64,000 bases of DNA from Achromobacter pestifer (lineage in GTDB: Bacteria; Pseudomonadota; Gammaproteobacteria; Burkholderiales; Burkholderiaceae_B): contig NZ_CP053985.1 in assembly GCF_013267355.1 (NCBI RefSeq), positions 2,790,001 through 2,854,000 on the forward strand, read 5' to 3'. Made by a program: the position numbers and the translations under genes. This document shows positions 1-64,000 of this stretch, piece by piece (position 1 is the first letter of the stretch; every line of letters starts with the position of its first letter). Below the pieces are notes generated by a model, which worked only from the letters and a program-made list of their open reading frames with translations, was not told where the DNA came from and searched no databases.

Positions 1-501
1 GACCTGGCTGAACACGTGGGCGTGAAGACGTCCAGCATCCACTATTACTTTCCGGGCAAGGACGACTTGCTCTACGAGGCCGTCGAAGGCTATAGCGCAC
101 GGGCGCTGGCTGCGGTGCGCGCCATCGATGCCTCGCTGTCGGCGCAAGAGCAGCTCGATCAATATCTGTCGATGATGGAGTCGCGCGCCTGCGGTTCGGG
201 CGAACTCTGTCTGGCCGGCATGCTGGCGGCCGAGGTCAATTCGCTGCCGGAACGCGTGCGCGGCGCATTGCAAGGGTTCTTCCGCGCGCACGAAGCCTGG
301 CTGGCCCGAGTGCTGGCAGAAGGCGCGGCGCAGGGCACGATGAAGTTCTCCGGCACTCCCGAGGCGGCCGGCCGCGCGGTGTTTGCGACGGTGCAGGGCT
401 GCATACTGATTGCGCGCCTGTTCCAACAGCCCGCGGCGTTGTGCGAGGCCATCGGCGCCCTGTACGTGGAGTGCGACGGCAAGCACGGCGGCGCAGCCTG
501 A
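1..501 (+). CDS. TetR/AcrR family transcriptional regulator (5' end missing)
   Basis: The reading frame is open from the first base, so the true start lies upstream of the window. The visible N-terminus is the second half of a TetR helix-turn-helix: a VGVKTSSIHYYFPGKDDLL stretch is the recognition helix and the start of helix 4. The rest is a helical ligand-binding domain with CGSGELCLAGML near the middle, a cysteine-containing pattern common in regulators of reductase or detoxification genes. Only about 30 residues are missing compared with the usual 190 or so. Its target is unknown because the upstream neighbour is not visible. A stem-loop follows the stop codon. Confidence 0.85.
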   Translation, partial: DLAEHVGVKTSSIHYYFPGKDDLLYEAVEGYSARALAAVRAIDASLSAQEQLDQYLSMMESRACGSGELCLAGMLAAEVNSLPERVRGALQGFFRAHEAWLARVLAEGAAQGTMKFSGTPEAAGRAVFATVQGCILIARLFQQPAALCEAIGALYVECDGKHGGAA

Positions 502-534
502 TCGTTCCTTCCCGATCCAAGCAGCCCATCAACC

Positions 535-570
535 ACGGCCGCCATGCGCAAGCAGGCGGCCGTTGTCTTT
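535..570. terminator. Stem-loop between convergent genes, likely intrinsic terminator
   Basis: A 9-bp perfect stem, ACGGCCGCC (535-543) with GGCGGCCGT (555-563), is followed on the plus strand by TGTCTTT. It lies between the TetR gene (plus) and the hydrolase gene (minus), so it may serve both. The T-run is short, which lowers confidence. Confidence 0.5.
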
Positions 571-581
571 ACGCGCCGGGA

Positions 582-1442
582 TCAGGCCGCGAGCAGCGCC
601 CGCGCCATGTCGACGCTGGTGCGCGCCTGTAGCCCCAAGTCGCGCATGCGTCGCTGGAATGTCGCCTGCGCCTCTTCGAAGCCCGCGACCGGGCTCATGC
701 AGTCGGTCAGCAACACCAGGCGCGACAGGTCGCGGCCGGGCAAGTGCTCGGCCAGATGCTCGACGGTGGCCTTGACGCAATGGCTGCCGGCTTGGCCGGC
801 GATGAGGATGAGTTCGGCGCGGTCCAGCGAATCCAGCAGGCTGCGGTTGAGCTGGCTGCGCGGATCGTCGGCGTCGGGGACTTCGGCCATCAGCGCGCTG
901 TAGTGCTCGGTCCAGGGATTCATGCCCTTGGGCACCTTGCGCACGATGAATTGGCGTTCGTCTTCCCAGCGGCTGTAGGCGGCGCGCACGTCCGCGTGGA
1001 CGTTGTGGCCCCAGGTGCCGATCTCGCAATGCAGCGGCCACACCATCAGGGTGTAGCGGCCGCGGGCTTCCAGTTCGTCCAGGTAGGACAGGGTGCGCGG
1101 CAGGTCGTCGTCGTGGCGCGGCCGGTATGCACCCGCGCGCAGTTGCGCCGCCGTGATCTGCGTGTACGGGGCCACGGGCTGGCCGTCGCCGGTGGACCAG
1201 AAGGTCGGGTGGGCGATGTCCAGGCGGTGGTGCGAATCCAGCGTCACCGTGATCGACGTGAGGGTGAGGGCGGTGGCGTCGATGAAGCGCGCCAGCCGCT
1301 GCATGTCGGCGTGGGCGCCGGCCACCGGCAGGGCGGGTGCATGCGCCGCGCCTGTCACGGGATCCGTGGGCAGGTAGGACTCAGGCAGATCGCAGAAGTC
1401 ATTCTGCGGATCGATGATCAGGAGGTGATTGGAGCGCGGCAT
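582..1442 (-). CDS. Isochorismatase/nicotinamidase-like cysteine hydrolase
   Basis: This belongs to the isochorismatase-like amidohydrolase superfamily, which cleaves amides or related bonds with an Asp-Lys-Cys triad. The nucleophile-acid motif LLIIDPQNDFCD lies just after the chosen start, and the catalytic cysteine is in AGQAGSHCVKATVEHL. The lysine is probably in the IVRKVPKGMNPW segment. The protein is longer than nicotinamidase PncA (about 210 residues), with an insertion containing WPLHCEIGTWGHNV, a layout seen in uncharacterised nicotinamidase-related proteins. I start at MPRSN because it directly precedes the first core strand; an in-frame ATG at 1490 would add 16 residues. The gene follows a micro-ORF by a few bases and is probably repressed by the TetR protein encoded upstream. 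The substrate is not known. Confidence 0.85.
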   Translation of the reverse strand: MPRSNHLLIIDPQNDFCDLPESYLPTDPVTGAAHAPALPVAGAHADMQRLARFIDATALTLTSITVTLDSHHRLDIAHPTFWSTGDGQPVAPYTQITAAQLRAGAYRPRHDDDLPRTLSYLDELEARGRYTLMVWPLHCEIGTWGHNVHADVRAAYSRWEDERQFIVRKVPKGMNPWTEHYSALMAEVPDADDPRSQLNRSLLDSLDRAELILIAGQAGSHCVKATVEHLAEHLPGRDLSRLVLLTDCMSPVAGFEEAQATFQRRMRDLGLQARTSVDMARALLAA

Positions 1443-1496
1443 GACGACGTTCGGGACAGGCGAACTCGAAATATAGAACGGGATGGCCATGTCATT

Positions 1497-1610
1497 CTAG
1501 AAAAGTACCAGATGCTCGGCGCAGTCCGGCAACTGCCTGAGCAGTGCGCGCCACTGCAGCCAGACGCTGGCCCCCGCTGAAACTGCGATCACTGCGATAA
1601 CGATCCACAT
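1497..1610 (-). CDS. Small hydrophobic peptide, 37 codons
   Basis: I do not recognise this peptide. It begins MWIVIAVIAVSAGASVWLQW, a single membrane-spanning helix, and ends with a short polar tail (RALLRQLPDCAEHLVLF). A strong Shine-Dalgarno (AAGGAG, seven bases before the ATG) precedes it, and a perfect 26-bp palindrome lies just upstream. It ends within about 55 bases of the hydrolase start, so both probably share a transcript. Support is the ribosome site, the membrane-helix composition and the operon position, not homology. It may be a micropeptide acting with the hydrolase or a translated leader. Confidence 0.55.
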   Translation of the reverse strand: MWIVIAVIAVSAGASVWLQWRALLRQLPDCAEHLVLF

Positions 1611-1623
1611 GTCAGGCTCCTTA

Positions 1624-1649
1624 TAATTTCGCACGATCGTGCGAAATTA
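1624..1649. promoter_or_regulatory. TetR operator upstream of micro-ORF/hydrolase unit
   Basis: This is a perfect 26-bp palindrome with the core GCACGATCGTGC, each arm continuing as TAATTTC. The same 12-bp core occurs in front of the TetR gene 680 bases away. The position just upstream of the micro-ORF ribosome site fits a repressor site for that TetR protein. Confidence 0.75.
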
Positions 1650-1691
1650 AAGTGAAGAATTGCCGGCACAGGCCGGCGCTAGGAAATACAA

Positions 1692-2309
1692 CTACTCGAG
1701 GTACTTGAAACTGCGGTAGGTGGAAATCAATCGTTCATAAGCCGCGCGCACGCGCTGAGGGGCCATCGGATCCCGCAGGAAGCGGGCGTCGTGCATCAGT
1801 CCGATCATCAGGCTGTAGACCTCGAACACGAGCTGCTCGGGATCCGTGTCCGGCCTGACGTGGCCGGCCTCCAGTGCCTGGTTGACCGTACGCAGCATGG
1901 CGGCGCGCCAGCGCCGCAGATTGCCTTCCAGCACTGAGCGCAGCGGCGATTCCACGTCGTCGTACTCGAAGGCGCCGGCCACATAGATGCAGCCGGTCAG
2001 CGTTTCGACATTGCTGGCGCGCTCGATCCAGAGCGAGACCAGGGCGTTCAAGCGCGGCAGGCCGCGGGGAAAAGCCATGGCCGGCGTGAAGACGGCCTCG
2101 ACGAAGCGGCGGTCGTATTCGTCCAGCACCGCCTGCTGCAAGGCTTCCAGCGAACCCACGCGCGAGAACACGCCGCTCTTGCTGATGCCCAGCCGCTTGG
2201 CGACCTGACCGAGCGACAGGCTTTCCATGCCCTGCGCCGCGGCCATGTCCAGGGCCGCGTCCACAATGGCCGCGAAGGTCAGCTCGCTTTTCTCGGTTTT
2301 GGCAGTCAT
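1692..2309 (-). CDS. TetR/AcrR family transcriptional regulator, probably autoregulatory
   Basis: A full-length TetR protein of 205 residues. The N-terminal DNA-binding domain (about residues 8-55) contains LGQVAKRLGISKSGVFSRVG, the helix-turn-helix. The C-terminal part is a helical effector and dimer domain of the type often annotated TetR_C, with conserved RLNALVSLWIE and FEVYSLMIGLMHDARFL segments. The start codon lies six bases from a palindromic site whose 12-bp core is repeated before the downstream micro-ORF and hydrolase genes, so it likely represses both itself and them. The effector ligand is unknown. Confidence 0.9.
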   Translation of the reverse strand: MTAKTEKSELTFAAIVDAALDMAAAQGMESLSLGQVAKRLGISKSGVFSRVGSLEALQQAVLDEYDRRFVEAVFTPAMAFPRGLPRLNALVSLWIERASNVETLTGCIYVAGAFEYDDVESPLRSVLEGNLRRWRAAMLRTVNQALEAGHVRPDTDPEQLVFEVYSLMIGLMHDARFLRDPMAPQRVRAAYERLISTYRSFKYLE

Positions 2310-2314
2310 GCGGC

Positions 2315-2341
2315 GAATTTAGCACGATCGTGCGAAAATTC
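2315..2341. promoter_or_regulatory. TetR operator at the TetR promoter
   Basis: An imperfect palindrome around GCACGATCGTGC (2322-2333), flanked by GAATTT and AAAATTC. Its core matches the perfect palindrome at 1624-1649. It sits directly before the TetR start codon, which suggests autoregulation. Confidence 0.75.
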
Positions 2342-2369
2342 GGCTATTATTTTTCAGGGTCACGCCCCG

Positions 2370-2399
2370 AAAAAAAACCGGACAGCCTGGCTGTCCGGT
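2370..2399 (-). terminator. Rho-independent terminator of glcB
   Basis: An 11-bp inverted repeat (ACCGGACAGCC and GGCTGTCCGGT, 2377-2399) is followed, read on the minus strand, by a run of seven or eight T (2370-2377). It lies 25 bases beyond the glcB stop codon. Confidence 0.85.
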
Positions 2400-2423
2400 C
2401 TTGTTGTGGCAAGCGCGCCGGAA

Positions 2424-4598
2424 TCAGGCCTGGGCGGCCTTGAACTCCAGGCGGTACTTGTGCAGCAGCGGCTCGGTGTAGCCGTTGGGCTGGGTCAGGC
2501 CTTCGAACACCAGCGCGCAAGCCGCCTTGAACGCCAGCGAGGTATCGAAGTTGCCGGCCATCGGGCGATAGAGCGCGTCGCCCGCGTTCTGGCCGTCGAC
2601 CACCTTGGCCATGCGCTTGAAGGTTTCCATGACCTGCTCGCGGTTGGTCACGCCGTGGCGCAGCCAGTTGGCGATGTGCTGGCTGGAGATGCGCAGCGTG
2701 GCGCGGTCTTCCATCAGGCCCACGTTGTGGATGTCCGGCACCTTGGAGCAGCCCACGCCCTGGTCGATCCAGCGCACCACGTAGCCCAGGATGCCCTGGA
2801 CGTTGTTGTCCAGTTCCTGCTGGATGTCCTGCGCGGACCACTTGGACGGGTCGCCGATCGGCACGGTCAAGAGGCCGCCCAGCAGGTCGTCGCGCACGCT
2901 GTCGAGCTTGGTGCGTTCCAGTTCCTGCTGCACCGCCTGCACGTCGACCTGGTGGTAGTGCAGCGCATGCAGCGTGGCGGCGGTGGGCGAGGGCACCCAG
3001 GCGGTGTTGGCGCCAGCCTTGGGATGGGCGATCTTCTGTTCCAGCATCGCGGCCATCAGATCCGGCATGGCCCACATGCCCTTGCCGATCTGGGCGCGGC
3101 CGCGCAGGCCCGCGTCCAGCCCGACCAGCACGTTGTTGCGTTCGTAGGCGGCGATCCAGGCGGTGGACTTCATGTCGCCCTTGCGCAGCATCGGGCCGGC
3201 TTCCATGCTGGAGTGCATTTCATCGCCGGTGCGGTCCAGGAAGCCCGTGTTGATGAAGGCCACGCGCGCGGCGGCGGCTTCGATGCAGGCCTTGAGGTTG
3301 ATGCTGGTACGGCGCTCTTCATCCATGATGCCCATTTTCAGGGTATTGCGCGGCAGCTTGAGCAGGTCTTCGACGCGATCGAACAACTCGCTGGCGAAGG
3401 CGGCTTCGACGGGGCCGTGCATCTTGGGCTTCACGATGTAGACGGAGCCGGTGCGCGAGTTCAGCTTGTGCTTGCGGTCCTGCAACGCGGCCAGGCTGGT
3501 GACCACGGCGTCCAGGATGCCTTCGGGAATCTCGCGGCCCTCGCGGTCCAGGATGGCGGGGTTGGTCATCAGGTGGCCGACGTTGCGCACGAACATGAGC
3601 GAACGGCCGTGCAGGGTCAACGGCGAGCCGTCGGGACGCGTGTAGTCGCGGTCGGCGTTGAGCTTGCGGGTGAAGGTCTTGCCGCCCTTGGTGACCTCTT
3701 CGGTCAGGTCGCCCTTCATCAAGCCCAGCCAGTTGCGGTAGACGTGGACCTTGTCGTCGGCGTCCACGGCGGCGATGGAGTCCTCGCAGTCCATGATGGT
3801 GGTGAGCGCGGCTTCCACCAGCACGTCCTTGACGCCGGCGGCGTCGGTCGCGCCGATGCTGTGGCTGCGGTCGATCTGGATTTCGAAGTGCAGGCCGTTG
3901 TTGTTGAGCAGGATGGCGGTGGGCGCGGATGCTTCGCCCTGGTAGCCGGTGAACTGCGCGGGATTCTTCAGGCCGGTCGAGCCGTTGGCGAGCGCCACGC
4001 GCAATTGGCCGTTCTCGATGCTGTAGCCGCGGGCGTCGGCATGCGAACCCTGGGCCAGCGGGGCGGCGGTATCCAGGAAGGCGCGGGCGCGGGCGATGAC
4101 GGCGGCGCCGCGTTCGGGGTTGTAGCCGCGGCCGGTGTCGCCGGGCGTGGCGGGGATGGCGTCAGTGCCGTAGAGCGCGTCGTACAGGCTGCCCCAGCGC
4201 GCGTTGGCGGCGTTCAGCGCGTAGCGCGAGTTGGACATGGGCACGACCAGCTGAGGGCCGGCCTGCTGCGAGATCTCGGTGTCGACGTTGTCGGTGGTGG
4301 CGCGCACGCTGGCCGGCTGCGGCAGCAGGTAGCCGATGCCTTCCAGGAATTTGCGGTAGGCGGCCGGGTCGGCGATGGGGCCGGGGTGGGCGCGGTGCCA
4401 GGCGTCGAGTTCGGCTTGCAGGCGGTCGCGTTCGGCGAGCAGGGCGCGGTTCTTGGGGGCCAGGTCGTCCACCAGGGCCGCAAAGCCTTGCCAGAAGCCG
4501 TCGGCATCCAGGCCGGTGCCGGGCAGGGCTTCCTGTTCGATGAATTGGTTGAGATTGGCCGCCACTTGCAGGCCGTGGTGCTGGATGCGTTGAGTCAT
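2424..4598 (-). CDS. glcB: Malate synthase G
   Basis: Condenses glyoxylate with acetyl-CoA to malate in the glyoxylate bypass and in glycolate/glyoxylate use; cytoplasmic. At 724 residues it has the size of isoform G rather than the shorter isoform A. Family signatures are visible: the opening [21 protein letters not shown], the central [32 protein letters not shown], and the [14 protein letters not shown] segment of the TIM barrel. It is divergent from a GlcC-like regulator, with two copies of a FadR-family operator between them, so induction by glycolate or a related acid is likely. A strong terminator follows it. Confidence 0.97.
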
Positions 4599-4700
4599 GC
4601 GGTTCTCTAGCGGTAAGGGACTGGCCGACGCCGCGCGCCGGGCGTATATCTGGTCCCGACATCATCGTTCGCGCCTGCCGCAATGTCCATATCAAAACCC

Positions 4701-4715
4701 ACTGGTCATACCAGT
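4701..4715. promoter_or_regulatory. GntR/FadR-family operator, glcB side
   Basis: ACTGGTCATACCAGT is a perfect palindrome with a 3-base centre and fits the FadR-subfamily consensus TNGTNNNACNA. It is one of two identical cores (TGGTCATACCA) in the glcB-regulator intergenic region. Confidence 0.7.
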
Positions 4716-4810
4716 TTGTGCACTGCCGTATGGGCAAAACCGTATTTTTTATGGTTTTATATCAGCTACTTACGGGGGTGTGATGCAAGGGTTCCAATTG
4801 GGGCTGCGCT

Positions 4811-4821
4811 TGGTCATACCA
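4811..4821. promoter_or_regulatory. GntR/FadR-family operator, regulator side
   Basis: TGGTCATACCA lies 16 bases before the start codon of the GntR gene and repeats the core found at 4703-4713. Binding here would block that gene's own leader, consistent with autorepression. Confidence 0.65.
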
Positions 4822-4837
4822 CTGGTGCGGAGAGTGC

Positions 4838-5602
4838 ATGTACGCGGAAATTGAAGAAAAGCCCCGCCAGGTGGCGGACGAGGTCGCCGAGCGGATCGAA
4901 CGCCTGATTCTGGACGGAGTGCTGAAGGCGGGCCAGGCGCTGCCTTCCGAACGGCGCCTGACCGAGAAACTGGGCGTGTCGCGCACAGCCTTGCGCGAAG
5001 GGCTGAAGCTGCTGCGCGCGCGCGAGATCATCCATACCGCGCAGGGCAAGGGTTCGTATGTGGCGCACATCTCCAAGGTGGACGCGGGCCCCTTGATGCA
5101 CCTGTTCAATTCCCAGCCGCGCACGCTCTACGATCTGCTGGAAGTGCGTTCGCTGCTGGAGGCCGAGTCCGCCAGGCTGGCGGCCATACGCGGCACCGAG
5201 GCGGACTTCATCATGATCCGCCGCCGTTATGACGAAATGGTGGCGGCGCAGGGCACGGCCACCGATACGGCGACGCACGCGCATCTGGACCACGCCTTTC
5301 ACCTGGCCATCTGCGAGGCCTCGCACAATCCGGTGCTGGTGCACACGCTGCAATCGCTGACGGACCTGCTGCTGGGCTCGGTCTTTGCCTGTGTCAACAA
5401 CCTGTACCACCGCCAACCCGAGAAGCGCCAGATCGACCGGCAGCACACGCGGCTGTTCAATGCCGTGACGGCGCGCCAGCCCGAGCAGGCGCGCAAGGCG
5501 GCCGCGGACCACGTCGACAGCGTGCGCCAGAGCCTGGCCGATATCGAGCAGGAAGAGCAGCGCCTGGTGCGCGCGACGCTGCGGCTGGAAGGCTGGAGCT
5601 AG
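4838..5602 (+). CDS. GntR-family (FadR subfamily) regulator, GlcC-like
   Basis: A 254-residue regulator with an N-terminal winged helix (about residues 8-75, with LPSERRLTEKLGVSRTALRE) and a C-terminal FCD effector domain. In the FCD domain, LLEVRSLLEAESARLAA, the HAHLDHAFHLAICEASHNP metal- or acid-binding segment and the final helix are visible. FCD proteins of this type (GlcC, LldR, PdhR) bind small carboxylates. Position divergent from glcB and the two operators in between suggest a GlcC role in glycolate/glyoxylate control. The ATG follows GGAGAG at good spacing. Confidence 0.88.
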   Translation: MYAEIEEKPRQVADEVAERIERLILDGVLKAGQALPSERRLTEKLGVSRTALREGLKLLRAREIIHTAQGKGSYVAHISKVDAGPLMHLFNSQPRTLYDLLEVRSLLEAESARLAAIRGTEADFIMIRRRYDEMVAAQGTATDTATHAHLDHAFHLAICEASHNPVLVHTLQSLTDLLLGSVFACVNNLYHRQPEKRQIDRQHTRLFNAVTARQPEQARKAAADHVDSVRQSLADIEQEEQRLVRATLRLEGWS

Positions 5603-5622
5603 CGTCCCGTGCTCTTGCGGGG

Positions 5623-5648
5623 CAGGACGCCAGAGGGCGCGCGTCCTG
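5623..5648. terminator. Short stem-loop between convergent genes
   Basis: CAGGACGC (5623-5630) pairs with GCGTCCTG (5641-5648). It fills the 48-base gap between the GntR gene and the convergent oxidoreductase gene. No clear T-run, so terminator function is only likely from position. Confidence 0.35.
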
Positions 5649-5650
5649 GT

Positions 5651-6775
5651 TCAGCGGTCGGCCATGGCGCCGCTGCCCGCCAGCGCCAGCGGCTTGCCCG
5701 CGTAGACCCGGCCAAAGCGGTTGTTGACGAACGCATCCAGGTCGATAGTCTCCTGCCCCACGAATCCGCGCTGCGGCAAGGCGCCCTGTGCCACGAGGTC
5801 CAGCGCGGCGCAGATGCCCGCCGCTGTGGATAGCTGGATGGCGCTCAGGCGATGGCCGTCGACTTCCGCGCCGAAGATGCGGATGGGGTAGGACTCTTCT
5901 TCCAGGCGTCCATGCCGGCGGCCGGACGCCGAGGCCTGGATCACGATCACGTCCTGTTCGGTGGTGGGGATGGCGGCTTCGAAGATTTCCTTGAGCAGGT
6001 CGCGGCGGTCGCGCAGGCGCAGGTCATTGAGCAGCAGTTTCATGATGCTGCAGTGGCCCGGGTAGCGCACCGATTTGTAGTCCACGTTGCGGGCGCGACC
6101 GAGCAGCGTGGCGGGCAGGGTGCCCAGTCCGCCCGAGGTGTTGAAGGCCTCGTATTCCACGCCATCCAGCGCGAAGGTCTCGTAGCCTTCCAGCGCGGGC
6201 ACGCTGGTCAGTTGGCCGTCGACGATGGCCTCGCAGGGGTTGCAGTATTCGTTGATCAGCCCCTCGGTGCTCCAGGTCAGGTTGTAGCGCAGGCTGTTGG
6301 AGGGGTAGCGTGGCAGCGCACCCACACGCATGCGCAGATCCAGCAGGGTATCGAAGCGGCGCGCCAGCGCGTTGCCGACCACGCCGATGAAACCCGGGGC
6401 CAGGCCGCATTGCGGCATCAGCACGCTGCGGGCGTTTTCCGCCAGCGCCTGGATGGCGTGCGTGCTGGCCACGTCTTCGGTCAGGTCGAAATAGTGCACG
6501 CCAGCCTTGGCGCACAGTCCGGCCACCGCGGCGGCGCGGTGAAAGGGCAGTGCGTTGATCACCGCGTAACGCCCTTCGATGCATTGCGCCACGCTGTCGT
6601 CATCGGAAATCTGGCGAGTTTCACAACCCAGTTCGGCCACGACGCGCAGGCGCTCGGGGTCCAGGTCGGCAACCAGCACCGAGTAGCCGCCGCTGCGTTC
6701 CAGCATCAGGGCAATGGCGAAACCGATTTTTCCGGCGCCCAGGAGTAGGACGGGCCGGCGAGAGGCGGTGGACAT
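5651..6775 (-). CDS. Saccharopine dehydrogenase-like NAD(P)-binding oxidoreductase
   Basis: A 374-residue member of the saccharopine dehydrogenase/LYS9 family. The Rossmann motif GAGKIGFAIALMLE is at residues 13-26, followed by an acidic end of strand two (VADLDPERL) that hints at NAD rather than NADP. HYFDLTEDVASTHAIQ and MPQCGLAPGFIGVVGNALA are typical of lysine-type amino-acid dehydrogenases in this family. The substrate is unknown: it could be saccharopine or a related secondary amine made from an amino acid and a keto acid. It is a single transcription unit, with the upstream gap holding an AT-rich, promoter-like stretch. Confidence 0.8.
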   Translation of the reverse strand: MSTASRRPVLLLGAGKIGFAIALMLERSGGYSVLVADLDPERLRVVAELGCETRQISDDDSVAQCIEGRYAVINALPFHRAAAVAGLCAKAGVHYFDLTEDVASTHAIQALAENARSVLMPQCGLAPGFIGVVGNALARRFDTLLDLRMRVGALPRYPSNSLRYNLTWSTEGLINEYCNPCEAIVDGQLTSVPALEGYETFALDGVEYEAFNTSGGLGTLPATLLGRARNVDYKSVRYPGHCSIMKLLLNDLRLRDRRDLLKEIFEAAIPTTEQDVIVIQASASGRRHGRLEEESYPIRIFGAEVDGHRLSAIQLSTAAGICAALDLVAQGALPQRGFVGQETIDLDAFVNNRFGRVYAGKPLALAGSGAMADR

Positions 6776-6880
6776 GGTGCGGCTCCTGCATGGAAGGGAG
6801 AGTGGGTGAGCTCATCCTATGCGCGGGCGCTGTCGATGTGTAGAGACTAAATAGTCGAATCGGCTGTAGGTAACGTTAAA

Positions 6881-6900
6881 TCGACTTAAATTAATGTCGA
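6881..6900. promoter_or_regulatory. Possible operator upstream of the oxidoreductase gene
   Basis: TCGAC (6881-6885) and GTCGA (6896-6900) form an inverted repeat around an AT-rich centre, in the promoter region of the saccharopine-dehydrogenase-like gene. The arms are short, so this is tentative. Confidence 0.3.
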
Positions 6901-6911
6901 AACGTCAAAAC

Positions 6912-6942
6912 GAAGCCCTCCGGTTTGGGGCCGGAGGGCTTC
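6912..6942 (-). terminator. Rho-independent terminator of the DUF4148 gene
   Basis: A 12-bp perfect stem, GAAGCCCTCCGG and CCGGAGGGCTTC, with a 7-base loop. Read on the minus strand it is followed by GTTTTGACGTTT. It lies 34 bases past the DUF4148 stop codon. Confidence 0.75.
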
Positions 6943-6976
6943 GGGGCGCTGCCTGGCCGGGGAGGCCAGGGGGGGA

Positions 6977-7369
6977 TCAGCTGCCCAGGGGCGGGTAGTC
7001 CAGGTTGCCGAAGGTGACCAGGCCTTCCGACTTGGCCTGGGCCAGTTCGGTGCGGACTTGGGCGCGGGTCAGCGAGGTGGCTTGTTCAGCGGCGGCGACG
7101 GGCGGGTAGTCCAGGTTGCCGAAGGTCACTTCGCCGGCGTTCTTGGCTTGTTGCAGTTCAGCTTGCACTTGCTGCGAGGTCAGGGTCGACTTCGGGGCGA
7201 TGGCGGCGGGGTAGCCTTCTTCGCCGAAGGTGTATTGGCCCGAAATCTTGGCTTGTTGCAGTTCGGCCTGGACTTGAGCGCGGGTCGGGCCCTGATCAGC
7301 CTCGGCGGCTTGGGCGCCGGCAGCCAGAACGGACATGGACAGCATCAAAGCGGTAGCAAGGGTTTTCAT
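6977..7369 (-). CDS. DUF4148 exported protein with three tandem repeats
   Basis: A 130-residue secreted or periplasmic protein of the DUF4148 family, common in Burkholderiales and of unknown function. A signal peptide (about residues 1-21, ending GAQA) is followed by three copies of a roughly 36-residue unit, each with QV.(A/T)EL.QAK..G..TFG...YP, at about residues 28-54, 63-90 and 100-127. The last two units share the exact peptide TFGNLDYPP. The start was chosen at the ATG preceded by GGAGGT and beginning the signal peptide; a longer frame upstream lacks these. Members are often stress- or virulence-regulated, but nothing here shows that. Confidence 0.85.
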   Translation of the reverse strand: MKTLATALMLSMSVLAAGAQAAEADQGPTRAQVQAELQQAKISGQYTFGEEGYPAAIAPKSTLTSQQVQAELQQAKNAGEVTFGNLDYPPVAAAEQATSLTRAQVRTELAQAKSEGLVTFGNLDYPPLGS

Positions 7370-7677
7370 AGCAGACCTCCGGTGTCTTGAGCTTGGGAGC
7401 CGAACCGCTGGCCTAACTGCCTGGGGTTCGCTTGCTGTGTCCCGATGAGATGCATTCTGGGCGCAAATCATCTCCGGATAAACCCTGATTCTCTGAAAAC
7501 ATCTTTCCAAAAAGAAGACTAATAGGTTTCTATTTAACCAAATGGCACCATGGATGGTGGAATTTCCATTTGATGACACCATAGGAGGTAGTCCACCCGG
7601 GAGGGGCGGAGGTCTGGCGGCGGGGGGAATGGTGCGCGCAGCCCCGGGAATGCCCCGGGGGCTGGCATGGAGGGGAA
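7370..7677. other. Intergenic region upstream of the DUF4148 gene
   Basis: The 308 bases between two minus-strand genes hold the DUF4148 ribosome site (next to 7370), an AT-rich promoter-like stretch around 7480-7560, and a small imperfect GC hairpin near 7640-7665 (CAGCCCCGGG and CCCGGGGGCTG) that may end the DUF1090 transcript. I see no convincing gene. Confidence 0.5.
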
Positions 7678-8082
7678 TCAGCGGTTCAGTTCGACCAGCG
7701 CGGCGTTGTACTCCGCCTGGGCTTCGTCCAGCTTGCGCTGGGCCTTGTCGATCTTGTCCTGCTTGCCCTTGGCGCGGGCCTGCTTGAGCTCGCTTTCGCG
7801 CTCGGCGACCTTGTTTTGCTTGTCGCGCACTTCGGCTTCACGCTGCGATTGCAGGCGGCTGTCGGTGCAGTTCGCCTTGGCTTCGGCCAGGGCTTTGCGC
7901 AACCCGGCCTCGCGGCGGGTATTGTTCTGCGCCTTGGCAGCGGCGATGTCGTTTTCGATTGCGCAGAACTTGGCGGCGCAGCCGCGCTGGGCCGAACAAT
8001 CGCTGGCGGCCTGTGCCGGAATGGCCACGAACGCGGCGGCTGCGGCGGCCGTCAAGGCCAGGGATTTGAGCAGTGAGGGCAT
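7678..8082 (-). CDS. DUF1090 family periplasmic protein (YqjC-like)
   Basis: A 134-residue exported protein. The signal peptide (about residues 1-25, ending PAQA) is followed by a two-cysteine segment (DCSAQRGCAAKFCAIEND) and a long charged helix rich in Lys, Glu, Ala and Gln that should form a coiled coil (residues 45-130). This is the layout of DUF1090, whose E. coli member is YqjC. Function unknown; a role in the envelope is only inferred from export. Confidence 0.8.
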   Translation of the reverse strand: MPSLLKSLALTAAAAAAFVAIPAQAASDCSAQRGCAAKFCAIENDIAAAKAQNNTRREAGLRKALAEAKANCTDSRLQSQREAEVRDKQNKVAERESELKQARAKGKQDKIDKAQRKLDEAQAEYNAALVELNR

Positions 8083-8160
8083 GCGTGGTCTCCGTAGTGC
8101 GTTGCGGAGGCTACATCATGGCCCCAGTCGGCGCCGCCGGCAATGCGCGGCGTCAACGGG

Positions 8161-8197
8161 GCATCAGCGCGGCCACCCGTGCGGCGCTGATGCGGCT
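8161..8197. terminator. Bidirectional stem-loop terminator
   Basis: A 10-bp stem, GCATCAGCGC (8161-8170) and GCGCTGATGC (8184-8193), with GGCTTTT on the plus-strand side. It lies just beyond the ubiA stop codon and most likely ends that transcript, though the T-run faces the other way. Confidence 0.55.
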
Positions 8198-8198
8198 T

Positions 8199-9161
8199 TT
8201 AGCGGATCAGCGTACCCGCCAGCGCGGCGGCGACCAGCAGGGCGCCCAGCCAGAGATTGGCGCGGAACAGCATGAAGTTGCGGTCAGGGCGCTGGATGTC
8301 GAAGACCTTCAGCTGCCACGCCAGGTGTGCCGCCACGGCCACCATGCCGACCTGGTAGGCCCACGACAGCCCGATGGCGTAGCCGCCCCAGGCCCACAGC
8401 ACGATGGTGGCCAGATAGAAGCCGCCGATCCAGAGTTTGCCCTGGTCGCCAAAGCGCATGGCAGTGGAATGCAGGCCCAGGCTGCGGTCGTCGCGCACAT
8501 CCACGTAGGCGTAGATGCTGTCATAGCCGACCTGCCACAGCACCGCGCCCGCCCACATCGCGATGGCGGCCAGCGGCACGTGGTTCTGCGTGTCCGACCA
8601 CGCCATCAGCATGCCCCAGTTGAAGCAGATGCCCAGCACCACTTGCGGCCAGTAGGTGACGCGCTTGCACAGCGGATAGACGAAGACGAAGGGCAGCACG
8701 GCCAGCGCCAGCCAGCGGCTCATTTCATTCAGGAAGAACAGCAGCGACCCGCAGACCAGCAACTGCCCGAGCAGGAACCAGACCGCGTTCTTCATCGTCA
8801 GCTGGCCGCTGGTCAGGGGGCGGAAGCGCGTGCGCTCGACGTGCTTGTCGAAGTTGCGGTCGCACATGTCGTTGACGGTGCAGCCGATGCCGCGCATCAG
8901 CAGCGCGCCCAGCGAGAACACGATCAGCCGCCCGAGGTCCGGCAGGCCGCCCGCGGCCTGGACCAGCGCGGCGATGGCCGGCAGCAGGGTCAGCCAGGTG
9001 CCGATGGGGCGGTCCAGGCGGCACAGGCGGGCGTAGGGCCGCCAGGACTTGGGCAGCCAGCGTTCGACCCAGTCGGTGAAGACGATGTCGCTGAGGTCGA
9101 CGGGAGATGGTTGGGGGGCGCTCACTGTCACGGCGAAACGGAATGGGAAAACCAAGAGCAT
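8199..9161 (-). CDS. ubiA: 4-hydroxybenzoate octaprenyltransferase
   Basis: An integral membrane prenyltransferase that attaches the octaprenyl chain to 4-hydroxybenzoate in ubiquinone synthesis. The two aspartate-rich motifs that bind Mg-diphosphate are present: NDMCDRNFD and the YAYVDVRDD region, both in cytoplasmic loops. There are eight or nine hydrophobic helices, and the conserved RLDRPIGTWLTLLP is near the N-terminus. The start is uncertain: the ATG used here lies inside the T-run of the terminator of the upstream aminotransferase gene, and GTG codons at 9131 or 9125 are plausible alternatives. None has a clear Shine-Dalgarno. Confidence 0.93.
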   Translation of the reverse strand: MLLVFPFRFAVTVSAPQPSPVDLSDIVFTDWVERWLPKSWRPYARLCRLDRPIGTWLTLLPAIAALVQAAGGLPDLGRLIVFSLGALLMRGIGCTVNDMCDRNFDKHVERTRFRPLTSGQLTMKNAVWFLLGQLLVCGSLLFFLNEMSRWLALAVLPFVFVYPLCKRVTYWPQVVLGICFNWGMLMAWSDTQNHVPLAAIAMWAGAVLWQVGYDSIYAYVDVRDDRSLGLHSTAMRFGDQGKLWIGGFYLATIVLWAWGGYAIGLSWAYQVGMVAVAAHLAWQLKVFDIQRPDRNFMLFRANLWLGALLVAAALAGTLIR

Positions 9162-9196
9162 AAAACAACGGCGGCCGGGCATCGCGCCCGGCCGCC
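9158..9196 (-). terminator. Rho-independent terminator of the aminotransferase gene
   Basis: An 11-bp perfect stem (GGCGGCCGGGC 9170-9180, GCCCGGCCGCC 9186-9196) is followed on the minus strand by TTGTTTTAT. It overlaps the possible upstream starts of ubiA. Confidence 0.8.
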
Positions 9197-9233
9197 GCTT
9201 CGATGCGCCAGAGGCGCTTCGGGGAGGGATCCT

Positions 9234-10430
9234 TTATTCGGCCTTTAGCAGCTTGCCGAGGATGGCGATGCCGCGGCGGATCTTGTCTTCCGGCACGGTG
9301 GCGAAGCTCAGGCGCAGCGTGTTGGTCTTGCCGGCGCCGCAATAGAACGGCGCGCCGGGCACGAACGCCACGTTTTGCGCGATGGCCTTTTCCAGCAGCT
9401 TGGTGCTGTCGATGTGCTCGGGCAGCGTGAGCCAGATGAACATGCCGCCTTCCGGCTTGGTCCAGCTGACGGTGTCAGGGAATTCCTGCTTGATGGCTTC
9501 CAGCATGCAGCTGCCCTGGGCGCGGTAGATTTCACGCACATTGGGCAAATGTTCTTCCAGGAAGCCGTCCTTGACGATCTCATGCACGGCCATCTGCGTC
9601 AGCGTGGGCGTGTGCAGGTCGGTGGCTTGCTTGGCTTGCACCAGCTTGTTGATGAGCGGGCGCGCGGCGGCGATGTAGCCCAGGCGCAGGCCGGGGGCCA
9701 GCACCTTGGAGAACGTGCCCAGGCGCACGACGTTGGCGCCGTACTCGGCGGCCAGCGCGATCAGGCCGGGCTGCGGCTCGCCTGCGTAGCGCAGTTCGCC
9801 GTAGGGATCGTCCTCGACGATGGTCAGGTTCAGCTCCGCGGCGCGCTTGACCAGCGCGATGCGGCGCTCCAGGTTGAGCGTGCGGCCGGTGGGGTTCTGG
9901 AAGTTGGGCAGGGCGTACAGGAAGCGGGCGCCGTCGGCCAGTTCAGGCGTGATGGCTTCCGGGATCAGGCCGCCTTCGTCGGTGGGCACCGGCACGAAGT
10001 TGGGCTGGTACAGGCTGAACGACTGCAGCGCGCCCAGGTAGCTGGGGTCTTCGACCAGCACCTTGCTGTCCTTGTCGATCAGCACCTTGCCCAACAGGTC
10101 CAGCGCTTGCTGCGAACCCGACACGATCAGGATCTGGTCGGCGGCGACGCTGGCGCCAGCCTTGTTCAGATCGTCCGCGACCCATTGGCGCAGGGGCGCA
10201 AAGCCTTCCGTGGGGCCGTACTGCAGGGCGGCGCGGCCGTTGGTGGACAGTACCTTGTCGAATGCCGCGCGAACTACCTCTACCGGGAAGCCGCCGGGCG
10301 CCGGCAGGCCGCCGGCGAACGAGATGACTTCGGGGCGCTCGGTTACCTTGAGGATCTCGCGGATGGCGGAGCTGGTGAGTTGCTGGGCGCGTTCCGAAAA
10401 GGAAAACGCAGGTTCGAGAGGCTTGTCCAT
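9234..10430 (-). CDS. PLP-dependent aminotransferase (fold type I, LysN/2-aminoadipate-like)
   Basis: A 398-residue class I/II aminotransferase related to LysN and other MocR-derived transaminases. Visible are the N-terminal FAGGLPAPGGFPVE, the cofactor-contact segment VSGSQQALDLLGKVL, NFQNPTGRTL, the PLP aspartate in VEDDPYGELRY, the Schiff-base lysine in LGTFSKVLAPGLRLGY, and the C-terminal arginine in TLRLSFATV. It probably moves amino groups between aromatic, branched or 2-aminoadipate-type donors and 2-oxoglutarate; the substrate is not fixed by sequence. I start at MDKPLEP because the further upstream frame is non-conserved in character. Divergent from the next gene. Confidence 0.9.
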   Translation of the reverse strand: MDKPLEPAFSFSERAQQLTSSAIREILKVTERPEVISFAGGLPAPGGFPVEVVRAAFDKVLSTNGRAALQYGPTEGFAPLRQWVADDLNKAGASVAADQILIVSGSQQALDLLGKVLIDKDSKVLVEDPSYLGALQSFSLYQPNFVPVPTDEGGLIPEAITPELADGARFLYALPNFQNPTGRTLNLERRIALVKRAAELNLTIVEDDPYGELRYAGEPQPGLIALAAEYGANVVRLGTFSKVLAPGLRLGYIAAARPLINKLVQAKQATDLHTPTLTQMAVHEIVKDGFLEEHLPNVREIYRAQGSCMLEAIKQEFPDTVSWTKPEGGMFIWLTLPEHIDSTKLLEKAIAQNVAFVPGAPFYCGAGKTNTLRLSFATVPEDKIRRGIAILGKLLKAE

Positions 10431-10608
10431 GGAGTGCTTCTTGATCAAGAAGGGTAGGAAAATACGGGCGGCTAATCCCTTGGGTTGCCCGGCGGAAAAA
10501 ACATTCGGCAAAAAACTATTGTCCCACACGGCAGCGGCCCGGCCCCCTTAATGGCGCCAAGCCCTAAAATCACCTGCATCGATAACCGCCTGTACAGTTA
10601 CATTTCCC

Positions 10609-11094
10609 ATGTTCGAAGCCGCTCCCATCGTCGCCGATTCCAAGGCCGCCCTGTACGCCGGGCTGGTTGCCCAGGCCCGCGCCCTGCTCGAGGGCGAGCA
10701 TGACCGCATCGCCAATGCCGCCAACCTGAGCGCGCTGGCTTATCAGGCCCTGCCCGACCTGAACTGGGCGGGCTTCTATTTCTACGACGGCACGGAACTG
10801 GTGCTGGGCCCCTTCCAGGGCAAGCCGGCCTGCGTGCGTATCCCGCTGAACCGCGGCGTGTGCGGCGCGGCCGCCAGCCAGCGCCAGACCCAGTTGGTGC
10901 CCGACGTGCACGCCTTTCCCGGACACATCGCCTGCGACGCGGCCTCACGTTCCGAGGTCGTGGTGCCGCTGGTGCACCAGGGCCAACTGATCGGCGTATG
11001 GGACGTGGACAGCCCGCTGCCGGACCGCTTCGACGAAGACGACCGCCAGGGCATGGAAGCCTTGTGCGCGGTGTTCCTGGACAGTCTGGGCTGA
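10609..11094 (+). CDS. msrC: Free methionine-(R)-sulfoxide reductase (GAF domain, fRMsr)
   Basis: A 161-residue single GAF-domain enzyme that reduces free methionine-R-sulfoxide, using thioredoxin. The three cysteines of the family are all present: Cys75 (GKPACVRIP), Cys85 (LNRGVCGAAA) and Cys109 (HIACDAAS), the same spacing as Cys84/94/118 of the E. coli protein. NWAGFYFYDG and VVVPLVHQGQLIGVWDVDS are standard for the family. Cytoplasmic oxidative-stress repair; it appears to be a single-gene unit. Confidence 0.92.
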   Translation: MFEAAPIVADSKAALYAGLVAQARALLEGEHDRIANAANLSALAYQALPDLNWAGFYFYDGTELVLGPFQGKPACVRIPLNRGVCGAAASQRQTQLVPDVHAFPGHIACDAASRSEVVVPLVHQGQLIGVWDVDSPLPDRFDEDDRQGMEALCAVFLDSLG

Positions 11095-11103
11095 GGCGCG
11101 GCG

Positions 11104-11132
11104 TTGACAGCATTGCGGGCTCCCGGTAGATT
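11104..11132 (+). promoter_or_regulatory. Sigma-70 promoter for the DapA-like gene
   Basis: TTGACA (11104-11109), 17 bases, TAGATT (11127-11132): a near-consensus sigma-70 promoter. Transcription would start near 11139 and give a leader of about 270 bases before the DapA-like start codon. Confidence 0.7.
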
Positions 11133-11172
11133 CCCGCATCTGCGTTTGCAGGCCACTGCACCCAATTCATTC

Positions 11173-11271
11173 ATGATTCATCAGGCCATTCAATCCGCTT
11201 TCCCGTTCCGCGCCCTGGGCGTGGTGCTGGCTTGCGTCGGCCTGAAATCCAAAAAACAGCCGCTCATCTGA
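11173..11271 (+). CDS. Possible 32-residue leader peptide
   Basis: A short open frame (MIHQAIQSAFPFRALGVVLA, then a basic tail CVGLKSKKQPLI) begins about 35 bases after the predicted transcription start. Its stop codon falls inside the left arm of one of two competing hairpins, which is the geometry expected if translation chooses between the structures. There is no good Shine-Dalgarno and I do not recognise the peptide, so this is tentative. Confidence 0.3.
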   Translation: MIHQAIQSAFPFRALGVVLACVGLKSKKQPLI

Positions 11272-11310
11272 CCGGAGCATGCTGTTCCGTCAGATGGGCG
11301 ACGGAACAGC
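11261..11310 (+). promoter_or_regulatory. Mutually exclusive hairpins in the DapA-like leader
   Basis: CGCTCATCTGAC (11261-11272) can pair with GTCAGATGGGCG (11289-11300), 12 pairs with one G-U. GCTGTTCCGTC (11281-11291) can pair with GACGGAACAGC (11300-11310), 11 pairs. The second left arm overlaps the first right arm, so only one can form. No T-run follows, so control of translation or RNA stability is likelier than classical termination. Confidence 0.5.
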
Positions 11311-11412
11311 GGCCTCCTGGCGGCGCTTTGCGCCGTCCGCGCATCCCCTAGTATCCCGAGCACTTCTGTACGGTCCTCAACCACGGTCCGCTTACACCGA
11401 AGGAGTGTTCTC

Positions 11413-12309
11413 ATGCAATCTCATCACCAATCTCCGATCCAGGGCGTCTGGGTGCCTCTGGTCACGCCGTTTGCCGGCGGCGCCGTGGACGGTGGGGCCT
11501 TGCGCCGTCTGGTGCGCCATTACGCCGCAGCGGGCGTGGACGGGCTGGTCGTGTGCGGCAGCACCGGCGAGGCCGCGTCGCTGGACGACGCCGAGCAGCT
11601 GGCGGTGCTGGACGCCGTGCTGACCGAGGCGGGCAGGCTGCCCGTCATCATGGGCCTGGCGGGCAACCACCACGGACACGTGATGCAGCGCCTGGCCGCC
11701 TTCGGCACGCGCCCGCTGGCCGGCATCCTGGCGCCCGCCCCGTATTACGTGCGCCCCGGCCAGGAAGGCGCCGCCACGTATTTCCGCTGCCTGGCCGATG
11801 CCTCGCGCTTTCCCTTGGTGCTCTACGACATTCCCTATCGCACCGGCACGACGCTGGATACAGCGACCCTGCTGGCGCTGGCCGCGCACCCGAACATCGC
11901 GGCCATCAAGGATTGCGGCGGCTCGCTGGAGAAGACGATTGCCCTGATCGCCGACGGCAACATGAACGTGCTGGCGGGCGAGGACCTGCAGGCGCTGTCC
12001 GTGATGAGTCTGGGGGGCGCGGGCATGATCGCGGCGGCGGCGCACATCCGCCCCGATCTGTTCGTGGCCATGCACCAGGCGGTGAAGGCGCAGCAGCTGG
12101 ACCTGGCCAGGAAGCTGTTCCATGCGCTGGTCCCCATCATCCAGCTGACGTTTGCCGAGCCCAATCCTGGTCCCTTGAAGGCGCAGCTGGGACGTCAGGG
12201 CCTGCTGAGCGAGGAACTGCGCATGCCCATGCCGTCCGCCAGCACGGCTCTGGCCGCGCGCATGGACGCCGCCGTGGCGGGGCTGAACCGGCAATATCCC
12301 TGCCAGTAG
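11413..12309 (+). CDS. Dihydrodipicolinate synthase (DapA)/N-acetylneuraminate lyase family protein
   Basis: A 298-residue TIM-barrel class I aldolase. The Schiff-base lysine is Lys166 (IAAIKDCGG), the catalytic tyrosine Tyr138 (LVLYDIPYRTG), and the pyruvate-carboxylate site is CGSTGEAASL (residues 48-57). It could be a true 4-hydroxy-tetrahydrodipicolinate synthase for lysine and cell wall or one of the many family lyases acting on other keto acids; genus members often carry several. The strong promoter and structured leader upstream are unusual. No lysine genes are nearby, which slightly favours a paralogue. Confidence 0.85.
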   Translation: MQSHHQSPIQGVWVPLVTPFAGGAVDGGALRRLVRHYAAAGVDGLVVCGSTGEAASLDDAEQLAVLDAVLTEAGRLPVIMGLAGNHHGHVMQRLAAFGTRPLAGILAPAPYYVRPGQEGAATYFRCLADASRFPLVLYDIPYRTGTTLDTATLLALAAHPNIAAIKDCGGSLEKTIALIADGNMNVLAGEDLQALSVMSLGGAGMIAAAAHIRPDLFVAMHQAVKAQQLDLARKLFHALVPIIQLTFAEPNPGPLKAQLGRQGLLSEELRMPMPSASTALAARMDAAVAGLNRQYPCQ

Positions 12310-12353
12310 GCCGAACTTGGTGAGCAGTCCGCCAGCTTTGTGGTGTTCGGATT

Positions 12354-12369
12354 CATTTAGTAATAAATG
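12354..12369. promoter_or_regulatory. Possible operator of the lipid operon
   Basis: CATTTAGTAATAAATG is a perfect inverted repeat with a 4-base centre, 63 bases before the first gene of the hydroxylase-desaturase-ketosynthase operon. It is the only clear dyad in that promoter gap; the binding protein is unknown. Confidence 0.4.
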
Positions 12370-12432
12370 TCCTACCGGGAAGCTGACGGATTGCTTATCA
12401 TGCGGCCATTCTTCGGGTGAAACAAAACGTTC

Positions 12433-13209
12433 ATGGCCCAAGCTTTTGTAGCCTTGTCCGCCTGGCAAGTCATGCTGGCGGGCCTGCTCTTCTTCGCCGG
12501 CATCTACCTGGTCTTCGGCGCGGCCACCTGGCTGCTGACGCAGCACATCCTGCCCGCGCTGGGCATTGGCCGCCCGCTGGATCCGCGTCCGCTGGCGCCG
12601 GGCCAGCTGCGGCGCGAGTTCGCGCAGTCCGGGCTGTCCATCCTGCTGTTCGGCACGGGCATGATTTTTCCGTGGGGCCTGTTGCAACTGGGCTGGGCGC
12701 ACCTGGACCCGGATGCCAGCTGGCAAAAGATCACGCTCGAGATCCTGGTGCTGGTGGCCTGGAACGATGTGCACTTCTGGATCAACCACCGCCTGTTGCA
12801 CACCAAGCTGCTGCGCCGCTTCCACCTGCCGCATCACCGTTCGGTCGTGACCACGCCATTCTCGACCTACAGCTTCCATCCGATCGAGGCGCTGATGCTG
12901 GGCAATGTGATCATGCTGCCCATGGTGCTGCACGACTTCAGCTTCTGGTCGCTGGCGTCGGTGCCGCTGTTCAGCCTGTTCTTCAATTGCATCGGGCACG
13001 CCAACTACGATTTCTTTCCCAACGTGTCCTACGCGCACTGGTTCGCCGCCAGCCGCCGCCATCATCTGCACCACGCCTGCTACAACGGCAATTACGGTTT
13101 CCAGTTCACCTTCATGGACCGCCTGTTCCGCACCCGCCTCAAGGCCGAGGCGGCGCAGTCCCAGCTGAATGCATTCCGGCAGCGAGAATCGCTTGGCGGG
13201 CGCGCTTAA
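12433..13209 (+). CDS. Sterol desaturase/fatty acid hydroxylase superfamily protein
   Basis: A 258-residue integral membrane di-iron enzyme. The histidine clusters are complete: H114-x4-H119, H131-x2-H134-H135, and H210-H211-x-H213-H214, with extra His149 and His189. Four or more hydrophobic helices surround them. The superfamily hydroxylates or desaturates fatty acyl, sterol or carotenoid C-H bonds with O2. It is the first gene of a packed operon; its 3' end overlaps the next gene by 41 bases, which implies translational coupling. The substrate is probably the product or precursor handled by the downstream ketosynthase fusion. Confidence 0.85.
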   Translation: MAQAFVALSAWQVMLAGLLFFAGIYLVFGAATWLLTQHILPALGIGRPLDPRPLAPGQLRREFAQSGLSILLFGTGMIFPWGLLQLGWAHLDPDASWQKITLEILVLVAWNDVHFWINHRLLHTKLLRRFHLPHHRSVVTTPFSTYSFHPIEALMLGNVIMLPMVLHDFSFWSLASVPLFSLFFNCIGHANYDFFPNVSYAHWFAASRRHHLHHACYNGNYGFQFTFMDRLFRTRLKAEAAQSQLNAFRQRESLGGRA

Positions 13210-14101
13210 GCGACAGCGCCGGCTGCCGTCGCTGCGCAACCGGCGCGACTGGCAAAGCCTGGCCTACCTGGCCGCGCTGCCCGCGCTGGCGGGCTGGCAG
13301 TGGGTGCACGGGTTCTGGTGGCCGCTGTACGGCCTGATGCTGTTCCTGACCCTGGGCGTGGGCGTCATCCACCACAACCACACGCACATCCGCATGTGGC
13401 GGGGGCGCTGGACCAATCGCGCCACCGACTTCTGGATCACGCTGCTGCAAGGCCATCCGACCTTCGTGTTCTATCCGGCGCACGTGGCCAACCATCACCG
13501 CTACAAGCATGGCGCGCGCGACGTGGCGCGCACCTATCGGTTCGGTGGCGACACCAACCACCTATGGGGCTATCTGCTCCATCCCTTGCAGGCGGGCTGG
13601 GTGCTGTACCCCTTGTTCTTCGCCTGGCTGGGCCGTCTGCGCCGGCACTGGCCGGGCGCCTGGCGCTATTGCATGGCGCAGTACGGCGTGTGGCTGGGCC
13701 TGTGGGGCGGGCTGCTGGCCGTGAATCCCATGAAGGCGCTGGTGTTCGTCATCGTGCCGCAACTGCACGGCCTGCACTGGCTGCTGGCCACCAACTACCT
13801 GCAGCACGCCCATGCCGACGGCGGGCCCCGGTCCGTCGCGGGCCTGAACTATGCGCGCAATTTCGAGGGCCTGGTCAATCCGCTGCTCTTCAACATCGGC
13901 CTGCACACGGCGCACCACGAGCATCCGCGGGCGCACTGGTCGGAACTGGTGCGCCTGCACCGTGAGCAATACCGCAGCCGCGTGAATCCGGTCTTGAACG
14001 AGCCCGGCTTGACGCCCTATATGTTCCGCGTGTTCGTGCTGGGCGCCGTCATGCCGCGCTTTCGCAGCCGCTCATGCATGGCGCCCGAGCATATCCGCTA
14101 G
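13169..14101 (+). CDS. Membrane fatty acid desaturase
   Basis: A 310-residue integral membrane desaturase with the three histidine boxes: H68-H69-N-H71-T-H73, H105-x3-H109-H110, and H246-x2-H249-H250 (continuing EHPRAHW). Hydrophobic helices lie at about residues 30-66, 132-155 and 165-207. It should introduce a double bond in an acyl chain with electrons from a ferredoxin or cytochrome. The start overlaps the preceding hydroxylase gene, and the next gene begins 33 bases after its stop, so all belong to one transcript. Regiospecificity cannot be read from sequence. Confidence 0.85.
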   Translation: MHSGSENRLAGALKRQRRLPSLRNRRDWQSLAYLAALPALAGWQWVHGFWWPLYGLMLFLTLGVGVIHHNHTHIRMWRGRWTNRATDFWITLLQGHPTFVFYPAHVANHHRYKHGARDVARTYRFGGDTNHLWGYLLHPLQAGWVLYPLFFAWLGRLRRHWPGAWRYCMAQYGVWLGLWGGLLAVNPMKALVFVIVPQLHGLHWLLATNYLQHAHADGGPRSVAGLNYARNFEGLVNPLLFNIGLHTAHHEHPRAHWSELVRLHREQYRSRVNPVLNEPGLTPYMFRVFVLGAVMPRFRSRSCMAPEHIR

Positions 14102-14134
14102 CGCCGCACCCCATACATCCACCAGAGGCCACTC

Positions 14135-16063
14135 ATGCCCATCGCGTTTCATCGTGTCTACCTGGAAAGCGCCGGCTATTTCATGCCGGGCGAACCCGTG
14201 TCCAACGATGCCATGGACAGCTACATCGCGCCGCTGAACCGCATGTCCAGCCGCATCAAGAGCCGCATCCTGGCGGAGAACGGCATCAAGCAGCGCTACT
14301 ACGCGATCGACCCGGAAGGCGCCACGGTGTTCTCCAACGCGCAGTTGGCGGCCAATGCCATCCGCGATTGCCTGCGGCGCAACGACAGCGACCTGTCCGC
14401 CGTGTCGCTGCTGGCCAGCGGCTCGTCGGGCGGGGACGCGCTGATGCCGGGCTTCTCCAACATGATCCAGGGCGAGCTGGCCGCGCATCCGATGGAAACC
14501 CTGTCGGTGCACGGCATCTGCGCGGCCGGCGTATCGGCCATCCAGACGGCCGCGCAGGGCGTGGAACTGGGCGGACATGCCAGCGCCCTGGCCGTGGCCA
14601 GCGAGCTGCCGTCGCGGCTCTTCAAGCGTTCGCGTTTCGCGGCGCGCGGCTATGACGCCGACTTCGACGCGCATTTCCTGCGCTGGATGCTGTCGGACGG
14701 CGCGGGGGCGGTGCTGCTGGGCAATACCGGACGGCCCCTGCCGGGCGCCTCGCAAGGCGTGCGCCTGCGCCTGAAGTGGGTGCACCAGCGCTCGTTCTCG
14801 GGCGATTATCCGGTCTGCATGCAGCTCGGCCTGTCGGCCGACCGCTCCAAGGGACATCTGGACTATCCCTCGTGGAACGAGGCCGAGGCCGACGGTGCGC
14901 TGTCCTTGCGCCAGGATATCCGCCTGCTGCCGCACCTGTTCGACATCGGCATCCATGAGTACGCCAAGCTGGTGCGCGACGGCTGGCTGGACCCGGATCA
15001 GGTGGACCACTTCCTGTGCCACTACTCGTCGGAGAAGTTTATCCCGGTGGTGGAAGACCTGATGGAGAAGGCTGGCCTGGTGATCCCGCGCGAACGCTGG
15101 TTCAGCAACCTGGCGTGGCGCGGCAACACCGGCGCGGCGTCCATCCTGATCATGCTGGCGGAGTTCCTGGAAACGCGCGAAGTGAAGCCGGGCGAGCAGA
15201 TCTTCTGCTACATCCCGGAATCGGGCCGCTTCATGGCTGCCTACATGTTGCTGGAAGCCGAGGCCGTCCACGCCCCGCAAATCGCCGTGGCCGCGCCTGC
15301 CGCCTCCGCGGCAGCGCCGCGCGAGGACGCCAACAGCGATGACGCCGCGGCGATCGCGCCGCCGCACGATCCCGACATGGCACCCCAGGGCCTGGGCCAG
15401 CTGCTGACCGAACTGGCGGCGATCTGGCACGACTACCGCTCGCGCGTGTGGCGCACGCCCGTGGTGCGGCGCCTGCGCAATCGCCAATTCCAGACCGCCG
15501 ATTATCTGAACTGGATGGAGAACTGGATTCCGCAGGTGCGCGAGGGCAGCAAGTGGATGCGCGAAGGCGCGGCCTCGCTGACGGAGCAATACGCACCGCT
15601 CGCGGCGCTGATCGACACGCATGCGGGCGAAGAGCAGAACGACTTCCAGATCCTGTTCCAGGACTATCGCACCGCGGGCGGCGCGGTCGCCGACATCGAC
15701 GCCCTGCGCCGCAATCCCGGCGGCGAAGCGCTCAACGCCTATCTGCATGGCCTGGCCGCCACGCGCGACCCCATCGGCCTGCTGGGCGCCATCTACATCA
15801 TCGAAGGCACGGGCCAGCGCATCGTGCCGGCGCTGCTGCCGCTGCTCAAGGCCAGCCTGACGCTGCCGCCGGACGCCTTCCGCTTCCTGGAATACCACGG
15901 CCATAACGACGAGCATCACCTGGCGCGCTGGTTGTCGGCGGTGGAGCTGGCGCTGGACTGCGATGAGGACGGCCGCGCCGAGCAGCGCATCGTCGACACG
16001 GCGCGCCGCACGGCCGCGCTGTACCTGATGCAGTTCCACCACGTGATGGAAGGCGACGCGTGA
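14135..16063 (+). CDS. Fusion of KAS III-like ketosynthase and haem-oxygenase-like di-iron domain
   Basis: A 642-residue two-domain protein. Residues 1-375 are a thiolase-fold ketosynthase of KAS III type: catalytic Cys129 in HGICAAGVSA, His296 in FLCHYSSEKF, and Asn331 in WRGNTGAAS. A low-complexity Ala/Pro linker (about 380-415) leads to residues 420-642, an all-helical domain of the haem-oxygenase-like (TenA/PqqC/CADD/UndA) type. It shows Glu557 (IYIIEGTGQ) and the helix signature His588-x3-Asp592-x2-His595, as in di-iron HDO enzymes; an acidic cluster near 499-503 could complete the metal site. The ketosynthase half recalls StlD/DarB-like enzymes, but I cannot confirm that. It sits between a desaturase and an unknown gene, with a one-base overlap to the latter. 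Confidence 0.8.
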   Translation: MPIAFHRVYLESAGYFMPGEPVSNDAMDSYIAPLNRMSSRIKSRILAENGIKQRYYAIDPEGATVFSNAQLAANAIRDCLRRNDSDLSAVSLLASGSSGGDALMPGFSNMIQGELAAHPMETLSVHGICAAGVSAIQTAAQGVELGGHASALAVASELPSRLFKRSRFAARGYDADFDAHFLRWMLSDGAGAVLLGNTGRPLPGASQGVRLRLKWVHQRSFSGDYPVCMQLGLSADRSKGHLDYPSWNEAEADGALSLRQDIRLLPHLFDIGIHEYAKLVRDGWLDPDQVDHFLCHYSSEKFIPVVEDLMEKAGLVIPRERWFSNLAWRGNTGAASILIMLAEFLETREVKPGEQIFCYIPESGRFMAAYMLLEAEAVHAPQIAVAAPAASAAAPREDANSDDAAAIAPPHDPDMAPQGLGQLLTELAAIWHDYRSRVWRTPVVRRLRNRQFQTADYLNWMENWIPQVREGSKWMREGAASLTEQYAPLAALIDTHAGEEQNDFQILFQDYRTAGGAVADIDALRRNPGGEALNAYLHGLAATRDPIGLLGAIYIIEGTGQRIVPALLPLLKASLTLPPDAFRFLEYHGHNDEHHLARWLSAVELALDCDEDGRAEQRIVDTARRTAALYLMQFHHVMEGDA

Positions 16064-16959
16064 TGAGCAAAGAGCCCGAATTCCTTGCCAAGCCACACGA
16101 TCCCGCCGATCCCAGTCCCTGGCTGGCGCTGTACCTGGACCGCAGCACGCCCTTGCCCGACAAGGTGAAGAAGGCCTGGCTGACGGATTCCAGCTGCGCC
16201 TCGCGCCAGTACCTGCTGCCCTTTCTGCGGCCGCTGGCGCGCGCCTTCATCATCCTGATCCAGGTCATCAAGACCTTCCTGCCGCGCCGCTGGTCGCATT
16301 CGAAGCTGTTGCACCGCATCCTGGCCTGGGGCCTGAAGCGCTTCGTGTCGCCCGAGGCCAACTGGCTGATCCTGCGCCACTTCCACCTGGGCGCGCAGAT
16401 CCTGTCCTTCATCGCCGCTAATTCGCCGGTGCGCATTGCGACCACGCCGCTGGAGCCGCGCAACATCGATGATCTGAAGGACGAACTCTTCGTTAAGCAC
16501 GACCTGAACCTGTTCAACTTCGTCATCCGTTTGAACCAGGCGTTGCGTGATGCCGGCGTGGAGATGCATGCGCCGGAACGGGTCGATTTCTCGATGATCC
16601 GCGATCCGGACCTGCTGCTCGAGGACATGCCGCAGGGCAAGCTGAATTTCCTGGACCTGCAAAGCGCCATCGAGCTGTTCACGCCGCTGTACCAGCTGAT
16701 GCTGACCGACAACGACTTCTGGCGCGCGGCCAATTCGCTGCAGCTGGACGAGACCATCGGCATCTATGCGGCCAAGCTGCTGGGCGCGCCGCAGCACCTG
16801 ATCCTGGTCAACAACAACCATCCGCTGGTGCCGATGTCGACCCTGCGCGCGGGCTACCGGCTGGTGCTGCATGGACTGTCCACCGAGATGCTGCACAGCC
16901 TGCTGATGGAAATGAAAGAGGCGCAGCAAGGCGGCGAGGCGCCCGCGCCGATCGCCTGA
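16063..16959 (+). CDS. Unrecognised protein of the lipid operon
   Basis: A 298-residue protein I do not recognise. It starts at an ATG that overlaps the preceding stop codon (TGATG); an in-frame GTG one codon earlier is possible. It has a short hydrophobic stretch at about residues 49-73 (LLPFLRPLARAFIILIQVIK) and is otherwise soluble-looking and helical, with conserved-looking acidic and histidine residues (LRHFHLGAQIL, NLFNFVIRLNQALRDAG, LILVNNNHPLVPMSTLRAGY). Tight coupling to the ketosynthase fusion implies a shared pathway, perhaps as an accessory or membrane partner. No catalytic motif is evident. Confidence 0.7.
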   Translation: MSKEPEFLAKPHDPADPSPWLALYLDRSTPLPDKVKKAWLTDSSCASRQYLLPFLRPLARAFIILIQVIKTFLPRRWSHSKLLHRILAWGLKRFVSPEANWLILRHFHLGAQILSFIAANSPVRIATTPLEPRNIDDLKDELFVKHDLNLFNFVIRLNQALRDAGVEMHAPERVDFSMIRDPDLLLEDMPQGKLNFLDLQSAIELFTPLYQLMLTDNDFWRAANSLQLDETIGIYAAKLLGAPQHLILVNNNHPLVPMSTLRAGYRLVLHGLSTEMLHSLLMEMKEAQQGGEAPAPIA

Positions 16960-16963
16960 GGTC

Positions 16964-17836
16964 TCAGCGCTTTTCCGCGTACACGCCGAAGCGCTGCAGC
17001 TGGGCTTCGCTATTGGCGATTTCGCGCAGGCTTTCCTCGCCGCTGTGCGCCACCAGCAGGGCGGCCAGCGTCTGCGCGATGGATAGCGCGGGCACCACCG
17101 ACGGAAACAGCGAGGGCGTATCGTTGGCCACCAGCAGCAACGCCTTGGCACCCGGGGCGATGGGCGACACCGCGCTGTCGGTGACCGCAATGACGCCGGC
17201 GCCGCGCTCGCGGGCGAATTCGACCGCCGTGACCGCTGCCTGCGCATAGGGCGCCTGGCTGAAGGCGACCAACGCGTCGTCTGGCCCGATGCGGCGCAAC
17301 TCGTCGGCCAGCGTGCCGCCCACGCCGCTAAGCAGCGTCACCTTGTCCAGGAACATGCCGCAGGCATAGCTGAAGTGATAGGCCGCCGGATACAGGCTGC
17401 GCAGGCCGATGACATAGATGCGGCGCGCGTCGGCCAGCAGGCCATGTGCGGCCTTCAACGCGGGCAGGGCGGCGGGACCGAGGCTGCTGCCCAGGTTGCG
17501 AACTTCGGCATCTAGGATGTCGGCGACCAGCCCCGCGTCGGCGTCGTGCTGCGGGCGCTTGCGCAGCGCGGTGGCGCGGCCCGCGAAGCTGGATCCGCCC
17601 GCGGCCAGCCAGTCGCGGTAGGGCTGGCGGAACGCCTCGTAGGTGTCAAAGCCCAGCTGGCGCGCCAAGCGCAGCATGACGCCGGCTTGCACGCCGGCAT
17701 GGCCGGCCGCGGCGCGCATCGACTCCAGGGCGATGTCCTTGGGATGATCGATCGCATAGCGGGCTGCCTGCCGCAACTTGGGCGGCAGGGCGGAAAACTG
17801 GGCTTCGATCAGTTTGTCGATGGCGGCTTTATCCAT
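16964..17836 (-). CDS. MurR/RpiR-family transcriptional regulator
   Basis: A 290-residue regulator with an N-terminal RpiR helix-turn-helix (about residues 1-77, with AGHAGVQAGVMLRLARQLGF as the DNA-binding helices) and a C-terminal SIS domain (about 120-265, with IYVIGLRSLYPAAYHFSYAC and ALVAFSQAPYAQ). SIS domains usually sense phosphosugars, but the neighbouring aminotransferase, Bug protein and M81 peptidase suggest an amino compound or peptide here. The start is the ATG opening MDKAAIDKL, 26 bases from the end of the aminotransferase gene, so the two are likely co-transcribed. Confidence 0.88.
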   Translation of the reverse strand: MDKAAIDKLIEAQFSALPPKLRQAARYAIDHPKDIALESMRAAAGHAGVQAGVMLRLARQLGFDTYEAFRQPYRDWLAAGGSSFAGRATALRKRPQHDADAGLVADILDAEVRNLGSSLGPAALPALKAAHGLLADARRIYVIGLRSLYPAAYHFSYACGMFLDKVTLLSGVGGTLADELRRIGPDDALVAFSQAPYAQAAVTAVEFARERGAGVIAVTDSAVSPIAPGAKALLLVANDTPSLFPSVVPALSIAQTLAALLVAHSGEESLREIANSEAQLQRFGVYAEKR

Positions 17837-17862
17837 CTGCGCTCCGGGTAAGGTGCCGCGTA

Positions 17863-19194
17863 TTATGGCGTATCGTCCGCCAGCGCCAGGTCGATGGCGC
17901 GGGCCAGCGCGTCCACTGCGAAGGCCAGTTCGTCGGCGCTGCTGATGTATGGGGGCGCCAGCAGCACGTGGTCGCCATGTTTGCCGTCCACGGTGCCGCC
18001 GCCCGGATAGCACAGCAGGCCCAGCTCGCGCGCCTGGGCCTTGATGCGCGCATGCAGGCGGCGCTGCGGCGCGAATGCGCGCAGGCTGCCGGGATCCTCG
18101 GCCAGCTCCACGCTCCAGAACATGCCCCGGCCGCGGATGTCGGCGACGTGCGGATGCTTAGCCAGGCGCGCCGCCAGCATGGCGCCGAACTGCGCGCCCA
18201 TGTCCGCCACGCGCGCCACCAGCTTGTCGCGCAGCACGATGCGCTGCACCGCCAGCGCCGCCGCGCAAGCCACCGGATGGCCGACATAGGTGTAGCCGTG
18301 CTGGAACGCGCCCGAGCCCGCATTGATGGCGCCGATGACCCGGTCGTGCGCCAGCACCGCGCCGATCGGCAGATAGCCCCCGCCCAAGCCCTTGGCCAGC
18401 GTCAGCAGGTCCGGTATCACGCCTTCCTGTTCGAAGGCGTGATAGCTGCCGGTGCGGCCCAGTCCGCACATGACTTCGTCCAGGATTAGCAGCACGCCGT
18501 GGCGGTCGCACACCTGGCGGATTTTGCGGAAGTAGCCGGGCACGGGCGCGACCGTGCCGGCAGTTGCACCGACCACCGTTTCGGCGATGAAGGCGGACAC
18601 GGTATCCGGACCCAGCCGCAGGATCTCGGCATCCAGTTCGGCGGCCAGGCGGTCGGTGTACTGCTCGTCCGTTTCGCCAGCCTCGCGGTAGTGCAGGGCA
18701 AAGCAGGGCGAGACGTGATGGCTTTCGATCAACACGGGCTGGTACAGCGCGCGGCGGCCGGCGTTGCCGCCCACCGACAAGGCCGCCAACGTGTTGCCGT
18801 GGTAGCTCTGGCGCCGCGCGATGTAGCGGTAGCGCTCTGGCTCGCCGCGCTCCACGTGGTATTGACGCGCCATCTTCAGGGCGGTCTCCACCGCTTCCGA
18901 ACCGCCCGAAACGAAATAGGCGTTGCCCAGGCCGGCGGGACTGTTGGCCGCCAGCAGCTCGGCCAGCTCTTCGGCCGCCGGCGTGGTGAAGAAGCTGGTG
19001 TGCGCGTATTCCAGCGCGTCCAGCTGCGCGACGGCCGCGGCGCGCACTTCGGGGTGCGCGTGTCCCAGGCACGAGACCGCCGCGCCGCCCGAGGCGTCGA
19101 AGTAGCGCCGGCCTTCCTGGTCGACGATGAAGCAGCCTTCGCCCTTGATGGCGACGGGCAGGGGGCTGGAGTTGCGATGGATGATGCGGCTCAT
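17863..19194 (-). CDS. Class III (omega) PLP-dependent aminotransferase
   Basis: A 443-residue fold type I aminotransferase of subgroup III. The Schiff-base lysine is Lys268 (LLTLAKGLGGGYLPIGA), the PLP-ring aspartate is Asp239 (LLILDEVMCGLGRTG), and VSGGSEAVETALKMARQY binds the phosphate. Such enzymes deaminate omega-amino acids, diamines or beta-alanine-type substrates with pyruvate or oxoglutarate as acceptor. It is divergent from the Bug and M81 genes and precedes the RpiR gene, which suggests one catabolic regulon: uptake, hydrolysis, transamination. The specific substrate is unknown. Confidence 0.9.
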   Translation of the reverse strand: MSRIIHRNSSPLPVAIKGEGCFIVDQEGRRYFDASGGAAVSCLGHAHPEVRAAAVAQLDALEYAHTSFFTTPAAEELAELLAANSPAGLGNAYFVSGGSEAVETALKMARQYHVERGEPERYRYIARRQSYHGNTLAALSVGGNAGRRALYQPVLIESHHVSPCFALHYREAGETDEQYTDRLAAELDAEILRLGPDTVSAFIAETVVGATAGTVAPVPGYFRKIRQVCDRHGVLLILDEVMCGLGRTGSYHAFEQEGVIPDLLTLAKGLGGGYLPIGAVLAHDRVIGAINAGSGAFQHGYTYVGHPVACAAALAVQRIVLRDKLVARVADMGAQFGAMLAARLAKHPHVADIRGRGMFWSVELAEDPGSLRAFAPQRRLHARIKAQARELGLLCYPGGGTVDGKHGDHVLLAPPYISSADELAFAVDALARAIDLALADDTP

Positions 19195-19257
19195 GGTGTG
19201 GGGCGGCGGTTCGCGGTCTGGTTTGTCAAATAAAACACATGGTATATTTATTGTAAA

Positions 19258-19278
19258 AATAAACCAAACGGTTTTATT
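19258..19278. promoter_or_regulatory. Possible RpiR operator in the divergent promoter region
   Basis: AATAAACC (19258-19265) and GGTTTTATT (19270-19278) form a nearly perfect inverted repeat in the AT-rich gap between the aminotransferase and Bug genes. It is a candidate site for the RpiR protein; a weaker AATAAAAC lies on the other side of the gap. Confidence 0.45.
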
Positions 19279-19323
19279 GTCGCGTAGGCCGTTGCATCGT
19301 CATCATTCGCTCAAGGGGGCGTC

Positions 19324-20304
19324 ATGAAGTTTTCCCATCTGTTGCGTCGTTGGACTGTCGGGATTGCGGCGGCTGCCGCGTTGGGCGCGGCCGGGCAGGC
19401 CGGCGCCGCCTGGCCGGAGCAGCCGCTGCGGCTGGTGGTGCCATTCGCCGCCGGCGGCACCACCGATCTGCTGGGCCGCCTGATGGCGGAAGGGCTGGGC
19501 GCCGAACTCGGCCAGTCCGTGGTGGTGGTCAACAAGGCTGGCGCGGGCGGCAGCCTGGGCGCGTCCGAGGTGGCCCACGCGCAGCCGGACGGCTACACCC
19601 TGCTGCTGGGCACGCCCGGCACGCAGATCATCAACGCCTACGTCTACAAGAAGATCGGCTACGACCCGGTCAAGGATTTCGCGCCGGTCGCCTACGTGGC
19701 GCAGGTGCCGAACGTGGTGCTGACGCATCCCGGTTCGGGCCTGAAGACCATGGACGACCTGCTGCGCACCGCGCGCGCCGAGCCCGGACGCCTGAACTGG
19801 GGGTCGCCCGGCGTGGGCAGCTCGGGCCATCTGGCGCTGGAGATGATCAAGCGCATGGGCAAGGTGGACATCCGCCACGTGCCGTACAAGGGCGCCAGCC
19901 AGGCCAACAATGACCTGCTGGGCGGCCAGATCGACCTGTCGGCCGACAACCTGCCCACCGCCCTGCCGCTGATCAAGGCGGGCAAGCTGGTGGCCCTGGG
20001 CGTGACCTCGGCCCAGCCGGTCGCCGCGGCGCCGGGCGTGGCCGCCATCGCGCAGTCCGTGCCGGGCTTCGAGCTGACCTCGTGGTTCGTGGTGATGGCG
20101 CCCGCCGGCACGCCGCAGCCCGTCATCGACAAGCTCAACGCCGCCGCTCAGCGGGTGCTGGATGCGCCCGCCACGCGCGAACGGTTGGCCGCGTTGGCCG
20201 CGCAGCCCATGGGTGGCACGCCGCAAGCCTTGGCGCAGCATCTGCAGACGGAGCGCGAGAAGTACCGTGTGGTGATCGAAGGCACCGACATCCGTCCGGA
20301 ATAA
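19324..20304 (+). CDS. Bug-family (TctC) tripartite tricarboxylate transporter substrate-binding protein
   Basis: A 326-residue periplasmic binding protein. The signal peptide (residues 1-28, ending AGQAGA) is followed by the Bug signature WPEQPLRLVVPFAAGGTTD, the ligand-loop region AGAGGSLGASEVAHAQPDGY, and GSPGVGSSGHLALEM. Bug proteins bind carboxylates, amino acids or amides and are greatly expanded in Bordetella and Achromobacter. No TctA/TctB membrane genes are adjacent, as is common for these orphans. It leads a two-gene unit with the M81 peptidase, 12 bases downstream. Confidence 0.92.
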   Translation: MKFSHLLRRWTVGIAAAAALGAAGQAGAAWPEQPLRLVVPFAAGGTTDLLGRLMAEGLGAELGQSVVVVNKAGAGGSLGASEVAHAQPDGYTLLLGTPGTQIINAYVYKKIGYDPVKDFAPVAYVAQVPNVVLTHPGSGLKTMDDLLRTARAEPGRLNWGSPGVGSSGHLALEMIKRMGKVDIRHVPYKGASQANNDLLGGQIDLSADNLPTALPLIKAGKLVALGVTSAQPVAAAPGVAAIAQSVPGFELTSWFVVMAPAGTPQPVIDKLNAAAQRVLDAPATRERLAALAAQPMGGTPQALAQHLQTEREKYRVVIEGTDIRPE

Positions 20305-20316
20305 GCGGGGAAACGC

Positions 20317-21813
20317 ATGGGCAAGGGCATGAAGAAAAGGCTGGCGGTGGCGCGCTTCTGGTACGAAGGCAACGCCTTCTGCCCGGTGCCCTGCACCATG
20401 GCGGATTTCGAACGGCGCGAGTGGCGCAAGGGCGACGACGCCTTGGCCGCCGCCGCTGGCACGGCCACCGAACTCGGCGAAGTGGCCGAGTTCGCCCGTG
20501 CGCATCCGGACTGGGAGGTCGTGGCCTTGCGCTGCGCGTCCGCCCTGCCTGGCGGGCCGATAGAGGACGCCGTGCACCGTGCCTTTACCGAAGAGGTGCT
20601 GGCCGGGCTGGCCGCGGACGAGGCCGGCTGGGATGCTGTCTACCTGTCGTTGCACGGCGCCGCCATCACCGACCGGCGCCAGACCCCCGACCTGGACTTC
20701 GTGCGGGCCTTGCGGGTTCTGCTGCCCGAGGTACCCCTGGGCGCGAGCTTCGACCTGCATGCCAACCTGGCTCCTGAGCTGGGCGGCCTGCTGGATTGCG
20801 CCAGCGGCTACAAGACTTATCCCCACATCGACATGCGGGAAGCTGCACAGCGCGTGCTCGACATGCTGTTGCGCACGCAGGCCGGCACGCTGTCGCCGCG
20901 GGTGCTGGTGGCCAAGCCGGACCTGCTGCTGTCCAGCTTCAACATGCGCACCGATGCCGGCCCCATGCGTGAATTGCAGGATCTCGCCGCCGCTCAGATG
21001 GGCGAAGGCGTGGCCGAAGTCTCGGTGTTCGGCGGCTTTCCATATGCGGATACCGCCGATACCGGCGCATCGGTGCTCGTGGTGGCCGACACGGCTCGCG
21101 ATGCCGCGGGCAAGCTGGCGCAGACCGCGGCCGAGGCCATGATGGCCGCAATGCGGCGCCTGGCGCCTGCGTTTGCGGTCATCCTGCCGACGCCGCAAGA
21201 GGGCTTGGCGCAAGCCGTGAAAGCGGCGCGCGCGGGCGGCCTGGTGGCCGTCACCGATCCGGGCGACAACCCGCTGTCTGGCGGCGTGTGCGACACGCCG
21301 GCGCTGTTCCGCGCCTTGCTGGATGCGCGTATCGATCTGCCTTGCGTGTTCGCCAGCTTCGCGGACCCGGACGCGGTCAGGCGCGCCTATGAGGCAGGGC
21401 TGGGCGGCGATTGCGAACTGGCCCTGGGCGGCCGCGTGAGCCGCGACTTCGGTGCGCCGGTGCACGCGGCGTTCCGCGTCGAACGCTATACCGATGGTGA
21501 ATTCAGCAATACCGGTCCGATGGAAACGGGCGTGCGCACGAGTTGCGGACGCACCGTGCTGCTGTCGCTGCGCGACCGCCCCAATGTGCGGGTCATCGTC
21601 ACCGAACTGGTGGCGCCGGCCAACGATCCGGGCTTCTTCGCGCTGCACGGCGTCGATCTCGATCAGGTGCGGCTGCTGTGCGTGAAGGCCAAGAACCACT
21701 TCCGCGCGGCCTTCCTGCCGCTGTGCGCCGCGATCATCGACGTCGACGCGCCCGGACCGGCGGCGCTGGATCTGAGGCTGCTGCCGTTCCGGCATGCGCG
21801 CAGGACGCACTGA
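20317..21813 (+). CDS. M81-family metallopeptidase (MlrC-like)
   Basis: A 498-residue protein of peptidase family M81, named for MlrC, which cleaves the linearised microcystin tetrapeptide. Visible family segments are ARFWYEGNAFCP at the N-terminus, SLHGAAI and SFDLHANLAPE (likely zinc ligands), SGYKTYPHIDMREAA, VTDPGDNPLSGGVCDTP, and the C-terminal LLCVKAKNHFRAAF. Most bacterial relatives act on unknown peptides or amides. Pairing with a Bug protein and divergence from an aminotransferase suggest uptake and cleavage of an amino-acid derivative. The ATG at 20332 (MKKR) is an alternative start. Confidence 0.85.
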   Translation: MGKGMKKRLAVARFWYEGNAFCPVPCTMADFERREWRKGDDALAAAAGTATELGEVAEFARAHPDWEVVALRCASALPGGPIEDAVHRAFTEEVLAGLAADEAGWDAVYLSLHGAAITDRRQTPDLDFVRALRVLLPEVPLGASFDLHANLAPELGGLLDCASGYKTYPHIDMREAAQRVLDMLLRTQAGTLSPRVLVAKPDLLLSSFNMRTDAGPMRELQDLAAAQMGEGVAEVSVFGGFPYADTADTGASVLVVADTARDAAGKLAQTAAEAMMAAMRRLAPAFAVILPTPQEGLAQAVKAARAGGLVAVTDPGDNPLSGGVCDTPALFRALLDARIDLPCVFASFADPDAVRRAYEAGLGGDCELALGGRVSRDFGAPVHAAFRVERYTDGEFSNTGPMETGVRTSCGRTVLLSLRDRPNVRVIVTELVAPANDPGFFALHGVDLDQVRLLCVKAKNHFRAAFLPLCAAIIDVDAPGPAALDLRLLPFRHARRTH

Positions 21814-21874
21814 CCGGGGTGCAAGACCTGCGGAAATAGCGGCGCGGACCCGCGCGCCTTGGTGTTGACCCTGC

Positions 21875-21902
21875 GTTACACGGCAAGGGCCTTGCGCTAT
21901 AT
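21875..21902 (+). promoter_or_regulatory. Putative sigma-70 promoter of the antiporter gene
   Basis: TTACAC (21875-21880), 16 bases, TATATT (21897-21902), about 70 bases before the antiporter start codon. Confidence 0.45.
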
Positions 21903-21973
21903 TGCGACCCTTGTCCCGCAAGCCCGCCGGGCGGCGTCCGCGCTGTCGAATCCCCATTCCGGAAGTCGTTTAC

Positions 21974-23257
21974 ATGCCCCAGACACTTGAAGTCATCGCC
22001 ACTCTTCTGTTCGCCGTGGCGGTTCTTCATACCTTCTCGGTTCCCTTCTTCGCGCGGCTCGCGCATCGTGGCGGACCGCATGCGGGCATCTGGCATCTGT
22101 TCTCCGAAGTCGAGGCCGTGTTCGGCGTCTGGGCCTTCGTGCTGATCGTGGCGATGGCCGCGCTGTCGGGCCCCTCGCATGCCATCGAATACATGGACAC
22201 GCGCAACTTCACCGAGCCGCTCTTCGTCTTCGTGATCATGGTGGTGGCGGCCAGCCGGCCCATATTGGAACTGGTGGGAACGCTGGTGCGGCTGGTGGCG
22301 CGCGTGCTGCCGCTGCCGCGCGAACTCGCCACCTTCTTCGTGGTGATGTCGCTGGTGCCGCTGGGCGGCTCCTTCATCACCGAACCCGCCGCGATGACGC
22401 TGGCCGCCATCCTGCTGCGCGACGCCTACTTCCGCAGCAGCGGGCGCGCGGGCTTCAAATACCTGACGCTCGGCGTGCTGTTCGTCAACGTCTCCATCGG
22501 CGGTGTGCTGACCTCCTATGCCGCGCCGCCGGTGCTGATGGTGGCCACCACCTTCGGCTGGGATTCCACCTTCATGGCGCAGCATTTCGGCTGGCGCGCC
22601 GCGATCGCCGTCTGCCTGAACGCGGCCCTGCTTACCTTCGTCTGCCGCAAGGCGCTGCTGGAGCGCTCGGTGGGCACGGGCGGCGGCGTGGACGCGCCCG
22701 AAAGCGGCGATGCGCGCGGGCCGGTGCCGCTGCTGGTCATGCTGGTGCACCTGGTCTTCCTGGTCGCCGTGGTGCTCAGCGCGCATCATCCGGCCATCTT
22801 CATGGGCCTCCTGATGATGTTCATCGGCTTCACCGAAGCCTACAAGCGTCACCAGAGCCGCCTGATGATCAAGGAAGGCCTGATGGTCGGCTTCTTCCTG
22901 GCCGGGCTGGTGGTGCTGGGCGGCTTGCAAAAGTGGTGGCTGCAGGACCTGCTGGGCGGGCTTGAACCCTTCGTGCTGTTCTGGGGCGCGACCGCGCTCA
23001 CCGCCATCACCGACAACGCCGCGCTGACCTACCTGGGATCGCTGGTCGAAGGCACCAACGAGGCCTGGCGCTACATGCTGGTGGCTGGGGCGGTCACGGG
23101 CGGGGGGCTGACGGTGATCGCCAACGCACCCAACCCGGCCGGCTTCGCCATCCTGAAGAACCACTTCCCGGACGGCAGCATTTCGTCGGGGCGGCTGTTC
23201 CTGTCGGCCCTGGCGCCGACCCTGGTGGCGGCGGTCATGTTCCTGCTTCCTGTATAG
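21974..23257 (+). CDS. Putative Na+/H+ antiporter (PF07399-like membrane protein)
   Basis: A 427-residue integral membrane protein with about eleven hydrophobic helices. Polar residues within helices, such as GGSFITEPAAMTLAAILLRD, VSIGGVLTSYAAPPVLMV and TAITDNAALTYLGSL, are typical of ion-transporter superfamily proteins and match the putative sodium/proton antiporter family as I know it. The start is the ATG opening MPQTLEVIATLLF, right before the first membrane helix; a longer frame upstream has no membrane character. It stands alone after a good promoter. Confidence 0.8.
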   Translation: MPQTLEVIATLLFAVAVLHTFSVPFFARLAHRGGPHAGIWHLFSEVEAVFGVWAFVLIVAMAALSGPSHAIEYMDTRNFTEPLFVFVIMVVAASRPILELVGTLVRLVARVLPLPRELATFFVVMSLVPLGGSFITEPAAMTLAAILLRDAYFRSSGRAGFKYLTLGVLFVNVSIGGVLTSYAAPPVLMVATTFGWDSTFMAQHFGWRAAIAVCLNAALLTFVCRKALLERSVGTGGGVDAPESGDARGPVPLLVMLVHLVFLVAVVLSAHHPAIFMGLLMMFIGFTEAYKRHQSRLMIKEGLMVGFFLAGLVVLGGLQKWWLQDLLGGLEPFVLFWGATALTAITDNAALTYLGSLVEGTNEAWRYMLVAGAVTGGGLTVIANAPNPAGFAILKNHFPDGSISSGRLFLSALAPTLVAAVMFLLPV

Positions 23258-23498
23258 GGCGGCGGGGCCGGCAAAGCCCCGGGCGGCGGCTTCCTGGCCT
23301 CCTCCGAGGCGGGCCGCCGGGGCCGGACACCGGCCGTTCACGAAAAACCGCTAAAATTCAAGACTTTCCCGTATTTTTTCCGGCCTCGCCCACCCGCCGC
23401 TTCCGTTCGGACCAGGTCTTGCGACCCGGTCCGGCCCCGGACATTGCGTCCGGCCACAGCGGTTCTTGATACGCCGGGCCCGCGCCTGGGAGTCCTAG

Positions 23499-23813
23499 AT
23501 GCCCATTTACGCTTACAAGTGCAGCGCCTGCGGCCATGCCAAAGACGTCTTGCAGAAGATTTCCGATGCGCCGCTTTCGGTTTGCCCCGAATGCGGCCAA
23601 AGCACGTTCTCCAAGCAGGTGACCGCGGCTGGATTCCAGCTCAAGGGCTCCGGCTGGTATGTCACGGATTTCCGTGGCAACGGCAACGGCGGCAGCCAAG
23701 GCGCCACTCCGGCCGCCGCGCCGGCGTCTGCTGAAAGTACCGCGCCCGCCGCCGCGCCCGCGGCAGCTCCGGCCGCCCCTGCCGCGCCCGCTGCCGGTAG
23801 CGCCGCTTCCTAG
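23499..23813 (+). CDS. FmdB-family zinc-ribbon protein
   Basis: A 104-residue small protein with the FmdB/CxxC regulatory zinc ribbon: MPIYAYKCSACGHAKDVLQK, with Cys8, Cys11, Cys29 and Cys32 as ligands. The C-terminal 40 residues are Ala/Pro low complexity, typical of this family. Function is unknown; FmdB was first seen as a presumed regulator in methylotrophs. In related bacteria it precedes DUF502 and aspS, as here. Confidence 0.9.
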   Translation: MPIYAYKCSACGHAKDVLQKISDAPLSVCPECGQSTFSKQVTAAGFQLKGSGWYVTDFRGNGNGGSQGATPAAAPASAESTAPAAAPAAAPAAPAAPAAGSAAS

Positions 23814-23823
23814 AGCACACGCG

Positions 23824-24495
23824 ATGCGTATGCGCGTCATCAAGAAGTACTTCATCACCGGCCTGCTGATCTGGGTTCCCCTGGTCATCACGGTGTGGGT
23901 GCTGGGCTTGCTGGTCGCGACCCTCGAAGGGTTCGTGCCTGGCTTCTTGTCGTCCGAATCGCTGTTCGGCATCGACATCCCCGGCTTCCGCTTCGTCCTG
24001 GTCGTGGTGGTGGTGCTGCTGACGGGCGTATTCGCGGCCAACCTGATCGGCCGCACCATGGTGGACCAGTGGGAAAACCTGCTGGGCCGCATACCGCTGG
24101 TGCGTTCGATCTACAACTCGGTCAAGCAGGTCAGCGATACCGTGCTTGCTCCCAACGGTCAGGCATTCCGCCGCGCGGTGCTGGTGCAGTATCCGCGCGC
24201 CGGCAGCTGGACCATTGCTTTCGTTACCGGCACGCCCAGCGGCGAAGTGGCCGACCGGCTTCCCGGCGACCACATCAGCGTGTACGTGCCGACCACGCCG
24301 AATCCCACGTCCGGCTTTTTCCTGATGGTCCCGCGCGCTGACGCGATGGATCTTCAGATGAGCGTGGACGCGGCATTGAAGTACATCGTTTCCATGGGCG
24401 TGGTCGCCCCGGTCCAGGCGGCGACGCCCGCGGACCGGCCGGCCGCTCCCGTCCCGGCTCCCGGCGCGCAAGACGCGCCTCGCGCCGATTCGTAA
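23824..24495 (+). CDS. DUF502 family membrane protein
   Basis: A 223-residue protein with two N-terminal membrane helices (about residues 9-32 and 52-76) and a soluble domain containing GRIPLVRSIYNSVKQVSDT and NPTSGFFLMVPRADAMDL, the hallmarks of DUF502. The C-terminal tail is Pro/Ala rich. Function unknown. It starts 8 bases after fmdB, and aspS follows 41 bases on, so the three are probably one operon. Confidence 0.9.
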   Translation: MRMRVIKKYFITGLLIWVPLVITVWVLGLLVATLEGFVPGFLSSESLFGIDIPGFRFVLVVVVVLLTGVFAANLIGRTMVDQWENLLGRIPLVRSIYNSVKQVSDTVLAPNGQAFRRAVLVQYPRAGSWTIAFVTGTPSGEVADRLPGDHISVYVPTTPNPTSGFFLMVPRADAMDLQMSVDAALKYIVSMGVVAPVQAATPADRPAAPVPAPGAQDAPRADS

Positions 24496-24536
24496 CCCTT
24501 ACGCTACAACCAAGCACATAAACGGAGTCATCCCGC

Positions 24537-26324
24537 ATGCGTACCTGCTACACCGGCCAGGTTTGCCGTGACCATCTCGGCCAGACCGTCACCCTGTACG
24601 GCTGGGTGAACCGCCGCCGCGACCACGGCGGGGTCATCTTCATCGACCTGCGCGACCGCGCGGGCCTGGCGCAGATCGTGTTCGATCCGGACAACGCCGC
24701 CTTCGCCACCGCGGAGCGCCTGCGCAACGAATTCTGCATCCGCGTCACCGGCCTGGTGCGCGAGCGTCCGGCGGGCACCGCCAACGCCGAGCTGGCTTCG
24801 GGTGAAATCGAAGTGCTCTGCAAGGAAGTCGAGATCCTGAACGCGTCGGTCACGCCGCCGTTCCAGCTGGACGACGACAACCTGTCGGAAACGACCCGCC
24901 TGACGCACCGCGTGCTGGACCTGCGCCGTCCGCAGATGCAGCGCAACCTGATGCTGCGCTACCGCGTGTCGATCGAAACGCGCAAGTTCCTGGACCAGTT
25001 GGGCTTCATCGACATCGAAACCCCGATGCTGGCCAAGAGCACGCCCGAAGGCGCGCGCGACTACCTGGTGCCCTCGCGTGTGAACGCCGGCCACTTCTTC
25101 GCGCTGCCGCAATCACCGCAGCTGTTCAAGCAGATGCTGATGGTGTCCGGTTTCGACCGCTACTACCAGATCACCAAGTGCTTCCGCGACGAAGACCTGC
25201 GCGCCGACCGCCAGCCTGAATTCACCCAGATCGACTGCGAAACCTCGTTCCTGAACGAATTCGAGATCCGTGAAATCTTCGAGAACCTGATCCGCCATGT
25301 GTTCAAGGTGGTGCAGGGCGTCGAGCTGGCGTCGCCGTTCCCGATCATGCCGTGGACCGAAGCGATGCGCCGCTATGGTTCGGACAAGCCGGACCTGCGC
25401 GTGAAGCTCGAGTTCACCGACATCACCGACGTGATGCGCGACGTGGACTTCAAGGTGTTCGCCGCCGCTGCGACGGCACCCGGCAGCCGTGTGGTCGCCT
25501 TGCGCGTGCCCGGCGGCGCCGAGATGTCGCGCAGCGAGATCGACGGCTACACCCAGTTCGTTGGCATCTACGGCGCCAAGGGCCTGGCCTACATCAAGGT
25601 CAACGAAGTGGCCAAGGGCCGCGACGGCCTGCAATCGCCCATCGTCAAGAACCTGCACGACGCTGCCCTGGCCGAACTGGTCAAGCGCACCGGCGCGCAA
25701 GATGGCGACATCATTTTCTTTGGCGCGGATCGCGAGAAGGTCGTCAACGACGCCATCGGCGCGCTGCGCGTGAAGATCGGCCACAGCGAATTCGGCAAAA
25801 AGACCGGCTTGTTCGAAGCCGGTTGGCAGCCGCTGTGGGTGGTCGACTTCCCGATGTTCGAATACGACGAGGAAGACGGCCGCTACACCGCCGCTCACCA
25901 CCCCTTCACCAGCCCGAAGGATGGCCACGAAGACTTCCTGGAAACCGATCCCAGCAAGGCCTTCGCCAAGGCTTACGACATGGTGTTGAACGGTTGGGAA
26001 ATCGGCGGCGGCTCGGTCCGTATCCATCGCGAGGAAGTGCAGAGCAAGGTGTTCCGCGCGCTCAAGATCGGCGCCGAGGAAGCCCGCGAGAAGTTCGGCT
26101 ACCTGCTGGACGCGCTGCAGTACGGCGCGCCTCCGCATGGCGGCATCGCTTTCGGCCTGGACCGCATCGTCACCATGATGACCGGCGCCGAGTCGATCCG
26201 CGACGTGATCGCCTTCCCGAAGACCCAGCGCGCCCAGGATCTGCTGACCCAGGCGCCCTCGGAAGTCGACGAGAAGCAATTGCGCGAACTGCACATCCGC
26301 TTGCGCAACGTAGAACCGAAGTAA
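24537..26324 (+). CDS. aspS: Aspartate--tRNA ligase
   Basis: A 595-residue class IIb synthetase of bacterial type. The N-terminal OB fold recognises the anticodon ([21 protein letters not shown]), followed by motif 1 ([21 protein letters not shown]), motif 2 ([20 protein letters not shown]), the bacterial GAD insertion, and motif 3 ([11 protein letters not shown]). It probably charges both tRNA-Asp and tRNA-Asn if gatCAB is present, as in many betaproteobacteria, but that cannot be decided here. A cluster of palindromes follows the stop. Confidence 0.97.
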
Positions 26325-26595
26325 GGCCCCCCCCGAAGCGCCGGAGGCGCTTCCCCCCGGGGGGCGCCGCTACGGACCGGCGGAGCCCGGATCCGTGCGG
26401 CCCCGCTTGGGGGGCGTTGCTTGCTTGCGGCGCGCATCGTTCGAATGAACGGGGCTGTTGCCTGTATGGCGTCGCGACGGTGGGAACGGTCTTCTGAATT
26501 GGAGTAATCTGGCAAACGCCGCCTGGTCTGGCGGCGCTGGCCGGGCTTTTTTTCTGCGGCCGGCGGTTTCCCGGTTTTGAAAGGCGCCATTTTCC
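26325..26595. repeat. GC-rich palindrome cluster downstream of aspS
   Basis: Just after aspS lies GAAGCGCC-GGA-GGCGCTTC (26335-26353), within runs of C and followed by further complementary GC stretches to about 26420. A related GCGCC-AGA-GGCGC occurs after the aminotransferase gene at 9206-9218. This looks like a dispersed intergenic palindrome that also ends transcription. Further on, CGCCGCC (26517-26523) pairs with GGCGGCG (26530-26536), with a T-run at 26547-26553. I see no gene here. Confidence 0.5.
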
Positions 26596-27462
26596 ATGTC
26601 GCTCATCCGCGTCGTCAGCTACAACATACACAAGGGCCGCTCGGCATTGGGCCGGCGCGACTCCCTGAACGAATTGCGTCTGGGCCTTTATGGCCTGCGT
26701 CCGGATCTGGTCTTCCTGCAGGAGGTCCAGGGCCGCAATGAGCAGAAGTCCCTGCTCGACGCCCAGCACGAATCCCTCGCCGCCGCCTTGCGGCTGGACG
26801 TGGCCTATGGCCGCAATGCCATCCGCCATGAGACGGACCACGGCAATGCGCTGTTGTCGCGCTTTCCCATTCTTGACCACGAAAACCTGGACATCTCCGA
26901 TCACCGGCTGGAACAGCGTGGACTGTTGCACGCCCGCATAGAACTGGGCGGACGCGCGGTGCATTGCTTCGTCGTGCACCTGGGCTTGTTCGCCGGCAGC
27001 CGCAGCCGCCAGATCCTGGCGCTGACCGAACGGATCCGGCGCATGGTGCCGGATGGCGAACCCATCCTGATCGCGGGCGATTTCAACGATTGGGGCGATC
27101 GCCTGGCGCCCCTGTTCGTGCAGCAGCTGGGCTTGTACGAAGTGTTCTCGCATGCCCCGCGCAGCCATGGCGGCGAACTGCCGCGCCTGCGCGATTCGGT
27201 CAAGCGCCTGAGCAATGCCCTGCGCGGGCTGCCCAATGGCGGCGTGTCCGTGATGGAGCGCACCAATCAGCTGGGCATGGGCGACAGTTCGCGCCTGCTG
27301 CTGCCGCCGCCACGCACCTTCCCCGCGGTGTTCCCGTGGTTCCGCCTGGATCGCATCTACCAGCGTGGCTTCGCCGTGCGCAGCGCGCGCGTGCTGCGCG
27401 GCCGCGAATGGGCCAGGCTTTCCGATCATTCCCCCTTACTGGCCGAGCTGGAACTGCCGTGA
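26596..27462 (+). CDS. Endonuclease/exonuclease/phosphatase (EEP) family protein
   Basis: A 288-residue member of the EEP superfamily of metal-dependent phosphodiesterases. Catalytic residues appear in order: Asn10 (VVSYNIHKGRS), Glu43 (FLQEVQG), His128 (VVHLGL), Asp162 and Asn164 (IAGDFNDWGD), and Asp277-His278 (LSDHSPLLAEL). The neighbouring clsB gene begins inside its stop codon, so a role in phospholipid turnover is plausible; DNA or nucleotide hydrolysis is not excluded. In related genomes it is commonly next to cardiolipin synthase. Confidence 0.88.
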   Translation: MSLIRVVSYNIHKGRSALGRRDSLNELRLGLYGLRPDLVFLQEVQGRNEQKSLLDAQHESLAAALRLDVAYGRNAIRHETDHGNALLSRFPILDHENLDISDHRLEQRGLLHARIELGGRAVHCFVVHLGLFAGSRSRQILALTERIRRMVPDGEPILIAGDFNDWGDRLAPLFVQQLGLYEVFSHAPRSHGGELPRLRDSVKRLSNALRGLPNGGVSVMERTNQLGMGDSSRLLLPPPRTFPAVFPWFRLDRIYQRGFAVRSARVLRGREWARLSDHSPLLAELELP

Positions 27463-28670
27463 GGGCAGAGCAGTCCCAGCTGGACTGGACGGTGGGCAAC
27501 GACATCCAGTTGCTCCAGAACGGCGCCGACTTTTTTCCCGCGCTATGCGCGGCCATTGACGCCGCCCAGGTCAGCGTGCACCTGGAAACCTATATCTTCA
27601 CGCCGGACCGCACCGGCTCCCAGGTGCTGGACTGCCTGGAGGCGGCCGTTCGCCGTGGCGTCAAGGTGCGCGTGGTGCTGGATGGCTTCGGCAGCGCCGA
27701 GTTCGTCGACCCCTTGCGCACGCGCCTGACCAACGCCGGCGCTCAATGCCGCATCTTCCGCCCCGAGCCGCGCTGGTTTGCGCGCTATATCCCGTCGCGC
27801 AGCCGCTTGCGACGGCTGCACCGCAAGGTCACGGTGGTGGACGGACGCGTCGCCTTCATCGGCGGCATCAACATCCTTGACGACTACGACGACCAGGATC
27901 CGACGGACGGCATCACCGGCCCGCGCTTCGATTTCGCGGTCCAGGTGCAGGGACCGCTGGTCACCGAGGCCGCCTATGCCCAGGAGCTGCTGTGGGTGCG
28001 GCTGAACTGGGCGCGCCTGCGCCGCCATCCGCGCGACTGGAACCGCATGCGGTTGCTCAAGCCGCGCCACGCCGCCGTTGCGCCCTGTGGCGACCTGCGC
28101 GCCGCGTTGGTGCTGCGCGACAACCTGCGCTTTCGCCAGACCTTCGAGCGCGCCTATCTGTACGGCATCGCGCACGCGCGCCGCGACATCCTGATCGCCA
28201 ACGCCTATTTCTTCCCCGGCCGCCAGTTCCGCCGGGCGCTGGCCAAGGCCGCCGCGCGCGGCGTGCGCGTGCGCCTGCTGCTGCAGGGCAAGGTCGAATA
28301 CCGCATGCAGTACCACGCCACGCGCTCGCTGTACGACCAGCTGCTGCGTGATGGCATCGAGATCTACGAATACATGCCGAGCTACCTGCACGCCAAGGTG
28401 GCGGTCATCGACAACGTGGCGACGGTGGGCTCGTCCAACCTGGACCCCTTCAGCCTGCTGCTGGCGCGCGAAGCCAACGTGGTCGTCGACGACCAGCCCT
28501 TCTCCTGGGACCTGCAGGAACGCCTGGAGACGGCCATCCGGGAGGGCGGACGCTTCATCCGGCCGCTGGAGTACCAGCGCCGGGGGTGGATACGACGCTG
28601 GGTCGACGCGGTTTCCTACACCCTGCTGCGCATCGGAGTGGCGTTGACGGGGACTTCGGATAAGTACTGA
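27459..28670 (+). CDS. clsB: Cardiolipin synthase B-type phospholipase D protein
   Basis: A 403-residue phospholipase D superfamily enzyme that makes cardiolipin by phosphatidyl transfer. It carries two HKD motifs: His121-x-Lys123-x4-Asp128 (LHRKVTVVDGRVAFIGGIN) and His311-x-Lys313-x4-Asp318 (LHAKVAVIDNVATVGSSN). Without N-terminal membrane helices it matches ClsB rather than ClsA; the ends are amphipathic. The start is a GTG overlapping the preceding TGA stop (GTGA), indicating coupled translation with the EEP gene. Confidence 0.92.
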   Translation: MRAEQSQLDWTVGNDIQLLQNGADFFPALCAAIDAAQVSVHLETYIFTPDRTGSQVLDCLEAAVRRGVKVRVVLDGFGSAEFVDPLRTRLTNAGAQCRIFRPEPRWFARYIPSRSRLRRLHRKVTVVDGRVAFIGGINILDDYDDQDPTDGITGPRFDFAVQVQGPLVTEAAYAQELLWVRLNWARLRRHPRDWNRMRLLKPRHAAVAPCGDLRAALVLRDNLRFRQTFERAYLYGIAHARRDILIANAYFFPGRQFRRALAKAAARGVRVRLLLQGKVEYRMQYHATRSLYDQLLRDGIEIYEYMPSYLHAKVAVIDNVATVGSSNLDPFSLLLAREANVVVDDQPFSWDLQERLETAIREGGRFIRPLEYQRRGWIRRWVDAVSYTLLRIGVALTGTSDKY

Positions 28671-28759
28671 GGGCGGGGCGTTGGAGTAGAATTCGCCTCA
28701 AATTACACGAGTCGGAAACAGCTACACCACGGTTGATTGCCGACGATGGCGACGCGGTC

Positions 28760-29446
28760 ATGAAAACAGTGGCAATCCTGCAGTCGAATTACGTGCCGTG
28801 GAAGGGGTATTTTGACCTGATCGCCGCGGTGGATGAATTCGTCATTTATGATGAGGTTCAGTTCACCAAGAATGACTGGCGCAACCGGAACCAGATCAAG
28901 ACACCGCAAGGTACGCAGTGGCTCTCCATTCCCGTCGGCGCGGATATCCAGCGGCGCATTTGCGAAGTGGAATTGCCTGCGGGCCCATGGCCTGAAAAGC
29001 ACTGGAAAACCCTCGCTGCGAACTACGGGCGCGCCCCTTATTTTGACGATGTCGCGCGCTGGCTGAAACCCTTGTATCTGGAAAGGCGTTATCAGCGTCT
29101 ATCGGAATTGAACGTCGCCTTCATCAAGGCCATCTGCGGATATCTGGGCATCGGGACGAAGATCAGCGATTCCTCGGATTTCGAGCATACGCCCGGCAAG
29201 ACTGGAAGACTGGTCGGCCTTTGCCGCCAGGCAGGTGCGCAGCGCTACATATCGGGTCCAGCCGCCAAGGCTTATCTTGATGAAAGCGAGTTTTCGGCAG
29301 TAGGCATACGCGTTGAATGGTTCGACTATGCGGGGTATCCGGAATACCCTCAATTGTGGGGAAAATTCGAACATGCGGTGTCCGTATTGGATCTGTTGTT
29401 CAACTGTGGCGCTGGGTCCCCCCAGTACATGAGATACGTGAAATGA
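28760..29446 (+). CDS. WbqC family protein
   Basis: A 228-residue protein of the WbqC family, found in polysaccharide loci and without a firmly assigned reaction as far as I know. Hallmarks are AILQSNYVPWKGYFDLIAAV, EFVIYDEVQFTKNDWRNRN and LNVAFIKAICGYLGI. The ATG used gives a start directly before the conserved core; an upstream TTG (28733) would add nine residues. It opens an operon in which every junction overlaps or nearly touches (stop ATGA with the next gene), so it should act on the same amino sugar as the aminotransferase and formyltransferase that follow. Confidence 0.85.
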   Translation: MKTVAILQSNYVPWKGYFDLIAAVDEFVIYDEVQFTKNDWRNRNQIKTPQGTQWLSIPVGADIQRRICEVELPAGPWPEKHWKTLAANYGRAPYFDDVARWLKPLYLERRYQRLSELNVAFIKAICGYLGIGTKISDSSDFEHTPGKTGRLVGLCRQAGAQRYISGPAAKAYLDESEFSAVGIRVEWFDYAGYPEYPQLWGKFEHAVSVLDLLFNCGAGSPQYMRYVK

Positions 29447-30372
29447 AGCTCTCCGTTGTCGCCACTCTGTATCGGTCCGCGCCCTATATCGACGAGTTCT
29501 GCCGTCGAATCCGGCAGGCGGCGAGAGAACATGCTGGCGATGACTACGAGATCATTCTCGTCAACGATGGTTCGCCCGACGAGAGCCTGGATATCGCCAG
29601 GCAGATCGCCTCCCTTGATTCCAGGATCGTCGTGGTGGACCTGTCGCGCAATTTCGGCCATCACAAAGCCATGATGACCGGCCTGGCGCATGCCGGCGGC
29701 GATGAGGTTTTCCTTATCGATACCGACCTCGAAGAGGCCCCCGAATGGCTGGCTGAGTTTGCCGCCCTGCGCGCCGAGAGCGACAGCGACGTGGTGTACG
29801 GGGTGCAGCGGCAGCGCAAGGGCGCATGGTTCGAACGGATCACGGGCCGGCTGTTCTGGTATACGCTGAAGAAGCTGACCGGCATGCCCTTGCCAGGCAA
29901 CGTCACCACCGCGCGCCTGATGTCACGGCGCTACGTGCAGGCGTTGTTACAGCATCAGGAGCGCGAAGTCTTCATCGCAGGGCTTTGGTTCATCACAGGC
30001 TTCAGGCAGTTGGCTTGCGAGGTCGAAAAGCTGAGCAATTCGACGTCGACCTATACGCTGCGCAAGAAAATGTCCCTGCTCGTGAATTCGGTCACTGCGT
30101 TCAGCAATGCGCCCTTGGTCAGCATTTTCTATCTGGGGCTGCTGATATCGCTGGTGGCCGGCTGCTATATCGTCTTCCTGGTATTGCGGTGGTGGCTGGA
30201 GGACACCTCCATGGCGGGCTGGACATCGGTCATGGCTTCCATCTGGCTGCTGGGCGGGCTGCTGATGTCGTCGCTTGGCGTTCTCGGCATTTACGTAGCC
30301 AAAATCTACACGGAAGCGAAGGGACGTCCGTACACGATAGTCCGCGATGTCTATCGGAACGGCGCGCCATGA
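29443..30372 (+). CDS. GT2 glycosyltransferase with two C-terminal membrane helices (ArnC/GtrB/DPM1-like)
   Basis: A 309-residue polyprenyl-phosphate glycosyltransferase. The GT-A domain shows VVATLYRSAPYIDEF, ILVNDGSPDESLDIA, VVDLSRNFGHHKAMMTGL and the metal-binding IDTDLEEAPEW. The C-terminus has two membrane helices (about residues 222-247 and 260-287), the ArnC/GtrB/dolichol-phosphate-mannose-synthase layout. It likely moves a sugar from its nucleotide carrier to undecaprenyl phosphate on the cytoplasmic face. The genes around it point to a formylated 4-amino-4,6-dideoxyhexose as that sugar. Overlaps its neighbours by four bases on both sides. Confidence 0.9.
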   Translation: MKLSVVATLYRSAPYIDEFCRRIRQAAREHAGDDYEIILVNDGSPDESLDIARQIASLDSRIVVVDLSRNFGHHKAMMTGLAHAGGDEVFLIDTDLEEAPEWLAEFAALRAESDSDVVYGVQRQRKGAWFERITGRLFWYTLKKLTGMPLPGNVTTARLMSRRYVQALLQHQEREVFIAGLWFITGFRQLACEVEKLSNSTSTYTLRKKMSLLVNSVTAFSNAPLVSIFYLGLLISLVAGCYIVFLVLRWWLEDTSMAGWTSVMASIWLLGGLLMSSLGVLGIYVAKIYTEAKGRPYTIVRDVYRNGAP

Positions 30373-31070
30373 AGAGCGTCGTATTTCTATGCTCGGGCGG
30401 CGGCGGCAATCTCAGGTTCGTGTATGCGGCCATGCAGCGCGGGTGGTTGCCAGGCGCACGGCTTGTGGGCGTACTGACCGACCGGGAATGTGGCGCCAGC
30501 GAGTTTGCCCGCAGCAAGGGTTTGCCCACGCGTTGCATGGATTTTTCGCGATCGGGTCAGGCGGACGTGCAACTTGAACTGAGACGCCTTGCCGCCGATG
30601 CCGTGGTGACGAACGTCCACAAGATCTTGACGCCGGAATTTGTGACGGAGTACGAGAATGCCCTGCTCAATCTGCACTATTCCTTATTGCCGGCGTTCGG
30701 CGGGGTGATCGGGGTTGAGCCCGTCAAGCGCGCGCTGGAGTACGGGGCCACGTTACTGGGAGTGACCGCGCATCGGGTCTCGGCGGAAGTCGATGCGGGC
30801 CGGCCGCTGGTGCAGGCGGCGATTCCGGTGGAGCCGGGCGATGGTGTCGATCTCGTCATGGATGTGGTGTTCCGCGCCGGTTGCTTGGCATTGCTCGAGA
30901 CCTTGAGAGGCCAACTGGGTATTGCTGGGCATGCCCGTGCACGCGTGCTGCGGCTATGTGGCAGGGACATCATGTTCAATCCATTCGGTACCGTCGGCAT
31001 CGAATGGGAGGACGAGGCGTTTTGGCAGGAAGTGAAGGCGCAACCCGCAGGGGATCCGTCCTCGTGCTGA
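30369..31070 (+). CDS. Formyltransferase-family protein, probable sugar N-formyltransferase
   Basis: A 233-residue protein with the PurN/Fmt formyltransferase fold. The catalytic triad is visible: Asn101 and His103 (LLNLHYSLLPAFGG), and Asp142 (HRVSAEVDAGRPL). These use 10-formyl-tetrahydrofolate. It is shorter than ArnA's or VioF-type enzymes, but its place between an ArnC-like transferase and GtrA, with rmlA and wecE downstream, suggests N-formylation of a dTDP-4-amino sugar. Start overlaps the upstream stop (ATGA). Confidence 0.8.
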   Translation: MKSVVFLCSGGGGNLRFVYAAMQRGWLPGARLVGVLTDRECGASEFARSKGLPTRCMDFSRSGQADVQLELRRLAADAVVTNVHKILTPEFVTEYENALLNLHYSLLPAFGGVIGVEPVKRALEYGATLLGVTAHRVSAEVDAGRPLVQAAIPVEPGDGVDLVMDVVFRAGCLALLETLRGQLGIAGHARARVLRLCGRDIMFNPFGTVGIEWEDEAFWQEVKAQPAGDPSSC

Positions 31071-31480
31071 ATCCGGACCGGCGCTCCGGACGATCCGGCT
31101 ACCGCTTTCAGTTGTTGCGCTATGCCTTGGTCGGCCTGGTAAGCAATGCCCTGGGATATGCGGTCTATCTGCTGGTCACGCACCTGGGCATGGCGCCCAA
31201 GATAACGGTTACGCTGCTCTATGCCGTAACAGCGGCATTGGCATTTTTCGGAAATCGGCGCCTGACCTTCCAGAGCAGCGGCCGTATGCTCGGACCGGCA
31301 TTGCGGTATGTGTGCGCCCACGGCGTGGGGTACTTGATCAATATTGGCCTGTTGGCGCTATTCGCCGATCGCCTCGGCATACCCCATCAATGGGTTCAGC
31401 TGGCCGCCGTCTTTATCGTCGCCGGGTTCATGTTCTGCGCGCTTCGCTGGTTTGTGTTCGCCGATACGGCGAAAAGGTAG
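31064..31480 (+). CDS. GtrA-family membrane protein
   Basis: A 138-residue protein with four membrane helices and the GtrA features FQLLRYALVGLVSNALGYAV, FFGNRRLTFQ and a C-terminal CALRWFVF. GtrA proteins are thought to flip undecaprenyl-phosphate-linked sugars. With the GtrB-like GT2 two genes upstream it forms a GtrAB pair. The start is a GTG that overlaps the preceding stop, preceded by AGGGGAT. Confidence 0.85.
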   Translation: MLNPDRRSGRSGYRFQLLRYALVGLVSNALGYAVYLLVTHLGMAPKITVTLLYAVTAALAFFGNRRLTFQSSGRMLGPALRYVCAHGVGYLINIGLLALFADRLGIPHQWVQLAAVFIVAGFMFCALRWFVFADTAKR

Positions 31481-31485
31481 ATGGG

Positions 31486-32364
31486 ATGAAGCAATGTCTG
31501 GCGTGCAGCGCCGTATTTCCCCGGGAGCAGCCAGGGTGTCCGTCGTGCCACGCGAAACCCGTTCTTGTCGATGGCTTCGAAGCCTACGCGCCGGAGCTTG
31601 CCCGCGAGGGCGGGGGCTTCAAGGAAAGCCATTTTTCCGAACTCGCGAGCCTCGAGGAAGGGCACTTCTGGTTCGAGGCGCGGAACGAACTGATAGCCTG
31701 GGCCCTTGAAAAATACTGTGCTGATCGCGAGAGCTTCCTCGAAATCGGATGCGGCACGGGATTCGTGCTGTCCGGCATGGCCAGGCGGTTTTCATTCGCC
31801 AGGCTGCTGGGCAGCGAGATTTTCTCCCAGGGCCTGCATTTCGCGGCGCAGCGTGTGCCACAGGCCAGCTTCATCCAGATGGATGCCCGCAAGATTCCGT
31901 TTTCCGAGGAATTCGACGTCATCGGCGCGTTCGATGTGTTGGAACATATCCAGGAAGATGAGGCCGTGCTGCGGCAGATTCATCAAGCGCTCAAGCCCAA
32001 GGGCATGCTCCTGCTGACGGTGCCTCAGCACGATTGGCTATGGAGTCCCAGCGATGATTATGCTTGCCATGTTCGCCGCTATTCGGCCCGCGATTGCCAT
32101 GCCAAGCTGCGTGCGGCAGGATTCCATATCGTGCGCAGCACTTCCTTTGTGTCCCTGTTGCTGCCCTTGATGATGGCGTCGCGCCTGAAGAAGCGCAAGC
32201 AGGGCGGTGAATTCGATGTCACCGACGAGTTCAAGCTTTCGCCCAAGTTGAACTCCATCCTGTACCGCGTGATGAAGGGGGAGGCCTCGCTGATCAAGGC
32301 GGGTGTCGATTTTGCGGCGGGCGGGTCCCGCTTTGTGATTGCTCAACGGATTGAAAAGCAATGA
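31486..32364 (+). CDS. Class I SAM-dependent methyltransferase with N-terminal zinc ribbon
   Basis: A 292-residue methyltransferase. An N-terminal rubredoxin-like ribbon (Cys4, Cys7, Cys18, Cys21) precedes the Rossmann methyltransferase domain: motif I FLEIGCGTGF (residues 84-93), SFIQMDARKIPF, and GAFDVLEHIQEDEAVLRQ. Zinc ribbons of this kind occur in the NDP-hexose C-methyltransferases and in O-antigen methyltransferases. It probably methylates a sugar or lipid-linked sugar of the locus, but position and timing are unknown. rmlA overlaps its stop by four bases. Confidence 0.8.
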   Translation: MKQCLACSAVFPREQPGCPSCHAKPVLVDGFEAYAPELAREGGGFKESHFSELASLEEGHFWFEARNELIAWALEKYCADRESFLEIGCGTGFVLSGMARRFSFARLLGSEIFSQGLHFAAQRVPQASFIQMDARKIPFSEEFDVIGAFDVLEHIQEDEAVLRQIHQALKPKGMLLLTVPQHDWLWSPSDDYACHVRRYSARDCHAKLRAAGFHIVRSTSFVSLLLPLMMASRLKKRKQGGEFDVTDEFKLSPKLNSILYRVMKGEASLIKAGVDFAAGGSRFVIAQRIEKQ

Positions 32365-33245
32365 AGGCAATTATTCTTGCGGGCGGGACCGGCTCCAGGC
32401 TGTATCCGCTGACCCAGGTAACCAGCAAGCAATTGCAGGCGGTCTTCGACAAGCCGATGATCTACTACCCCCTGACCGTTCTGATCGCCGCGGGGATACG
32501 CGAGTTCTGCCTGATCTCCACGCCGCATGATTTGCCCAAGTTCGAGAATCTCCTGGGAGATGGCCGCAACTGGGGAATCAGCATCGAGTACCGGGAGCAG
32601 GCCAAGCCGGAGGGCATCGCGCAGGCTTTCCTCATCGCCGAGGATTTCATCGCCGGAGGGGATGTGGTGCTCATGCTGGGGGACAATATCTTTTCGGGGG
32701 GCGGTGACTTTCCCCGGGCAATGGCGGAATTCCACGATGGTGCGGCGATTTTCGCCTACCATGTGAGGGATCCCGAGCGCTATGGCGTGGTTGAGTTCGA
32801 CGCCAAGGGCAATGCGCTTTCACTCGAAGAGAAACCGGTGAAGCCGCGCAGCAGTTATGCGGTGCCCGGCGTATATATCTACGACAAGGATGTCGTGGAC
32901 ATCGCGCGGGGCTTGAAGCCATCGGCTCGCGGCGAGCTCGAGATCACCGACGTCAACATCGAATACTTGCGCCGGGGAAAGCTCAAGGTAAACAGGCTCA
33001 GCCGCGGTTTCGCGTGGCTGGATGCCGGCACCAGCTCCGCGCTGCAGGAAGCGTCCGCCTATATCGAAGCCGTCGAGCGCCGCCAGGGCGTCAAGATCGG
33101 CTGTCCGGAAGAGGCCGCGCTCGTGCGCGGATTCCTGAGCCTGAGCGCATTCGAAAAGTTGGTGAGCGAATTGCCCAATTGCCAGTATCGGGACTACCTC
33201 CGCAGCGTTGCGGACGAAACCAAACGGTTTGGAGGCGCACAATGA
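32361..33245 (+). CDS. rmlA: Glucose-1-phosphate thymidylyltransferase
   Basis: A 294-residue nucleotidyltransferase making dTDP-glucose from glucose-1-phosphate and dTTP. Signatures: ILAGGTGSRLYPLTQVTSKQ (nucleotide site), DKPMIYYPLTVLI, LGDNIFSGG (metal site), and VVEFDAKGNALSLEEKP. The length matches the short RmlA form. It overlaps the methyltransferase and wecE genes by four bases on each side (ATGA). rmlB lies 4 kb away and rmlC/rmlD are not in the window, so dTDP-glucose here feeds an amino-sugar branch rather than rhamnose. Confidence 0.96.
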   Translation: MKAIILAGGTGSRLYPLTQVTSKQLQAVFDKPMIYYPLTVLIAAGIREFCLISTPHDLPKFENLLGDGRNWGISIEYREQAKPEGIAQAFLIAEDFIAGGDVVLMLGDNIFSGGGDFPRAMAEFHDGAAIFAYHVRDPERYGVVEFDAKGNALSLEEKPVKPRSSYAVPGVYIYDKDVVDIARGLKPSARGELEITDVNIEYLRRGKLKVNRLSRGFAWLDAGTSSALQEASAYIEAVERRQGVKIGCPEEAALVRGFLSLSAFEKLVSELPNCQYRDYLRSVADETKRFGGAQ

Positions 33246-34390
33246 GCGCGCAGCGGCTCGATTTCAACAAACCCTACCTGACGGGCAAGGAAACGCAATA
33301 CATAGCCCAGGCGTTGGCCAACCAGAAGCTGGCCGGGGATGGCGCGTTCACCAGGTTGTGCCACGACTGGTTTGAGCGGCACGTAGGATGCGCGCGCGGG
33401 TTGCTGACGCATTCCTGCACCGCCAGCCTGGAAATGTCAGCCATGCTTTGCGACGTGGGACCTGGCGACGAGGTGATCATGCCCTCATACACCTTTGCGT
33501 CCACGGCGAACGCATTCGCCTTGCGCGGCGGGGTGCCGGTGTTCGTCGACGTGCGCAAGGACACGATGAATCTCGACGAAACACTGTTGGAACAGGCCAT
33601 TACCCCGCGAACGAAGGTGATCGTGCCGGTTCACTACGCAGGCGTCGCCTGCGAGATGGACACGATCTTGGCTATCGCGCGGCAGCATGGGATCCGGGTG
33701 GTCGAAGACGCGGCGCAGGGCATCATGGCGAACTACAAAGGCCGCCCGCTGGGTAGCCTTGGCGATCTGGGTTCCTTCAGCTTCCACGAAACCAAGAACG
33801 TGATCTCCGGAGAAGGGGGGGCGTTGCTGGTCAATCACCCCGAACTGGCGATGCGGGCCGAGATCATTCGTGAAAAAGGAACGGACAGAAGCCGCTTTTT
33901 CCGCGGCGAGGTGGACAAGTACACCTGGCAGGAAGCGGGATCGTCCTATCTGCCGAGCGAACTGATTGCGGCGTTTCTCTGGGCTCAGCTGGAATCGGCG
34001 CGCGACATCACCGAGCAGCGCTTGGCCATCTGGGATCGCTATCACGACGCTCTGGGGCCGCTGGAAGCCCTGGAACTGCTGCGGCGGCCCATCGTGCCCG
34101 ACGGTTGCGAGCATAACGCGCACATGTATTACGTCTTGCTGCCGGCCTCGGTCGATCGCCGGCAGGTGATCGAAGAGTTCCGGTCACGTCAGATCTACCC
34201 TGTATCGCATTACGTGCCATTGCATTCCGCGCCGGCAGGTCTGCGCTATGGGCGCGTGGCAGGGAGCATGGCAGTCACCGATCAGTATTCCGAGCGGCTG
34301 CTGCGCTTGCCGTTCTGGGTGGGCCTGAAGCCCGCGCAGCAGGATATGGTGGCCGAGGTGCTTGAGGCGGCTTTGCGCAAGCAGGTTTAG
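33242..34390 (+). CDS. wecE: dTDP-4-amino-4,6-dideoxyhexose transaminase (WecE/RffA-like)
   Basis: A 382-residue DegT/DnrJ/EryC1 aminotransferase. The Schiff-base lysine is Lys185 (SFHETKNVISGEGGA). From memory of E. coli WecE, long stretches agree: LLTHSCTASLEMSAML, MPSYTFASTANAFALRGG, VPVHYAGVACEMDTIL, VVEDAAQG and REKGTDRSRFFRG. WecE converts dTDP-4-keto-6-deoxyglucose to dTDP-4-amino-4,6-dideoxygalactose (Fuc4N); a VioA-like product (Qui4N) cannot be excluded. It ends the operon, with its stop overlapping the convergent EamA gene by four bases. Confidence 0.9.
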   Translation: MSAQRLDFNKPYLTGKETQYIAQALANQKLAGDGAFTRLCHDWFERHVGCARGLLTHSCTASLEMSAMLCDVGPGDEVIMPSYTFASTANAFALRGGVPVFVDVRKDTMNLDETLLEQAITPRTKVIVPVHYAGVACEMDTILAIARQHGIRVVEDAAQGIMANYKGRPLGSLGDLGSFSFHETKNVISGEGGALLVNHPELAMRAEIIREKGTDRSRFFRGEVDKYTWQEAGSSYLPSELIAAFLWAQLESARDITEQRLAIWDRYHDALGPLEALELLRRPIVPDGCEHNAHMYYVLLPASVDRRQVIEEFRSRQIYPVSHYVPLHSAPAGLRYGRVAGSMAVTDQYSERLLRLPFWVGLKPAQQDMVAEVLEAALRKQV

Positions 34391-35265
34391 CCGACAGAGC
34401 GGCGAAATCGCAGCAATCCCAGTGCCAGTGCGGTGCCGACCAGGATGATGGCGGCGCCCGCCGCGATCGACGGCGTGATGCTCTCGTCCAGGAACCACGA
34501 TCCCCACAGCACGCCGAAGATCGGCACCAGGAAAGTGACGCTGACTGCGCCGGTCGGACCGACGTTGGCGATCAGGCGGAAGAAGATGATGTAGGCCGCG
34601 CCCGTGCACACCACGGCCAGCAGGATGGTGGCAATCCAGGCCTGCATCGATGCCGGCGCTTCGGGCCAATGGGTGACCGCCAGGGGCAGCAACACCAGCG
34701 TCGCGCCTATCATGCTGCCGGTGGCGCTGGCCAGGGCATCCACGCCGGTCAGGAAGCGCTTGGTCCAGTTGGCCGCGATGCCGTAGAACACCGGCGCGGA
34801 CACGGCCGCCAGGACCGCCGGCCCGGTGCCGCCGTCGCTGAAGTTCAGCTTGTCCCACACCAGCACCACGATGCCGACCACGCCTATCATCAGCCCCAGG
34901 GATCGCATCCAGGGCAGCCTGTCCTTGAGCCACAGCCAGCCGATGACCGCGCCCCATACCGGCGTTACCGCATTGGCCACCGACAGGAAGCCCGCACCCA
35001 GGGATTGGGCCGCGTAGGCGAACAACAGGAACGGTACGGCCGCGTTGAGCACGCCCACCATCAGCAGGGCCTTCCAATGCTGCGCGATGACAGGCAGCTT
35101 GCCGCGCCACAGCGCGGCGGGCAGCAGGACCAGCGCGGCCAGGCCCACGCGCAGCTCGATCAGCGCGATCGGCCCGAATTCCGGAACCGCAAGGCGCATG
35201 AACAGAAAGGAGCCGCCCCAGACGGCGGCCAGGAGCAGCAGATCCAGCAAGTTGCGTTGACGCAT
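34387..35265 (-). CDS. EamA/DMT-superfamily transporter
   Basis: A 292-residue protein with ten hydrophobic helices in two EamA repeats: the first opens AAVWGGSFLFMRLAVPEFGP, the second opens around VLAAVSAPVFYGIAANWTKR. This is the size and pattern of RhaT/YdcZ-like metabolite exporters. Although ArnE/ArnF flippases belong to the same superfamily, they are single-repeat proteins, so this is probably a general exporter that has entered the locus on the opposite strand. It is 19 bases from the MFS gene. Confidence 0.88.
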   Translation of the reverse strand: MRQRNLLDLLLLAAVWGGSFLFMRLAVPEFGPIALIELRVGLAALVLLPAALWRGKLPVIAQHWKALLMVGVLNAAVPFLLFAYAAQSLGAGFLSVANAVTPVWGAVIGWLWLKDRLPWMRSLGLMIGVVGIVVLVWDKLNFSDGGTGPAVLAAVSAPVFYGIAANWTKRFLTGVDALASATGSMIGATLVLLPLAVTHWPEAPASMQAWIATILLAVVCTGAAYIIFFRLIANVGPTGAVSVTFLVPIFGVLWGSWFLDESITPSIAAGAAIILVGTALALGLLRFRRSVG

Positions 35266-35284
35266 ATTCAGTCCCGCGTGGGGC

Positions 35285-36715
35285 TCATTTGCGGTTTGTG
35301 GCCAGGTTCTTCATCTTGACCCGGTAGGCCAGCAGGGCGCAGGTCAGCGACAGGACGATACATAGCACCAGACCCGCGCGCACTCCGTTTAGTACCGTGC
35401 TATGGGAAATGATGATGCCGACCACGGCCGTCCCCAGCGCGCTGCCGATGGCGCGCGTGGTCTGGACCAGCGCCGACGCCACGCCCACGTCGCGCCGCTC
35501 GCTCAGCATCTGCATGAACAAGGTCAGGTTCGGCAGCAGAAAGCCCAGCGCACAGCCGTTGACGAAAAAGGCGGCCAGGATCCACCAGGCGGAGGTGCCC
35601 GGCGAGATCAGCAGCACCATCAGCGAACCGGCCGCCAGCAGGCAGCCGCCGAACACCATCAGGCGCTGCGGTTCGTTCTGCTTGGGGAATAGCCGGCCGT
35701 TGATGATGCTGCCGACCGAAATCGCGGCAACCAGGGGCGTGAGCAGCAGCCCAGCCTCGCTGGGGGTGTAGTTCAGCACCTGCTGCAGCAGCAGCGGGCT
35801 GTAGAAGATCAGCACGAACATGACTGCGCCCACCATCATCGCCGCCAGGTTCAGCAGCCGCGATTCCGCGCCGCCCAGCACGCGCAGCGGAAAAATGGGT
35901 GAGCTTACGCGCCGTTCCGTGGGAATCAGGATGGCGATGGCCGCCACGCCCACCACGGCCAGCGCCAATCCCAGCATGGGGTGGGCGTGGTCGCCGCTGG
36001 CAAACGCCAGCTCCAACGCGGCCAGCGGCGCGCCTACCGCCAGCACCAGCAGGATGGCGCCCAGCCAGTCGATCTTGCGGCTGCCGTCGTGGATGGGCCG
36101 GATACGGGGAAAGTAGCGGGCCAGCAGGAAAAACGCGCCCACGGCCGCGATCGGCGCGATGAAGAAGGCCGCGCGCCAGCCCAGCGCCTGCGTCGCCGCC
36201 CCGCCCAGGACCGGGCCGATGCCGCTGGCCATGGCGAACGCCGCCGATACCAGCGCCATCCAGCGCACCCGCTGCTTGGCGTCGGGAAACAGGTCCGCCG
36301 GCGCGGCAAACGCGGTTGCGATCATCATGCCGCCGCCTATGCCCTGCAACGACCGGAAAATGATCAGCTGGGTCATGGTCTGCGACAGGCCACAGGCGAT
36401 GGAGCCCAGCGCGACGATCAGCACCGACAGCAGCATCAGGGGCTTGCGGCCGAACATGTCGCCCAGGCGGCCGAAAATCATGATGGACGCCGCGGTGGCC
36501 AGCAGGTATCCCGTTCCGACCCAGGCATACAACGCCATGCCGTTAAGCGCCTCGGCCACGCGCGGCAGGGTGGTGCTGATGATGGTGGAATCCAGCGCGG
36601 CCAGGACGACGGTCGCCGAAACCCCCGCCATGCCCATCAACAGGTCGCGTCGTGTATGGGCGGGCGGGGCTGGTGGCGTGGGTGAGGCGGGTGGCGGCGT
36701 CATGCCGCAGAGCAT
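35285..36715 (-). CDS. MFS drug exporter, DHA2 (14-helix) type
   Basis: A 476-residue major facilitator with 14 predicted helices. Motif A-like GRLGDMFGRKPLML lies in loop 2-3, and motif C-like MASGIGPVLGGAATQ in helix 5; an Asp in LAALDSTIISTTLP in helix 1 (motif D1) is typical of the EmrB/QacA group. It should extrude drugs or metabolites by proton antiport. The N-terminal 20 residues are Pro rich and an ATG four codons in (36703) is an alternative start. It is not obviously tied to polysaccharide synthesis. Confidence 0.9.
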   Translation of the reverse strand: MLCGMTPPPASPTPPAPPAHTRRDLLMGMAGVSATVVLAALDSTIISTTLPRVAEALNGMALYAWVGTGYLLATAASIMIFGRLGDMFGRKPLMLLSVLIVALGSIACGLSQTMTQLIIFRSLQGIGGGMMIATAFAAPADLFPDAKQRVRWMALVSAAFAMASGIGPVLGGAATQALGWRAAFFIAPIAAVGAFFLLARYFPRIRPIHDGSRKIDWLGAILLVLAVGAPLAALELAFASGDHAHPMLGLALAVVGVAAIAILIPTERRVSSPIFPLRVLGGAESRLLNLAAMMVGAVMFVLIFYSPLLLQQVLNYTPSEAGLLLTPLVAAISVGSIINGRLFPKQNEPQRLMVFGGCLLAAGSLMVLLISPGTSAWWILAAFFVNGCALGFLLPNLTLFMQMLSERRDVGVASALVQTTRAIGSALGTAVVGIIISHSTVLNGVRAGLVLCIVLSLTCALLAYRVKMKNLATNRK

Positions 36716-36736
36716 ATCACCGGCGCGTCAGGGATT

Positions 36737-37306
36737 TCACTTATAGAAGGTGTGATAGCCCCAGAAAACCGCGATGACCAGCACCACCATGATCCAGGAC
36801 CAGCGCGAGTTGGAGAGTCCGCGCGGTTCGGGTTCGGGGGGAGGGGGCGGCGGCGCAAGACGAGGCTGGTCGGCCATATAGTCGATGAAGGTGGCGAAGA
36901 ACTTCTGGATGATCTTGTCGCCGGCCTTGAGCAACATCCCTTCACCGTATTCCGCCAGCTTGCCGCCGGTCATGCAGGCGACGGTATAGGCGACCCGCGT
37001 CCCTTGGTCCTTGGTGCTGAGATTGATTTGCGCGGTTCCGATGGCCAGGCAGGCGGCGCGGCCCTTGCCTTCGAAGACCAGCGTGCAGCTGTTGTGCGGG
37101 TCGATGTCGGACATCAGGATTTCGCCATCGTAGTCCGTGTCGATGCCGGCAACCTTGGCGTGCAGCTTGACGGAGTACTCGGTCGGACTGAGGCGGGCGA
37201 CCTCCACGCAGCCCGGAATACATCGCTGCAATACGGCGGGGTCGGTCAGAGCATCCCAAGTCTGGTGCTGGGTCGAAGGAATCCACTGGGCATCTGCAAT
37301 GCGCAT
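36737..37306 (-). CDS. CoxG/SRPBCC-family protein with C-terminal membrane anchor
   Basis: A 189-residue protein of the CoxG (carbon monoxide dehydrogenase subunit G) branch of the SRPBCC/START fold: PSTQHQTWDALTDPAVLQRCIPGCVEVARL at its start, split here by position only, and a cavity-forming helix GEGMLLKAGDKIIQKFFATF. A Pro-rich linker and one membrane helix (about residues 170-187, WSWIMVVLVIAVFWGYH) anchor it. CO dehydrogenase genes are absent, so it more likely binds or escorts a lipid-like ligand, as proposed for quinone-binding CoxG relatives. The ATG has AAGGAGA before it; divergent from rmlB. Confidence 0.85.
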   Translation of the reverse strand: MRIADAQWIPSTQHQTWDALTDPAVLQRCIPGCVEVARLSPTEYSVKLHAKVAGIDTDYDGEILMSDIDPHNSCTLVFEGKGRAACLAIGTAQINLSTKDQGTRVAYTVACMTGGKLAEYGEGMLLKAGDKIIQKFFATFIDYMADQPRLAPPPPPPEPEPRGLSNSRWSWIMVVLVIAVFWGYHTFYK

Positions 37307-37437
37307 GGCTGTCTCCTTGCTTGGTACAGTCCCGTCTTCATTGTGGACCCAATCCGCGCAAAACGCCAATATCAGCCTGATAGGATCCGAATCCCCATCG
37401 AACAGGCAGGGTGCGCGGAGTAAAATCAGAGGCTCTC

Positions 37438-37466
37438 CACCGTCCTCGGTCGGTGCCCTTTTTTTT
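37438..37466 (+). terminator. Hairpin plus T8 in the rmlB leader (attenuator-like)
   Basis: CACCG (37438-37442) and CGGTG (37451-37455) form a short stem, then CCC and eight T (37459-37466), only 14 bases before the rmlB ATG. No plus-strand gene precedes it, so it could act as an attenuator or terminate a short leader RNA. The 5-bp stem is weak. Confidence 0.4.
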
Positions 37467-37479
37467 ACGCATATTGCCT

Positions 37480-38544
37480 ATGACTATCCTCGTTACCGGA
37501 GGTGCCGGTTTCATTGGAGCCAATTTCGTGCTCGATTGGCTGGCGCGCAGCGACGAGCCCGTCATCAACCTGGACAAGCTTACCTATGCAGGTAACCCGC
37601 AGAGCCTTCAGGAGCTGCATGGGGACAAACGGCATGAGCTGGTTGTTGGCGACATAGGCGATGCCTTGCTCTTCAACGATTTGTTGAAGCGCCATCGGCC
37701 GCGGGCGGTCATCAACCTGGCGGCGGAATCGCACGTGGACCGTTCCATATATGGGCCGGAAGCGTTCATCCAGACCAATATCGTTGGCACGTTTCGATTG
37801 CTGGAGTCGGTAAAGGCCTATTGGAGCGAATTGGATTCCGCGGCGCGCGCCAGCTTTCGTTTTCTGCACGTGTCGACGGACGAGGTCTATGGCTCATTGC
37901 CCGCGGATGGCGCTGCGTTTACTGAAACGCACCGGTATGAACCCAACAGCCCATATTCGGCGAGCAAGGCTGCCAGCGACCATCTTGTGCGCGCATATCA
38001 CCACACCTATGGTTTGCCGTTACTGACGACGAATTGCTCCAACAACTATGGTCCCTTCCAGTTTCCGGAGAAACTGATTCCCTTGGTAATCGCCAACGCG
38101 CTGGCCGGCAAGCCCTTGCCGTTGTATGGCGATGGCCGGCAAGTGAGGGACTGGCTTTACGTGAAGGACCATTGCAGTGGCTTGCGCCGGGTGCTAGAGG
38201 CAGGCCGCGTGGGTGAAACCTACAACATCGGCGGTTGGAACGAGCGTCAGAACCTGGAGGTGGTCCAGGAAATCTGCACCTCGCTGGACGAGTTGCGGCC
38301 TCGGGCGGACGGCGCTTCATATACGCAACAGATCGCGTTCGTCAAGGATCGGCCTGGCCATGACCGTCGCTATGCCATCGATGCATCAAAGATCAGCGAT
38401 GAGCTGGATTGGCGCCCAGCGGAAACATTCGCCACCGGTCTGAGCAAGACCGTGCGGTGGTATCTCGACAATGGTCAGTGGGTGGAGGATATCGTCAACG
38501 GCGCCTACCATCGAAATTGGGTTGACACACATTACGCCGAGTAG
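37480..38544 (+). CDS. rmlB: dTDP-glucose 4,6-dehydratase
   Basis: A 354-residue extended short-chain dehydrogenase converting dTDP-glucose to dTDP-4-keto-6-deoxyglucose. Present are the NAD motif TGGAGFIGANFV, the active-site Asp-Glu in HVSTDEVYGSL, and the Tyr-x3-Lys pair in NSPYSASKAASDHLVRAY. NCSNNYGPFQFPEKLIP is the classic RmlB signature. Its product should feed wecE, which is 3 kb upstream beyond three minus-strand genes. It has its own leader with a terminator-like hairpin. Confidence 0.96.
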   Translation: MTILVTGGAGFIGANFVLDWLARSDEPVINLDKLTYAGNPQSLQELHGDKRHELVVGDIGDALLFNDLLKRHRPRAVINLAAESHVDRSIYGPEAFIQTNIVGTFRLLESVKAYWSELDSAARASFRFLHVSTDEVYGSLPADGAAFTETHRYEPNSPYSASKAASDHLVRAYHHTYGLPLLTTNCSNNYGPFQFPEKLIPLVIANALAGKPLPLYGDGRQVRDWLYVKDHCSGLRRVLEAGRVGETYNIGGWNERQNLEVVQEICTSLDELRPRADGASYTQQIAFVKDRPGHDRRYAIDASKISDELDWRPAETFATGLSKTVRWYLDNGQWVEDIVNGAYHRNWVDTHYAE

Positions 38545-38606
38545 CTTTCCTGCGGACTGTCCGGCCCGACGTGCTGTTCATCGGGCAGGCCTTCGGGAGC
38601 GCAGGA

Positions 38607-40289
38607 TCAGTTTGCGGGCGGTATCGCAACACAGCAGTACCCGCCCTTGCGGATGACGTGAAGGCTGGAAAGCGCTGCCGGCAGGTAATTGCACTGCGTG
38701 ATCGCGCCTGGCGATTCGAGCGCTTGCAGAAAGCGTACGAGCTTGTCGCCAGGCAGATCGCCGCCATATGCCAGTTCTGATACATAGAGCGCGTGTATCG
38801 GCCGACGCAGGTGGCTGAACGCATAGTAGGTCAAATGGTCCACGACCAGGTGCGCCGCGCCGTCGCCACGTATGCCGCATTGGTTCGTCAGCTCCCGGAT
38901 GGTTTCACGCCGCTTGTCGAAGTCCAGTGCAGGGACCGACAGCCATTGGTCGGATACTGTGGCGTCGGGAGGATCGGAACGCTTCCACACCTCTGGTGCG
39001 AGGTACGCGGCGAAGATCGACATGCTGGCCAGCGCGAACAACAAGCATGCGCAACGTGCAAATTGCAGGCCAGGCCGCAGCAACCATTTGGGCGTATGCG
39101 CGGGCAATGCGAGCAACAGCATCATGAGGACCAGCGGCAAGACCTGCGCGGCGCCGTAGAAAAACCAATATTTGTAGAAAAACAGGTTGGCGCAAAGTCC
39201 CACGGCCAAGGCAGCGGCGAGTAGCGCCTGCGGCGTTGCCACTTTTTGACGCAGCCAGGTCGCCGGCAGCCATAGCAAACTGGCGGCCAGGGCGGCAAAA
39301 ATGGCGACCTCGATCAGGAGTCGGATGATAGGGTTCATCCAAGTCGCCATGGATGGCACGACCATGGGAGGCAGCCAACCCGATTGGAAGGTCGCAGCAA
39401 ACATGACATGTTCTGCGATCTTGCCGGGCGCGCTCAACAGATTGCCGATTCCCTCCAGCAGGAAGGCCGCCGGGGCGTGGAACAGCAGCGAGGGATTCAG
39501 GATGTTGCCGGCCAAGGTGGCTTGCACTCCAGGCGCTTCCGGGCAATTGGATAGCGTCGATCCCCAGCGGTATGTGGTGTAGGCGGCCCACAACACAAAG
39601 GTGATGAGCAGCCAGCGGATAGCCGAAGAACGATGTCGGGTCACGAACCACGTCGCGAGCAGCACCGCAGGAGCGAAGAAAATGCTCTTCGGATGTACAA
39701 AAAAGAAGGCGGAGGCTACGGGAAAGTACAGCATGGGCCATACCCATGAGATTTTTCCATCGTTCTGCTGGTTCGCCGTAGCCGTCATGCAGAAGAACAT
39801 CAGGCCCAGGGTGAGCCATTGTTCGGGCCGGGCCATCACCCAGAGGAAGGGAAGTACGCCCAGGGCGGGCAGCACCATGAGCGCGGACAGCAGACTCAAG
39901 GTGGCGCGTGCGTTGTGAGTGCTGCGCCGCGCCCACAGGCCGAAGCAGGCCACTATCGCCAGCGCCGTGGCGACTCCCGCCAGCCGTAGGCCCAGGGGGG
40001 AAAGGTTGCCGTACAGAACGGAAAAAAATGCGGCGCCCGGGTAAAACGCCCAAGGTAGGGGGGAATTGAACACCGCCCGGCATTGAGGGAAGAAGGAGAC
40101 TAGTACGCCATCAGGTTCGAAGAACCGGGCTTGGCCCCACTTGGTGACAACTTCATCCGAGTACAGCGGCAGACCCGAACCCGCGATCAGAAGCGCGACG
40201 AAGACGCCAAGAACCAGGAGGGAAAGCAGATCCCCCGCCGCGACCAGGCGGTCTGCAGGCCGGGGCGCCGTACTGTTATTGGCTATCAT
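38607..40289 (-). CDS. GT-C-like polytopic membrane protein (ArnT-like candidate)
   Basis: A 560-residue protein with about eleven hydrophobic helices and a C-terminal soluble tail containing four cysteines. The first periplasmic loop after helix 1 carries GLPLYSDEVVTKWGQARFF; an acidic pair there is the usual catalytic hallmark of GT-C transferases that use polyprenyl-phosphate sugars. I do not recognise a named family. Its position next to rmlB, convergent with it, makes it a candidate for the last step of the GtrAB-type pathway: transfer of the lipid-linked sugar onto LPS in the periplasm. Confidence 0.65.
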   Translation of the reverse strand: MIANNSTAPRPADRLVAAGDLLSLLVLGVFVALLIAGSGLPLYSDEVVTKWGQARFFEPDGVLVSFFPQCRAVFNSPLPWAFYPGAAFFSVLYGNLSPLGLRLAGVATALAIVACFGLWARRSTHNARATLSLLSALMVLPALGVLPFLWVMARPEQWLTLGLMFFCMTATANQQNDGKISWVWPMLYFPVASAFFFVHPKSIFFAPAVLLATWFVTRHRSSAIRWLLITFVLWAAYTTYRWGSTLSNCPEAPGVQATLAGNILNPSLLFHAPAAFLLEGIGNLLSAPGKIAEHVMFAATFQSGWLPPMVVPSMATWMNPIIRLLIEVAIFAALAASLLWLPATWLRQKVATPQALLAAALAVGLCANLFFYKYWFFYGAAQVLPLVLMMLLLALPAHTPKWLLRPGLQFARCACLLFALASMSIFAAYLAPEVWKRSDPPDATVSDQWLSVPALDFDKRRETIRELTNQCGIRGDGAAHLVVDHLTYYAFSHLRRPIHALYVSELAYGGDLPGDKLVRFLQALESPGAITQCNYLPAALSSLHVIRKGGYCCVAIPPAN

Positions 40290-40493
40290 ATGCGCGGAGG
40301 GGATGGAGTCACTGGCCTGGCGCGATTATACCGGCGAGGCCAGGGCGCTCCGCACCTGCATGCGCGGTGGCTTTCGCAGTACGATGCGTCCGCTGCGCAG
40401 AAGCTGGAATGCCCTGAGTTTTGTATCCTTGATGAACATCGACATGAATATTGGACGACCCGATTGCCCCATTTCCCTCGCGGGAGGTGCAGT

Positions 40494-41723
40494 TTGCGCA
40501 CGTTGATCGTTAGTCAGTATTTCTGGCCGGAGGGCTTCCGGATCAATGAGATCAGCAGCACCTTGGCCGAGCGCGGGATGGAAATCGATGTTCTGACGGG
40601 GAAGCCGAACTATCCGGAAGGAAAGATCTATTCAGGGTACCGGATGTTCGGCGTGCAGCATGAGAAGTTTCACGATGTGAATATCACGCGGGTGCCCTTG
40701 ATTCCCCGAGGCAAGGGGCCAGTCCGCCTGACGCTGAATTACCTGTCGTTCATTTTTTCGGGCTTGTTGTTCGGACCGTGGCTCATGCGCCGCAAGTCCT
40801 ACGACGCGGTTTTCATCTGTGCCTTGTCGCCGTTGTTGCTGGCCATACCTGGCCTGCTGTTGGCGAAGATCAAAGGCGCGCCGGTTGTGATCTGGGTACT
40901 GGATCTTTGGCCGCAGAGCCTGTCGGCGACGGGCCATGTCAAAAACCGCTTTGTGTTGGGCGTGGTCGAGCGGATCGTGCGGTTCATTTATAGCCGGGCC
41001 GACTTGATACTTGTCCAGTCGGAAGCGTTTGTCGAGCCGATACGCAAGCTCGCGCCGGGCAAACCCATTGAGTACTATCCCAACTCGGTCGACGACAGTT
41101 TTTCGCGGGCGCCAACGGAGGCGCCGCCCGAGGTGCCTGGGCTAGACGGTGAATTTGTCGTCATGTTCGCGGGTAATATCGGCGCTGCGCAGGCTGTGGA
41201 AGTGATAGTCGCTGCCGCCGCGCTGTTGCGCGAGCACCAGGGGATCCAGTTCGTTGTTCTGGGGGGAGGCAGCCGCAGGGAGTGGATGCAGCAGCAGGTG
41301 GTGGCGCTGGGCCTGGAAAACCTGCACTTGCCGGGCCGCTTTCCGGTGGAAACCATGCCTGCATTCATGCAGCGTGCTTCGGCATTGCTGGTCACGCTGG
41401 CCGACCAGGAAATCTTCGCGGCTACCGTTCCCAACAAGGTGCAGGCCTATATGGCGTCGGGCAAGCCTATCCTGGCGTGCCTCAATGGCGAAGGCGGGCG
41501 GCTGGTGGAAAAGGCGCAGGCAGGCATCGCAGTGCCCGCCGAGGATGCACAGGCCTTGGCTGCGGCCATCCGACGCCTTGCCGATATGCCGCAAGAGGCG
41601 CGTGCGCGCATGGGTGAAAATGGGCGGCGCTACTACGAAGAGCATTTCAACCATGAGCGGCTGGTGGATCAATTGGTCGAGGTGCTTGAAACGGTATCGC
41701 GTGAAAACTCAAAATCGGCGTGA
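40494..41723 (+). CDS. GT4 glycosyltransferase (WbuB-like)
   Basis: A 409-residue GT-B glycosyltransferase. SQYFWPEGFRINEISSTLAERG opens the first Rossmann domain, and VLDLWPQSLSATGHV and EYYPNSVDDSF are characteristic of the WbuB/WcaI group. The GT4 donor-site E-x7-E motif is not obvious; DQEIFAATVPNKVQAYMASG fills that region. WbuB-type enzymes transfer L-FucNAc to a lipid-linked sugar, which fits the UDP-L-FucNAc genes on the other strand. The start is a TTG preceded by GGGAGGTG; no ATG or GTG fits the conserved N-terminus. Confidence 0.88.
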   Translation: MRTLIVSQYFWPEGFRINEISSTLAERGMEIDVLTGKPNYPEGKIYSGYRMFGVQHEKFHDVNITRVPLIPRGKGPVRLTLNYLSFIFSGLLFGPWLMRRKSYDAVFICALSPLLLAIPGLLLAKIKGAPVVIWVLDLWPQSLSATGHVKNRFVLGVVERIVRFIYSRADLILVQSEAFVEPIRKLAPGKPIEYYPNSVDDSFSRAPTEAPPEVPGLDGEFVVMFAGNIGAAQAVEVIVAAAALLREHQGIQFVVLGGGSRREWMQQQVVALGLENLHLPGRFPVETMPAFMQRASALLVTLADQEIFAATVPNKVQAYMASGKPILACLNGEGGRLVEKAQAGIAVPAEDAQALAAAIRRLADMPQEARARMGENGRRYYEEHFNHERLVDQLVEVLETVSRENSKSA

Positions 41724-41799
41724 CCCTGCTGTCTGATGCTGTCAGGCCACGGAAGCAAAGGCCACGCCTCGGTGGCGCCGAAACCTGAATGACAAAGGC

Positions 41800-41824
41800 G
41801 CCCGGGTGCGACCAGCACCCGGGC
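41800..41824. terminator. Stem-loop between glycosyltransferase and sugar-phosphate transferase genes
   Basis: GCCCGGGTGC and GCACCCGGGC form a 10-bp perfect stem with a 5-base loop. No T-run follows, so it may limit rather than end transcription, or be a processing site. Confidence 0.4.
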
Positions 41825-41849
41825 AATATCGATTCTGCAAGAGAAAATT

Positions 41850-42410
41850 GTGAAGAGAGTATTTGATCTATTGCTCAGCCTGTTTGCCGCACTTGTGCTG
41901 CTGATACCGGTGATTATCGTCGCGCTCTTGGTCAGGCTGACTTCGCCCGGCCCCGTGCTGTACTGGAGCAACCGGGTGGGCCGCAACAACCGCATTTTCA
42001 AGATGCCAAAATTCCGCAGCATGAAAGTGGATACGCCGGCTGTTGCGACACATTTGCTGCCGGATCCCGCGGCATGTCTGACGCCTGTCGGAGGCTTCTT
42101 GCGCAAAAGCAGCCTGGACGAACTGCCGCAGCTGTGGAGCATTATCGTCGGCGACATGAGTTTTGTCGGGCCGCGTCCTGCACTGTTCAATCAGGATGAT
42201 CTGATCGCTCTGCGTACCGAGGCCGGCGTGGACGCGCTCACGCCTGGATTGACGGGATGGGCCCAAGTCAACGGCCGCGATGAATTGCCGATCCCCGATA
42301 AGGTCCGCCTGGATATCGAGTACATGGAAAGGCAGTCCGTATGGTTCGATATCCGCATTCTCTGGATGACTTTCGTCAAGGTGCTGCGCCGGGACGGCGT
42401 TTCACATTGA
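41850..42410 (+). CDS. Undecaprenyl-phosphate sugar-1-phosphate transferase (small PglC/WcaJ-type)
   Basis: A 186-residue monotopic phosphoglycosyl transferase that starts a repeat unit by moving sugar-1-phosphate to undecaprenyl phosphate. One N-terminal re-entrant hydrophobic helix (residues 5-30) is followed by the family core: FKMPKFRSM, LRKSSLDELPQLWSIIVGDMSFVGPRP (catalytic Asp-Glu) and PGLTGWAQVNGRDELP. It lacks the large N-terminal domain of WbaP/WcaJ, so it is of the PglC class. The donor is probably UDP-FucNAc or UDP-QuiNAc made by the locus. GTG start with AAGAGA before it. Confidence 0.92.
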   Translation: MKRVFDLLLSLFAALVLLIPVIIVALLVRLTSPGPVLYWSNRVGRNNRIFKMPKFRSMKVDTPAVATHLLPDPAACLTPVGGFLRKSSLDELPQLWSIIVGDMSFVGPRPALFNQDDLIALRTEAGVDALTPGLTGWAQVNGRDELPIPDKVRLDIEYMERQSVWFDIRILWMTFVKVLRRDGVSH

Positions 42411-43823
42411 TTCGGGCAAGCCTCTTTTCTCAGAGCGTTTGTCTCTGAAGATCCATCGCAAGATTGAGTAGATAACCACGGGAATCAAGGTCCAGATCAA
42501 TCCGTGGTCATAAAAAATGGGGCCCTCGCCGGGCACCTGAGAAAAATGATATCCGGCAACGGCGCCCATAATGCCAAAGGCACCCACCGTTGCGCTTGCG
42601 GTAATCGGCAGGCACGTGATCAGTGCCATGACCATGGACGCACAAACCATGGCGAAGAGTGCAATCGGCCACCCTCCAAGCGAGTAACCCGAGATGTGGA
42701 CGGCTGCAGGTGCGGTGCCACGCCCTTCGAAGCCATCGCGGCCGAAGACCCGGGTATAGATGTAGGTGCTGGGGCGACAAGCCGGTCCCATGCGGGCCTG
42801 AGCTAGGATGCCGCCGCATACATAGCCTTCTTCAGTGAACACCTGATAGTAGAACGGGTACAGGATCGCCATGCGGGTCAGGCCGGAGAATAGTGTTTCC
42901 GGGGCTCGGGTGAATGCCAGCTTGGGAGTATCCAGAGCCTCGCTCAATACCCCTTTGTCGGGGCGGACTTCTGGCAGTGTGCGCGGCGGTGTTCCGGGTG
43001 CCGATGTTTCTGGCGCGATTACCGAGGGGGCAGCGAGTTCGGGAGGAGGCGCGTTGCTGGAACTGTCCGCGTAGCGGAATACGTGGCTGGAAATCACCAG
43101 ATAAGTCGCGAACAGCGCAATGGTACCGATTCCAGCTTTGATGTATGGGCGTTTCTGGCTGTGCGCGAAGACTGTCAGAATCAGAGCGGCGGCAAAGACC
43201 AAGAACGGCCATTTCATGTTCAACAGGACCATGTAGAGAGCCACCAAGCTGGCTACGACTACCGTGGTCACCTTCCAGAACAGGGCCGAGGAACGGATCC
43301 ATCGGATTTGGGCATATACGGCCAGGAACGGCAGGATGGACATCAGGACAGCCATGGTCCAGAAGCGCAGTCCGCTAAGTATTTGAAACCGTATTTCGAC
43401 CGACGAGACCGCGTCGGTGCCCGTGCCATAGAGCGAAAATGCGTTGGCTTTCCACAAGTGGTATCCCACGTGGCCCAGCGCGAGGCCGGTTATTACCAGA
43501 TAATCAATGCGTCGGATTTCCGGAACGCGGGCGCAAAGCCGATGCACAGGTTTTTCGAGGTAGCGCCGCACCAGAATTACCACAATGGGGGTCATCAGGA
43601 ATGGCAAAAACAGCAATAACCAATATAGTGGCGTAAATATTGTCGGGAAGTTGTATATGATGGCGTAGCTGGGAATTTTTTGTAGTTGTTCTCGGCCGAA
43701 TGGAGTGGCAAAAAGCAAATTCCCAAGAACAACAGTGAGGAAGAATGCCGCCAAAAAAATAACGGGCGACATGTTCCTGATAATCCAGGGTCGTAGCGTG
43801 TCGTTCTTCAATCTATAGTCCAT
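42402..43823 (-). CDS. Polytopic membrane protein, Wzy-like candidate (paralogue A)
   Basis: A 473-residue protein with about ten hydrophobic helices, split by a large Pro-rich periplasmic loop (about residues 255-360). The loop's end has RMAILYPFYYQVF and two cysteines in GYVCGGI and MGPACRP. The protein encoded just upstream has the same plan and alignable segments, so the two are paralogues. Position after a Wzx-like flippase and number of helices suggest an O-unit polymerase or a partner, but no Wzy motif is diagnostic. Its 3' end overlaps the convergent sugar-phosphate transferase gene by nine bases. Confidence 0.65.
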   Translation of the reverse strand: MDYRLKNDTLRPWIIRNMSPVIFLAAFFLTVVLGNLLFATPFGREQLQKIPSYAIIYNFPTIFTPLYWLLLFLPFLMTPIVVILVRRYLEKPVHRLCARVPEIRRIDYLVITGLALGHVGYHLWKANAFSLYGTGTDAVSSVEIRFQILSGLRFWTMAVLMSILPFLAVYAQIRWIRSSALFWKVTTVVVASLVALYMVLLNMKWPFLVFAAALILTVFAHSQKRPYIKAGIGTIALFATYLVISSHVFRYADSSSNAPPPELAAPSVIAPETSAPGTPPRTLPEVRPDKGVLSEALDTPKLAFTRAPETLFSGLTRMAILYPFYYQVFTEEGYVCGGILAQARMGPACRPSTYIYTRVFGRDGFEGRGTAPAAVHISGYSLGGWPIALFAMVCASMVMALITCLPITASATVGAFGIMGAVAGYHFSQVPGEGPIFYDHGLIWTLIPVVIYSILRWIFRDKRSEKRGLPESM

Positions 43824-44127
43824 GGATTGCTAGGTCTTTGCAGGAGTATAGGCAAATGCTGTCGCGCCGCGTACTGTCCATAAGTCCTAAACTGTAGCGA
43901 AGTGTGAAGCTTAAGATAGGCTGATCAGCTATCAGACGCAAGCATCCCGTTTGCCTAACCCGCCAGACCCCCGACCCGCCATCCGAAGTGTGTAGTCAGA
44001 TCCTGATGTCATTCTGGCCTTGTTTCGAGGAGCCCCGGTTTGGTGCATAGGCTCAGGTGGAGGTACTTGACCTTCTGGCGCGCGCCGCAGGATCTATCGA
44101 GTCCGTTACAACCCTGGTAGCGCATGC
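43824..44127. other. Unassigned intergenic stretch
   Basis: About 300 bases between the two paralogues with no gene I can support. It must hold the promoter and ribosome site of paralogue A if that gene is not read through from paralogue B. It ends in a very strong hairpin. A TGATCAGCTATCAG-like dyad near 43921-43936 is the only other feature. Confidence 0.4.
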
Positions 44128-44177
44128 GCAAAACGAAGGGGTCATCTCGCATCGGCGAGATGACCCCTTCGTTTTGC
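44128..44177. terminator. 23-bp perfect stem-loop, probable terminator
   Basis: The left arm 44128-44150 and right arm 44155-44177 are perfect complements around a 4-base loop (ATCG). The stem begins GCAAAACG and ends CGTTTTGC, so on either strand its 3' side carries GTTTTGC. It is 38 bases beyond the stop of paralogue B and should end that transcript. Confidence 0.7.
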
Positions 44178-44214
44178 CGGAGTTGATATCCGGCGCGAGG
44201 CGTTAGGTGTCTAG

Positions 44215-45729
44215 TCAGGCATCCAGCTTTGCCAGATGGCGGTCGACGCCTTGTCCCCCTTTGCGGCGTTGGCCGATGGCGACGAAGAGCAGGATCGCAA
44301 TAGGAATCATGAAGGCGAAAATGCCGTGAGGGTAGGTGAAGCTTGCAATCAACGGCACTTGGGTAAGGTAGTAGGAAAACGAGCAAGCAGCTACCGTGAA
44401 ACCAAGGAACAACGGGCTGCCGCTGGCGGCGCCGACAGTGCCGAGAATCCCGAGGAACACGCCGCTCAGGATCATCACGCAAATCGACCAGAACATTCCC
44501 AATTCACCGTATGCAGATAACGTCGCCGGTGCCGGCTGCTGGCCTTGCGCCCAATCTACCTCAGGATACATCGCGTTGAAGACCTTGATGGGTAGCACGC
44601 AATTTGCCTCCGGCATATGCAGGAGCTTGCGGACCAGATTTCCCTGGATGCCGCAACGCTCCGATTCATCGTCGAAAATCGCTACGTAAAAGGGCATGGC
44701 TGCCGCCATGCGATGCAGTGCGTCACCGGACAGCCGCTTTATGTAGGACGCGAGCAGGTTCGTATCTAGCTTGACGGCCGGTTGAACGAGCGTAGGCACG
44801 GGAGGGGCAGTTGGAGGGGGCGGGCTGTCTTCAGGCGCTTCCGAGGGCGTTTCCGGGATATCAATCGGCGCCATCGCCTGAGGGAGTTCTTCTATTTTTG
44901 ACGTAGATTCCGGTTGCTGATGAGTGCTGGCCAGTTCTACCTCCACCGGTTCTGGCGGGGCTGGGTACATCGCGTAGCCGGTGAGGACAAACGCGAGAAC
45001 CGAAACTACGGTGACGATGATCATGTATTTCAATTTGGCCCGCGTCAAAATGAACGCAGCGACCATCATGATCAGGTAAATTAGTATTTGAGCCTTCGAG
45101 TAGGTGGCAGTGATGATGAACAGGAAGAAAACGAATGTCACCACGAAGAGGATCAAGTCTTGCGCCTTGCCACCCTGCTTTACGTATGCGATGAACGCCA
45201 GTATCGGAATAATAAGATTAATTCCGTAGGCGAACGCAAAAAAGACGAAGCCAGTATTTTCCAGCAGATTCAGGCGCCGGGTGGTTTTTGCAATGTAGTC
45301 GCCGCTGGATAGCAAGCCAAGATCCAAGGCGCCTGCCGCGTTCAGGGTAAAAAGGCAATAAGCGGCGCTCGTGAGCGCGATTAGCCAGAGCACCGAGGTA
45401 TTAATTCTCAGATCGTATGAGGCCACTTTCTCCAAGAGCGGGAGAGGGCGCTTCATGAATTTGACCGTCAACCAGGCCGCAATGGGGACGACAATGAGAG
45501 GCAGATAAAGAAGGGCAAGATAGGTAGGTGAACCGATCGACTCATAGGCCTTCGCCGCCATCGGTCCCCATCTGTTTGTAATATATTCCGCCCCGCCAGG
45601 CATCAAATAGACAGTGGCAGCCAAAACCGTGGTGACGAAGTACGAGAACAAATATAGAACCGTTGGCAGCGAGATAGTTATTTTTCTCTCTAACGCCAAG
45701 TTTCCGTGCTTCCAGAAATTGCCTAACAT
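44215..45729 (-). CDS. Polytopic membrane protein, Wzy-like candidate (paralogue B)
   Basis: A protein of about 504 residues with some ten hydrophobic helices and a long Pro-rich periplasmic loop, like paralogue A. The loop end RMAAAMPFYVAIFDDESERCG and the second cysteine (MPEANCVLP) align with paralogue A, as do PATLSAYGELGMFW and YYLTQVPLIASFTYPHGIFA. I do not recognise a family; O-antigen polymerase or a partner is inferred from context. The start used has GGAAAGG upstream; ATGs at 45747 and 45777 are alternatives. GC content is visibly lower than in flanking housekeeping genes, a common sign of transfer. Confidence 0.65.
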   Translation of the reverse strand: MLGNFWKHGNLALERKITISLPTVLYLFSYFVTTVLAATVYLMPGGAEYITNRWGPMAAKAYESIGSPTYLALLYLPLIVVPIAAWLTVKFMKRPLPLLEKVASYDLRINTSVLWLIALTSAAYCLFTLNAAGALDLGLLSSGDYIAKTTRRLNLLENTGFVFFAFAYGINLIIPILAFIAYVKQGGKAQDLILFVVTFVFFLFIITATYSKAQILIYLIMMVAAFILTRAKLKYMIIVTVVSVLAFVLTGYAMYPAPPEPVEVELASTHQQPESTSKIEELPQAMAPIDIPETPSEAPEDSPPPPTAPPVPTLVQPAVKLDTNLLASYIKRLSGDALHRMAAAMPFYVAIFDDESERCGIQGNLVRKLLHMPEANCVLPIKVFNAMYPEVDWAQGQQPAPATLSAYGELGMFWSICVMILSGVFLGILGTVGAASGSPLFLGFTVAACSFSYYLTQVPLIASFTYPHGIFAFMIPIAILLFVAIGQRRKGGQGVDRHLAKLDA

Positions 45730-46052
45730 CTGTTGATGCCTTTCCATTGAGTTTTGGAATATATGAGCGCTACGCAAAGCTCAATATTCCTACCAAATAC
45801 TTCTAAATGTTACTTTATATAGCGTTGCGGGCGTGATCCCTTACTACCTTCCCGCGGGACAGTGAACTAAGAAAGTGGGGAGTTGACAGTAAGCGGAAGT
45901 ATCACGCGAAATTGTGACGCGTATTGTAGAACTACGTAACTTAGTTGGGCCTGAAAAATCAGATTTTTACGAGCTGACTGCGCATCAAGCGGGCCTGTTG
46001 TGCGTCACAGCAACAAATAAGGCGTCGTTCCGGATACTTGAGACTGGGCAGT
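45730..46052. other. AT-richer intergenic region upstream of paralogue B
   Basis: Over 300 bases without a supportable gene. On the minus strand it carries TATATAAAG-type promoter-like sequence around 45813-45822, so paralogue B may have its own promoter. AAAATC-A-GATTTT near 45954-45968 is a short dyad. Confidence 0.4.
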
Positions 46053-47489
46053 TCAACCCTGGATGAGGCCGGATCCCAATGACCGATACAGCCTGAGCAA
46101 GCAGGTCATCAGGACTGCCGCCAAGGCTCCGAGCCAGGCCACGGCCCATCCTGCGGCTACCCAGTCCATTTGTCCGTTGTAGATGGATGGCGGTGCCAGG
46201 AAATGCATGGCGATCAGCACGGCCAGGACAAAGGCGATCATTTTCAAGTTGATCGTGAACCGGATCGCGTTCGACCCGGTCCAGAGCGTCAGGCAGAAGT
46301 AAAGGAGCGTGCTCGCCGCATATGAAATTGCGAAATAGTCGAGCGAATGGCTGCTGGACGAGTACATGTAGGCAAGAAACGCGGCGCTATTGCTGATGGC
46401 TGCCAGCACGACCAATTGCTTCAGGTGTCCGAGTACCTCGAATTTCTTCTGCGAATAGAGTGCCAGGGTGCTTAACATGATACCGAGCCCAATGAGAACC
46501 GCTCGGAAAAATGATACATGCTGCAGGTCAGGCGAAAAGTGCGCTAATTGTATTTTTGCGAATGACGCATAGACGAATATCGCGAACAGAAACAGCACGA
46601 CCAGAAGCGTGGTCGAGAACCTGATCAGTTGAGAGAGCTCCTCCTGCTTTTTCTCGCGGAACAACCGGAAGATCATGGAATGGGCTATCAGCATGATCGG
46701 CATGGAAATGAACCCTGAAATGCCGATCAGAAGGTCTTTCGTGAAAGCATAGCCCGCCACGCCCGGCCCTTCCACGCGCCCAAGGAAGAAGCGGTCGGTG
46801 TAGCTGTTGACGAGCATCAGCGAAAACCAGATGAACATGGGGCCGCCATAGGCCAGAAGCTTGGAATTCTCAAGCGCAGGTTCCTTCGCTGCCAGGCGGC
46901 GCTGGCGCTTGCGCAACACGCTGGTAAACCAGGTCCAGTGAATATACAGAAGCAGCGTAATGAGGCCGGCCAGAAACCCCGCGCCATAACCGGCGACGGA
47001 CAGCGCGAGCGAATGGGTGTTGGACAGGATCGCGTAGGCGGCGAACAGCAGTTGAGTAATGCTGAGGGTGATCGCGCTGATGACCTGACTGCGCATTCGC
47101 CGCTCCGGTTGGAATAGGGCGACGGCTACGTAGAATAGCCCTTGCGCAGCAGTCAGGAACAAGACGCTCGTGCTCAGCGCCCGATCATGAAACAGCGATA
47201 GAAAGATTCCGGAGGTGATCAGGGCCGTCAGCGAGGCCGAAATAATGGCTATCCGCATCACCTGCGTGACGAATGCCGCTTTCCCTTTGCGCAAGGGGAA
47301 GTAAAAGATGATCGCGCTGGCAATCCAGCTCGAAGCTATCTGTGCGCCGATCACGCCAGCGGCAATCGCGGCGGAATAGGTTACATAATCGGTGGGCGGA
47401 AAGCTCATGTACATGGCGACCATGTACACGATCATGGACAGAGCCGGGAAAACTTTCACTGCGAGGTATAGGAAGAGGCCCCGTATCAT
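46053..47489 (-). CDS. Wzx-like polysaccharide flippase (MOP superfamily)
   Basis: A 478-residue protein with about 12-14 hydrophobic helices, consistent with an O-unit flippase. Typical MOP-type features are the N-terminal helix pair after MIRGLFLYLAVKVFPALSM, a GAQIASSWIASAIIFYFPLR segment, and LLVNSYTDRFFLGRVEGP-like polar helix residues midway. It would move undecaprenyl-diphosphate-linked O-units across the inner membrane. The chosen start is the first ATG before a membrane helix, 56 bases after the preceding gene; a longer in-frame extension overlaps that gene and is not membrane-like. Lower GC than flanks. Confidence 0.8.
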   Translation of the reverse strand: MIRGLFLYLAVKVFPALSMIVYMVAMYMSFPPTDYVTYSAAIAAGVIGAQIASSWIASAIIFYFPLRKGKAAFVTQVMRIAIISASLTALITSGIFLSLFHDRALSTSVLFLTAAQGLFYVAVALFQPERRMRSQVISAITLSITQLLFAAYAILSNTHSLALSVAGYGAGFLAGLITLLLYIHWTWFTSVLRKRQRRLAAKEPALENSKLLAYGGPMFIWFSLMLVNSYTDRFFLGRVEGPGVAGYAFTKDLLIGISGFISMPIMLIAHSMIFRLFREKKQEELSQLIRFSTTLLVVLFLFAIFVYASFAKIQLAHFSPDLQHVSFFRAVLIGLGIMLSTLALYSQKKFEVLGHLKQLVVLAAISNSAAFLAYMYSSSSHSLDYFAISYAASTLLYFCLTLWTGSNAIRFTINLKMIAFVLAVLIAMHFLAPPSIYNGQMDWVAAGWAVAWLGALAAVLMTCLLRLYRSLGSGLIQG

Positions 47490-47544
47490 GCCAAAGCTAT
47501 TTAGGTAAAAAAGAAGGGTCGATGGTCGTCGCGGCTCCCGCACA

Positions 47545-48810
47545 TCACGGGTGGCCTTGCTGCTCCGAACCCTGAAAAATTGTTCGGACCAGTTTTTTTC
47601 CTTGTTGCAGGGCGGTCTTATGCTGCCGACAGAAGGCGGCTGCGCCTTGCGCGGAGAGCTGGGCGGCACCGTAATTCACGCCTGCGTTGCTTCGCAGGCA
47701 TTCAGCCAAGCCTTCTGCGGTGACGTCATCCAGAACGAGCAGGTGTGCATAGTACTCCTGTGGGATGCCAGGCAGGCGGGAAGAGACTACGGGAACGCCC
47801 GTGGCCATGTATTCCAACAGCTTGGATGGAAAGGAGTATTGCAGATAGGCGTCGCCCGGGATGCGCGCATTGACCAGAAAGCTGGCGCTGCGCGACAGCG
47901 CCTTGACGTCTTCGGGTGGGATGCTCCCCAGGTAGTGTATCTGGGGATGTTCGCTCGCGGCCCGGCGCACGGCTGCGTTCATGGAGCCTGCCCCGCATAG
48001 GACCAGGTGGACCTGACCGCCCAGTTGCTTCACGGCCTCGATGAGAATGCCTACGCCATAAGGTTCAGCCAGCCCGCCCGCGTAGAAGACAAAGCCCTTG
48101 GTCAGCCCATATTTGTTCAGAGTCTCGGAATCGTGCTGCTTCTGTGCTTCATCAGGCGCATCGCTGGCCTCCGCCACACCTTCCAGGACTGCCGTTCGTT
48201 TGCCGCTCCAGGATGGGCGCGATTGGACCAGCTCGGAGGTGATTCCTATGATGCCCGTCGCCCGGTCGCTCAGGCTCAACACCAGTGATGTGTCGATCCG
48301 CTTCAGGAAGTTGAATAGACGGCTGCGCTTGACGCCGACGTTCATGTATTGCGGCAGGTCAGGGACATAGATGTAGAAGGGGATTCGGAACCACTTGGAG
48401 AGGATCGCCGCAGAAAGCACCAGAGGAGTGTGCAGTGAGTACACCAGGATTGCCGAAGGGCGCTCACGTTTTTGGCGCAGGCACCGCCAGCCCGCGCTCA
48501 GGATGGAGATGGTGCGCGACATGTGGCTGAGAAAGGGCATGTTGATGTAGCCGACAGCCTGGGCTTGTTGTCCGTGGGCATCGACGCCTTTGAATGCCTT
48601 CAGCAAGACGGTACGGTTGCGCGGAAAGATCCGCGCGGGGTACAGGCCGATCGTTTCGACCTCGACGTCGTTTTGCCGCAGACCGTCTACGATCCGGGAT
48701 TCGAGCTTGCGCGCGGCGTACTGATGGTTCTTCTCCGCCTTGTCGTGCAGGTCGAAATACGCCTGGGGGCAAAAGAAACCCAGGTGCAGCAATCGCTTTT
48801 TTTCAGACAC
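47545..48810 (-). CDS. GT4-family glycosyltransferase
   Basis: A 421-residue GT-B glycosyltransferase. The N-terminal domain includes LLHLGFFCPQAYFDLHDKAE and the acceptor side VYSLHTPLVLSAAILSKWF. The C-terminal donor domain has GFVFYAGGLAEPYGVGIL and SFPSKLLEYMATGVPVVSS, where the glutamate in KLLEYMA is the conserved GT4 donor-site acid. It should add a sugar of the O-unit; the linkage is unknown. I start at a GTG (VSEKKRLL) with a weak GGAA before it, since upstream residues overlap waaL and lack conservation. Confidence 0.85.
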   Translation of the reverse strand: MSEKKRLLHLGFFCPQAYFDLHDKAEKNHQYAARKLESRIVDGLRQNDVEVETIGLYPARIFPRNRTVLLKAFKGVDAHGQQAQAVGYINMPFLSHMSRTISILSAGWRCLRQKRERPSAILVYSLHTPLVLSAAILSKWFRIPFYIYVPDLPQYMNVGVKRSRLFNFLKRIDTSLVLSLSDRATGIIGITSELVQSRPSWSGKRTAVLEGVAEASDAPDEAQKQHDSETLNKYGLTKGFVFYAGGLAEPYGVGILIEAVKQLGGQVHLVLCGAGSMNAAVRRAASEHPQIHYLGSIPPEDVKALSRSASFLVNARIPGDAYLQYSFPSKLLEYMATGVPVVSSRLPGIPQEYYAHLLVLDDVTAEGLAECLRSNAGVNYGAAQLSAQGAAAFCRQHKTALQQGKKLVRTIFQGSEQQGHP

Positions 48811-48830
48811 GATTTTTTCCGTTATCGCAT

Positions 48831-50135
48831 TCAGGGTATGGATTTGTGCGCGGAATGCGCGGAGAAACCGCCCGGCGCAGACATGGCCAGGAACAACGCG
48901 GCCAATGTCGCATATAGGCCGATGGTGCGCATGCCCCGGAACATCAGTTCGGTGAGGCCGAATGTCGCAAACCCCAGGCAGACGACAAGACCCATGGCGG
49001 CAGCGCATTTGCCGTCGGGGCTGCCCTGGCGCACGCGCCTGAGGAAATAGGCGCTAGGCGCAAGATATATGGCGAGCAGCGCAGCAAGCCCTGGCAGACC
49101 ATAGTTGGCCATGGCATACAGCAGATCATTGTGAGGCTCGCCAAAGTTCGCCGCAACCGTCGGCGAAACCTGGCCGCGCGCGGCCTGTTCCTGCAACTTG
49201 TCTGGGAACAGGCCGCCGCTTCCATTGCCGGTAAGCGGAGCGGCGCGGAACATTCTCCAGGCGGCAGACCATAGCTGAAGCCGTGTGCATATCGAAGTAT
49301 CAGCCAATCTGTCGTTCCGGCATTGAACGACTTCGTTGGCCGCCAGCTTCACGCGGCTGCGCAAATCGTGATTGGCGTAGAGGACAGCCGCACAGCCCAC
49401 AACGACCGCGGCAAATATGCCCGCCTTCAGGATCCAGCGTCGTTGGCTGACCAGCGCGAGCGCCACCAGGGAAAAGACGGGGACCGCCAGCCAACCACCG
49501 CGGGTCAACGTCAGCGCGAAGGCATAGATCGCCACACCGCCAGTGACAAGTTTTGCGGCGGCTTCAAGCCTGGGCCAGCGTGTCGTGCGCAATCCCAGCG
49601 CGAACAGCATGAGCACGCCCATGAGCAAGGTCAGGTTGCCGTAGGAGACAGCGTTGTACTCCTCGGGCTCTGGCCGCTGGCCGGTGGTCCAGGCCAGATG
49701 GATGATGCTGATGCTGGCGATCCAGGCGGCTGTTGCGATGCCCCACAAAGCGAGCTTGAGCCTTTCGCGGTCGATTTGCGTCAGGCTGGCGACGATCAAT
49801 GCTATCGCCCAGAAGCGGAGGCCGCGTTCAAGATCCGACCCATGCAATCTCGCATCCAACAAGGCAGAGCTGAGTAGCGGCGTCAGCGGAACCAGTGCCA
49901 GCGACGCAACCAGCGGCCAGTAGCTATGCCAATACGGCGTACGGGATGGTTCGGATTGGCGCGCCGCCAGGCACAGGCCGGCCAGGCTGAAGACGCAGGC
50001 TGCGTAGAACGCAACGCTGCCCCCGCGGCTAGTGCTGACGGTCAGGACCGGCAGCAAGCCGATACAAAGCAGCAGGGCTACATCGCATACGTTCTTGACT
50101 GCCCGGGGGGACTGAGGAGGCGTGGCGACGTCCAT
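48831..50135 (-). CDS. O-antigen ligase family protein (WaaL-like)
   Basis: A 434-residue membrane protein with about twelve helices and a periplasmic loop carrying the Wzy_C/ligase signature: LTLTRGGWLAVPVFSLVALAL in a helix, then TGNGSGGLFPDKLQEQ and NFGEPHNDLLYAMANYGLPG, where the His in PHND is the conserved WaaL residue. It joins finished polysaccharide to lipid A-core in the periplasm. Wzy polymerases can look alike, but the PHN(D/E) plus RGG pattern and position favour ligase. Start is the ATG opening MDVATPP. Confidence 0.88.
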   Translation of the reverse strand: MDVATPPQSPRAVKNVCDVALLLCIGLLPVLTVSTSRGGSVAFYAACVFSLAGLCLAARQSEPSRTPYWHSYWPLVASLALVPLTPLLSSALLDARLHGSDLERGLRFWAIALIVASLTQIDRERLKLALWGIATAAWIASISIIHLAWTTGQRPEPEEYNAVSYGNLTLLMGVLMLFALGLRTTRWPRLEAAAKLVTGGVAIYAFALTLTRGGWLAVPVFSLVALALVSQRRWILKAGIFAAVVVGCAAVLYANHDLRSRVKLAANEVVQCRNDRLADTSICTRLQLWSAAWRMFRAAPLTGNGSGGLFPDKLQEQAARGQVSPTVAANFGEPHNDLLYAMANYGLPGLAALLAIYLAPSAYFLRRVRQGSPDGKCAAAMGLVVCLGFATFGLTELMFRGMRTIGLYATLAALFLAMSAPGGFSAHSAHKSIP

Positions 50136-50256
50136 GGAAACAAGCCTGGGCAAATACTGATTGGTAGTGGCGTCGTGCTTGGAAGGACAAACTAACCAGG
50201 TGCTGGGGTATCTGGGGGCAGGCTGCCCCGATGCCGTTTGCCCGCCAGCAGCTCGA

Positions 50257-51390
50257 TCAGTATTTTTTCCACACGGTACGGTTCACATAGTCCGTATAGC
50301 TATGGATGATCCGCACCACTTTTTCCGCCACGTTAGGCATGCTGTAGTCGGCCACCTGACGCAGGCTGCGCTCGGCACCTCGGCCCTGATTCTCCAGGAT
50401 GGAGAGCCCTTGCAGCACGCGGTCCAGCTCCAGGCCGACCATCATGACGGAAGCTTCCTCGAAGCCTTCAGGACGTTCGTGGGCTTCGCGGATATTAAGT
50501 GCAGGAAAATTGAGGATGGAAGATTCTTCCGTGATGGTGCCGCTGTCGGAAAGCACCGCGCGGGCATCTTTCTGCAGTTTGACATAATCGTGGAAGCCAA
50601 GAGGCTTGAGCAGACGCACCAGCGGATCAAACTGCAGCTGTTGCGCGTCAATACGCTTCTGCGTGCGCGGATGCGTGGAAACGATCACGGGCTTGCCGTA
50701 GGTCGTGGCCAGGCCATTGAAGATGTCCGCGAGCTTGCGCAGATTAACCTCGGAATCGACGTTCTCTTCGCGGTGAGCGCTGATGACAAAGTACTCGCCC
50801 TCGGTCAGACCCAGCCGCGAGAGAGCGTCCGAGGCGTCGATGGACGGCGCGTAGTGCGTCAGCACCTCGAACATCGGGCTGCCGGTCTTGATGACGCGGT
50901 CCGGAGGGCAACCTTCGGCCAGCAGGTATTCGCGGGCAATGCTGCTGTAAGTGAGGTTGATGTCGGAAGTATGGTCGACGATACGCCGGTTTGTTTCTTC
51001 CGGCACGCGCTGATCGAAACAGCGGTTTCCGGCTTCCATGTGGAAAATGGGAATCTTGCGGCGCTTGGCAGGAATGGCGGCCAAGCAGCTATTGGTGTCA
51101 CCCAAGATGAGGACGGCTTCGGGCTGCGTTTCGGCCAGAACCTTGTCGACGGCAATGATGACGTTGCCGATCGTCTCGGCGGCGGTGCCTCCCGCTGCGT
51201 TGAGGAAATGGTCCGGGCGGCGGACGCCGAGATCACTGAAGAAGATCTCGTTCAGTTCGTAGTCGTAGTTCTGGCCGGTATGGACGATGATGTGGTCACA
51301 GTATTCGTCCAGCTTGGCCATGACGCGCGACAAGCGAATGATTTCGGGGCGCGTACCAAGGACGGTAACGACTTTGAGTTTCTTGGTCAT
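50257..51390 (-). CDS. wbjD: UDP-N-acetyl-L-fucosamine synthase, C2 epimerase (WbjD/FnlC/CapG-like)
   Basis: A 377-residue non-hydrolysing UDP-GlcNAc 2-epimerase family enzyme. It shows VLGTRPEIIRLSRVM, HTGQNYDYELNEIFF, ILGDTNSCLAA, HMEAGNRCFDQRVPEETNR and SAHREENVDSEVN. The family member WecB makes ManNAc, but adjacency to WbjB and WbjC homologues identifies it as the last enzyme of UDP-L-FucNAc synthesis, which inverts C2 of the talosamine intermediate. It is 9 bases downstream of wbjC. Confidence 0.92.
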   Translation of the reverse strand: MTKKLKVVTVLGTRPEIIRLSRVMAKLDEYCDHIIVHTGQNYDYELNEIFFSDLGVRRPDHFLNAAGGTAAETIGNVIIAVDKVLAETQPEAVLILGDTNSCLAAIPAKRRKIPIFHMEAGNRCFDQRVPEETNRRIVDHTSDINLTYSSIAREYLLAEGCPPDRVIKTGSPMFEVLTHYAPSIDASDALSRLGLTEGEYFVISAHREENVDSEVNLRKLADIFNGLATTYGKPVIVSTHPRTQKRIDAQQLQFDPLVRLLKPLGFHDYVKLQKDARAVLSDSGTITEESSILNFPALNIREAHERPEGFEEASVMMVGLELDRVLQGLSILENQGRGAERSLRQVADYSMPNVAEKVVRIIHSYTDYVNRTVWKKY

Positions 51391-51399
51391 CTTGGATAA

Positions 51400-52506
51400 T
51401 TAAACTTTGTGGCCGATGGTGTCGGGATTCTGCCGGTCGAAGATCTCGTTCGCCCATAGCATGACGACCATGTCGCCCTCGCCGATATTGGTGATGTCGT
51501 GTGCCCAGCCGGGAATGGTCTCGACGATGGTGGGCTCGTCGCCGTTGGTGAGGATTTCGAACGTTTCGTCCGTGACGATATGGCGGAAACCGAAACGAGC
51601 CGAACCCTTGATGACCAGAAATTTCTCGGTCTTCGTGTGGTGATAGTGGCCGCCGCGCGTGATGCCGGGGAGCGCGGTGAAAAACGAAAACTGGCCAGCG
51701 TCGGGCGTCTTCAGCATCTCGACGAAAACGCCGCGCTGGTCACCGTATTTGGGTACGGTGTACGCGAACTGCGCCGGCTCCAGATAGCTCATGTAGGTCG
51801 AATACAGCGCGCGGGTGAACCCGGTGCCCACGCGAGGCGTGATGAGCGTCTGGCGGCTTTCCTTGAAACCGCGGATCTCGTCGGCCATGTCGCCCACGGT
51901 GGTGGAATAGACCGGTTCGACTTCCACGTACCCGTTAAGTCCCGGCTCTTCTGCGAGCAAGGCAATCAGGGCCTTACAGACGTCGTCCACGTACACCAGG
52001 CGCACCTTGGCCGCAGGATCATTGATGCTGATCGGCAGGTCGTGCGCGATGTTATGGCAGAAGGTTGCCACTGCGGAGTTGTAGTTCGGGCGGCACCATT
52101 TGCCGAACACATTGGGAAGGCGGAACAGGCGAACCGACGAGCCAGTCTGGCGCCCATAGGCCTGCAGCGCTTCTTCGGCCGCCAGCTTGCTGGCGCCGTA
52201 GGGGTTTTCAAGCTCCGCCTGGATCGATGAGGTGTAGGCGATCGGCAAGGGGCGTTGACGCTTGGCGGCGAAATCGATCAGCGACTGCGTCAATCCCAGG
52301 TTGATTTCCTTGAACTCGGCAGGATCCTTGGGGCGGTTCGAGCCGGCCAGATGAAAGACATAATCCGCTTCCTGGACCATGGCTTCCAGTTGGCCCAGCG
52401 TATGCTCGCGCGTGAATGCGAGCACTTCGAATTCCTTGCGTTCGCCCAGCAATACGCGCAGGTTCTTGCCGACAAATCCGTTGGCGCCGGTGATAAGCAG
52501 CTTCAT
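51400..52506 (-). CDS. wbjC: UDP-2-acetamido-2,6-dideoxy-hexulose reductase/epimerase (WbjC/FnlB/CapF-like)
   Basis: A 368-residue bifunctional protein. Residues 1-240 are an extended SDR domain (LLITGANGFVGKNLRVLL, catalytic-type NPYGASKLAAEEAL). Residues 245-368 are a cupin (GGHYHHTKTEKFLVIKGSARFGFR, with likely metal-binding His residues). In CapF the cupin epimerises C3 and the SDR domain reduces C4, giving UDP-L-TalNAc. The stop-start junction with wbjB is direct, so the pair should be translationally coupled. Confidence 0.94.
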   Translation of the reverse strand: MKLLITGANGFVGKNLRVLLGERKEFEVLAFTREHTLGQLEAMVQEADYVFHLAGSNRPKDPAEFKEINLGLTQSLIDFAAKRQRPLPIAYTSSIQAELENPYGASKLAAEEALQAYGRQTGSSVRLFRLPNVFGKWCRPNYNSAVATFCHNIAHDLPISINDPAAKVRLVYVDDVCKALIALLAEEPGLNGYVEVEPVYSTTVGDMADEIRGFKESRQTLITPRVGTGFTRALYSTYMSYLEPAQFAYTVPKYGDQRGVFVEMLKTPDAGQFSFFTALPGITRGGHYHHTKTEKFLVIKGSARFGFRHIVTDETFEILTNGDEPTIVETIPGWAHDITNIGEGDMVVMLWANEIFDRQNPDTIGHKV

Positions 52507-53553
52507 TTAGCCCTCGGCTTCGGGGATGTCGTTGCGCTCGATGGCCTGGATGAAATCGAGCTTGCGCAGCAAGGCCACCATGCCGGCGACGTCCAGACGC
52601 TCGGTATTGTGCGAGTTGTAGTCTTCGTATTGCGAAATCTTCGGTTCGCCTTGTTCGACGAACTTGCCGTAATTGAGGTCGCGCAGATCGGGCGGCACGC
52701 GGTAGTACCCGCCCAGGTCCTCGGCGGCAGCCATTTCTTCGCGGCTCAACAGCGTTTCATAGAGTTTTTCACCATGCCGCGTACCGATGACGTTGATCGG
52801 ATGCTCAGGCTTCTTAAGGATGGCGAGCAGGGCTTCGGCCAGGGTTTCGATCGTGGCGGCGGGGGCCTTCTGGACAAAGATATCGCCGTTCGTGCCATGC
52901 TCAAACGCATACAGCACCAGATCCACCGCATCTTCCAGCGTCATCATGAAACGCGTCATGTCGGGATCGGTGATCGTGAACGGCGTACCGGCGCGGAACT
53001 GGTCGAAGAAGAGGGGGATGACCGATCCGCGCGACGCCATGACGTTGCCATAGCGGGTCCCACAGATCACGGTGCCCTTGCCGTCGAGGTTGCGCGACTT
53101 GGCAACCATCACTTTTTCCATCATTGCCTTGGAGATGCCCATGGCATTGATCGGATAAACGGCCTTGTCGGTGCTCAGGCACACGACGCGGCTGACGTTA
53201 TTGACAATGGCTGCTTCGAGTACGTTCTCGGTGCCCAGGACGTTGGTCCGCACAGCCTCCATCGGGTGGAATTCGCACGAAGGGACTTGCTTGAGCGCTG
53301 CGGCATGAAAAATAAAATCGACGCCGCGAGTGGCGTTCAGGATGCTTGTGTAGTCGCGCACATCGCCGATGTAGAACTTCAACTTCGGATTGTTGAAGCG
53401 CTTCCGCATATCGTCCTGCTTCTTTTCATCGCGGCTGAAAATGCGGATTTCGCCGATATCGGAATTAATGAATTGCTTCAGAACGGCATTGCCGAAAGAA
53501 CCCGTGCCTCCGGTTATTAGCAAGGTCTTGTCGCAGAAAGTTTTATTGCTCAT
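52507..53553 (-). CDS. wbjB: UDP-GlcNAc 4,6-dehydratase/5-epimerase (WbjB/FnlA/CapE-like)
   Basis: A 348-residue soluble SDR enzyme, first step of UDP-L-FucNAc synthesis. NAD motif LLITGGTGSFGNAVLKQF; catalytic region LSTDKAVYPINAMGISKAMMEKV, where the usual Tyr is replaced by Met (M-x3-K), a trait of the inverting dehydratases of this group. RHGEKLYETLLSREEM and FVEQGEPKISQYEDYNSHNT are typical C-terminal features. It precedes wbjC and wbjD and is about 40 bases from the membrane-bound dehydratase gene. Confidence 0.94.
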   Translation of the reverse strand: MSNKTFCDKTLLITGGTGSFGNAVLKQFINSDIGEIRIFSRDEKKQDDMRKRFNNPKLKFYIGDVRDYTSILNATRGVDFIFHAAALKQVPSCEFHPMEAVRTNVLGTENVLEAAIVNNVSRVVCLSTDKAVYPINAMGISKAMMEKVMVAKSRNLDGKGTVICGTRYGNVMASRGSVIPLFFDQFRAGTPFTITDPDMTRFMMTLEDAVDLVLYAFEHGTNGDIFVQKAPAATIETLAEALLAILKKPEHPINVIGTRHGEKLYETLLSREEMAAAEDLGGYYRVPPDLRDLNYGKFVEQGEPKISQYEDYNSHNTERLDVAGMVALLRKLDFIQAIERNDIPEAEG

Positions 53554-53597
53554 GGCTTATATATACTAATTATGGCAGCGGGTTTGTCTAATTGAAT

Positions 53598-55526
53598 TCA
53601 GGACGGAGTATATTCAATCACGAGCTTTTTGAGCATCGCCTTGGGGGCCATCTCATCGCCCGAAGTGAAAGAATTTTCCATGCTTTCGAGTTCTTTCATC
53701 AATTCGTCATAAGGAATGCTATGTTCCTTCGACTGCATGATGCGAGGGTGTTGCGTAGGCGAGACATCTCCACCGATCAGGAGCTCTTCGTAGAGTTTCT
53801 CTCCGGGGCGTAGGCCCGTGATCCGGATTTCGATGTCGCCGTCGGGGAATTCCGGCGTACGGACGGTCAGGCCATGCAGTTGAATCATGCGTTTGGCCAG
53901 GTCGTATATCCGGACCGGTTCCCCCATGTCCAGGACGAAGACCGAGCCCGAGGCGCCCATGGCTCCTGCCTGCAGCACCAATTGTGCTGCTTCCGGGATG
54001 GTCATGAAGTAGCGGGTAATGTCCGAATGTGTCAAGGTGACCGGTCCGCCGTTCTGGATCTGGCGATTGAACAGGGGGACGACGCTGCCCGAGCTACCCA
54101 GCACATTGCCGAACCGCACCATCGAGAAACGGGTGCCGGTCTGAATGTCCGCCAGTGCCTGCAGCACCAATTCGGCCAGGCGCTTGGTTGCGCCCATGAC
54201 ATTGGTGGGCCGGACAGCCTTATCGGTGGAAATCAGCACGAAATCCTTGACGCCGGATTCGATGGCGGCGCGGGCGAAGGACAGGGTTCCGAAGGCATTG
54301 GTGCGTATGCCCTCGCGGATGTTGTGCTCGACCAGGGGAACATGCTTGTAGGCTGCTGCGTGATAGATGGTCTCGACACCATACTTGCGCATATGTTCTG
54401 CGCAATTCCGCTGATCGCCCGTGGAACCCAGCAGCAGCACGATCTCCACATTCTGCGAGTTGATCCCGGCGAGGTCCTGGCCGATGGTGTACAGGGCGGG
54501 TTCAGAGATTTCCAGCAAGACCAGGCGGCGGGGCTGCAGCGCCAGGATCTGGCGGCATAGTTCGGAGCCGATGGAGCCGCCTGCGCCGGACACCATGACC
54601 ACATGCCCAGTTACATATCGGCCCAGCAGTGCAGGCAGCGGCGCCACGGCATCGCGGCCCAGGAGGTCTTCGATCTGAAGATCGCGAGCTTTCAGGCCAC
54701 CGGCCTGGTCGACCATTTCGTGCAGATTCGGCACAATCCGGACCCGGATACTGTGCTGCGAACCGATCTCCACCATGTTGTTGATTTGTTCGCGCGAAGC
54801 CGTAGGCTTGGCAATCAAAATCTGACCGATATTGTGGCGTTCCACGAGTTCGCCCACGTCGCTCGTCGGGTAGGTGCGCAGGCCAGCGGCCATCAGGCCG
54901 GTTTTATCCCGGTCGTCGTCGACCAGCGCGATCGGGCGGTAGTGCGAACTGTTGCGCAAGGCGAGCGCCAATTGGCTGCCAGCCGGACCTGCGCCATAGA
55001 TAAGCACGCGCACGACGCTGTCCCGCGGTACATCGCCAAGCCGGTGGCGCGGAAACAAGGTCTTGATGGCCGCCAGCCGTACGCCCAGCAGCAGCACCAG
55101 GGACACGACGCCGTAAATGGTCAACACGCCGCGCGAAAGCCCCGAGGACATCTGCAGAAAGAGGCTGCAGGCGGTGACCGTCATGATCGAAACCAGGACG
55201 CCCCCTACAATGACAAGGGCTACGCGGTCCGTCATGTACCGCAGCACATATTGATACGTGCCGAATACGATGAGCGCGAAGATGCCGCTGGCGCAGGCGG
55301 CAAATGACAGCAAAAGATAGTCTGGTGTCGTAAAAAACAGCTCGAAACGAAGCCATAATGCCAACTGGAATGCGCCAAACAGAATCAGCGCGTCCAGCGA
55401 AATGGCAAGGGCTCTTTTGGCTGATCTCGGGAGGTCAACGAGGGCTTGCCGAACTGCACCGATTGAGGTACGCAAAGTCACACCGACTGATAAAGAGAGT
55501 TTGGGGGTGCGTGATTGTATCAACAC
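53598..55526 (-). CDS. Membrane-bound NDP-sugar 4,6-dehydratase (WbpM/WlbL/CapD-like)
   Basis: A protein of about 642 residues with four N-terminal membrane helices, a first Rossmann-like domain (VRVLIYGAGPAGSQLALAL) and a C-terminal dehydratase domain: MVSGAGGSIGSELCRQIL, then ISTDKAVRPTNVMGATKRLAE with Met in place of Tyr. It makes UDP-4-keto-6-deoxy-GlcNAc, the precursor of D-QuiNAc, D-FucNAc or bacillosamine. It heads the minus-strand block. The start is a GTG (LIQSRTPK); further GTG at 55481 is also possible and neither has a clear ribosome site. Confidence 0.92.
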   Translation of the reverse strand: MLIQSRTPKLSLSVGVTLRTSIGAVRQALVDLPRSAKRALAISLDALILFGAFQLALWLRFELFFTTPDYLLLSFAACASGIFALIVFGTYQYVLRYMTDRVALVIVGGVLVSIMTVTACSLFLQMSSGLSRGVLTIYGVVSLVLLLGVRLAAIKTLFPRHRLGDVPRDSVVRVLIYGAGPAGSQLALALRNSSHYRPIALVDDDRDKTGLMAAGLRTYPTSDVGELVERHNIGQILIAKPTASREQINNMVEIGSQHSIRVRIVPNLHEMVDQAGGLKARDLQIEDLLGRDAVAPLPALLGRYVTGHVVMVSGAGGSIGSELCRQILALQPRRLVLLEISEPALYTIGQDLAGINSQNVEIVLLLGSTGDQRNCAEHMRKYGVETIYHAAAYKHVPLVEHNIREGIRTNAFGTLSFARAAIESGVKDFVLISTDKAVRPTNVMGATKRLAELVLQALADIQTGTRFSMVRFGNVLGSSGSVVPLFNRQIQNGGPVTLTHSDITRYFMTIPEAAQLVLQAGAMGASGSVFVLDMGEPVRIYDLAKRMIQLHGLTVRTPEFPDGDIEIRITGLRPGEKLYEELLIGGDVSPTQHPRIMQSKEHSIPYDELMKELESMENSFTSGDEMAPKAMLKKLVIEYTPS

Positions 55527-55782
55527 GCCGTCGGGGTAGAGTAACCGCGCCTGCGCCGCAGGCGGGCGTGGGCGTCTAGAACTGCTAGCGCGACGTGGGC
55601 ATCCAAGGTGCTGCAATATGCGGCGATCAAGGAAAGTGGGATGCGCAAATTAAATGGGGGCGTATTACTCGTTCTTGGGATTGCCGGCAGGCAGAGATCC
55701 GGCGAGACGGTCCGGCAAGTTCGAATGTCCTATTGGCAATGGGCGAGGCGTGCCATTTTTTTGAACAACAACTTACGAAAAT

Positions 55783-56703
55783 ATGATGAGCAAAATATTA
55801 GTCACGGGCGGCACGGGATTTGTCGGGCAACGGGTGGTGCGGGATCTGTTGGCGCAAGGGCACTCGTTGCGCTTGTTGACACGCCGGCCTCTGGACGACG
55901 AGCGGGTCGAAGTGCGCAATATTCCGGATATGGAGGATGAAGCTGCGCTGATGGAGGCCATGTCGGGGATGGAGGCGGTCTGCCATCTTGCGGGGAGAGC
56001 CCACGTGCTGGGCGCCCCACCTGCCGACCACGAACTTCTGTTTGAGCAGGTGAACGTGGAATGGACTTGCAGGCTGGCTGACACCGCCTTTCGTTCCGGA
56101 GTGAAGCGCTTCGTGTTTGTCAGTTCGATTGGCGCGGTGGGAACGTCCAGCGAGATGGGGGCTCCGTTGACCGAGCAGACGGAATGCCGACCGACTACGC
56201 CTTACGGCAAGTCCAAATTGAAGGCGGAGCAGAAGCTGGCCGAGCTGGCGCAGCGCCATGGCGCCGAATTGGTGATCGTCCGGCCTCCGCTGGTTTACGG
56301 CAAGGGCGCGCCGGGCAATATGGCGCGGATGGCCCGTTGGGTTCGGGCCGGCGTGCCGCTGCCATTGCGCAACGTGCGCAACCAACGCAGCTTGGTGCAT
56401 GTGGATAACCTGTCGGCCGCGCTATTGGCTTGCTTGCAGCATCCTGATGCGCCTGGCCATGTATTCCATGTGCGAGATCTGCAGGACTATTCGACGCCGG
56501 ATATTTTGCGTGGCGTGGCCAAGGATGTCGGTCGGCCAGTGCGTTTGATTCCCTTCCCGTCTTTCATGTTGCGTATGTTGGCGCAGGCTGCGGGCCAGCG
56601 TGGCGCATATGAGCAGCTTACGGGCACCTTGCAGGTCGACGACGCTTCCATCCGCAAAACGCTGCAATTCATGCCCAGATCCTTGCCGTTCGAAGTTGTC
56701 TGA
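55783..56703 (+). CDS. NAD-dependent epimerase/reductase (WbpV-like)
   Basis: A 306-residue extended SDR protein: ILVTGGTGFVGQRVVRDLL, VCHLAGRAHVLG, FVSSIGAVGTSS, and TPYGKSKLKAEQKL with the Tyr-x3-Lys pair. The HLAGRAHV and NQRSLVHVDNLSAAL segments recall WbpV and other 4-keto-reductases that make UDP-D-QuiNAc or UDP-D-FucNAc after a WbpM-type dehydratase, which is the neighbouring divergent gene. Whether it reduces or epimerises is not certain. Two adjacent ATGs are possible starts. Confidence 0.8.
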   Translation: MMSKILVTGGTGFVGQRVVRDLLAQGHSLRLLTRRPLDDERVEVRNIPDMEDEAALMEAMSGMEAVCHLAGRAHVLGAPPADHELLFEQVNVEWTCRLADTAFRSGVKRFVFVSSIGAVGTSSEMGAPLTEQTECRPTTPYGKSKLKAEQKLAELAQRHGAELVIVRPPLVYGKGAPGNMARMARWVRAGVPLPLRNVRNQRSLVHVDNLSAALLACLQHPDAPGHVFHVRDLQDYSTPDILRGVAKDVGRPVRLIPFPSFMLRMLAQAAGQRGAYEQLTGTLQVDDASIRKTLQFMPRSLPFEVV

Positions 56704-56896
56704 GCCGGCAGGGAAATAGATATTCGGCTTTTTTTCCAAGGCGTTCCTGTCTGGAGGGCGGCTCTTGGCCTGATGAAACGCGGCCGCATGACTGGTGCAG
56801 TTTGTTGTAAATTGCCGAAATTCTTCGCTGCGGATGCCGCCCTGCATCGGCGGATGATTCCGACTCCGCGTCATGCGGTCTTTTGTGCTTTTGTCA

Positions 56897-57937
56897 ATGC
56901 CAACACGCATCCTTATTGTTCGCACTTCTTCGCTAGGCGATCTGGTGCACATGCTGCCCGCCATATCCGATATCGCCCGGCATGTGCCGGACGCGGAGAT
57001 CGATTGGATTGCAGAAGAAGCTTTCGCGGACATCCCGGCATGGCATCCCGCAGTCAATGAAGTCATCAAGGTGGCCCATCGGCGCTGGCGCAAGGCCTGG
57101 TGGTCGGCGCAGGTACGGGCCGAGCGCCGCGCGCTGAAAGAACGCCTGCGGTCCAAACAGTACGACATCGTGCTCGACATGCAGGCCTTGCTGAAATCCG
57201 CCTGGCTGGTGCGCCAGACTCGTGGCGTGCGGCATGGGCTGGACTGGCGTTCGGCGCGCGAGCCGCTGGCGTCGCTGTTCTACAACGTGCGGCACCGGGT
57301 GGAGTTCTGGCAGCCGGCGGTGATCCGCCAGCGCAAGCTTGCCGCGTTGACGTTCGGCTACCAATACGCCGGCGCGCCCGATTTTGGCTTGCAGGCCTTT
57401 GCGCGCCAGGCGACGCAGGCCGCGGCGGACCCCGTGCTGGAAGTCGGCAGCGAGGGCCTGAACGTCGGCGATCTGCCGCGTTTGCACCACCTGGATACGG
57501 ACCGCGGCTACGCCGTGATCATGCCGTCGGCCAGCCGCGACGACAAACTCTGGCCGGAAGAAGACTGGCGCGTTGTGTTCCGCCGCCTGCGCGAGGCCGG
57601 CTGCACCCTGAAATTGCTGGCGGGAAACGAGCAGGAGGCCGAGCGCGCCCGGTTGCTGATTGCCGGCATGGATGGCGCCGAGGTGATGCCCCGCATGGAC
57701 CTGAGCGCGGTGGCGCGCCTGCTGGCCGGGTCCCGCCTGATGGTGGGGCTGGACAGCGGCCTGACCCATTTGTCGGCCGCCCTGGGCCGGCCCACCATCG
57801 GCATTTACCGTGCCTCCACGCCGGTGCGCACGCCGCTGGTCGGTTCGAGCTACACCGCCAGCCTGGGCGACCGCGGGGCTTCGCCATCGCGCGAGGCCGT
57901 GATGGCGGCGGTGGAGCAGGCCTTGGCCGCCCAGTGA
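56897..57937 (+). CDS. waaC: Lipopolysaccharide heptosyltransferase I
   Basis: A 346-residue GT9 enzyme that adds the first heptose to Kdo in the LPS inner core. ILIVRTSSLGDLVHMLPAISDI is the WaaC/WaaF signature; the donor domain includes GYAVIMPSASRDDKLWPEEDW and the conserved GLDSGLTHLSAALGRPTIGIY. The start at MPTRILIV was chosen because it is right before the first strand; an ATG eight codons earlier is possible. It overlaps no gene and is one base from waaA. Confidence 0.94.
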   Translation: MPTRILIVRTSSLGDLVHMLPAISDIARHVPDAEIDWIAEEAFADIPAWHPAVNEVIKVAHRRWRKAWWSAQVRAERRALKERLRSKQYDIVLDMQALLKSAWLVRQTRGVRHGLDWRSAREPLASLFYNVRHRVEFWQPAVIRQRKLAALTFGYQYAGAPDFGLQAFARQATQAAADPVLEVGSEGLNVGDLPRLHHLDTDRGYAVIMPSASRDDKLWPEEDWRVVFRRLREAGCTLKLLAGNEQEAERARLLIAGMDGAEVMPRMDLSAVARLLAGSRLMVGLDSGLTHLSAALGRPTIGIYRASTPVRTPLVGSSYTASLGDRGASPSREAVMAAVEQALAAQ

Positions 57938-57938
57938 C

Positions 57939-59243
57939 ATGAACCGCGGCGTCTACTCTCTGGCGCTCAGGGCTCTGTCACCGCTGGTCTGGCTCTGGAT
58001 GGGTCACCGCGCCCGGCGCGCGGGCGGCCAATGGGAGATCTTCTCTTCGGAACGCTTCGGCCACGCCGCGCCTGCCGTTGCCGCTGACGCGGTTACCGCG
58101 CCGTGGACGGCTCCCGTCTGGGTGCACGCCGTCAGCCTGGGCGAGACGCGCGCCGCGCAGCCTCTGCTGCAGGCCTTGCTGGACCGGGGGCTGCCGGTGC
58201 TGCTGACGCACATGACGGCCACCGGCCGGACCGAGGGCGCGCGCCAATACGCGGAGGCCATCGCCCGCGGGCAGTTGCACCAAGCATGGCTACCTTACGA
58301 CTTTCCCGGGGCCACCCGCCGATTCATGGCGGCCTACCGGCCGCGCTGCGGCCTGCTCATCGAACGTGAGATCTGGCCGAACCTGCTGGCGGCCGCGCGT
58401 GGCGCGAGCGTGCCCATGGCGCTGGTCAGCGCCCGGTTTTCGGCGTCGTCGTTGCGGCAGGCGGGCAGGATGGGCAGCGTGATGCGCGAAGCGCTGGGCG
58501 GACTGGACTCGGTGCTGGCGCAGACCACCGAGGACGCCGATAGGCTCGTGCAGGCAGGGGCGCCGCCGCCCGTCGTGACGGGCAATCTGAAATTCGATCT
58601 GGTTCTGCCGGCAGCCCAGGTTGCCGCGGGGCAGGCCTGGCGCGAACGGCTGGGCCGGCGCGTGGTGGCGGTGGCCAGCACGCGCGAGGGCGAGGACAGC
58701 GGTTTCATCGAGGCCATCAAGCGCCATGCCGCCATGCCGGGCGCGCCGCTATTCCTGCTGATCCCGCGCCATCCGCAGCGCTTTGACGAGGCCGCGCGCC
58801 TGCTGTCGGAGGCCGGGCTGCCCTATGTCCGGCGCTCCGAGGGCCTGGAACCCGGGCTGCAGACGGCGGTGTTGCTGGGCGACACGCTGGGCGAGATGGC
58901 GTTCCACTATGCCGCTTCGGATGTTGCGATCGTGGCGGGCAGTTTCGCGCCGCTGGGCGGGCAGAACCTGATCGAGGCCTGCGCGGCGGGCGTACCGGTC
59001 GTCGTCGGCCCGCATACCTTCAATTTCAAGCAGGCGGCGGAAGACGCGATCGCGGCGGGCGCCGCGTTGCGCGCGGCCGATGCCGGCCAGGCGGTGGATG
59101 CGGCAATGGCGCTGCTGGCCGACGAGTCGCGCCGCCAGCGCGCGGCAGAGGCGGCGCTGGCGTGGTTCCGCATGCATTCCGGCGCCACTGGGCGCACGCT
59201 GGACGCGCTGGCGCCTTGGTTGAGGGCAGGAAAGGCGGGTTAG
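57939..59243 (+). CDS. waaA: 3-deoxy-D-manno-octulosonic acid transferase
   Basis: A 434-residue inner-membrane-associated GT30 enzyme that adds Kdo to lipid IVA. It has the N-terminal membrane-anchoring helix, VHAVSLGETRAAQPLL (catalytic glutamate), EREIWPNLLAAAR, TGNLKFD, and SFAPLGGQNLIEACAAGVPVVVGPHTFNF in the donor domain. It starts one base after waaC, forming a core-assembly pair at the end of the polysaccharide region. Confidence 0.95.
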   Translation: MNRGVYSLALRALSPLVWLWMGHRARRAGGQWEIFSSERFGHAAPAVAADAVTAPWTAPVWVHAVSLGETRAAQPLLQALLDRGLPVLLTHMTATGRTEGARQYAEAIARGQLHQAWLPYDFPGATRRFMAAYRPRCGLLIEREIWPNLLAAARGASVPMALVSARFSASSLRQAGRMGSVMREALGGLDSVLAQTTEDADRLVQAGAPPPVVTGNLKFDLVLPAAQVAAGQAWRERLGRRVVAVASTREGEDSGFIEAIKRHAAMPGAPLFLLIPRHPQRFDEAARLLSEAGLPYVRRSEGLEPGLQTAVLLGDTLGEMAFHYAASDVAIVAGSFAPLGGQNLIEACAAGVPVVVGPHTFNFKQAAEDAIAAGAALRAADAGQAVDAAMALLADESRRQRAAEAALAWFRMHSGATGRTLDALAPWLRAGKAG

Positions 59244-59279
59244 CGCCCGTTTCCGCAGGCGTGCGTGCCGGATGGGGCT

Positions 59280-59459
59280 TCAGGGCGCGGCGCGGGGAGG
59301 CGCCGTCTTGGGGACCAAGGTCACCGCGCCCGGATTCAGTTCCTGGTTGAAGCGGCGCGGATCGCGGCCTTCGTCCTCGGGGCGTGTGCCCAGCCAGCCC
59401 TGGCCCAGCGCATAGACCCCCAGATTCGCCAGCAGGATGAGGATGAAGAGCACGCGCAT
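59280..59459 (-). CDS. Small single-helix membrane protein, possibly truncated
   Basis: A 59-residue protein: an N-terminal membrane helix (MRVLFILILLANLGVYALGQ) then a polar tail with DPRRFNQELNPGAVTLVPK. In related bacteria a protein of this kind next to coaX continues into a SPOR peptidoglycan-binding domain; that domain is missing here, and waaA ends only 36 bases away, so there is no room for it. It could be a decayed gene or a genuine small membrane protein. Start is the ATG 16 bases from coaX. Confidence 0.6.
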   Translation of the reverse strand: MRVLFILILLANLGVYALGQGWLGTRPEDEGRDPRRFNQELNPGAVTLVPKTAPPRAAP

Positions 59460-59475
59460 GGCCGGGGTCTCCCGT

Positions 59476-60282
59476 TCAGGCTTCGGCGTCCAGGGTGGCG
59501 CGCGCGACCGCGGCCAGGCCGTCCAGGACGGGGTGATCCAGATAGATGGGCACGGGCGCCGCGCCGAAGGTGCCGCCCGCGTCCGCCAGCAGGCGTTCGA
59601 TTTCCTGGTGCACTTCGGGCCAGCCGCCGCCCGCCGCATAGATCTGGGGCGTCTGGCCGTAGCGCTGGCGTCCGGCCAGCCATTGGCGCACGACGGCGCC
59701 GGCCTGCGCGGCGGCGATGCCGGAGGCGATGGCTTCGTGTGTGTCCGTGGGATAGGCCACGACCTGGCCGTTGGCGATGGGGAGATTGGCGGTGCCGTGG
59801 GCCAGGGCGCTGCGCATCATGGCCGGGCCGGGCAGGATCAGGCCGCCGGCGAAGACATTGTCAGGGCCGACGGTGTCGATGGTGGTGGCGGTGCCGAAGC
59901 TGGCCAGCACGAAAGGCGGGTGCGCCTCGGGCAGGCGCGACAGCACGCCCAGCAGCGAGGCCCAGCGGTCGGCGCCCAGCTGTGTGGGCGTCTTGTAGCG
60001 GTTGACCAAGCCCAGCGTGATCGCCTGCGACGGCGACCAGGTCACCGCGCAGCCGTGTTTCTGCAGGATGGCGGCGATGGCCGCGCCGCGGGCCTCGCCG
60101 GCCACATTGACGCCCAGCGCGCGCAAGGGGCGGCGCGGCAGGGCGGCCAGCCAGCGGTCCAGGGCGTCCAGGTCCAGGCCGTCGAAGGCGACCGCCGCGG
60201 GCTCGCGCGGCGTGTCGGGGTTGCTGGCGTCCAGCCAACCCACCTTGAGACGGCTGTTGCCTGAGTCGATGAGAATAATCAT
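59476..60282 (-). CDS. coaX: Type III pantothenate kinase (Baf)
   Basis: A 268-residue ASKHA-fold kinase for the first step of coenzyme A synthesis. It shows [15 protein letters not shown] (phosphate 1 motif with catalytic Asp6), [21 protein letters not shown] and [14 protein letters not shown]. In Bordetella the same gene was first described as Bvg accessory factor. It overlaps birA by four bases (ATGA), a standard arrangement. Confidence 0.96.
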
Positions 60283-61127
60283 GCTTGGCGTCGAATCGAG
60301 ATTTCACCGACCAGGATCGGTTGGATGCCCTCGGGCGTTTGCACCAGCAAGCGGCCTTGCTCGTCCACGCCGCTCGCGGTGCCGCCTAGAAGAATAGCGC
60401 CCTTGTCCAGTACGTTGACCTTGCGGCCGGCTAAAGCGTCCACCTGATCGAAACGCTGCCTGAAGGCGCCAAAGCCTTCGCGTTCCAGCGTCCGGACCGC
60501 TTCCAGCCAGGCCATCGCGCTGGCGCAGACCAGGTCGGCGGCGGCAGCCTGGCGGGCGGCGCCCGCCTGCACCAGGCTCCAGTCGGCGACTTCGCGCTCC
60601 AGCGCGAGCGACAGCCGGGCGGCGTCGGTCAGGTTCACGCCCATGCCGATGACGACCGTATGGCCGGCTTCACTGCCGCCGGGATTGCGGGTGGTCTCGA
60701 CCAGCACGCCTGCCAGCTTGGCGTCGTGCCATTGCACGTCGTTGGGCCACTTCATGCAGAGCCCGGCGGCCTGCGGGCCGGCGACGGCGCGCAGGGCCTC
60801 GCAGGCGGCGATGCCGGCCAGCGGCGACAGCGCGGGCAGTTGCGCGGGTGGCAGGTGCACGTCGAAGGCACAGGAGAACATCAGCGTGGAGCCCGTGCGG
60901 TTCTGCCAGGGACGGCCGGCGCGGCCACGGCCGGTTTCCTGCAGGTGCGTGCCCAGCAGCCAGGGCTTGCCGCCGGCGCCTGCGCGCGCGCGCGCCAGGA
61001 GATCGGCATTGGTCGATCCGGTGCTGCCGATCCAGGAGATGTCCTGGAAGGCGGGCAGGCGCGTGCTGAGCGTACGGGCCAGGGTTTCCGGCGCGGGCAG
61101 GTCGATGGGGCTGGCTTGAGCGGGCAT
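60279..61127 (-). CDS. birA: Biotin--[acetyl-CoA-carboxylase] ligase, without DNA-binding domain
   Basis: A 282-residue monofunctional biotin protein ligase. The biotinyl-AMP site is visible in [31 protein letters not shown] (the GRGRxGR loop) and [22 protein letters not shown]. The N-terminus lacks the winged helix of E. coli BirA, so it cannot repress bio genes itself. The C-terminal SH3-like domain ([20 protein letters not shown]) is present. The start at MPAQASP is the last ATG before the conserved region; divergent from the Mla operon by 91 bases. Confidence 0.94.
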
Positions 61128-61218
61128 GGCGGCGATTGTAGGGCACGCAGCCCGGGCTCGCGGTCGGCCGGCGCCAGCGTTTATGATTGGCGATACATTT
61201 TGCATCGGTATCGCCTTT

Positions 61219-62349
61219 ATGCCGCTTTCTGCTTCGTCCGCACCTGCCGCCGCGCCTTTCCGTTTCGAAGGAGGCGTATGCCATGTGGCCGGCGACTGGA
61301 GCGTGCTGGCGCTGGCGGAGCCCGGCGAGGTGCAGCGCCGCCGCGAGGCGCTGGCCTGCGCCACCGATGGCGGCGCGCGCTGGGACCTGCACGGCATCGG
61401 CCGGCTGGACACGATAGGCGCGCTGCTGATCTGGGAAGCCTGGGGCCATAAGCTGCCCGAGCGCGTGCGCTGGTCCGCCGGCCAGCAGGACGTTTTCAAT
61501 GCGCTGGCCCTGAACAAGGGCGAGACCCCGGCCGCGGCGCCCAAGCGTGACCCATGGAGCTGGCCGCGCGCGGTGGGCGAGGCGATCTTCCAGGCTATCG
61601 ACAATGGCCGCGCCTTGCTCATCATGCTGGGGCAACTGGTCCTGGACCTGGGCGGCATGCTGCTGCGCCCGCGGCTCGCGCCGTGGCGCGAGATTTCGGC
61701 GCAGGTGTACCGCACCGGCGCGCAGGCGCTGGGCATCACGGCGCTGGTCGGATTCCTGATTGGCGTGGTGCTGTCCTACCTGTCGGCGCAACAGTTGCAG
61801 ATGTTTGGCGCCGACCGTTTCATCGTGCGCCTGCTGGGTGTATCCATCGTGCGCGAACTGGGGCCGGTGCTGGCCGCCATCCTGGTGGCGGGCCGCTCGG
61901 GTTCGGCCATCACGGCGCAGATCGGCGTGATGCGGGTGACGCAGGAGCTGGATGCGATGCTGGTCATGGGCATTTCGCATGGGCAGCGCCTGATCCTGCC
62001 GCGGGTGGTGGCGCTGGCCGTGACCATGCCCTTGCTGGTGCTGTGGACGGATGCCATGGCGCTGCTGGGCGGCATGCTTGCCGCGCAGATGCAGCTGGGC
62101 GTGTCGGCGCAATGGTTCCTGCAGTCGCTGCCGGACGCGATTTCGCTGACCAATTACTGGATCGGCATCCTGAAGGGCGTGACCTTCGGCATGCTGATCG
62201 CGCTGATCGCCTGCCATTTCGGCCTGCGCATCCAGCCCAACACGGAAAGCCTGGGACGCGGCACCACCACGTCCGTGGTCACTGCCATCACTGGCGTGAT
62301 CCTGCTGGATGCGCTCTACGCCGTGATCTTCAGCTCGGTGGGCATCTGA
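61219..62349 (+). CDS. MlaE-like ABC permease with N-terminal STAS domain
   Basis: A 376-residue lipid-transport permease. Residues 1-110 form a STAS/MlaB-like domain (DWSVLALAEPGEVQRRREAL, and WDLHGIGRLDTIGALLIWEAWG in the switch region). Residues 130-376 are the MlaE membrane domain with LGITALVGFLIGVVLSY, SIVRELGPVLAAILVAGRSG and GISHGQRLILPRVVALAVTM. In MlaFEDB the STAS protein is separate, so this is a natural fusion. An ATG at 61183 would extend it by 12 residues. The next gene's ATG overlaps the stop. Confidence 0.9.
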   Translation: MPLSASSAPAAAPFRFEGGVCHVAGDWSVLALAEPGEVQRRREALACATDGGARWDLHGIGRLDTIGALLIWEAWGHKLPERVRWSAGQQDVFNALALNKGETPAAAPKRDPWSWPRAVGEAIFQAIDNGRALLIMLGQLVLDLGGMLLRPRLAPWREISAQVYRTGAQALGITALVGFLIGVVLSYLSAQQLQMFGADRFIVRLLGVSIVRELGPVLAAILVAGRSGSAITAQIGVMRVTQELDAMLVMGISHGQRLILPRVVALAVTMPLLVLWTDAMALLGGMLAAQMQLGVSAQWFLQSLPDAISLTNYWIGILKGVTFGMLIALIACHFGLRIQPNTESLGRGTTTSVVTAITGVILLDALYAVIFSSVGI

Positions 62350-63188
62350 TGAACAGCGCCACCCAGCACAAGTTGTTCGCCGAGGACGGCGTCACGGTAG
62401 AGCCCGTCATCACGGTGCGCGGGCTGCGCACGGCATTCGGCGACCACGTGGTGCATGACAATCTGGACCTGACCGTCTTCCCAGGCGAGATCCTGGTGCT
62501 GGTGGGCGGCTCGGGCACGGGCAAGACGGTGCTGCTGCGGCAGATCATCGGGCTGGACCGGCCGGCCGCGGGCACGGTGCGGGTGCTGGGCCATGCGCTG
62601 TTCGAACTGACGGCGGCCGAACGCCGGCGGCTGTCCTATCGCTGGGGCATGCTGTTCCAGGCGGGGGCGTTGTTTTCCGCGCTGTCGGTGTTCGACAATG
62701 TGGCCTTGCCGCTGCGCGAACTGCGTACGGTGCCGGAAGACCTGGTGCGCGATGTCGTCATGTGCCGGCTGGCGATGGTGGGCCTGTCGGCGCGCGACGC
62801 CGATAAACGGCCCTCGGACCTGTCCGGCGGCATGGTCAAGCGCGTGGCGCTGGCGCGCGCGCTGTCGTTGGACCCGGAGCTGTTGTTCCTGGATGAGCCG
62901 ACGGCGGGCCTGGACCCGCTGCGCTCCGACGAATTCGTGGATCTGGTGCGCAGCCTGCACCGGCAATTGGGATTTACCGTCGTCATGGTGACGCACGACT
63001 TGGACACGCTGCTGGCGTTGGCCACGCGCGTTGCCGTGCTGGCGGACAAACGGGTGATCGTGTGCGACACGGTGCCGGAAGTACTGAAGGTCGATCACCC
63101 GTTCATTCACACGTTCTTCCTGGGCGAGCGCGGCCTGCGCGCGCTGGGAGATCTGGCGCCGAAGGGATTGCATCATGGAAAACCGTAG
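62349..63188 (+). CDS. MlaF-like ABC transporter ATPase
   Basis: A 279-residue ATPase: Walker A GGSGTGKTVLLRQII, signature LSGGMVKRVALARAL, Walker B LLFLDEPTAGLDP, and the switch MVTHDLDTLL. GLRTAFGDHVVHDNLDLTVF is typical of the Mla/Ttg2A branch. It energises lipid movement between inner membrane and the MCE protein. The start overlaps the permease stop (TGATG), and the MCE gene begins inside its 3' end. Confidence 0.93.
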   Translation: MNSATQHKLFAEDGVTVEPVITVRGLRTAFGDHVVHDNLDLTVFPGEILVLVGGSGTGKTVLLRQIIGLDRPAAGTVRVLGHALFELTAAERRRLSYRWGMLFQAGALFSALSVFDNVALPLRELRTVPEDLVRDVVMCRLAMVGLSARDADKRPSDLSGGMVKRVALARALSLDPELLFLDEPTAGLDPLRSDEFVDLVRSLHRQLGFTVVMVTHDLDTLLALATRVAVLADKRVIVCDTVPEVLKVDHPFIHTFFLGERGLRALGDLAPKGLHHGKP

Positions 63189-64000
63189 TCATGCGCTCAT
63201 GGCCGGCATCTTCACGCTGGCCTTGCTGGCCGCAGCCGCGCTGGTGGCCATCTGGATCGGACGCGACCGGACTCAGCTGCAGCCATACGAAATCATCTCC
63301 GCCACGGCGGTCAGCGGCCTGAATCCGCAGTCCACGGTGCGCTACCAGGGCGTGCCGGTGGGCAAGGTGCAGTCGCTGGCCCTGAACCCGGACAAGCCCG
63401 GGCAGGTGCGCATCCGCATCGGCGTGGCGCCGAACACGCCGATCACGGAGTCCACCTGGGCCGAACTGGGCGTGCAGGGCGTGACCGGCATTTCCAACGT
63501 GGAGTTGCGCGACGACGGCACGTCGATGAAGCGGCTGGCGTCGTCGGCCGCCCATCCGGCCGCCATTCCGCTGCGCCCTGGTTTTCTCGACCGCATCGAA
63601 CAGCGCGGCGGCAAGCTGATTTCGAACGTGGAGGAAGTCACCGAGCAACTGCGGCGCGTGCTGAGCGAGCAGAACGTGCAGGCGCTTACGGCCAGCCTGC
63701 AGAACGCCACCGACATCACCCAGTCGCTCAGGGGCGCCAGCCAGGATCTGGCGCCGACGCTGGCCAAGCTCGGTCCCTTGATTGATTCGCTGGACAAGAC
63801 TTCGCGCCAGGCCGACCGCGCCGCGCGGGAAGTCGGCGACCTGGCGGCGCAGGCTCGCCAGTCGCTGGCGCGCCTGAACGCGCCGGACGGTCCCCTGTCC
63901 GCCGCCACCAGCAGCCTCAACGACATCGCCTTGGCCGCCGCGCGGCTGGATGGCGAGACCCTGCCCGCCATCACCAGCATGGCCACCAACGTCAGCGCGG
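63175..64000 (+). CDS. MCE/MlaD-family lipid-binding protein (3' end beyond window)
   Basis: One N-terminal membrane helix (about residues 8-28) and the MCE domain (about 38-115: ISATAVSGLNPQSTVRYQGVPVGKV and WAELGVQGVTGISNVELRD) with a following long helical region rich in Gln, Ser and Leu that makes coiled-coil or tunnel-forming helices. Such proteins hold phospholipids between membranes. It starts 14 bases before the ATPase stop codon and is open to the last base, so it is incomplete here. Confidence 0.92.
   Translation, partial: MENRSHALMAGIFTLALLAAAALVAIWIGRDRTQLQPYEIISATAVSGLNPQSTVRYQGVPVGKVQSLALNPDKPGQVRIRIGVAPNTPITESTWAELGVQGVTGISNVELRDDGTSMKRLASSAAHPAAIPLRPGFLDRIEQRGGKLISNVEEVTEQLRRVLSEQNVQALTASLQNATDITQSLRGASQDLAPTLAKLGPLIDSLDKTSRQADRAAREVGDLAAQARQSLARLNAPDGPLSAATSSLNDIALAAARLDGETLPAITSMATNVSA

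Follow-up and report, generated by a model that had tools for sequence, protein, structure and literature searches.

The four-gene block of Achromobacter pestifer described here is a real, conserved and uncharacterised biosynthetic unit, which is a variant of the StlD/DarB kind and not a wholly new system. It lies in a stretch of 64,000 nucleotides, referred to as the window, and encodes a membrane hydroxylase (A), a membrane desaturase (B), a ketosynthase (KS) fused to a haem-oxygenase-like di-metal oxidase (HDO) domain (C) and a protein of the family DUF6999 (D; Table 1). A and B overlap by 41 bases, a gap of 33 bases separates B from C, and C and D overlap by 1 base with the ATG start of D or by 4 bases with the GTG start. 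Re-checking of the coordinates confirmed the layout proposed in an earlier sequence-only reading, in which the overlap of 1 base corresponds to the ATG start. The 41-base overlap is not general, as the match to B begins past the end of the match to A in many relatives, and the first approximately 18 residues of B are frequently unmatched in relatives.

Table 1. Features of the four-gene block (positions in the window).
Feature	Position	Strand	Description
Gene A	12433..13209	+	258 aa; membrane fatty-acid hydroxylase / sterol-desaturase family; PF04116, E 3.1e-21
Gene B	13169..14101	+	310 aa; membrane fatty-acid desaturase; PF00487, E 1.1e-25; true start may lie further in
Gene C	14135..16063	+	642 aa; StlD/DarB-type KS and HDO di-metal oxidase, fused
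Gene D	16060 (GTG) or 16063 (ATG)..16959	+	299 aa; DUF6999, PF22523
KS Cys129, His296, Asn331 (catalytic Cys, His, Asn)	14519..14521, 15020-15022, 15125-15127	+	Invariant in alignments
KS Met104	14444..14446	+	Occupies the OleA/PpyS catalytic Glu position
HDO domain	15395..16051	+	Residues 421-639 of C
HDO motif His496...Glu500..Asp503	15620..15643	+	Asp503 at the His-ligand place of other HDOs
Other HDO ligands Glu557 (15803-15805), His588, Asp592, His595 (15917-15919)	15803..15919	+	Invariant in alignments

The three families of oxygen- and metal-dependent enzymes claimed in the sequence-only reading were found by Pfam as PF04116 in A, in the translation of which His clusters are apparent, PF00487 in B and PF14518 in C. 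C matches PF08541 and PF14518 (E 4e-11), with PF08545 staying below its cut-off. No NCBIfam model was matched by A, B or D, the search for PDB relatives of A and B returned none that was usable and the search in PHROGs yielded nothing for C or D. As had been stated before, neither an ACP nor a ligase nor a transporter is encoded inside the conserved block. Among the matches listed, the open-licence literature yielded no recognised description of a pathway of such composition, in agreement with the earlier statement that no named pathway is known.

The conservation of the block was analysed by a genome scan with D, which confirmed 92 stretches, the best 80 of which were kept as loci; the best named match to D was an A. 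xylosoxidans contig with 99% identity in the best segment. The sequence-only reading had considered that the genes might rarely be found together in other genomes; instead, A, B, KS, HDO and D occur in one order and on one strand in 77 of these 80 loci (best 80 of 92). Together with dN/dS values of 0.05-0.29 for the four genes (NG86; window compared to six relatives), this suggests that the arrangement reflects more than chance. The three exceptions are L079, which is a contig of 3.3 kb, and two loci from two Variovorax genomes, L043 (3764-5409) and L047 (7219-8861), in which A and D adjoin each other without B and C. Both Variovorax genomes contain a single D, and one full-length C is encoded elsewhere with B adjoining it and with neither A nor D closer than 1.5 kb. 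The retention of all four genes despite an operon in two pieces argues for dependence and not for hitch-hiking, supporting the earlier view of one functional unit. The flanking genes are not conserved and lie outside the unit: at >60% identity, the 80 loci contain the upstream GAF gene 31 times and the upstream DapA gene 32 times, and the downstream RpiR and aminotransferase genes 5 times each. Moreover, a match to the fused kind of HDO, counted by E-value and open frame, is present in 25 of 25 genomes of the genus including the window's own, and the product is thus probably made as a standing trait.

DUF6999 was detected in 55 of 200 genomes of the family, 13 of 250 of the order, 6 of 274 of the class and 9 of 398 of the phylum, and a second class of this phylum, presumed to be Alphaproteobacteria, has it in 6 of 289 genomes. 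Around DUF6999 genes 24 regions were fetched, 13 from the window's order and 11 from outside of it. Three of these were already among the 80 loci, so that the 104 new-type loci correspond to 101 distinct ones (duplicates: L106=L046, L131=L026, L132=L017). In 22 of the 24 fetched regions, i.e., in all but L099 and L101, the genes of KS, HDO and D adjoin each other in the same orientation. Within the window's order, A is found in 12 and B in 11 of the 13 regions (A is absent and B weak and in two pieces in L104; B is absent in L128 and L129), and neither A nor B was found at E 1e-3 in any of the 11 regions outside. All four genes are present in L080, a Gammaproteobacteria record. The core of the system hence is KS, HDO and DUF6999, to which A and B are added in the window's order. 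Matches to all three core families are also found in the Caulobacter vibrioides control genome, where they were scored as presence only. Of the 104 loci, 100 hold both KS and HDO; the two share a single open frame in 92 of them, including an ORF of 632 aa in L129, and the eight loci with separate genes are all outside the window's order. The ten fused KS of the tree cluster together (100/100), next to a relative with split genes, which suits one fusion event.

D also occurs without KS-HDO in L099 (9913-10752) of G074, a genome of the same class that is rated 100% complete and in which the sole KS trace is a match of 27% spanning some 120 residues of the KS; D may thus have another use. An ORF near this DUF6999 gene (11181-11912) resembles an IS3-type transposase. 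The locus L101 (G052:C95) contains a decayed copy of the system with a KS remnant carrying several stops and DUF6999 in pieces, which indicates that the system can be lost. In another genome, DUF6999 is found as two overlapping pieces (G1321:C1:2070679-2071499), perhaps due to a frameshift or a sequencing error.

StlD/DarB ketosynthases form cyclohexane-1,3-diones from β-ketoacyl and enoyl thioesters. The nearest solved relative of the KS of C is StlD (5gk0, E 3.8e-65), which also gave the top matches in Foldseek. The similarity covers the full length of the KS; the triad Cys129, His296 and Asn331 aligns with StlD and is invariant in 18 of 18 (A4) and 28 of 28 (A2) rows, and the PES motif near the C terminus (P361, E362, S363) is found as in StlD in 18 of 18 rows. 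As for StlD, which has an Ile at this position, the OleA-type Glu is absent, and as for StlD/DarB the substrates are expected to come from primary metabolism. In contrast to StlD/DarB, C stays below the family cut-offs (NCBIfam NF005293, StlD/DarB-type, best match of the first part of C: 333 bits, cut-off 450; NF053539, DarB: 264 bits, cut-off 550), its KS is fused or adjacent to an HDO and it is paired with DUF6999. The tree, in which no pyrone synthase was included, places the KS beside classical DarB, apart from FabH and outside the OleA group. The support for the new-type KS as one clade is weak (76/0) because L100 branches loosely. As the full-length model of C is of low quality in its KS domain (pLDDT 63, pTM 0.45), the reading of this domain rests on its sequence.

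For comparison with classical DarB loci, the StlD/DarB model was searched in 398 phylum genomes at E 1e-40 with up to four candidates scored per genome; the draws of 398 genomes for KS and for DUF6999 were taken as one set from their equal size and handles. This resulted in 21 matches in 20 genomes, 12 above and 9 below the cut-off. The nine below score 302-398 bits and come from the same nine genomes as those with DUF6999, the chance figure of 1.6e-18 treating genomes as independent that in fact are not. G638 contains both a classical and a new-type KS. The KS is flanked by two further proteins, one of approximately 310-360 aa and a small one, at each of the 12 classical loci. The small protein is above the cut-off of NF053536 (DarG family) in six of six scanned. 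For the larger protein, the six scanned of the 12 gave no Pfam match and no family name, and one of the six had a weak NCBIfam flavodoxin match below the cut-off. The larger protein is called DarA-type by position only, after Azoarcus, where darB has darA, a gene described as encoding a DAR-aromatase, as its neighbour (PMC3949708). Neither a DarA-type nor a DarG-type gene was found at E 1e-3 among the sense proteins of the 104 new-type loci (101 distinct), and neither HDO nor DUF6999 was found in the 1.5-kb flanks on each side of the 12 classical loci. DarA matches in 78 of the 104 loci, obtained in a first search, lie in antisense frames and were judged spurious, the sense-only search giving 0 of 104. 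The new loci thus resemble the dar clusters in that a ring-type KS adjoins the gene of a putative oxidative partner, and they differ from them in that HDO and DUF6999 are found where DarA-type and DarG proteins stand. This position suggests that the HDO might perform DarA's oxidation. Dimetal enzymes are also found beside dialkylresorcinol genes in cyanobacteria as CylC halogenases, which are not known to be HDOs. These dimetal-carboxylate halogenases occur with DarB homologues in 8 of 95 classified clusters (PMC8406957); the clusters are alike in combining a dimetal enzyme and DarB homologues, and unlike in that the cyanobacterial ones retain DarA and use their dimetal enzyme for halogenation.

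The haem-oxygenase-like helical fold of the HDO part of C is solid, as judged from fold matches. HDOs use a ligand set of three His and three carboxylates (or 3H/4C). In C, five ligands are conserved (Glu500, Glu557, His588, Asp592 and His595) and one His position is occupied by Asp503; the residue aligned with it is a His in 3dde as well as in six HDOs of the ordinary kind from related genomes. These six residues and His496 are invariant in 18 of 18 (A3) and 28 of 28 (A2) rows. The haem-oxygenase-like family named in the sequence-only reading holds, with a site that departs from the usual ligand set by this change from His to Asp. The invariant His496 might stand in for the missing His ligand, and given the Asp in place of His the HDO could also be inactive or differently metallated. 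Compared to other members of the HDO superfamily such as UndA, CADD, BesC, SznF and AetD, the fold and most of the ligands are the same, whereas Asp503 replaces their His and a KS is joined to the domain here; the main text of an HDO review (PMC13108848) contains none of the terms "ketosynthase", "fusion" and "fused". The genome of the window encodes a second HDO with His at the ligand place (L150, G000:C2:2341872-2342396), and a match of the strength of this second HDO was found in 24 of 25 genomes of the genus.

D matches PF22523 with 441 bits (E 2e-132; gathering cut-off 27), so that the protein, which had earlier been listed as unknown, can be given a family name, DUF6999; no papers naming DUF6999 or PF22523 were found in the open-licence literature. 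D is predicted to be all-helical (AlphaFold2 pLDDT 68), and a fold search with this model gave no significant match. Asp27, Arg49, Arg106, His107, His147, Asp148, Asp199 and Asp230 are kept in 19 of 19 diverse D rows, which makes an enzyme or a binding protein likelier than a passive factor.

These data lead to the tentative proposal, to which we give somewhat less than an even chance, that the operon makes an oxidised two-chain lipid of the cyclohexanedione/resorcinol type with the HDO doing the oxidation of DarA. For the substrates, the ring product and the division of labour we infer the following scheme. The KS of C would condense a β-ketoacyl thioester, which acts as the nucleophile, and another thioester of probably the enoyl type, the two being supplied by fatty-acid synthesis or degradation, and would close a cyclohexane-1,3-dione or related ring similar to StlD/DarB. 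Substrates of the β-ketoacyl type exist in ordinary fatty-acid metabolism, which fits a block that encodes neither an ACP nor a ligase. In the place of the DarA-type partner, the fused HDO would use O2 at its dimetal site to oxidise the ring product or a precursor of it. D, in the place of DarG, would be needed for a further step, for which its invariant Arg, His and Asp residues suggest catalysis or ligand binding, and in the window's order A and B would hydroxylate and desaturate the chains. Since the KS is below both cut-offs, ring formation may not be shared with StlD/DarB. The proposal is furthermore weakened by the DarA-type partner being without a family match and by A or B missing or being weak in three regions (L104, L128, L129) out of the 13 that come from the window's order.

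The KS-HDO protein could also yield a linear modified acyl product for the membrane, i.e., a β-diketone, a keto-lipid or a desaturated or hydroxylated acyl thioester, and no ring. We regard this as unlikely, because the PES motif and the triad are common to the KS and StlD, although A and B belong to chain-modifying membrane families and the KS lies outside the curated StlD/DarB cut-offs as a linear product would suggest. The genomic neighbourhood of the distant loci, analysed for nine proteins from seven loci, bears on this as well. In L108, outside the window's class, an acyltransferase/AMP-binding/MFS protein adjoins D, which would suit a linear product, but such an acyltransferase neighbour was found in 1 of the 24 fetched regions, the neighbours having been scanned in these seven loci. 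The scanned proteins comprise a short-chain dehydrogenase (SDR; L129), the Aas-like acyltransferase fusion and a TetR protein (L108), a beta-lactamase-fold and an MscS protein (L098), a diacylglycerol kinase (L104), an amine oxidase (L125) and an HlyD protein (L122), with none in L107, and no recurrent neighbour was found among the seven distant loci. The Aas-like fusion (L108:6197-9598) adjoins KS-HDO-DUF6999 in a genome of another class. The SDR gene (L129:8294-9058), in the window's order, is located directly downstream of D and is possibly an extra reductase.

The column of the OleA/PpyS Glu, which precedes the conserved Pro, contains M, I, L, V or A in 18 of 18 KS rows, compared to Glu in 3 of 3 OleA-type and Phe in 4 of 4 FabH-type controls; one of the three OleA-type controls (L178) exceeds the cut-off of NF006720, which we take to be the model for OleA-type enzymes. 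As described in PMC4578411, OleA and PpyS require this Glu, which extends into the neighbouring active site, and mutation of Glu105 in PpyS abolished the product, whereas the residue is absent from MxnB/CorB, for whose doubly activated substrate the authors consider a spontaneous deprotonation. The missing Glu base in the KS makes a β-ketoacyl nucleophile likely and an OleA route to ketones or alkenes unlikely. As the base is absent in MxnB/CorB as well, the KS might form an α-pyrone or another oxygen heterocycle like these enzymes, which the HDO would then oxidise; this is improbable, because MxnB/CorB belong to the FabH clade according to the same paper and our tree, which contains no pyrone synthase, separates the KS from FabH and joins it to classical DarB. 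An OleA-like head-to-head condensation, in which the HDO would act as a decarboxylase like UndA and alkenes or long-chain ketones would result, is highly unlikely in view of this Glu column and of the position of the KS outside the OleA group, so that from the products considered in the sequence-only reading ketones and alkenes lose ground and a resorcinol-type ring is favoured by the kinship of the KS. Finally, there is very little probability that the HDO protects against oxidative stress or desiccation like Acinetobacter DtpC, with the lipid genes as a membrane-protection set, since the constant partner of the HDO is a KS, to which it is often fused, and DUF6999 is found in only 9 of 398 phylum genomes, even though one HDO was linked to desiccation tolerance (PMC13232832) and the fused gene, in 25 of 25 genomes of the genus, resembles a standing trait more than a variable metabolite cluster.

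Extending the proposed ring-forming pathway beyond the window, it is possible, albeit doubtful, that a separate StlD/DarB-type ring-forming lineage swapped DarA for an HDO that depends on O2 and has a dimetal site of the 2-His/4-carboxylate or shifted-His type, in many species fused to the KS, and cooperates with DUF6999 as a new enzyme family, giving rise to an unknown class of oxidised two-chain lipids in Achromobacter, Bordetella, Variovorax and presumed alphaproteobacteria (the class being inferred in part from the Caulobacter control). The unit provides a first functional setting for DUF6999, and its gene-partner signature permits mining for the pathway. As the three core families were matched in Caulobacter vibrioides, a tractable species may be usable. 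With its invariant Asp in place of a His, the metal site offers a direct test of how variable the HDO ligand set is, and, if the proposal is true, the system would contribute a fusion of a condensing enzyme and an HDO that activates O2.
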